22,072 nucleotides of DNA from a virus. Of this stretch, positions 1 through 22,072 are shown one piece after another. Under the pieces are notes generated by a model. That model did not search any database and was not told the DNA's origin. It worked only from the letters and a program-made list of their open reading frames with translations. The stretch is taken from positions 1 through 22,072 of the IMG/VR virus record IMGVR_UViG_3300047560_000032; one strand, given 5' to 3'. Made by a program: the position numbers and the translations under genes. Positions within the stretch are counted from its first letter, which is position 1; each line of letters opens with the position of its first letter.

Positions 1-1356
1 TCCTAAGAATTTGACACCACCAGCGGCAGCGGGAGCAGCACCAGGAGCGCCGCCTGAGCGAGAAGCACGGGCTTGTGCGTTTGCCACACCTTTACGAACC
101 ACTTCTTGCAGATCGCGGGCAGCAGCCATGAACTCTTTTTCGCTTTGCGAAGTGGACATGCGGTTGATTGCATCGGTAGCTTTTGCGCCTTCTTTTTCCG
201 TGATCGCACCGCCACCCTTGAGCGATTCAAACGCTTCAAGGAACGATGAGCCTTTGATCTGGTCAAAGCGCGACATAAAGTCGGCGGCATCGGTGCCAGG
301 AACAAACCGAATACCTGGTAGCCAAGTGGTGCCCACGGCGTTCTCGAAACCAGGGTGCGGCTTTGTCGCGGCTTGAATGACCTTGCCATTCTTGTCGCGC
401 ACTTCTTGTTTGCCGATCATCTCGTCGATCAAGCGCAGGCCATCTTCGGCGCGAGTGATGATCTTTGGCAATGCCTGTTGTGCAGCCACATCGCCCTTGG
501 CAATCGCCTCGCCAACGGCCTTTGCGCCAGCCATGCGTTGCTGGAACGCTGGGTCGGCATCGCGGCGTTGGTTTTCCTCGAGCACAGCAACACGACGACT
601 TTCGAGGCCGATACGCTGGCCTTCTTGCTTGATGCGTTGTGCGTCTGCCGGAGCAATTGTGTTGGCTTCCGTGGCAATCTTTTGCACTTTGCCAGTCAAC
701 GGCGAGATCAGGCTTGTTTCGGTCGTTGCACCCAAGTTGCGCGTGGACACAGTGGGTTTGTTCAACTCCATGAATTTTTCAGTACCCAACTTTGACTGGT
801 TCAACAACTCAGCAAAAGCGTCTGGGCCTTGTTGAATTGCCTGTGCAATTCGTGCGCGGGATTGATCGGCTGTAACACCGCGCTTGGCAAGCAACGGACC
901 AAGAATCGGATCACGGTGGTTTGCCTCGTGCCATGCGATGTATTGCTGAGGCGCGTTTGGGTCAGCGGGGTTGATGTTTTCCAAAAACTGACGCGATTGC
1001 TTGAGTTTGGAGTCAACCAGTTCAGTCTCAGTTTTTTGCTGAGTTAATTGCTGAGTACGCAGTTCACCTAGTTTCTTTTCGATGTCGGGCAAACGTGCGC
1101 CTGCGCCGCCGCTAATCACAGCGCCACGCAGTTTGTTCATGTCATACGCACCCGTTTCAGGGTTGTATGCGGCCTTGTAGGCTTCACTCAGCGCGTTTTG
1201 AGCGGCTTCTTCGCGTTGCGCTGCACCCAGTTGATACTGAGCCAATGCGTTTTGATTTTGAGCGCTTTGAATGCTGGCAATCTTGCCGTACTGAGCCAAT
1301 GGGTCGGCAAGTTGAAGCGGTTGAACGCCAAGTGCGATTGCGGGATTGATTGGCAT
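1..1356 (-). CDS. Putative DNA ejection / internal virion protein, C-terminus cut by window edge
   Basis: I translated this frame by hand: it opens with ATG (MPINPAIALGV) at 1356 and stays open for 452 codons to base 1, so the C-terminus is missing. A GGAGGT Shine-Dalgarno site lies 6 bases before the start, inside the end of the preceding gene. The protein is rich in Gln, Ala and charged residues with long helical stretches at about 20-120 and 200-290. The region at about 310-410 carries the words HPGFENAVG, PGTDAADF and LEAFESLKGGGAITEKEGAKA, a pattern I recall from many podophage and prophage structural proteins encoded just after gp7-like genes. It is followed by an Ala/Gly/Pro-rich linker, so more domains may follow. 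Position beside a gp7-like gene suggests a protein ejected with the DNA (P22 gp20/gp16 role), but that is inference. No catalytic motif is visible in the part present. Confidence 0.7.
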   Translation of the reverse strand, partial: MPINPAIALGVQPLQLADPLAQYGKIASIQSAQNQNALAQYQLGAAQREEAAQNALSEAYKAAYNPETGAYDMNKLRGAVISGGAGARLPDIEKKLGELRTQQLTQQKTETELVDSKLKQSRQFLENINPADPNAPQQYIAWHEANHRDPILGPLLAKRGVTADQSRARIAQAIQQGPDAFAELLNQSKLGTEKFMELNKPTVSTRNLGATTETSLISPLTGKVQKIATEANTIAPADAQRIKQEGQRIGLESRRVAVLEENQRRDADPAFQQRMAGAKAVGEAIAKGDVAAQQALPKIITRAEDGLRLIDEMIGKQEVRDKNGKVIQAATKPHPGFENAVGTTWLPGIRFVPGTDAADFMSRFDQIKGSSFLEAFESLKGGGAITEKEGAKATDAINRMSTSQSEKEFMAAARDLQEVVRKGVANAQARASRSGGAPGAAPAAAGGVKFLG

Positions 1357-1358
1357 TT

Positions 1359-2099
1359 TTAACCTCCACCACCCAAACGAGCGCCACCAAACGAGTAGTC
1401 GGGCGTAAACGAATAATCAGTCGTGGGCGTGTACCCAGTTGGTATTCCAACTCCACCACCACCACCTCGCAACGCGGCCAGCATATTCTGACCTTGCGAA
1501 TAATTCAAATACGTACCCAATCCGCTCGTCAACGCGTTTGCGCCGCCCACATAACCCGAAGCGCGGGCCGCTGCGGCTGATCCGATACCTTCGGCGATGT
1601 TTGAACCCAATTGGCCCGCAGCATTTGTCAATGTGTTGGCCGATGTTTGACCAACACCTGCCAATGATTGAAGCGGTTGCAACTGAGCAGCACGTTCAGC
1701 CTGATATCGATTGAACGCGTTTTGGTATTCTTGCGAACCCATTTCCTGACCATATCGAGTTAACGCTTTACCCGTTGCACCCGACAGCAAACCACCTCGA
1801 GCAGCAGCCGAACGCTCGAGTGCTTTTTGGCCTTCGGACAAACGGAATGCGTAACCAGGATCGGCCTGGAACTGAGACATGCCGAATTTCTGATAGTCCG
1901 TAAGAGGAATCAGTTTGTTAAGTGCAGCTTCGCCAGCCTTGCGCCAAGGTTCTTGCAGTTGAACTTGTCGTTCAAACATGCGCTCCTGCGCGGCAGTGCC
2001 TTGTTCGGCAGCAGCGGCTTGCGTACCGGCAGCACTTCTAGAAGCGCTTGCCCCAATTAGAGAACTGCCTACGACGGCACCAGCAACCCAAAAAGTCAT
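1359..2099 (-). CDS. P22 gp7-like DNA transfer (ejection) protein
   Basis: This 246-residue protein resembles phage DNA transfer proteins of the P22 gp7 type, which are packed in the virion and pass into the host with the genome. The N-terminus (about 1-30, WVAGAVVGSSLIGASASRSA) is a small-residue hydrophobic segment like those at the start of gp7-type proteins. The core at about 78-150 holds the family-like pattern DPGYAFRLSEGQKALERSAA, RGGLLSG, ALTRYGQEMGSQEYQNAFNRY. The C-terminus is glycine-rich with a repeated TDYSFTPDYSFGG element. Its start overlaps the stop of the cupin-like gene by four bases (ATGA), and the next ejection-type gene starts two bases after its stop. The family match rests on remembered sequence patterns, not a search. 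Confidence 0.8.
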   Translation of the reverse strand: MTFWVAGAVVGSSLIGASASRSAAGTQAAAAEQGTAAQERMFERQVQLQEPWRKAGEAALNKLIPLTDYQKFGMSQFQADPGYAFRLSEGQKALERSAAARGGLLSGATGKALTRYGQEMGSQEYQNAFNRYQAERAAQLQPLQSLAGVGQTSANTLTNAAGQLGSNIAEGIGSAAAARASGYVGGANALTSGLGTYLNYSQGQNMLAALRGGGGGVGIPTGYTPTTDYSFTPDYSFGGARLGGGG

Positions 2100-2563
2100 G
2101 GCTGCACCTCGATTTCTTTGTGTTTAACCTGATTACCGAGACTGTACATCGAATCAGGGTCTGCCTCAACCAGTTCGGCCTCAGCTTCCTCGACAGTTGT
2201 CGCCTCGATTGCGTGAAATGTCATGCAAAGCGTATCGGTTATTGCGTACACCGCCCGCTTTGTCCCGGGTTTACTTTGGAAAAGATGAGGCCCGGTGACC
2301 TCTTGCACATTACCCTCGCCGTCCGTGATTGCCACGGTTCCCGACACGATGAGGTAGAAGTGTTCCTTTTTGTGGACTGCTCCAACAACCAGCACTCCGG
2401 CATGCCGAAACACCTCACGGCAGTACATACCACCGTGAAAGTAGTGTTTCGTTTCAGGTTCGTATTGTGGCAGCTTTGACAGTTCATCCTGCAACGCATC
2501 CACTTTTTGCCGCATCATCTCGGGCGGCGCTATCTCAAACCCTTTGCCGTAAGTAATTCGCAT
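2096..2563 (-). CDS. Cupin-like phage protein of unknown role
   Basis: A 155-residue protein with a single predicted beta-barrel. Residues about 42-118 read as alternating beta strands with a cupin motif-1-like stretch, GAVHKKEHFYLIVSGTVAI (H64, H68), a DG turn (D81 G82), then a motif-2-like PGTKRAVYA and a final FHA (H117). The usual HxH...E metal set and the motif-2 His are incomplete, so it may be a non-enzymatic RmlC-like fold. The N-terminal 35 residues look helical and the C-terminal 35 are acidic. The start overlaps the preceding stop by one base (TAATG) with GAGGTGA as ribosome site. Similar proteins occur among phage tail and ejection genes as far as I recall, without a known function. 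A virion part is possible, and a sugar or small-ligand binding role cannot be excluded. Confidence 0.65.
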   Translation of the reverse strand: MRITYGKGFEIAPPEMMRQKVDALQDELSKLPQYEPETKHYFHGGMYCREVFRHAGVLVVGAVHKKEHFYLIVSGTVAITDGEGNVQEVTGPHLFQSKPGTKRAVYAITDTLCMTFHAIEATTVEEAEAELVEADPDSMYSLGNQVKHKEIEVQP

Positions 2564-2898
2564 TAAGTCACCTCGCGTCCGCTGACTCGCATGTTGATGG
2601 CCGATGCGGTGCCAGCAATCGTGGAAATGAAGTCGCCAGGGTTGAGCACCTGACCCACCAGTTCGGGGAACGTGTAGACCTCGGCAGGCTGGAGCGTCTT
2701 GGTCTTGGTGATCAAGTTCTGGTTGCCAGCCGATCCGGTCACCGTGACGAGGTTGACGCTGATTGTGGCAGCGGCAGTGTTGTAGTTCGTCGCGGTGAAC
2801 TTGTCGATGATGGTCGTCACGCCAGTCGCGGTGTACTGGGTGGTTTGGGTGTTCTCGACCGTTTTGGCCGGAACTATATTCTTGACGGTGACTGTCAT
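2563..2898 (-). CDS. Small phage structural protein, unknown function
   Basis: A 111-residue, Thr/Val-rich protein that should be nearly all beta strand. The N-terminus (MTVTVKNIVPAKTVENTQTTQYTA) and the segment YTFPELVGQVLNPGDFIS are patterns I recognise from small proteins in the neck/tail region of many podophages, none with a known role as far as I remember. No signal peptide or membrane segment is visible. GGAG lies about 9 bases before the ATG. It sits between the putative tail protein 2903-4207 and the cupin-like gene, so a minor virion protein is the best guess. Confidence 0.65.
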   Translation of the reverse strand: MTVTVKNIVPAKTVENTQTTQYTATGVTTIIDKFTATNYNTAAATISVNLVTVTGSAGNQNLITKTKTLQPAEVYTFPELVGQVLNPGDFISTIAGTASAINMRVSGREVT

Positions 2899-2902
2899 GT
2901 CA

Positions 2903-4207
2903 TCACTCCAAAAGTAGGGCGTTGTTCGAGGTGTATTGCGTCATTATCCAGTTTGTGCCATCAGACACAAGGGTTGCGTTTGCACCGGCCACAGCGGCCA
3001 GGATGGCCGTGGTTGCCGCGCCCCCGGCAAGGGGCACCACGTTGCTGGATGCTGACACAAGGGTTTGAGCCTGATAGTTCTGGAAATGCAGCGTCCGTCC
3101 GCTGTTGGCGCTGGCTGTCGGCAGCGTCACGGTGCAGGACGATCCCGACTTGTTGTTGATCAGCCAGGTTTCCCCAGCAGCCACCGAGAAGTTGGCTGTC
3201 TTGGTGACCGGTGCGCCACCAGCGCCTGAGATTACCGACGCAGGGGTGACGTTTTTCCAATATCCCAAAGCACTGTCGTATTGAATCAGATCATTGTTTG
3301 CCAGCGAGGTGAATTGCACGTTGCTGTCAGTGCCACCCAAAACAGACCCAGGTACGATGCGAATGTTTATTGATCCAGAACTGCCGGACCCCGCGTTTGT
3401 TACCTCACCAACATAGGTTTTTTGATTGGGTGCCGACGGTTTTGTTTTTGTAAAACTGCCAACGTACGCTGGGTTGTAATACAGCGGGTCGCCGTCAGCC
3501 CATGTCTCACCGACGCTGCTACCAGTGGTGTTGAAGCCTCGGAGGTCGCCGCTGATCTGGATCAGACCAAATCCGTTGAGCGCGATTGTCTCAGCGGCCA
3601 CACCGACAATCTGATTAGGATCAGCCAATGCCAGCGGCGTAGGGGCCACGGTAATCACACCAGACGCACCCACTGCACCCGTGTGATAGCAGAGTTGCCC
3701 TTTGGTGATGGCTGACGACGCTTTGGCGTAAACGTACTCAGCTTCACCAACCCGAATTAAAACGCTGGTCGTGGCCTGAATACCCATCGTTGTGCCGCCG
3801 TCCCAGTACATGCTACCCACAGCAGTGGGTACGGGCGATGGGGCTGTGTTGAACGTGAGCCAGGGCACATTGTCCTGCTCAAGCGGGGCCATGCTACCCA
3901 GTTCAGGCTGGCGCAGGGTTTGCAATTCCTGGCGCACAGCATCGAGCGCGGCTTGCAACTCGGATGTACCGGGTGCGGGTTGAGTTTGCAACCCGTTGAT
4001 GTCGATGATGATGTCGGTCAGGTCTTCTTGCTGAGGCGTGGGAGGCCCAAGTTGCAAGTCAGTCAGCGATGTAGTGTTTTGACCACCGCCGACCAACTGA
4101 AACAAGTTTAGGAAAAACCGATACCACTCACGCGAGATCAACCCAGTTCGCGCATCCGTTAGCGGAACCCTGGGAGGTGTGATGTTGGTTAGATCGACGG
4201 TTGCCAT
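2903..4207 (-). CDS. Multi-domain tail/neck structural protein in the tail-needle position
   Basis: A 434-residue protein. Residues 1-40 contain the phage-typical segment TGLISREWYRFFLNLFQL, probably an anchoring helix. Residues about 82-100 (ELQAALDAVRQELQTLRQ) look like a short coiled coil. Residues about 105-290 are beta-rich with an SMYWDGG element. Residues 333-425 form a separable C-terminal module (APVTKTANFS ... DGTNWIM) that is clearly similar to the whole of the protein encoded at 6663-7022. In P22 the gene after gp10 is the trimeric tail needle gp26; this gene holds the same place but shows no gp26 sequence pattern, so a tail tip, needle-like or fibre role is inference. It starts two bases after the gp10-like stop. 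Confidence 0.7.
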   Translation of the reverse strand: MATVDLTNITPPRVPLTDARTGLISREWYRFFLNLFQLVGGGQNTTSLTDLQLGPPTPQQEDLTDIIIDINGLQTQPAPGTSELQAALDAVRQELQTLRQPELGSMAPLEQDNVPWLTFNTAPSPVPTAVGSMYWDGGTTMGIQATTSVLIRVGEAEYVYAKASSAITKGQLCYHTGAVGASGVITVAPTPLALADPNQIVGVAAETIALNGFGLIQISGDLRGFNTTGSSVGETWADGDPLYYNPAYVGSFTKTKPSAPNQKTYVGEVTNAGSGSSGSINIRIVPGSVLGGTDSNVQFTSLANNDLIQYDSALGYWKNVTPASVISGAGGAPVTKTANFSVAAGETWLINNKSGSSCTVTLPTASANSGRTLHFQNYQAQTLVSASSNVVPLAGGAATTAILAAVAGANATLVSDGTNWIMTQYTSNNALLLE

Positions 4208-4209
4208 CG

Positions 4210-5649
4210 TTAAGCATTGGTCGGACTGATGATCAGTTCAGCACCCATGATTGCAGTCTTCACGGGATCGGTCATTGACAACTCGTACACCCTGTCGCGC
4301 AGTTTCATGGTCATGCCAAGACGACGGTAAAACACACGGCGGTAATACTGGCCGATCTTGCCAATTGATGCCGTATGTTCGTTGGACCACGTATGACCGC
4401 CATCGTCTGACCAGCGCAGCATCAGTTCGGGGTCACTGCCTTGCCCAAGGTTCAGGCCAACACCCGACTCCAGATCGATCTGGAGGCTGTGGTGCGCGGT
4501 GCGCTTGAGGTTGTTTTGACCTGTCGGCAACGCCCGCCATGTACGCAGCCACTTTTGAATTTGGCCGTTGTCGGCATAGGTGTCAAGGTCGAACGAATAG
4601 ATGTTGCCGTTCTCGTAGTCGCCCACGATGATCTTGTTGTTGAACGCCATCTGGCAGTTGCTGCGGTGGCGCGTAAACGAGCCATTGTTCCAGCCTGCCC
4701 GCTCATGCCACGCGCCAGTGGCAACGTCGTACACCCAGGTCGTGTTGGCGCTGGGGAAAATGAGCACGTAGAAACTATGGCCGTCTTGCTGGTAGGTGTA
4801 GGCCAGCGAGTCGGTCAGATTGCCGTACTGCTGAATATGCCACTCGACAGCGTGGGTGCTGATGCGCTGGCCCGTGTAGCCGTTGGCGCGGTAGACAATA
4901 CCCTGGCCTCGAGCGTCAGCGCCCAGCCAGAAGATGCCGTTGTCCATCTTGGCAATCGTGTAGGCCGAAATGCAGCCGATCTCGTTGAACGCACCCTGGA
5001 TGCGTTGGAGCGGGAAGTCTTGAGTGCCTGCGTCGTACCAAACCTCGACGCTGTTTGTGCCGTAGACCCAAACCTCGCGGTGGTCAATGATCAAACCTAC
5101 CACGCCGTCAGGAGAACCCTCGGCGCTGGCAAAGTCGAGTGGGTCAACCGACAAACCGTCAAGCAGGCTGGTGATCCAGATTTTCTGGCTGTTCGGTTCG
5201 TTGAACACAAAGTAGCCGTCCAGATAGCCCACGCTCACCGCACCAGGATAGTCTGGGTCGGTGATCTGCGAGAACACGTTGGTCGTGTTGTTGTAGATGT
5301 AGCCAGGGCCGTTGGCAGCAACGAACAACTGGGTGCCGTTGTCGGCCATGCTGACTGGTCCAGTGCCTGCAATCGTGCCCAGCAGCGTGGCACTGTAACT
5401 GGTGTTGATTTTGTACAGGCTGTTGCCCGAGACAACAAACGCCACGGTGTTGTCGGACGAGAAGGCCCACAGCCCTCGGATCGGTCCGTCACCAACGGTG
5501 GCAAGGTTCAGCAGTCCTGGGCAACGTTGCAAGTACGCAGGCTCTTTACCACCCTCGGGAATGACCTCGGGGAAAAGATTGATCATGCGGGCATCCGCAG
5601 CGTTGACGCTGCGAGTCACATACGTCGAGCCAAGGATCGGGGTCTTCAT
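4210..5649 (-). CDS. P22 gp10-like packaged DNA stabilisation (tail hub) protein
   Basis: At 479 residues this is close to the length of P22 gp10 (about 470). Gp10 forms the hexameric hub below gp4, closes the portal channel after packaging and carries tailspikes and needle. Family-like features are the N-terminus with NAADARMINLFPEVIPEGG, YLQRCPGL, and a run of short beta repeats with aromatic and Asp/Gly turns (GLWAF, SGNSLYKI, NGTQLFVAANG, VSVGYLDGYFVFNE) as in a propeller-like fold. It also has the late WYDAGTQDFPLQRIQGA and FWLGADARGQGIVY segments. The start codon overlaps the gp4-like stop by one base (TAATG), as expected for translational coupling of two parts of one complex. No truncation is seen. 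Confidence 0.9.
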   Translation of the reverse strand: MKTPILGSTYVTRSVNAADARMINLFPEVIPEGGKEPAYLQRCPGLLNLATVGDGPIRGLWAFSSDNTVAFVVSGNSLYKINTSYSATLLGTIAGTGPVSMADNGTQLFVAANGPGYIYNNTTNVFSQITDPDYPGAVSVGYLDGYFVFNEPNSQKIWITSLLDGLSVDPLDFASAEGSPDGVVGLIIDHREVWVYGTNSVEVWYDAGTQDFPLQRIQGAFNEIGCISAYTIAKMDNGIFWLGADARGQGIVYRANGYTGQRISTHAVEWHIQQYGNLTDSLAYTYQQDGHSFYVLIFPSANTTWVYDVATGAWHERAGWNNGSFTRHRSNCQMAFNNKIIVGDYENGNIYSFDLDTYADNGQIQKWLRTWRALPTGQNNLKRTAHHSLQIDLESGVGLNLGQGSDPELMLRWSDDGGHTWSNEHTASIGKIGQYYRRVFYRRLGMTMKLRDRVYELSMTDPVKTAIMGAELIISPTNA

Positions 5650-6380
5650 TAGTAGTTACCCGCATAGACGTTGAAGCGCTGGCGCGTTGCGATCAGCGAG
5701 TACGGCATCGACATCACATCGTCAGGGTTGTTGATGCGCTTGAGGTCACGTTTGCTGGTCATAGCGATGCGCTGCACCTGGGGCGATGGCTCTACGCCAA
5801 ACTCGGGCGCGATCTCCATTGCAAGGTTATAGGCAAACGCTCGCAGGTAACCCGGAGGGAACAGAATCTGCGTGGATAGGTTTGCAGGCTGATCCAACTG
5901 TTGCACACTGATGAAGTGGAACTCCAGCAGGCGCGTGGGGCGCGGATAGATGTAAATGTCGATGTCGGGATAGGTCATGTTGACGAACATGACTTGGGGG
6001 TACGTGGATGTCACGGTCTTGACCGCGATGCCGTCGTACTGTTGCTGATTGATCAGCTTGATGCCGTAGGACACATTGGTCTGCGGATCACGGAAATAGG
6101 TGGCATCGTCAACCAGAATAGGGCGCTCGGCAGTACCATTCAAGCGCACCAGCGATCCGGTGGGGCCAAGGGTTGCGTTGATCTGGTCAACCGGCCAGTT
6201 GCAAATTTGGTCGATGGTTGAGAAGACGGACAGGCGCTCAGTGTTCCATGACTCAATCATCTGATTGAGCGCCATCAGGCAGTCTTGAGACACGGCTGCG
6301 GAAGGCGTTTCACCTTCGGCCAGCACACCTAGCAGCCGCAACGCTCGATTGATCTGTTCGCCTGCGGTGTAGGTAGCCAT
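5649..6380 (-). CDS. P22 gp4-like head completion / tail accessory protein
   Basis: A 243-residue protein matching the pattern of P22 gp4, the adaptor that binds under the portal ring and stabilises packaged DNA. The N-terminal helices carry INRALRLLGVLAEGETPSA and LMALNQMIESWNTERLSVF, the typical gp4-family signature. Further on are LPPGYLRA-like FPPGYLRAFAYNLAMEIAPEFG at about 184-205 and KRDLKRIN. It is longer than P22 gp4 itself (166 residues), as in many gp4-like proteins of environmental phages. A strong AAGGAG site precedes the ATG by 7 bases. It starts one base after the stop of 6382-6630 and overlaps the gp10-like start by one base. The order coat, gp4, gp10 is the same as in P22. 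Confidence 0.88.
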   Translation of the reverse strand: MATYTAGEQINRALRLLGVLAEGETPSAAVSQDCLMALNQMIESWNTERLSVFSTIDQICNWPVDQINATLGPTGSLVRLNGTAERPILVDDATYFRDPQTNVSYGIKLINQQQYDGIAVKTVTSTYPQVMFVNMTYPDIDIYIYPRPTRLLEFHFISVQQLDQPANLSTQILFPPGYLRAFAYNLAMEIAPEFGVEPSPQVQRIAMTSKRDLKRINNPDDVMSMPYSLIATRQRFNVYAGNY

Positions 6381-6381
6381 G

Positions 6382-6630
6382 TCACTCTCCTTCGTCTGTC
6401 TGCGGTGCCAAAAAGTCGGGCACTGGGGTTTCTACCGATTCCTCGGCTTTCTTGCGGCGACCGCGCCGCGCAATCGGAGCCACATCGGCTTCCGAGGCCA
6501 CTTCTTCGACAGTCGAAGGCGTGTCAGGATTGTAGCGTGTCCAGCCGTTTTGTTCATCTGCTTCGGCTTCCATGTCGAGCGAGGCGACCTTGGTGCCGTG
6601 AACCGGGTGTTCGAGGTAGATTATGGGCAT
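6382..6630 (-). CDS. Small charged phage head-region protein
   Basis: An 82-residue hypothetical protein. The N-terminus (MPIIYLEHPVHGTKVA) followed by an acidic stretch and NGWTRYNP, then a basic RRGRRKK patch and acidic tail, is a pattern I recall from small proteins between coat and gp4-like genes of many phages. No function is known to me. The ATG lies only six bases after the stem of the UUCG-loop hairpin at 6637-6658 and has no Shine-Dalgarno site. The conserved-looking N-terminus nevertheless supports this start. Confidence 0.7.
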   Translation of the reverse strand: MPIIYLEHPVHGTKVASLDMEAEADEQNGWTRYNPDTPSTVEEVASEADVAPIARRGRRKKAEESVETPVPDFLAPQTDEGE

Positions 6631-6636
6631 GTTAAG

Positions 6637-6658
6637 AAACGGGGCCGAAGCCCCGTTT
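6637..6658 (-). terminator. Intrinsic terminator-like hairpin, UUCG loop (third copy in transcription order)
   Basis: On the minus strand this reads AAACGGGGC-TTCG-GCCCCGTTT, a perfect 9-base stem closed by the very stable C(UUCG)G tetraloop, then CTTAAC. The T-run is short (GTTTCTT), so termination may be partial. It lies right after the 6663-7022 gene and six bases before the next start codon. The same core occurs at 7042-7055 and 7510-7523. Confidence 0.75.
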
Positions 6659-6662
6659 GGTT

Positions 6663-7022
6663 TTAGCCAGCAGCCATGATGACCCAGTTCGTGCCATCTT
6701 CACAAACCAGAGTGGCCCACTTGCCAGCAGTAGCAGCCAGAATGGCTGTGCCTGCGGTAGCAGAGGCCAACGGTTTGACGTTGGACGAAGCCGAGATCAC
6801 TGTGTAAGTGCCGGACAGGTTTTTCAAAGTGACGGTACGACCGATGTAGTCGGAACCGCTGGGCAACGTCACAGAGACATTGGCAGCAGAGCCGTTGCAC
6901 ACCACGTAGTTGTCTGAATCACCGAGGCTAAAACTAGCAGTTTTAGTCACAGGTGCGTTCAAATAAAACGCGGTCAGCGCAGGATCGGAGTACGCAACAC
7001 CGACGGGTTTATTGTTTGCCAT
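6663..7022 (-). CDS. Small putative capsid-surface or tail protein, paralogous to the C-terminus of 2903-4207
   Basis: A 119-residue protein. I chose the ATG at 7022 (MANNKPVGVAYSD) over an upstream in-frame ATG because AAAGGA lies 8 bases before it and because the upstream extension would read through the terminator hairpin. Residues 23-117 align by eye with residues 332-424 of the 434-residue tail protein: shared words are APVTKTA, VTLP, GRT, SASSNV, TAILAA, ATLV and DGTNW. It is beta-rich, without Cys pairs or membrane segments. It has its own coat-like leader and its own terminator-like hairpin, so it is probably made in high amounts. A decoration protein is the best guess, and a fibre or domain-donor role is an alternative. 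Confidence 0.75.
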   Translation of the reverse strand: MANNKPVGVAYSDPALTAFYLNAPVTKTASFSLGDSDNYVVCNGSAANVSVTLPSGSDYIGRTVTLKNLSGTYTVISASSNVKPLASATAGTAILAATAGKWATLVCEDGTNWVIMAAG

Positions 7023-7037
7023 GATGCGTCCTTTCAA
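7017..7037 (-). promoter_or_regulatory. Ribosome binding leader, copy 3 of a shared element
   Basis: The minus strand reads TTTGAAAGGACGCATCATGG. AAAGGA is the ribosome site, 8 bases before ATG. It matches the leaders of the coat gene and the 7064-7477 gene almost base for base. Confidence 0.7.
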
Positions 7038-7056
7038 AATAGGGGCCGAAGCCCCC
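7034..7056 (-). terminator. Intrinsic terminator-like hairpin, UUCG loop (second copy)
   Basis: The minus strand reads GGGGGC-TTCG-GCCCC followed by TATTTTG. The five-base GGGGC/GCCCC stem lies at 7042-7055. It falls between the stop of 7064-7477 and the start of the next gene, and its T-tract runs into the TTTGAAAGGA leader, so terminator and ribosome site touch each other. Confidence 0.7.
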
Positions 7057-7063
7057 ATTAAAT

Positions 7064-7477
7064 TTAAGCAACGCGATACAGCGACCAAGCACCGTCGCCG
7101 GTTTTACGGGCGCGGAACAATTGGGCGGTACCAGCGGTAGCCACGACGGTCATCAGACCAACCAACGTCCAGCCGGTGCCAGCAACCAGCGTAATCACGC
7201 CAGAACTAGAACCGTCCACGTTGACAACCGACAGATCAAACGACACGCCAGCTTTGGTAGCCGAGGGCAGTGCAGCTTCAAGATCGGCCACGGTGGGCAA
7301 CGTGTAGCTGGCAGCAGACGTACCAGGCGAACCCAGCAGAATGTTGGACAGCACTTGCGCGGCGGTCAAAGTGGCCGTAGCGGTTGCGGTTGCGGGAGCC
7401 GGAATGACCCGGAACGATGCTTCATTAAGGTTGCCATCACCGAGTTGATAGCCGCCAGAACCATTAGGGAGAGCCAT
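7064..7477 (-). CDS. Small putative capsid decoration protein downstream of coat
   Basis: A 137-residue, Ala/Thr/Gly-rich beta protein. The N-terminus MALPNGSGGYQLGDGN, the central SYTLPTVADLEAALP, and the C-terminus AGTGWTLVGLMTV ... RARKTGDGAWSLYRVA are patterns I recall from small proteins directly after P22-type coat genes in environmental phages. The position between two UUCG hairpins, directly behind coat and with a coat-like leader (TTTTGAAAGGA), suggests a stoichiometric virion protein. A trimeric or Ig-like decoration protein is inference, as no named family can be given with confidence. Confidence 0.75.
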   Translation of the reverse strand: MALPNGSGGYQLGDGNLNEASFRVIPAPATATATATLTAAQVLSNILLGSPGTSAASYTLPTVADLEAALPSATKAGVSFDLSVVNVDGSSSGVITLVAGTGWTLVGLMTVVATAGTAQLFRARKTGDGAWSLYRVA

Positions 7478-7494
7478 GATAAATTCCTTTCAAA
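7472..7494 (-). promoter_or_regulatory. Ribosome binding leader, copy 2 of a shared element
   Basis: The minus strand reads TTTTGAAAGGA, then ATTTATCATGGC. The AAAGGA site lies 8 bases before the ATG at 7477, the same arrangement as in front of the coat gene and the 6663-7022 gene. Confidence 0.7.
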
Positions 7495-7498
7495 ATTA

Positions 7499-7527
7499 AG
7501 ACGTTGAAAGGGGCCGAAGCCCCGTTT
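7499..7527 (-). terminator. Intrinsic terminator-like hairpin after the coat gene, UUCG loop (first copy)
   Basis: The minus strand reads AAACGGGGC-TTCG-GCCCCTTTCAACG. The GGGGC/GCCCC stem is at 7510-7523 and can be extended by AAA/TTT with a one-base bulge. Only a short T-run follows, so it may end part of the transcripts and protect the coat mRNA 3' end. Confidence 0.7.
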
Positions 7528-7531
7528 CAGA

Positions 7532-8734
7532 TCAGCCCCACAAACGGCAAGCCATTTGCGGACGAATGACGCTGTAACCGTACAGAACGTCAATACGGCA
7601 AGGCATCCGGTCGTTGTTGATATCGTACTGGCGAACCACACGCATGGAGATGCCGTTGTGGACAGCGCGAGCGGCCATATCGACACCCTGGGGCAGCAAC
7701 AAGTCAGCCGTAGCAAACGTGATTGCGTCCTTGTGGTAGACCAAGTTCTGAGCATAGGCGCTGGCAGAAGAACCGAGCATGGTCACGACGGCAGAAGCCT
7801 GTGGGAATGCGTCGATGGTAGCCAGGGCTTGATCAGCGGTGTACATCGCGGGGCTGACAGTCAGCGTAGCGGTGGACGAGCCAGAAGCGGCAGCGGTCAC
7901 CACGAACTGCTGGAGCGAACCGGTGGACTCGCGGGTCTGCGGGTTCACTGCGTACACACCGGCCACGGTAAACACATCGCCCACGTTCCAGGTTTTGCTG
8001 GAGCCGGTGAAGCTGATGCCCAGGGTCGTAGAACCTTGGGTAGACACGGTACTGGTCACAGTGATGCCAGTGCCCCACGAGCCAGTGGTGTGCTGCTTGA
8101 TCGACTGAGACATGTTGATCTCGTCAAAGCCCAACACGCCCATGCCCATCATGCCGTTCTTGAACTGGCGGCTGATGGTGTCGGTGGGGTTGAACAGACC
8201 TTTCATGCCTTCGACCAAACCAGCGTTAGCGGCAGGGTTGACGGTGGCATAACGGGGCGACATGACAGCAGCGGCTTCGTTCAGTTTCTGCTGCGCTTGC
8301 AACAGAACCAAAGAAGTAGCGGGAGTCGTGCCGGGGGTGCCCACGGACTGATAGATGCTCTTGAAGCTGTTTGCCACATCAGCGTCGATGGACGATGCCA
8401 ACTGGCTGATACGAGGCTTCAACACACGCTCTGCGAAGTCGTCCAATTGCATGGTCAATTCAGCAGAGGTGAAGTTCACGCCGATGTGCTTCTGGCTGGA
8501 AACAGTCAGAGTGGTGTACTGTTCGTTGTCGTCCTGAACTTGCAGAGCGGCACCGTCAGTCACCAAAGCGCGGTCGGGCAAACGGATACGGAGGGTCGAA
8601 CCAATCTTGGCACCTTCGACAGCGAAGCTGTCGTCGTACTGACGGTTCACGTTGCGGGTGAGCACCAGATTGTTCTCGAGGATTTCGAGAGCCTTTCGGG
8701 TGATCATGTCAATGGTAAGAATACTATTCGCCAT
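7532..8734 (-). CDS. Major capsid protein, P22 coat (gp5) family, HK97 fold
   Basis: A 400-residue coat protein (P22 gp5 has 430). Family-like features: N-terminal MITRKALEILENNLVLTRNVNRQYD, the GAKIGSTLRIRLPDR strand, and SAELTMQLDDFAERVLKPRISQLASSID (spine helix region). The insertion domain (I-domain, telokin-like) falls at about 215-300, with NVGDVFTVAGVYAVNPQTRE and LQQFVVTAAASG as typical for P22-like coats. The C-terminus has GYSVIRPQMACRLWG. The ATG at 8734 has AAAGGA 11 bases upstream in the shared leader TTTGAAAGGACTCGCATC. The scaffold gene lies directly upstream and the first UUCG hairpin directly downstream. The protein builds the icosahedral shell with the scaffold as internal template. 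Confidence 0.93.
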   Translation of the reverse strand: MANSILTIDMITRKALEILENNLVLTRNVNRQYDDSFAVEGAKIGSTLRIRLPDRALVTDGAALQVQDDNEQYTTLTVSSQKHIGVNFTSAELTMQLDDFAERVLKPRISQLASSIDADVANSFKSIYQSVGTPGTTPATSLVLLQAQQKLNEAAAVMSPRYATVNPAANAGLVEGMKGLFNPTDTISRQFKNGMMGMGVLGFDEINMSQSIKQHTTGSWGTGITVTSTVSTQGSTTLGISFTGSSKTWNVGDVFTVAGVYAVNPQTRESTGSLQQFVVTAAASGSSTATLTVSPAMYTADQALATIDAFPQASAVVTMLGSSASAYAQNLVYHKDAITFATADLLLPQGVDMAARAVHNGISMRVVRQYDINNDRMPCRIDVLYGYSVIRPQMACRLWG

Positions 8735-8752
8735 GATGCGAGTCCTTTCAAA
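8730..8752 (-). promoter_or_regulatory. Ribosome binding leader of the coat gene, copy 1 of a shared element
   Basis: The minus strand reads TTTGAAAGGACTCGC, then ATCATGGC. AAAGGA is the ribosome site. TTTGAAAGGA and ATCATGGC are both kept in the two genes downstream. Confidence 0.7.
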
Positions 8753-8755
8753 GTT

Positions 8756-9559
8756 TTAGCGGTTCATCTGTGCTTGCATCTTCCGCAACTGGCGGGCGCG
8801 TTCAGCTTCAATCCATTCCGACGTACTCATGGCCTTCACAGAGCGAGGGTCAGTTGTGTCGTAGGACGGGTTACCGCTGGTTCGTGCTGTTACAGGTGTG
8901 ATAGGTGCTGGCGCAGACGTTGTGGGTTTGACAACGGGGTTGCTGCCAAGTTTGGCCTCAATTTTCCCGATCTCTCTTGCCTGCAAAATAGGGGACAAAC
9001 GAGAAATGCGGTCCGCTTCTTTCGGATTCGATCCAAACCAGTAGGCCAGATCGGGTCCAATTTCAGAAGCCTGAATCGCTTCGGCCATCGAGTCGGTGAT
9101 TCTGACGCTGGGGTTGTAGGCGACTTGTTCAAAGTCATCGTACTTGTCCCGTGCGGCTTCTTCACGTTCTTGATACGCGGCTTGCGTCGCAGCCTGTTGC
9201 TTCTGGCGTTCACGAATCTCGAGAAGCTGATGGGCCTTGCGCTCGGCCAATGCGTCAGCATAGGCGTCGTCAGACTCAAAAGCACTGCGATCCAGATCGC
9301 CTTTGGGCATCGACTGCGCGGTTTGCACTTCTGCCAACCGTGCTTGCTGCTCCCGTTCCCATTTGCGCTGTTCTCTTGCGAGGCGCTTGCCGATGGCAGC
9401 ATCGAGTTCTTCCTGGGTGAATGTCTTCGTCGCAGGTTGTTGCTCGGGCTGATTCTCAGCTACTTCCGGCGCATTTTGTGCAATATCCGTGGTGGCCGTC
9501 ACCTCGGTTGCTGGCGCGGAGTCTACTTCCGCTAAGGCTTGTTGGACTTCTTCAGTCAT
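8756..9559 (-). CDS. Capsid scaffolding protein
   Basis: A 267-residue, highly charged, Gln/Glu/Ala-rich protein directly upstream of coat, the standard place for a scaffold. The first 45 residues are acidic and disordered. Residues about 46-75 (TFTQEELDAAIGKRLAREQRKWE) match a signature common at the start of the helical part of phage scaffolds, followed by long amphipathic helices to about 150. A Pro/Thr linker at about 205-230 precedes a C-terminal amphipathic basic helix (STSEWIEAERARQLRKMQ), which fits the coat-binding helix of scaffolds. No protease motif is seen. The ATG at 9559 has only a weak ribosome site. Upstream lies the promoter at 9608-9635, so this gene is probably the first of a coat transcript. 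Confidence 0.85.
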   Translation of the reverse strand: MTEEVQQALAEVDSAPATEVTATTDIAQNAPEVAENQPEQQPATKTFTQEELDAAIGKRLAREQRKWEREQQARLAEVQTAQSMPKGDLDRSAFESDDAYADALAERKAHQLLEIRERQKQQAATQAAYQEREEAARDKYDDFEQVAYNPSVRITDSMAEAIQASEIGPDLAYWFGSNPKEADRISRLSPILQAREIGKIEAKLGSNPVVKPTTSAPAPITPVTARTSGNPSYDTTDPRSVKAMSTSEWIEAERARQLRKMQAQMNR

Positions 9560-9565
9560 TTTGTC

Positions 9566-9579
9566 GATTCTTTAGAATC
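9566..9579. repeat. Short inverted repeat in the scaffold 5' leader
   Basis: GATTCTTTAGAATC: six-base arms around two bases, 7 bases upstream of the scaffold ATG. It could pair in the mRNA near the ribosome site or bind a dimeric protein. No family assignment is possible. Confidence 0.4.
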
Positions 9580-9587
9580 CCTGGTCA

Positions 9588-9598
9588 ACTGGGCCAGT
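9588..9598. repeat. 11-base palindrome just downstream of the predicted start site
   Basis: ACTGGGCCAGT, with five-base arms around one base. It would lie at about +3 to +13 of the transcript from the promoter at 9608-9635, an operator-like place. Confidence 0.4.
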
Positions 9599-9607
9599 AC
9601 AGGTTTT

Positions 9608-9635
9608 ATCTTACACCCAGTGGGCTGGGTGTCAA
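9608..9635 (-). promoter_or_regulatory. Sigma70-like promoter for scaffold and coat genes
   Basis: On the minus strand a perfect -35 TTGACA (9630-9635) is followed after 16 bases by TAAGAT (9608-9613, four of six matches to TATAAT). The predicted start is near 9601, giving a leader of about 41 bases before the scaffold ATG. It lies in the longest non-coding gap between complete genes of the window (79 bases), at the border between the fibre genes and the capsid genes. A host sigma70-type holoenzyme is inferred. Confidence 0.6.
9613..9632. repeat. Inverted repeat inside the promoter spacer
   Basis: ACACCCAG-TGGG-CTGGGTGT: perfect eight-base arms around four bases, filling the space between -35 and -10 and touching both. 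It could be an operator for a dimeric regulator. As RNA it would be a strong hairpin, but no U-run follows on the minus strand, so a terminator for the upstream fibre gene is less likely. Confidence 0.55.
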
Positions 9636-9638
9636 GAT

Positions 9639-11399
9639 TTAGATTGCTGCGATGATGAACGCAAAAAGCTCTTCGTATCTTACGCCGTATCGACTTCCAG
9701 CAGCGCGATAAGCGCTAACAGTATTGCCTTCTTCATCTTTTACTTCGGGCTGTTCATCCCATTGGTCAAAACAAAACACCCCATAAGCATCTGGCGATAA
9801 ACCTTCAGATTCAAACGCTGCTTTTACATCTTGAGCAATTACGCCAAAATGAATCCGTGCTTGCTCGCTTTTTTCTGCAACAGCATCGTTAAATTTGAAC
9901 GCGCGGATTGCGCTTTTCAACTTTACAGCTACCGCTTTCTCGACGTCGGTCAACGATCTGATTTGTTGTTTTTCGTTAGCATCAGACGTATTGATGGTTC
10001 CTGTACCTGCGTATACCACAGACCATCTGTTCGACGCTGTACCCAAAGATTGAGTGTTATCAGCCGCAGGATAAAACTTTCCGTTTTGATCGCAATACAA
10101 AGCGTCAGCTAATGCACCAGTATTGGCAACAGAAATAACTAAAAAGCTATTGTCAAAAGCGCCAGCGGTTCCTTGAAAATAAAAACGGCCAGCGGGTTTA
10201 GCAGTTCCAGAAGTGTTAGCACCTTCAAATTTTAAGGCAACGGCTTTTGTAGTTGTGTTATCAGTCGCGGTGTTTGCGATTGTTAAAACATTAGATATGC
10301 CGCTATTTGATTTTGAAAAATACCCCGCCGCATTTTCAAATTGCCCATCGACAATAAATGTGCCGTTTGTAGGTGCTTGAGAAAGACCAGCACAATCGTT
10401 AAAAGTTACTTCAATGCCGGGGTTTGCAATAATAACTTTTTCGTAAACATTCAACGCAGGATCACCGCCCCCGATTGTTGTTCTGTCAAACAGAATGCGA
10501 TAACCACGGGCAATATTGATGATGTTTTTTGGAGCAACATCTGGCGACAAAATATTACATTGGCTAAACGTCAACTTGTACGGATCGCAACCAGAAGCGC
10601 CATCAATTACAACGCTGTAATTGTATCCAGCCTCGGTGTTGTTGGCTTCCAGCCAGCAGTTTTCAAAAAGAATTTGCCCAAGTCCTTGACCAGTTGCCGT
10701 TGGCTGATAAATGCTGATGCCTTCGCGCTGATTAGATTCCATGACGCAATTTTGAAAGTGTCCACGATCACCACCTTCAAGATACACGCCAGCCTTGTCA
10801 TTGACGCTAAAGTTGCAGTTAAGTGCATGAAAAATAGTTGAATTTGGGCCTTCAACTTTCAATCCATTGCCTCGATTATCTGTAACCGTTGTACGTTCTA
10901 GGATTAACTGATTGACATAGTTATCCAAAAGAATACCCTGTTGCAACGTGCGAATTACCTTAACGCAATAAATTACAGCGTTAAATGTTGCCGTAATACC
11001 AACATCAACCAAATTTCCGCCATCTAAAGTGATAGCTTTAAGAATGACCGCATCGTACTGATTGGCCGTGGTATTCATAACAATACCGTTAGCGACAGCG
11101 CTTGTCCATTTAAACGTAGTTGGCGTGTAACCGTTTGATGGCGTTGCATAGTTGGCATAACCAAAAGGCTCACCTTCACCATACATACAAACATTTTTAC
11201 CCGGATAGGTCAGCGTGCCGTTTAGTTCATACACCCCTGCTGGCACATAAACAGCACGTTTTAACGTAAGCGCATCATTTAACGCCGATTGAATAGCTGC
11301 CGTATTTACGGAAGCTGACGCAGAAGGAGATGCACCATAGTCCAACACATTCAATGGCTCCCCCTGAATCATGCTGTAACTGACTTTTGTAAGTGCCAT
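9639..11399 (-). CDS. Beta-helix tail fibre with C-terminal S74 self-cleaving chaperone
   Basis: A 586-residue receptor-binding protein. I take the ATG at 11399 (MALTKVSYSMIQG) because GAGGT lies 6 bases before it; an upstream GTG/ATG extension would overlap the preceding gene. Residues about 14-60 are a pectate-lyase-type entry (LNVLDYGASPSASASVNTAA ... RAVYVPAGVYELNG), followed by right-handed beta-helix rungs to about 340. The last 115 residues form an intramolecular chaperone of the peptidase S74 type, with TSDANEK carrying the Ser-Lys dyad at S472 and K477, then FGVIAQDVKAAF and the final YGVRYEELFAFIIAAI. In this family the chaperone helps trimer folding and cleaves itself off just before the Ser. 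There is no head-binding domain, so it may dock on another fibre. It looks more AT-rich than the capsid genes. Confidence 0.85.
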   Translation of the reverse strand: MALTKVSYSMIQGEPLNVLDYGASPSASASVNTAAIQSALNDALTLKRAVYVPAGVYELNGTLTYPGKNVCMYGEGEPFGYANYATPSNGYTPTTFKWTSAVANGIVMNTTANQYDAVILKAITLDGGNLVDVGITATFNAVIYCVKVIRTLQQGILLDNYVNQLILERTTVTDNRGNGLKVEGPNSTIFHALNCNFSVNDKAGVYLEGGDRGHFQNCVMESNQREGISIYQPTATGQGLGQILFENCWLEANNTEAGYNYSVVIDGASGCDPYKLTFSQCNILSPDVAPKNIINIARGYRILFDRTTIGGGDPALNVYEKVIIANPGIEVTFNDCAGLSQAPTNGTFIVDGQFENAAGYFSKSNSGISNVLTIANTATDNTTTKAVALKFEGANTSGTAKPAGRFYFQGTAGAFDNSFLVISVANTGALADALYCDQNGKFYPAADNTQSLGTASNRWSVVYAGTGTINTSDANEKQQIRSLTDVEKAVAVKLKSAIRAFKFNDAVAEKSEQARIHFGVIAQDVKAAFESEGLSPDAYGVFCFDQWDEQPEVKDEEGNTVSAYRAAGSRYGVRYEELFAFIIAAI

Positions 11400-11401
11400 G
11401 G

Positions 11402-12241
11402 TTAAACCTCGTATGAAAATGTAAAGACGTAAGTGTTGCCACCTGTCCAATCAATAGCGCCATTGGTTGATGATTGAATACGCCCGCCCGTTGCGCCAGC
11501 AGTAGCATCTGTCGCAGTGAAATAAATGTTTCCAGTTCCTGCGCGTTCTCTTGCAACACCTGCGTATTGATTCCCGTCCGTTGCATAAGGCAAAGAACCA
11601 AAATTCAATCTTCCTGCTGCTGTGCCTGCGGTTGTAATAACAATTTCACCAAAAACATTCACTAAACGCCCAATCCGTACATATTTTCCAGATGATGTGT
11701 ATGCCGTAATTGTTCCTGTTTGTGCTGTTGCAGTAGGTGTCCAAGTACCTTGCTCGTACCAGTTTAGCAACTGGCTGGTCATTCCCGCTGCGGCGCTGTT
11801 GGCAGTGAAGTTGATGCCTTTGGCGGCTGTGCCTTGAATCAGGTTGCCTTGAGTAAGCGTAACATTAGCGGTAGTGGAATCTACTGATAATCTAGATGAG
11901 CCGCTACCGTTGCGGAGCACAAACGGCAAACTGCTATTTATACCAAATTCAGTGGCGCTTGATGTTATGGTTAAAACGCCCGCCCAACCAGGAAACTGAT
12001 TAAAAGTTGCAAAAGATGTAGAACCGCCAGCATGGGTGATTGTTAAACTGGAGCCAAGAAGTGTTGCAACACTGCCACCTGCGCTAGTTGATTGCCAACT
12101 TAATCCACCTACTGCACGACCAGCAGTTAAGTTGGCGATACTGACCTGTTTGGTGGTACTGCTTTGAACAATAGGCAAAACTTCCGTGCCCGCAACAGGC
12201 GTTGTTGCGGCAGTAAGAGCAGAAATTTTGGTGTCGGCCAT
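11402..12241 (-). CDS. Tail fibre / receptor-binding protein
   Basis: A 279-residue protein. The N-terminus MADTKISALTAATTPVAGTEVLPIVQ is a common start of phage fibre proteins, probably an attachment segment. Residues about 45-155 are low-complexity beta sequence (Ser/Thr/Ala). Residues about 161-279 begin WYEQGTWTPT, continue with KYVRIGRLVNVFGEI, and end YVFTFSYEV, a C-terminal domain also seen in the neighbouring tailspike. No enzyme motif is visible. The ATG has no clear ribosome site and follows the tailspike stop by 9 bases, so translation may depend on coupling. The downstream fibre starts two bases after the stop, so the two products may act as a pair. Confidence 0.75.
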   Translation of the reverse strand: MADTKISALTAATTPVAGTEVLPIVQSSTTKQVSIANLTAGRAVGGLSWQSTSAGGSVATLLGSSLTITHAGGSTSFATFNQFPGWAGVLTITSSATEFGINSSLPFVLRNGSGSSRLSVDSTTANVTLTQGNLIQGTAAKGINFTANSAAAGMTSQLLNWYEQGTWTPTATAQTGTITAYTSSGKYVRIGRLVNVFGEIVITTAGTAAGRLNFGSLPYATDGNQYAGVARERAGTGNIYFTATDATAGATGGRIQSSTNGAIDWTGGNTYVFTFSYEV

Positions 12242-12250
12242 AGTCTATGT

Positions 12251-14419
12251 TCAGTATTCGTAAGTGATCGAAAACGCAATCACATCGTTTGCACCGACAC
12301 CACTGATGGGCACATACGAGACAGCCGCAGCATCGCTAGTTTCAGCAAACCAAATTCCTGACGCATGAGTCGTTCCATCAGCTTCTGATGAAATGCTTGC
12401 GCCTGCCGTTGCGTAATCAATACCGCTTAACGCTGCGGAGCCATACGCCTTTTTGCCGGTTTTTGTCGGGATGTCCAACAATGTCAAATCGATAGACAGA
12501 TTTCCTGTGCCGCCGCCAGTAACTGCGCCTGCTAAAGTAATATACGCATTGATAGTCACCTGACGGCCTATCTGCATATACGTACAGTTTTGCGACGCAA
12601 TTTCGTATGTTCCGGCGCTTGTCGACCCCTTGATTGCCGCAGTCCATGTTCCTGAAGTCCAGAACATATTTGCCAACAATCCGTAAGCATCGTTGATGCG
12701 AACGCCAACATAAGGGTTTAACCTAAAACGATTATCTCCGTAGTAAGTTAAATAGCCATCTTCTTTATAGATTGCGGTGGGGGATTGCCCATTTCCTGTT
12801 GTGCCACTTGCGCCAATGTCGTTGTTATAGATTTCAACATGCTGTGCATTTTCGCCAACAAAAACTGTATAAACACCATTGCCACTACCAGCAATTTTAT
12901 TGTTGCGAATTGTGACGTTTTGAACGTTTCCAGCGTTTGTTGGGTCAGGCTCTAAATAAATCAATGACCCAGGTACTCCAACATAGTCGCCAGCAACGCC
13001 AGAGTCCGCGATGTAATTGTCTTCAATCGAAAGACTTTCACACGCTTCAACATAGATACCATTTGTGAATGCCTCTATGTAACATTCACGGATACTTACT
13101 GCGGATTTATATGTGTTACCTGAAAGCCGAATTCCGCACTGGTCATCTCGACCCAAAGAGGAGAACGGATAAGTTGTAGTGTTGCACTGCAAATTTGTTG
13201 AGCAACGCCACACGTTAATCGCTTCGCCTTGATCGATGTTAATACCAATCGAGCCGCGCAACGCTTCACAACCATCCAAAGTTACATGACCACCATTGAT
13301 GGAAACTTGAAACCCGCGATAAGGCGTAGCAGTAGCTGGCGCAATGTATTTGACTTGCCGCACCATTGTTGACCACGATGCTTGGTTTCCGGTTCCTGCT
13401 TCTTCTAGCGCAACACCACTGTTATCCCAATTTTCAATATGGATGTTTTCAAAAATTGACTGTGGGCGGGTGTTATAGATTGCGTATGCCCCGCTACCGT
13501 CACCGCCACTAATATCCAAGTTGCGAATACTTACGCCGCCATACTCTGCCGAAACAGCCTCAAAACAATTACCCGTCCCGGTAAAGTTAATTTTCGCTGG
13601 CTGCACAACATTAGATGACGACTCTGGACCAGATAAAATTTTATCGCCAGTTAAAGAGATAGTTGCGTCGATCAGATAAGTGCCGGGGGGTATGTACACC
13701 CAACTGGCAACAGCTAACGCGTTATTAAATGCGTCTGTTGATGGCGCGGCGCCAGTTGGATCAGCACCAAAATCAATCACGCTTACATACTCAGCCAACT
13801 TTGCTTCAACATTGGTTGCGACACCGTTAGCAAACGGTGGGTCATACGACACTTGTGATGCGTCCACAGCACCAGCGCCTTGCTGTTGCGTGGTGGTGAA
13901 CTTGACTTCAGCGCCGACATGCAAACCGCTGTTGAACGTCACAGTGTTGCTGTCAGTTTCAACGTAAGAATACGACGCGCCAGGGCCATATTGGTTTACG
14001 CCGTCAACAAATACCGACAGACTGTTAGTCCCCGGAGAGTAAGAAATTGTCAACGGAAATACCGTTTGGCCTGCGGTGGCCGTAATAATTTCTTGGCTGT
14101 TGGTGTACGACACCGAGTTAGAGTTGATACCCGTGATATTGTCGTAGGTAGCAATCAAAACATCGTTGCTATCTTTAAGCACAAACTTGTAAATTGCACC
14201 ATCCGTCAACCAAATTTCACCGCTGCCAGGCACTCGGCCAGCAGCATCCAACACCACAGGGTTCGTCCACGCAGTTGCACCATTAGAGCTGGTATACGTG
14301 ACAGCAGGCGTTGTGGTGCCAGCAGCATAGGTGTACAACTTGCCGCCAGTCAGCACGGCACCCGTGCTGGTGAAGAACTGGGCCGCAACGCCGCCCACGG
14401 GAGAGAGATTGACGGCCAT
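12251..14419 (-). CDS. Tailspike: head-binding domain plus pectate-lyase-like beta-helix
   Basis: A 722-residue protein. Residues 1-100 resemble the phage tailspike head-binding domain (GGKLYTYAAGTTTPAVTYT, NPVVLDAAGR, IWLTDGAIYKFVLKDSNDV, YDNITGIN), which docks on the neck hub. Residues about 101-180 are an Ig-like connector (SVFVDGVNQY). Residues about 213-570 start with VIDFGADPTGAAPSTDA and IPPGTYLIDATISLTG, then many beta-helix rungs with IRNNKI, IYNNDI and IEDNYIADSG. Residues 585-722 are a C-terminal module related to the one in the next gene. Such proteins bind and often cut surface polysaccharide, but catalytic residues cannot be placed by eye. GGAG precedes the ATG by 8 bases. Its place between portal and scaffold differs from P22, where the spike gene is last. 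Confidence 0.87.
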   Translation of the reverse strand: MAVNLSPVGGVAAQFFTSTGAVLTGGKLYTYAAGTTTPAVTYTSSNGATAWTNPVVLDAAGRVPGSGEIWLTDGAIYKFVLKDSNDVLIATYDNITGINSNSVSYTNSQEIITATAGQTVFPLTISYSPGTNSLSVFVDGVNQYGPGASYSYVETDSNTVTFNSGLHVGAEVKFTTTQQQGAGAVDASQVSYDPPFANGVATNVEAKLAEYVSVIDFGADPTGAAPSTDAFNNALAVASWVYIPPGTYLIDATISLTGDKILSGPESSSNVVQPAKINFTGTGNCFEAVSAEYGGVSIRNLDISGGDGSGAYAIYNTRPQSIFENIHIENWDNSGVALEEAGTGNQASWSTMVRQVKYIAPATATPYRGFQVSINGGHVTLDGCEALRGSIGINIDQGEAINVWRCSTNLQCNTTTYPFSSLGRDDQCGIRLSGNTYKSAVSIRECYIEAFTNGIYVEACESLSIEDNYIADSGVAGDYVGVPGSLIYLEPDPTNAGNVQNVTIRNNKIAGSGNGVYTVFVGENAQHVEIYNNDIGASGTTGNGQSPTAIYKEDGYLTYYGDNRFRLNPYVGVRINDAYGLLANMFWTSGTWTAAIKGSTSAGTYEIASQNCTYMQIGRQVTINAYITLAGAVTGGGTGNLSIDLTLLDIPTKTGKKAYGSAALSGIDYATAGASISSEADGTTHASGIWFAETSDAAAVSYVPISGVGANDVIAFSITYEY

Positions 14420-14436
14420 GTGTTACTCCATCAAGA

Positions 14437-14925
14437 TCAAGCGCTCAGAGCGGCAACTTTGTCTTGGAATGCTTTGACTCGGGCTTCGTGAGCTGCAACT
14501 TGTGCGGCCAACTCAGCGCGTTTTTGTTCAATGTCGGCTTGCGCCTTGGCTTGTGCGGCTTCGCGGGTAGCCACTGTTGACTCGCGGTCGCTGACAGCCT
14601 TCTCGCGTGCGGCCAATTGCTTGCCGGCTGCCGTGGCGTCGGCCACCATGCGCTTGGCATCATCAGCATCGGCTTGTGCAGCGGCCTTGATCTCATCAGC
14701 CGTGCGTTTGGCATCCGCCCGCACAGCCAGTGCTTCAGCTTGGGCAGCCTCAAGTGCAGCTTTAGCCTTGACGCGGTCTGCCACAGCGTCTTCAACCGCC
14801 GTCAGAGCACCTTGGCGCTTGGCCAGCTCGTCACGCAACTGAAGCATCTGCACCAAGTCTTTGGGCAGCTGCTTGGTGATGTACTGGATCGGATCGACAG
14901 AGGGGTTTTCGTTAGAGATGTCCAT
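14437..14925 (-). CDS. Ala-rich coiled-coil protein, unknown function
   Basis: A 162-residue protein. After an N-terminal segment (1-25, with DPIQYITKQLPKDL), nearly all of 25-160 is heptad-like helix dominated by Ala, Lys, Glu, Gln and Asp (DELAKRQGALTAVEDAVAD, KAALEAAQAEALAVRADAKR, QKRAELAAQVAAHEARVKA). There are no Cys residues, membrane segments or catalytic motifs. A GAGGT site lies before the start. The position just before the tailspike suggests a rod, a fibre connector or an assembly helper. A second scaffold-like role is possible. No family can be named. Confidence 0.65.
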   Translation of the reverse strand: MDISNENPSVDPIQYITKQLPKDLVQMLQLRDELAKRQGALTAVEDAVADRVKAKAALEAAQAEALAVRADAKRTADEIKAAAQADADDAKRMVADATAAGKQLAAREKAVSDRESTVATREAAQAKAQADIEQKRAELAAQVAAHEARVKAFQDKVAALSA

Positions 14926-14932
14926 GTCAACC

Positions 14933-15238
14933 TCAAGAGTAGTAGGTGATGTTCAGTTTAGCGCCGCCAGCTTGTTCGATGAACTGAATCTGGTTGATGT
15001 CGCCGTCGTATTGCAGCGTCACGCCAGCAGCCAAGGGCATACCAACGCTGGCAGTGGGGGCCACGCCATCATCGCGCCAGCGCACGGCCTGGGCCTCGGG
15101 CGTGATGATCGCAATACGGGGTGAGCCGGCCAGACCAGACAAGTCTTTCTGAGGCACGGTCAGCTTGGTGGCCGAACTCAGACTGGTGATCTGCTGGTAA
15201 CCCAGCACCGAGGTAATTGCTTTGAGGTTGATTGCCAT
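14933..15238 (-). CDS. Small putative phage structural protein
   Basis: A 101-residue protein. The C-terminal half, EAQAVRWRDDGVAPTASVGMPL ... LQYDGDINQIQFIEQAGGAKLNITYY, is a pattern I recall from many small proteins in phage structural regions, always without a proven role. It should be a small beta sandwich. AAGGAGA lies 7 bases before the ATG, and start and preceding stop share one base (TGATG), so it is coupled to the repeat protein upstream. Confidence 0.7.
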   Translation of the reverse strand: MAINLKAITSVLGYQQITSLSSATKLTVPQKDLSGLAGSPRIAIITPEAQAVRWRDDGVAPTASVGMPLAAGVTLQYDGDINQIQFIEQAGGAKLNITYYS

Positions 15239-16122
15239 CAGAATCTCCTTCGTTCAGTGAACGATCTTAACTTAAGAAAGGGGTTGTCCACAATAGGTAT
15301 GGGCTGCCCGCCAATAACGATTGCCGCCTCTTGGCCAGCGACTGAGTAGACGCCGTATGCCGCTGAGACGACTCGATCAAGAGCGATGGTTGCAGGCTCG
15401 CCTGTGAGGCCATACACCCCAAATTCACACGTAATGTTGCGAACGTATGAGATTGTCGCACTTTGGCCGCTGACTGCATACGATCCAGCATCAGCCGTGA
15501 CGATCCGCGTTCTTTTGATGCTGGCTGCTTGTCCAGTAACCGCATAGCTTCCAGCTGATGCGGTGACGAGCTTGGATCGCAGCAGATCGGCAGACTGCCC
15601 TGTAACGGTGTAGGTGCCGGCTGAGGCGGTAATGGAATGCCCTCGCCGGATCGCAGCGTCTTGGCCAGTGATTGTGTAGCTGCCTGTATCGGCGCTGACA
15701 GCCTTGGATCGGTAGATGCTTGCAGACTGGCCCGTAACTGTGTAGCTGCCTGCACTAGCGCTGACAGCCTTGGACCGTAGAATTGTGGCATCTTGGCCCG
15801 TGACCGAATAACTGCCAGCCGCTGCTGATACCGCTTTGTTTCGGTAAATGCTTGCGTCTTGGCCGGTGACGGCATAACTGCCTGCGTCAGCAGAAACAAG
15901 TTTGCTTCGGTAGATGCTGGCGCTTTGACCTGTAACCGCGTACGAACCATATCCGGCGCTAAGAGCCCGGTTTTTGGCGATAGCCGCAGCTTGACCCGTA
16001 ACGGTATACGAACCATACGCTGCGTCAACAATGTACTGTAACGGTTCAAGGTCTAGCTTCCCTCCATCTTCCTGAACAAGATAGGAGCCATCCTCGCACA
16101 GAAGATAGGCCACTAATCCCAT
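15238..16122 (-). CDS. 22-residue repeat protein (GSYxVTGQ repeats), putative fibre or stalk
   Basis: A 294-residue protein. Residues 1-33 hold a small EDG-turn motif twice (YLLCEDGSYLVQEDGGKL), often found at the start of phage surface proteins. Residues 37-278 are eleven consecutive repeats of exactly 22 residues, with G-S-Y starting at 37, 59, 81, 103, 125, 147, 169, 191, 213, 235 and 257. The consensus is AGSYxVTGQxAxIxRxKxVSA. The last two or three copies are the most diverged. Residues 279-294 form a basic tail (FLKLRSFTERRRF). The pattern suggests beta strands with regular turns, as in a rod or solenoid. Similar VTGQ repeats occur in other phages and prophages as far as I recall. Function is unknown; a stalk or fibre is inferred from the regular repeat and the fibre genes downstream. 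Confidence 0.75.
   Translation of the reverse strand: MGLVAYLLCEDGSYLVQEDGGKLDLEPLQYIVDAAYGSYTVTGQAAAIAKNRALSAGYGSYAVTGQSASIYRSKLVSADAGSYAVTGQDASIYRNKAVSAAAGSYSVTGQDATILRSKAVSASAGSYTVTGQSASIYRSKAVSADTGSYTITGQDAAIRRGHSITASAGTYTVTGQSADLLRSKLVTASAGSYAVTGQAASIKRTRIVTADAGSYAVSGQSATISYVRNITCEFGVYGLTGEPATIALDRVVSAAYGVYSVAGQEAAIVIGGQPIPIVDNPFLKLRSFTERRRF
15289..16014 (-). repeat. Eleven tandem 66-base units inside the repeat protein gene
   Basis: Period 66 bases (22 codons), no unit of different length. Copies in the middle share the DNA word for VTGQ (ACTGGCCAAGAC and close variants), and the outer copies are more diverged. A repeat of this kind can gain or lose units by recombination. Confidence 0.85.
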
Positions 16123-16124
16123 AG

Positions 16125-16523
16125 TTAAGTCGCTTGGAAGACCCCATTGGTGCCATCCAGCGTCACAGTTACAGTTTCACCCGCAGCCACAGTCTGCGAG
16201 CTGCCATAGTCCCAATAAGCCACGTTGGTGCCCGTCGTCGAGTCGGTCAACACGGCGTATTGGAACGAAAACCCTGCGCCGCTGGCCGTCCAGGCCGTCG
16301 GGCTGCTCAAGACCAGCTTGAACGTGCCGCCAGTCTGCGTGGCGCTCACCGTAGATGCAGCGTTACCGCCAGTCGTGTAACCGTTGCCGTTGGCCACTTC
16401 GGTAATCGTGCCGGCGGCCTGGCTGACAGCCGTTGCCAACTTGATGACCCACGAATCAGAGCCTGCGTTGATGTTCTCAAACAGGTTCTCAATTGCGGGT
16501 TGGAATTTGTTGTAGACGGCCAT
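16125..16523 (-). CDS. Small Ser/Thr/Gly-rich putative structural protein
   Basis: A 132-residue protein starting MAVYNKFQPAIENLFENINAGSDSWVIKLATA, a start I recognise from small proteins near podophage portals. The rest is beta-rich (TVSATQTGGTFKLVLSS, ASGAGFSFQYAVL, VAAGETVTVTLDG). There are no Cys residues or membrane segments. AAGGTGG lies before the ATG. A minor capsid or decoration protein is likely, but no named family can be given. Confidence 0.68.
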   Translation of the reverse strand: MAVYNKFQPAIENLFENINAGSDSWVIKLATAVSQAAGTITEVANGNGYTTGGNAASTVSATQTGGTFKLVLSSPTAWTASGAGFSFQYAVLTDSTTGTNVAYWDYGSSQTVAAGETVTVTLDGTNGVFQAT

Positions 16524-16534
16524 GACGATCCACC

Positions 16535-16900
16535 TTATGCCAAAAATTTCAACTTGTAAAGAGTTCGGAGATACACCTCAACGATGTTGTCAATCAACTG
16601 TTGCAGTGACGTATCTTCTTTTTTCACCACCTTGTAGCGCATTTCCTCAATGTCGGCCAAAGACGACTGAAGGAAATCAACAATGTTGGTGGTTTTTTTC
16701 GCAGACATCAAACTGATTGGCCCAATGAGGCCATGACGGCCTTGGTAGGCTTCAGCAAAATCATCAGCCGCACCAATGATGCGTTCGTAAAAAATGTTGA
16801 GCGCAACATGCTTGGAATAGCTGCGCGTATTTAGATGCACCGAATGGGCCACATCACGGGCCAAAAACAAAGTGCCTAAAAAGTTGGCTGCGGTGCTCAT
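16535..16900 (-). CDS. DUF5856-like helical protein next to portal
   Basis: A 121-residue all-helical protein. The pattern FLGTLFLARDVAHSVHLNTRSYSKHVALNIFYERIIGAADDFAEAYQGRHG followed by two more helices (about 75-121, ending EVYLRTLYKLKFLA) agrees with my memory of DUF5856, a small phage family sometimes compared with Dps/ferritin-like four-helix bundles. H18, H22, H31, E39, E49 and H55 lie on such helices and could be metal ligands, but this is only a possibility. Its start overlaps the portal stop by four bases (ATGA), with GAAGGGA as ribosome site. Role unknown. Confidence 0.7.
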   Translation of the reverse strand: MSTAANFLGTLFLARDVAHSVHLNTRSYSKHVALNIFYERIIGAADDFAEAYQGRHGLIGPISLMSAKKTTNIVDFLQSSLADIEEMRYKVVKKEDTSLQQLIDNIVEVYLRTLYKLKFLA

Positions 16901-19113
16901 TGTGGCATCCCTTCAGGTTGCATCATGGGCGGCTGTTTGGGCGGCTGTTCGGGCGGCATTTCAGCACCCACGGGCATTCTGGGCATCTCCTGTTCTTCGT
17001 GTCCCATGACCAGATCGTTGCTGTGCATGGCTGCGGCCACAACGCCCATCGCAATGTCTTGAATCTGTTGCTCAGACATGCCAGCCTGGACCGCAGCAAT
17101 ACGCTTGGTTTCGGCATTGTAGGCTTCGATGTCGGCTTTGAACTCTTTGATTGCAATGTCGCGGGCCTCGATGGACTGCTGCACGTTTTGCAGCATGCCA
17201 GCCATCTGTTGCATCTCTTGGTTCATGGCCTCGATCTGCTGTTTTGCAGCAGCCAGTGCCGGATTGTCTTCGTCGTCGCCAATGATGGCCGGATCGATGA
17301 CCTTGGCAAAGCGCTTGGACATCTCCTGGGCACCCGGCCAGTCCATGTTCTTGATGAACAAGTCGCCAGCCACTTTCCACAGGTCGGGGTTGCCTTGCAG
17401 CAACTGAGCCATTGCCTCGAGCGACTCTTGACGCTTGGTCTGGAAGCCAGGACCGGTGATCACGCGGACATCGTACTTGCCAACACCAGGGTTGTAGATT
17501 TTCTCGATCACGATGCCTTGCTCGTTGACGATCTTTTTGACCGGCTCTTGCTGCATCGGGTTGATCTTGACCATGCCCGACTCGCCATCTTCTTGGATGA
17601 TGCGGGCGATGCGCTCGGTGTCGTAAATCTTGGGGATTAGGTCCACGAGTTGACGACCCACGTAGCGGATCATGCGGGCGTAATTGTCAACGTAGTGGTA
17701 GGTGCCGGTGTCGGACTCACGCTGACGCGCCAGGATGGCCTTGCCAGAGCGCTCGTTGGACGTTTGACCCAGCGATGCGTTGTACTGGCCTGTCGTGCTC
17801 TTGATATCGTCAGAAGCGCCCATTTTGGCCTGAATAAGACCGGTTTGGGGCAAAGGTGGGGCCGCACGTTGCGGAAGCGGCAAAACGGCTCCTTGGCCGT
17901 CTGTGACATCGGGGTTGACCTCGAGGTAGGGCCAGTTTTGTGTGTTGGCCGTTTTCCACTGATTCTCGTAGCCCTCAAACTGACCACCGTAGCCGATGAA
18001 TGGTGCTTTGGGGGCCAGCGCCAGCATCTCGGCTTCTTGCGAAGTCCAGTAGTTGTACATGCGCTGCGCGTCTTTGGCGTTACGCACAAGACCGCTTACG
18101 TACAAACGACCCTCAACCTCGAACTCGTTGCCCACGCAACGGATCACGGGGATGTGGGAACCGGCCCAGTCGGCCCGCTCAAGCACCTCGTAGCCGTTGA
18201 TTTTGAGCCATTTGATGCGCTTGCGGTCAGATTGACGCTGTTTCAGAGGTCTGATGAACTGCTTTTTGAGCATCCTATCTTCAGGGGTGTTCTCAAACGC
18301 AGTCACGTTGCCAGGGTACAAATTCAGCGTTTCGCGGGTGTTTTCGATGTAGAAATACTCGGCGATACGGACCGTGTTTTCGTTGAGCCACTGGCTGATG
18401 GACTGGTCGCCCACACCCAGGGTCTGCAAAGTGGTCAAAGGTGATGCGTTGGGGAACTGGCGCTCGTACTCATCACGCGGCAGGTCTTCGGTGATAAAAC
18501 ACCAGCGGGCATCAGCACCGCAAGGGTCTTGAATCAGCGGGTCCATGTAGACCGAGAAGCTGTTTCGGATGCGACCGATCTTGATGTCCTGGTTGAACGT
18601 AGCAGCGTCGCAATATTCGGTCAGAATACGCACGTAGCCTTCACCGTAGGCCACTTGGTTTTCGCATGCGGTGTCGTAGGCTACGTCAGCATCGGAGATG
18701 TACTCGATGTGACGGATGACACCGTTGAAAATCTCGGCCACTTCAACGTCGGCCTTGTCATCGACGGGGATGACTTTGGGCTGCGGGCGATTTTGTCGCT
18801 GCTCGTTGGTGACTTGGTGAACGTGCTGGGGCAGTTTGTTGATGGTCAGGCAGGGGCGGGCGTTGATGGTCTGCCCTTGCACTGCACCACGGGTCGCCAG
18901 CACATCGGCGGGCCACTGCCAGTGGTTGTCGGGTGAGCCTGCATAGAAACGCAGGTCATCGAGTTCGTCTTCACGCGACTCTGACAACGCAGAAATCGCC
19001 ATGTCGAGGCGGCTGCGGGCGGTCGAGAGGACTTGCGCGTCGCTTTTGTCCTTGGCCGAGCCGCCTTCACTGACCGCACCGGCAGCAACGACTCCTGTGT
19101 AGTCTTGCGGCAT
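16897..19113 (-). CDS. P22-type portal protein
   Basis: At 738 residues this is close to P22 gp1 (725). The portal is the dodecameric ring at one vertex through which DNA is packed and released, and it docks terminase and gp4. Family-like stretches: an N-terminal helix with RLDMAISALSESREDELDDLRFYAGSPDNHW, INKLPQHVHQVTNEQRQNRPQPKVIPVDD, NQVAYGEGYVRILTEY, and the clip/stem part at about 430-520 (TTGQYNASLGQTSNERSG, DNYARMIRYVGRQLVDLIP). Residues about 610-680 form a Gln/Ala-rich coiled coil, as in the long C-terminal barrel of P22 portal. The last 30 residues are rich in Met, Pro and Gln. The ribosome site is weak. It lies three bases after the stop of the preceding small gene. Confidence 0.93.
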   Translation of the reverse strand: MPQDYTGVVAAGAVSEGGSAKDKSDAQVLSTARSRLDMAISALSESREDELDDLRFYAGSPDNHWQWPADVLATRGAVQGQTINARPCLTINKLPQHVHQVTNEQRQNRPQPKVIPVDDKADVEVAEIFNGVIRHIEYISDADVAYDTACENQVAYGEGYVRILTEYCDAATFNQDIKIGRIRNSFSVYMDPLIQDPCGADARWCFITEDLPRDEYERQFPNASPLTTLQTLGVGDQSISQWLNENTVRIAEYFYIENTRETLNLYPGNVTAFENTPEDRMLKKQFIRPLKQRQSDRKRIKWLKINGYEVLERADWAGSHIPVIRCVGNEFEVEGRLYVSGLVRNAKDAQRMYNYWTSQEAEMLALAPKAPFIGYGGQFEGYENQWKTANTQNWPYLEVNPDVTDGQGAVLPLPQRAAPPLPQTGLIQAKMGASDDIKSTTGQYNASLGQTSNERSGKAILARQRESDTGTYHYVDNYARMIRYVGRQLVDLIPKIYDTERIARIIQEDGESGMVKINPMQQEPVKKIVNEQGIVIEKIYNPGVGKYDVRVITGPGFQTKRQESLEAMAQLLQGNPDLWKVAGDLFIKNMDWPGAQEMSKRFAKVIDPAIIGDDEDNPALAAAKQQIEAMNQEMQQMAGMLQNVQQSIEARDIAIKEFKADIEAYNAETKRIAAVQAGMSEQQIQDIAMGVVAAAMHSNDLVMGHEEQEMPRMPVGAEMPPEQPPKQPPMMQPEGMPQ

Positions 19114-19116
19114 GGT

Positions 19117-19302
19117 TTACTTGATTTTGTTCAAAACTTTGGCAACCGTCGCCTTGACGTTGGTGCCGCTGGGGATGCTACCGTGACAGCCCATACCGGG
19201 CATCTTGGAGTAGGTTTCTTTGTTGCGGTCGGGCATACCAGCGCCGGACATTTTGGGTTCACGGGCGTTGAGTTTGGCGATGGGTTCGAGTTTGTTGCTC
19301 AT
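19117..19302 (-). CDS. Small basic protein between terminase and portal (61 aa)
   Basis: A 61-residue basic protein with Gly/Pro/Met-rich middle (GAGMPDRNKETYSKMPGMGCHGSIPSG) and a C-terminal helix (KATVAKVLNKIK). One Cys-His pair (C39, H40) is present, too little for a metal site. Its ATG overlaps the stop of the preceding gene by four bases (ATGA) with AAAGG upstream. No family is recognised. Tight coupling to its neighbours supports it as a real gene. Confidence 0.6.
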   Translation of the reverse strand: MSNKLEPIAKLNAREPKMSGAGMPDRNKETYSKMPGMGCHGSIPSGTNVKATVAKVLNKIK

Positions 19303-19448
19303 TTTTTGCCTTTCGGGGATGATTTTGCAGCGGCGCGTTTGACACTGTATGCGATGGCGACGGCCTGTTTGACCGGTTTACCAGCCTTGACCTCGGCTTT
19401 CACGTTCTTGCGGAACGCTTCTTTGCCTGTGCTTTTGACGAGTGGCAT
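19299..19448 (-). CDS. Small Lys-rich protein (49 aa)
   Basis: A 49-residue protein starting MPLVKSTGKEAFRKN at 19448. An in-frame upstream start would extend it by 35 residues across the whole preceding gene, so I reject that. The segment VKAEVKAGKPVKQAVAIAYSVKR is a pattern I have seen in short phage proteins near terminase and portal genes. The C-terminus is KSSPKGKK. It is very basic, so nucleic acid binding is possible. AAGGTAAG precedes the start, and only one base separates it from the preceding stop. Confidence 0.7.
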   Translation of the reverse strand: MPLVKSTGKEAFRKNVKAEVKAGKPVKQAVAIAYSVKRAAAKSSPKGKK

Positions 19449-19449
19449 A

Positions 19450-19605
19450 TCACTTACCTTTCTTTGCTGTTTTCGCAGACTCGCGGAACGCTTTGTCGGT
19501 AGGTGCGCCCTTGGTCCCCGGCTTACGCATTTTCTCTTTGCTGCCAGCGGCAATTCTTGCCTGTTTAGCGTGAATGTTAGCGTAGAGTCCGGGTTTTGTC
19601 GCCAT
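19450..19605 (-). CDS. Small Lys/Arg-rich protein (51 aa), KPGLYANIHAK type
   Basis: I found this short gene by translating the gap: ATG at 19605, TGA at 19450-19452, 51 residues. It starts MATKPGLYANIHAKQARIAA, continues GSKEKMRKPGTKGAPT, and ends KAFRESAKTAKKGK. This KPGLYANIHAK...MRKPG.KGAPT pattern is one I recall from small proteins in many phages, so the frame is very likely real. It has no Cys residues and no hydrophobic segment. It is strongly basic and probably disordered, and a DNA or RNA contact is only inferred. It starts two bases after the DUF6321-like stop and ends one base before the next start. Confidence 0.75.
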   Translation of the reverse strand: MATKPGLYANIHAKQARIAAGSKEKMRKPGTKGAPTDKAFRESAKTAKKGK

Positions 19606-19607
19606 GA

Positions 19608-19868
19608 TCAGCACTTCCAGCGTTTAAGCGATGCTTTGGCGCGTTCCGCGTCGCCCTTGGCGTGTTTGACAACACCTTCCATTCGGGCGCAAAACGAGGC
19701 TTTACGACCCGCATCGGCTTTGGTTTTGGGGTTTGGGGCAGGAGCCTTGAGTTTGCTACCAGTCGCAGCGTTGTACTTCTCGCGCCCTTTGGCAGTCAAG
19801 CCTGCTCCCTTGGACACGGGCAGCTTCTCGCCCCGTCCAACGCTGAGAGACACGCTTTTCTTTGCCAT
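19608..19868 (-). CDS. DUF6321-like small basic protein
   Basis: An 86-residue protein whose middle and end follow the DUF6321-type pattern as I remember it: GLTAKGREKYNAATGSKLKAPAPNPKTKADAGRKASFCARMEGV ... LKRWKC. It has two Cys residues (in SFCARM and at the C-terminus) and is strongly basic. The start codon follows the terminase stop directly (TAAATG) with GGGAG as ribosome site. The family is common in phages and its role is unknown to me; its place after terminase suggests a packaging or DNA-binding helper. Confidence 0.75.
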   Translation of the reverse strand: MAKKSVSLSVGRGEKLPVSKGAGLTAKGREKYNAATGSKLKAPAPNPKTKADAGRKASFCARMEGVVKHAKGDAERAKASLKRWKC

Positions 19869-21413
19869 TTACGCTCCCATCCAAGAGGTTGTGATACCCT
19901 GCATTCCCGTGGGTCTGCGAATATCTGTGCGCGGATTGTACTCCCGGTGAGCGACAGGAAACGCGAAGGTAACTGCCAGCGCATCTGCTGCATCTGGTGA
20001 AGCCAAACCTCGTGCTTTCATTTCCTTCTTGCCCTCCAAGAATATGGTGCCAGCGGAGTTGGGCTTCTTCATGGGGCCGGTCAGGTCAGTTTTTAACTGT
20101 CTGTCCTGGGGAAGTGCCGCTGTTTTCAGCCATTCCCGCATCGCGCCCCACATTTCAGCCCGTTTGTTACCCCACATGACAGGGTTCTTCGCTTTCCAGC
20201 CAAAGTTTACCCCACGGACTTTGTACCTCTGCTCGTTCAATCTGTCAAGTATCCCGTACCCCAGACCACCCTCGTCGATGACGGTGAGCGTGGGCTTGAA
20301 CTCCTCGATCATGTCGATGACGTTGCCAACTGTCGTCATGGTGTCGTCGCCCTTGAACCGCCGTATCGCCACGATGTCACGCCCCTGGCGCACCACCATG
20401 ACTGTGGAGTCCATGCCGCCACGGGCCGGATCGACACCGAGCACCACGGGTGCGCTCATGTCCTTGTACCTGGGCCGCTTCATGGCATCCTCGACCACGC
20501 TTGGCATGATGAACTGGTCGTCCCCAGACTTAGGGAAATCCCCATACACCTCGACGCGGGCTTCGTCGGAGTCTTCACCGTACTCGGCGATGATCTGCTC
20601 GTAGATCGACTTGTCGGTGCCCTCAACGGTCCGTGCGTCGATCTTTCGGCTCCTCCAAAAGTCCCGCTTGTTGCCATCCACCGCCTCGTAGAAGTACCCG
20701 GTGTTGCGGCGACCGTTGGAGAACGCCAGCCAGTAGCGATCCAAAATGTTCTCGGTGAAAAAGCCCGCAGCCACGGACCAGATCGAGTCGGGGATACCGC
20801 TGGCCTCGTCGAAGATCACCATCATGCCGTCCATGTTGTGAACACCGGCGTATGCGTCTGGGTTCTCCTCGCTCCACAGTTTGCCCTCAGCGCCCCAGTA
20901 GCGTGTGCCCTTCTTCAAGTCACGCTCAACAAGGTCGGTCAACCATGCAGCAGGTGCCAGTTTCGTAGCACTTGGTTCCCACCAATGCGCGTTGATGCTC
21001 ATCGTGGCCCACTTGGTCAACTCACCCCAGGTGACCGTTCGCAACTGTGTCTCGCTGTTGGCTGAAACCACCACACTCGAGCCAATGCGAGTTGTCAGCA
21101 TCCACAGGATCAGCCACGACACAAGTGCAGATTTCCCCACCCCGCGACCCGAACTGACCGCTTCACGCAGCGCATCGATCATCTCATCCGCGCTGATCCT
21201 GCCCCGGTTGTCTTTGATGAACTCGGCAATCTCACGAAGCACCTCGCGCTGCCATTTCCTCGGCCCCTTGAATCTCTCAAGCGGTGTGTTCGGCTGACCC
21301 CACGGAAACGCAAACAACACGAAAGTCTCTGGGTTGTCTGCAATCTGCGGACTCCACAACTGCGTCATCAGCAGTTGCTCCTCCTCGGGTGAGTATCTGA
21401 GTCGCTGCATCAC
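19869..21413 (-). CDS. terL: Terminase large subunit
   Basis: A 514-residue packaging motor: ATPase plus nuclease that cuts concatemeric DNA and pumps it through the portal. Walker A is GRGVGKS at 89-95. Walker B is MMVIFDEAS at 197-205, with D202 and the catalytic E203. The ATPase coupling region follows with WLAFSNGRRNTGYFYE. The RNase H-like nuclease domain begins near VVLGVDPARGGMDST (D328), continues with TVIDEGGLGYGILDRL (D380), and ends with SPDAADALAVTF (D477), giving the expected three acidic residues. Length and domain order look complete. The start overlaps the small-subunit stop by four bases (ATGA) with GGAG upstream. Confidence 0.95.
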   Translation of the reverse strand: MMQRLRYSPEEEQLLMTQLWSPQIADNPETFVLFAFPWGQPNTPLERFKGPRKWQREVLREIAEFIKDNRGRISADEMIDALREAVSSGRGVGKSALVSWLILWMLTTRIGSSVVVSANSETQLRTVTWGELTKWATMSINAHWWEPSATKLAPAAWLTDLVERDLKKGTRYWGAEGKLWSEENPDAYAGVHNMDGMMVIFDEASGIPDSIWSVAAGFFTENILDRYWLAFSNGRRNTGYFYEAVDGNKRDFWRSRKIDARTVEGTDKSIYEQIIAEYGEDSDEARVEVYGDFPKSGDDQFIMPSVVEDAMKRPRYKDMSAPVVLGVDPARGGMDSTVMVVRQGRDIVAIRRFKGDDTMTTVGNVIDMIEEFKPTLTVIDEGGLGYGILDRLNEQRYKVRGVNFGWKAKNPVMWGNKRAEMWGAMREWLKTAALPQDRQLKTDLTGPMKKPNSAGTIFLEGKKEMKARGLASPDAADALAVTFAFPVAHREYNPRTDIRRPTGMQGITTSWMGA

Positions 21414-21964
21414 TGCTCCAGTTGTTTGGGTTCAACGTCAATCACTTCAGCCTCGATCACTCGCATCTGCGCTTGCTGTAACGCCTCAGTGATCGAGATC
21501 GAGCCAGCCACCTCGACCTGCTTGACCTCACCATAGCGCTTCTTGTTCCAAGCGCCCATGAGCCACTTGCGAGTGTCGATCTTTAACTTGGACCGTTGCA
21601 CATCCTCGATGCTGTCTTCCGCATCGGCAATCTCAAGAATCTCACCGGCGATGAACTCGGTCCTGCTCTCTTGCGCTTCCTTGAATCGCTCATGGCGCAT
21701 CGGGTCACGCTTGATCCAGCGCAGGAAATCCTCGTAGCTGATCACCCGATAGTCATCTTCGAGAAGTGACTGCAAACTTCGGCCCCGATAGACCTGTTCG
21801 ATGACGCGCTCAAACATCTGCTGATACTGGGTGTGCAGCAGTTCCCGCGACTCCTGTGGGAGCCGTGGTGGTTTGGGGTCGGGCACGGACAGCCAGTTGG
21901 GCAATTCGATGGATTGTTCACTGGCGACAGCCGTGCCTACGGGATTAGGGTTGCCTTGTTCCAT
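21410..21964 (-). CDS. terS: Terminase small subunit
   Basis: I use the ATG at 21964 (MEQGNPNPVG, 184 residues). An in-frame GTG at 22012 would add 16 residues but lies in an AT-rich, palindrome-bearing stretch. Neither start has a good ribosome site. The segment at about 75-165 resembles other phage small terminases: YEDFLRWIKRDPMRHERFKEAQESR, ILEIADAEDSIEDV, LKIDTRKWLMGAWNKKRYGEV. The protein recognises the packaging site and feeds DNA to the large subunit. The N-terminal half has a helical LLHTQYQQMFERVIEQVY stretch. It overlaps the large subunit by four bases, and it is the first gene of the visible block. Confidence 0.85.
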   Translation of the reverse strand: MEQGNPNPVGTAVASEQSIELPNWLSVPDPKPPRLPQESRELLHTQYQQMFERVIEQVYRGRSLQSLLEDDYRVISYEDFLRWIKRDPMRHERFKEAQESRTEFIAGEILEIADAEDSIEDVQRSKLKIDTRKWLMGAWNKKRYGEVKQVEVAGSISITEALQQAQMRVIEAEVIDVEPKQLEQ

Positions 21965-22072
21965 AGTGCTGTTGATGCTAACACGGTTCTTTTTGGGATG
22001 CAATGAACCCACTGGGTTCTAGGATTCAAAAAATTAAAAAATTCCGTGCGGACCCTACGGCGCTGGACCTTT
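21965..22072. other. AT-rich, palindrome-bearing stretch upstream of terminase
   Basis: No gene is seen here apart from a possible 16-residue extension of the small terminase. GAACCCACTGGGTTC (22005-22019) is a perfect 7+1+7 palindrome. Bases 22027-22042 are almost only A on the plus strand (T on the minus strand). A weak hairpin, CCGT/ACGG (22044-22060), precedes this T-run on the minus strand and might end the transcript of an upstream gene. No convincing -35/-10 pair was found. Confidence 0.35.

Follow-up and report, generated by a model that had tools for sequence, protein, structure and literature searches.

Serial UUCG-capped hairpins behind the capsid genes of a P22-type freshwater phage and a covarying pseudoknot in its scaffold leader

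The head module and its three hairpins

A P22-type head module is encoded on the minus strand of the window, which is a complete viral contig of 22,072 bases from a bacterial virus from freshwater. The module holds the genes for the portal, scaffold and coat proteins, several small genes, and the genes for head-tail adaptor Ad3 and head closure protein Hc3. The head scaffolding gene (8756..9559, phrog_8865) is followed by the gene for the P22-type major coat protein (7532..8734; PF11651, phrog_283), a 137-amino acid (aa) gene (7064..7477) and a 119-aa gene (6663..7022). Next comes an 82-aa gene without a Shine-Dalgarno (SD) sequence (6382..6630), which has the same map position as orf69 of P22, and then the neck genes Ad3 (5649..6380) and Hc3 (4210..5649).

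The 137-aa product is plausibly a decoration or spike protein. Its AlphaFold2 model (pLDDT 85) has as its top PDB fold match the capsid spike of Pseudomonas phage Pa223 (9ny6_C, E 1.3e-4), in agreement with the decoration role that the initial annotation had given it. The 119-aa product is an accessory protein, proposed to be a second decoration protein; it has no family match, with no sequence match in Pfam, PHROG or PDB, and its AlphaFold model is poor. It shares a common domain with part of a 434-aa protein encoded downstream on the same strand (2903-4207): a search with the 434-aa protein hits, at 53%, the region of the 119-aa gene in one relative (L005).

The same hairpin lies behind three consecutive genes. 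Its core, GGGGC-UUCG-GCCCC (GGGGCTTCGGCCCC), occurs exactly three times in the window, always on the minus strand (6641-6654, 7042-7055 and 7510-7523), and no further copy is found in the 22,072 bases even with two mismatches allowed. Dinucleotide shuffles give a mean chance expectation of 0.13 copies for this 14-mer, and none of 100 shuffles reaches three. The earlier observation that this hairpin follows three genes in a row and occurs nowhere else in the window therefore stands. Each copy has its UUCG on the coding (minus) strand and lies 3' of a stop codon, so that the hairpins begin a few nucleotides past the ends of the coat, 137-aa and 119-aa genes. The loop is of the C(UUCG)G type with a closing C-G pair on the RNA strand, as in cUUCGg tetraloops, and all three are GC-rich hairpins on the transcribed strand, as in intrinsic terminators. 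All three gaps between the genes fold more stably than their shuffles (z of -2.2, -2.3 and -3.7), with hairpin 3 the strongest.

Hairpin 1, 3' of the coat gene (7506..7528), extends its core by outer GAAA/UUUC pairs with a bulged C and runs into the tail UUUCAACG. Hairpin 2, 3' of the 137-aa gene (7038..7059), has 9 bp, and its tail, UAUUUU, merges into GAAAGGA, the SD of the gene that follows. Hairpin 3, 3' of the 119-aa gene (6637..6658), is a perfect 9-bp stem (AAACGGGGC-UUCG-GCCCCGUUU) that ends 6 nt 5' of the ATG of the 82-aa gene. The T-runs had been described as short, and they are so at all three sites (UUUCAACG, UAUUUUGAAAGG and GUUUCUUAAC, the GUUU of the last lying within the stem). 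Rfam covariance models found no match at E<=1 in the window, hairpins and scaffold leader included, and gave only sub-gathering matches in the relatives, located elsewhere.

Conservation of position and of RNA structure

Hairpins recur at the same places in related phages, where the initial annotation had proposed to look for them. We scanned every gene end in the module of 80 coat-gene relatives from viral contigs (among the matches listed) and of the complete genomes DSL-LC05 and ctNMl277, counting a strong hairpin when it lay within 45 nt of the stop codon. Across about 65 homologous loci, which were dereplicated at most by exact sequence and are thus not phylogenetically independent, a hairpin is found behind the coat gene in 54/67, behind the gene after it in 54/63 and behind the third gene in 41/62. 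The corresponding counts for the other module genes are 0/74 (scaffold), 3/65 (Ad3), 0/41 (Hc3) and 1/13 (portal). The six positions upstream of the hairpin trio and the five downstream of it have 0-2 hairpins each, and the background in random coding windows is 52/1956. Hairpin 1 is missing in about a fifth of relatives.

The number of hairpins follows the number of genes. In 45 of 66 loci, there is one more hairpin than there are genes between the coat and 82-aa genes, so that each gene in this interval tends to have its own hairpin. DSL-LC05 has one gene in the interval and two hairpins, and P22 has no gene there and one hairpin. The two hairpins behind the capsid genes of DSL-LC05 are also the only UUCG hairpins in its complete 37.6-kb genome.

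Conservation extends to a separate clade of more distant phages (L241-L293). The query for these was the coat of Shewanella phage X14, at about 33% identity to the window coat; a few loci were added via the ctkAd229 coat. A post-coat hairpin is present in 32 of their 36 distinct loci, compared with 2.9% of shuffles, and often has a canonical A-tract and U-tract (AAA...UUUUU). Most of the distant isolates examined, among them PAE2, PBR31, P26218, VvAW1, BA3 and EBPR1, have unrelated stems 3' of the coat gene. In other viral contigs that contain the 14-mer, among the matches listed, 84 of 128 copies lie no more than 80 nt past a sense stop codon, with U-rich sequence after them.

The coat family has at least 600 matches in viral contigs (IMG/VR) and few cultured members; it seems to represent a P22-type phage group that is large and abundant. 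Coat relatives L206-L222 come from contigs whose bins are labelled Rhodoferax, Oxalobacteraceae, Burkholderiales and others, as well as from the isolate Rhizorhabdus histidinilytica UM2. This suggests that the hosts of the family are mainly proteobacterial.

Selection on these elements acts on the RNA. Among 191 post-gene hairpins, the loop read on the mRNA strand is UUCG in 129 and CGAA in none, and it is this asymmetry that argues for the RNA as the target. Stem sequences are diverse in the relatives (GGGGC, CGCCC, CCCAC, CCCGC, GCCCC and others). Among hairpins whose loop has four bases, every distinct sequence nonetheless keeps standard pairs at the inner five positions, compared with about half of shuffled sequences at the most variable pairs. 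The stem changes are thus compensatory: sequences differ and pairing is kept. A DNA-level palindrome or recombination site was also considered and was rejected because of the strand bias.

Identity of the three cores does not point to a shared origin by copying. Duplication of one unit had been put forward for the identical cores in the window, and this proposal is not supported: of the 41 relatives with three hairpins, 24 carry three different cores and 9 carry identical ones, and duplication was rejected on the mostly different cores inside single genomes. Core identity is 0.27 within a genome and 0.20 between genomes. The commonest core, GGGGCUUCGGCCCC, occurs also in the unrelated phage phiX174.

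A further possibility is that the short identical hairpins are recombination joints that supply the homology through which decoration-gene cassettes are exchanged and have no function as RNA. One relative (L004, 2146-2550, compared with window 7064-7477) has a coat protein 99% identical to that of the window and a 137-aa protein only 43-44% identical, so a decoration-gene cassette has been swapped in the interval from hairpin 1 to hairpin 2. Nevertheless, we regard joints as very improbable, since the hairpins keep a strict strand orientation, the compensatory changes destroy homology, and the cores differ inside one genome in most relatives.

Termination, stabilization and translation

The sequences that follow the stems are consistent with partial termination at two of the three sites. 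Among the relatives, the first six bases after the stem contain on average 3.4, 4.4 and 2.8 U at sites 1, 2 and 3, compared with 1.5 after coding hairpins. We also used a terminator score of the d'Aubenton-Carafa type, calibrated on E. coli, which may not be the host; by this score, d exceeds 0 in 76% of distinct hairpins at site 1, 93% at site 2 and 46% at site 3, whereas for coding hairpins the figure is 6%. In the window itself, the U-tracts are short, and sites 1 and 2 score 8.8 and 9.2; on the same scale, phiX174 TJ scores 4.0, the P22 hairpin 26 and T7 Tphi 36. These values fit sites 1 and 2 as predicted weak terminators. Window hairpin 3 scores as a non-terminator on this E. coli-calibrated scale (d = -0.4), and by its sequence looks more like a stabilizer.

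Comparable elements are known from other phages. T7 Tphi lies directly after capsid gene 10, as hairpin 1 lies 3' of the window coat gene, and its termination is incomplete; it differs in acting on T7 RNA polymerase and in having a longer stem and a U6 tail. CUUCGG hairpins were reportedly found in T4 mRNAs (Tuerk et al. 1988). Like those of the window, the T4 hairpins are said to be C(UUCG)G-capped stems between genes, but not specifically after capsid genes. P22 has an annotated stem_loop (6102-6119) of sequence AGGGGC-UGCG-GCCCCUUU after its coat gene 5, that is, behind a homologous coat gene and at the same position as hairpin 1, which likewise lies directly 3' of a P22-type coat gene. The P22 GenBank record notes that the location of this stem_loop is similar to those in HK97 and lambda. 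P22 differs from the window in having one hairpin only, in lacking decoration genes in the interval from coat to orf69, and in having an SD for orf69. Phage L has a putative terminator within a late operon with a single promoter, for which partial termination was suggested and the role stated as not known; unlike in the window, this is a single predicted terminator and not one of a series (PMC8022706).

The closest parallel in sequence comes from phiX174, an unrelated ssDNA phage. Its J-F gap, which contains terminator TJ, holds the identical 14-mer GGGGCTTCGGCCCC. Four leaky terminators (TJ, TF, TG and TH) follow successive virion genes in phiX174, which resembles the arrangement in the window, although only TJ has the shared stem and TF, TG and TH differ. 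Published values for TJ include an efficiency of 40-60% and an RNA-seq refit with near-zero termination (PMC11527146). Thus, an identical core does not guarantee termination. A separate study found 68% transcript read-through of TJ at 37 C and faster decay of upstream mRNA when the element is disrupted (PMC3335065). Our literature search on intercistronic UUCG hairpins and capsid genes, and on post-capsid stem-loops in related phages, found nothing direct. Leaky terminators behind capsid genes are already known from phiX174, T7 and P22, and the arrangement described here is an unusually elaborate, serial and strongly conserved one.

Taken together, we consider it likely, with a probability of roughly three in four, that the three hairpins act inside the operon as leaky, rho-independent terminators and double as stabilizers of mRNA 3' ends. 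The initial annotation had called each probably a leaky terminator or 3' stabilizer, and this is well supported by their position, their coding-strand orientation, the compensatory stem changes, the enrichment of U-tracts in relatives and the identical hairpin of phiX174. Termination, stabilization and stepped protein amounts are what we infer from these sequence features.

An unlikely alternative is that the hairpins are purely 3' stabilizers or processing barriers, at which polymerase would not stop and 3' exonucleases, working inward from downstream ends, would halt, so that the upstream segments last longer. This would account for tails at sites 1 and 3 that, in the window's clade, often have no U-run (e.g., CCCCCAUUGACGAC and CCCCUAUACACCC); moreover, UUCG caps are extra stable, and phiX174 TJ stabilizes too. 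A pure stabilizer, however, needs neither the U enrichment directly past the stem, which is seen at site 2 and, for site 1, in many clades, nor the canonical AAA...UUUUU tails present in the distant clade. Cleavage by RNase III, which phages such as T7 use to cut their polycistronic mRNAs, has next to no probability here, because the enzyme requires a stem of roughly 20 bp and those of the hairpins, at 5-9 bp, are far shorter.

If the hairpins are leaky terminators with a stabilizing role, RNA polymerase would probably enter the scaffold-coat unit at a promoter-like site that lies just 5' of the scaffold gene. Fractions of the polymerase would then stop after the coat gene, after the first decoration gene and after the second. 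The terminated RNAs would end in a UUCG-capped GC stem that is hard for 3' exonucleases to open. As a result, scaffold/coat and decoration messages would exceed those of the low-copy head-completion genes (the 82-aa protein, Ad3 and Hc3). Most likely, the message would be thinned stepwise so that the parts come in the right proportions.

Hairpin 3 differs in architecture from hairpins 1 and 2, since it sits where the following gene, which has no SD, begins. It occupies the expected ribosome-binding site of the 82-aa gene, with 6 nt to the ATG and no SD between. In relatives, it lies 0-22 nt (often 6-8 or 15-16 nt) before the conserved start codon of this gene, which is well supported by a conserved N-terminus. 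The median SD:anti-SD energy over homologues is -2.0 kcal/mol for the 82-aa gene, compared with -5.9 for the 137-aa gene and -6.8 for Ad3, and the proportions at or below -4.5 are 14%, 100% and 97%, respectively. No SD motif is present in 40 of 46 gaps before the 82-aa gene, and the distance from stop to start has a median of 17 nt outside hairpin 3. This packing of stop codon, hairpin and start codon suggests coupled reinitiation or throttled initiation of the 82-aa gene. The same features could mean that hairpin 3, and possibly the others, act mainly in translation, standing in place of the 82-aa SD and either throttling initiation or bridging stop and start. We find this improbable as a general account, as it cannot cover site 1, where a full SD lies a median of 28 nt downstream of the hairpin in 48/48 gaps checked, or site 2, where the window has an SD too.

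The scaffold leader and control of the capsid operon

The leader of the scaffold gene contains a conserved, covarying H-type pseudoknot. This structure (9581..9602, minus strand; CUG-UA-CUGG-CC-CAG-UUGA-CCAG) runs from stem 1 through UA to the 5' arm of stem 2, the 3' arm of stem 1 and the 3' arm of stem 2. It is followed by a short hairpin at the position of the scaffold SD (9566..9579; GAUUC-UAAA-GAAUC) and then by the start codon. Directly upstream of the leader is the promoter-like site TTGACA-N16-TAAGAT (9608..9635, minus strand), whose spacer contains a perfect, operator-like 8-bp inverted repeat (ACACCCAG-CCCA-CTGGGTGT). About one relative in three also has a promoter-like pair; the 8-bp repeat is shared by the nearest relative alone.

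The leader (9566-9602) is present in nearly all relatives, with homologues in L005-L082, L204 and L241-L293. A pseudoknot finder matches 46 of 58 distinct leaders, compared with a mean of 1.6 for shuffled leaders, and 25 of 379 segments before other genes; by eye, most of the 12 leaders without a match look like small indel variants. When 55 leaders are aligned, pairing holds in 90.3% of cells, and 14 of the 15 pairs are changed on both sides (140 cells vs. 41 shuffled). The covariation score of the leader is 0.477, compared with 0.179 for shuffled sequences and 0.03-0.12 for slid frames.

The separate clade also has the pseudoknot. A first pass found it in 22/38 leaders, compared with 11% of shuffles. 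With an anchored finder it was found in 27/38, compared with 4% of shuffles, in a test that was not fully blind, as the choice of anchors and of the widened search region drew on the first clade and on the first pass over the second. The pseudoknots of this clade comprise 16 different stem-1 and 11 different stem-2 sequences.

The scaffolding protein of P22 represses its own synthesis after transcription, as is known genetically, and this makes the scaffold leader a natural candidate for the RNA target of such autoregulation. To our knowledge, no RNA site has been defined for it in P22. The pseudoknot and SD hairpin of the scaffold leader are more novel than the hairpins behind the capsid genes. 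Tentatively, the P22-type capsid operon may be RNA-controlled at both ends. The leader pseudoknot and SD hairpin would be a target for free scaffolding protein, or another capsid-state signal, that regulates scaffold and coat translation, and the serial hairpins would set the steps in decoration and neck transcripts; hairpin 3 would, in addition, control initiation at the SD-less 82-aa gene.

The hairpins are conserved in structure in a large freshwater group and in a distant clade, and occur after each presumed abundant capsid gene and almost no other, which argues for a real dosage function. Terminators in the late operons of P22-type phages had previously been noted, with roles not known (PMC8022706), and the dosage function proposed here would be testable with reporters. 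The covarying pseudoknot of the scaffold leader, in turn, offers a concrete candidate RNA target for the autoregulation of the scaffolding protein.
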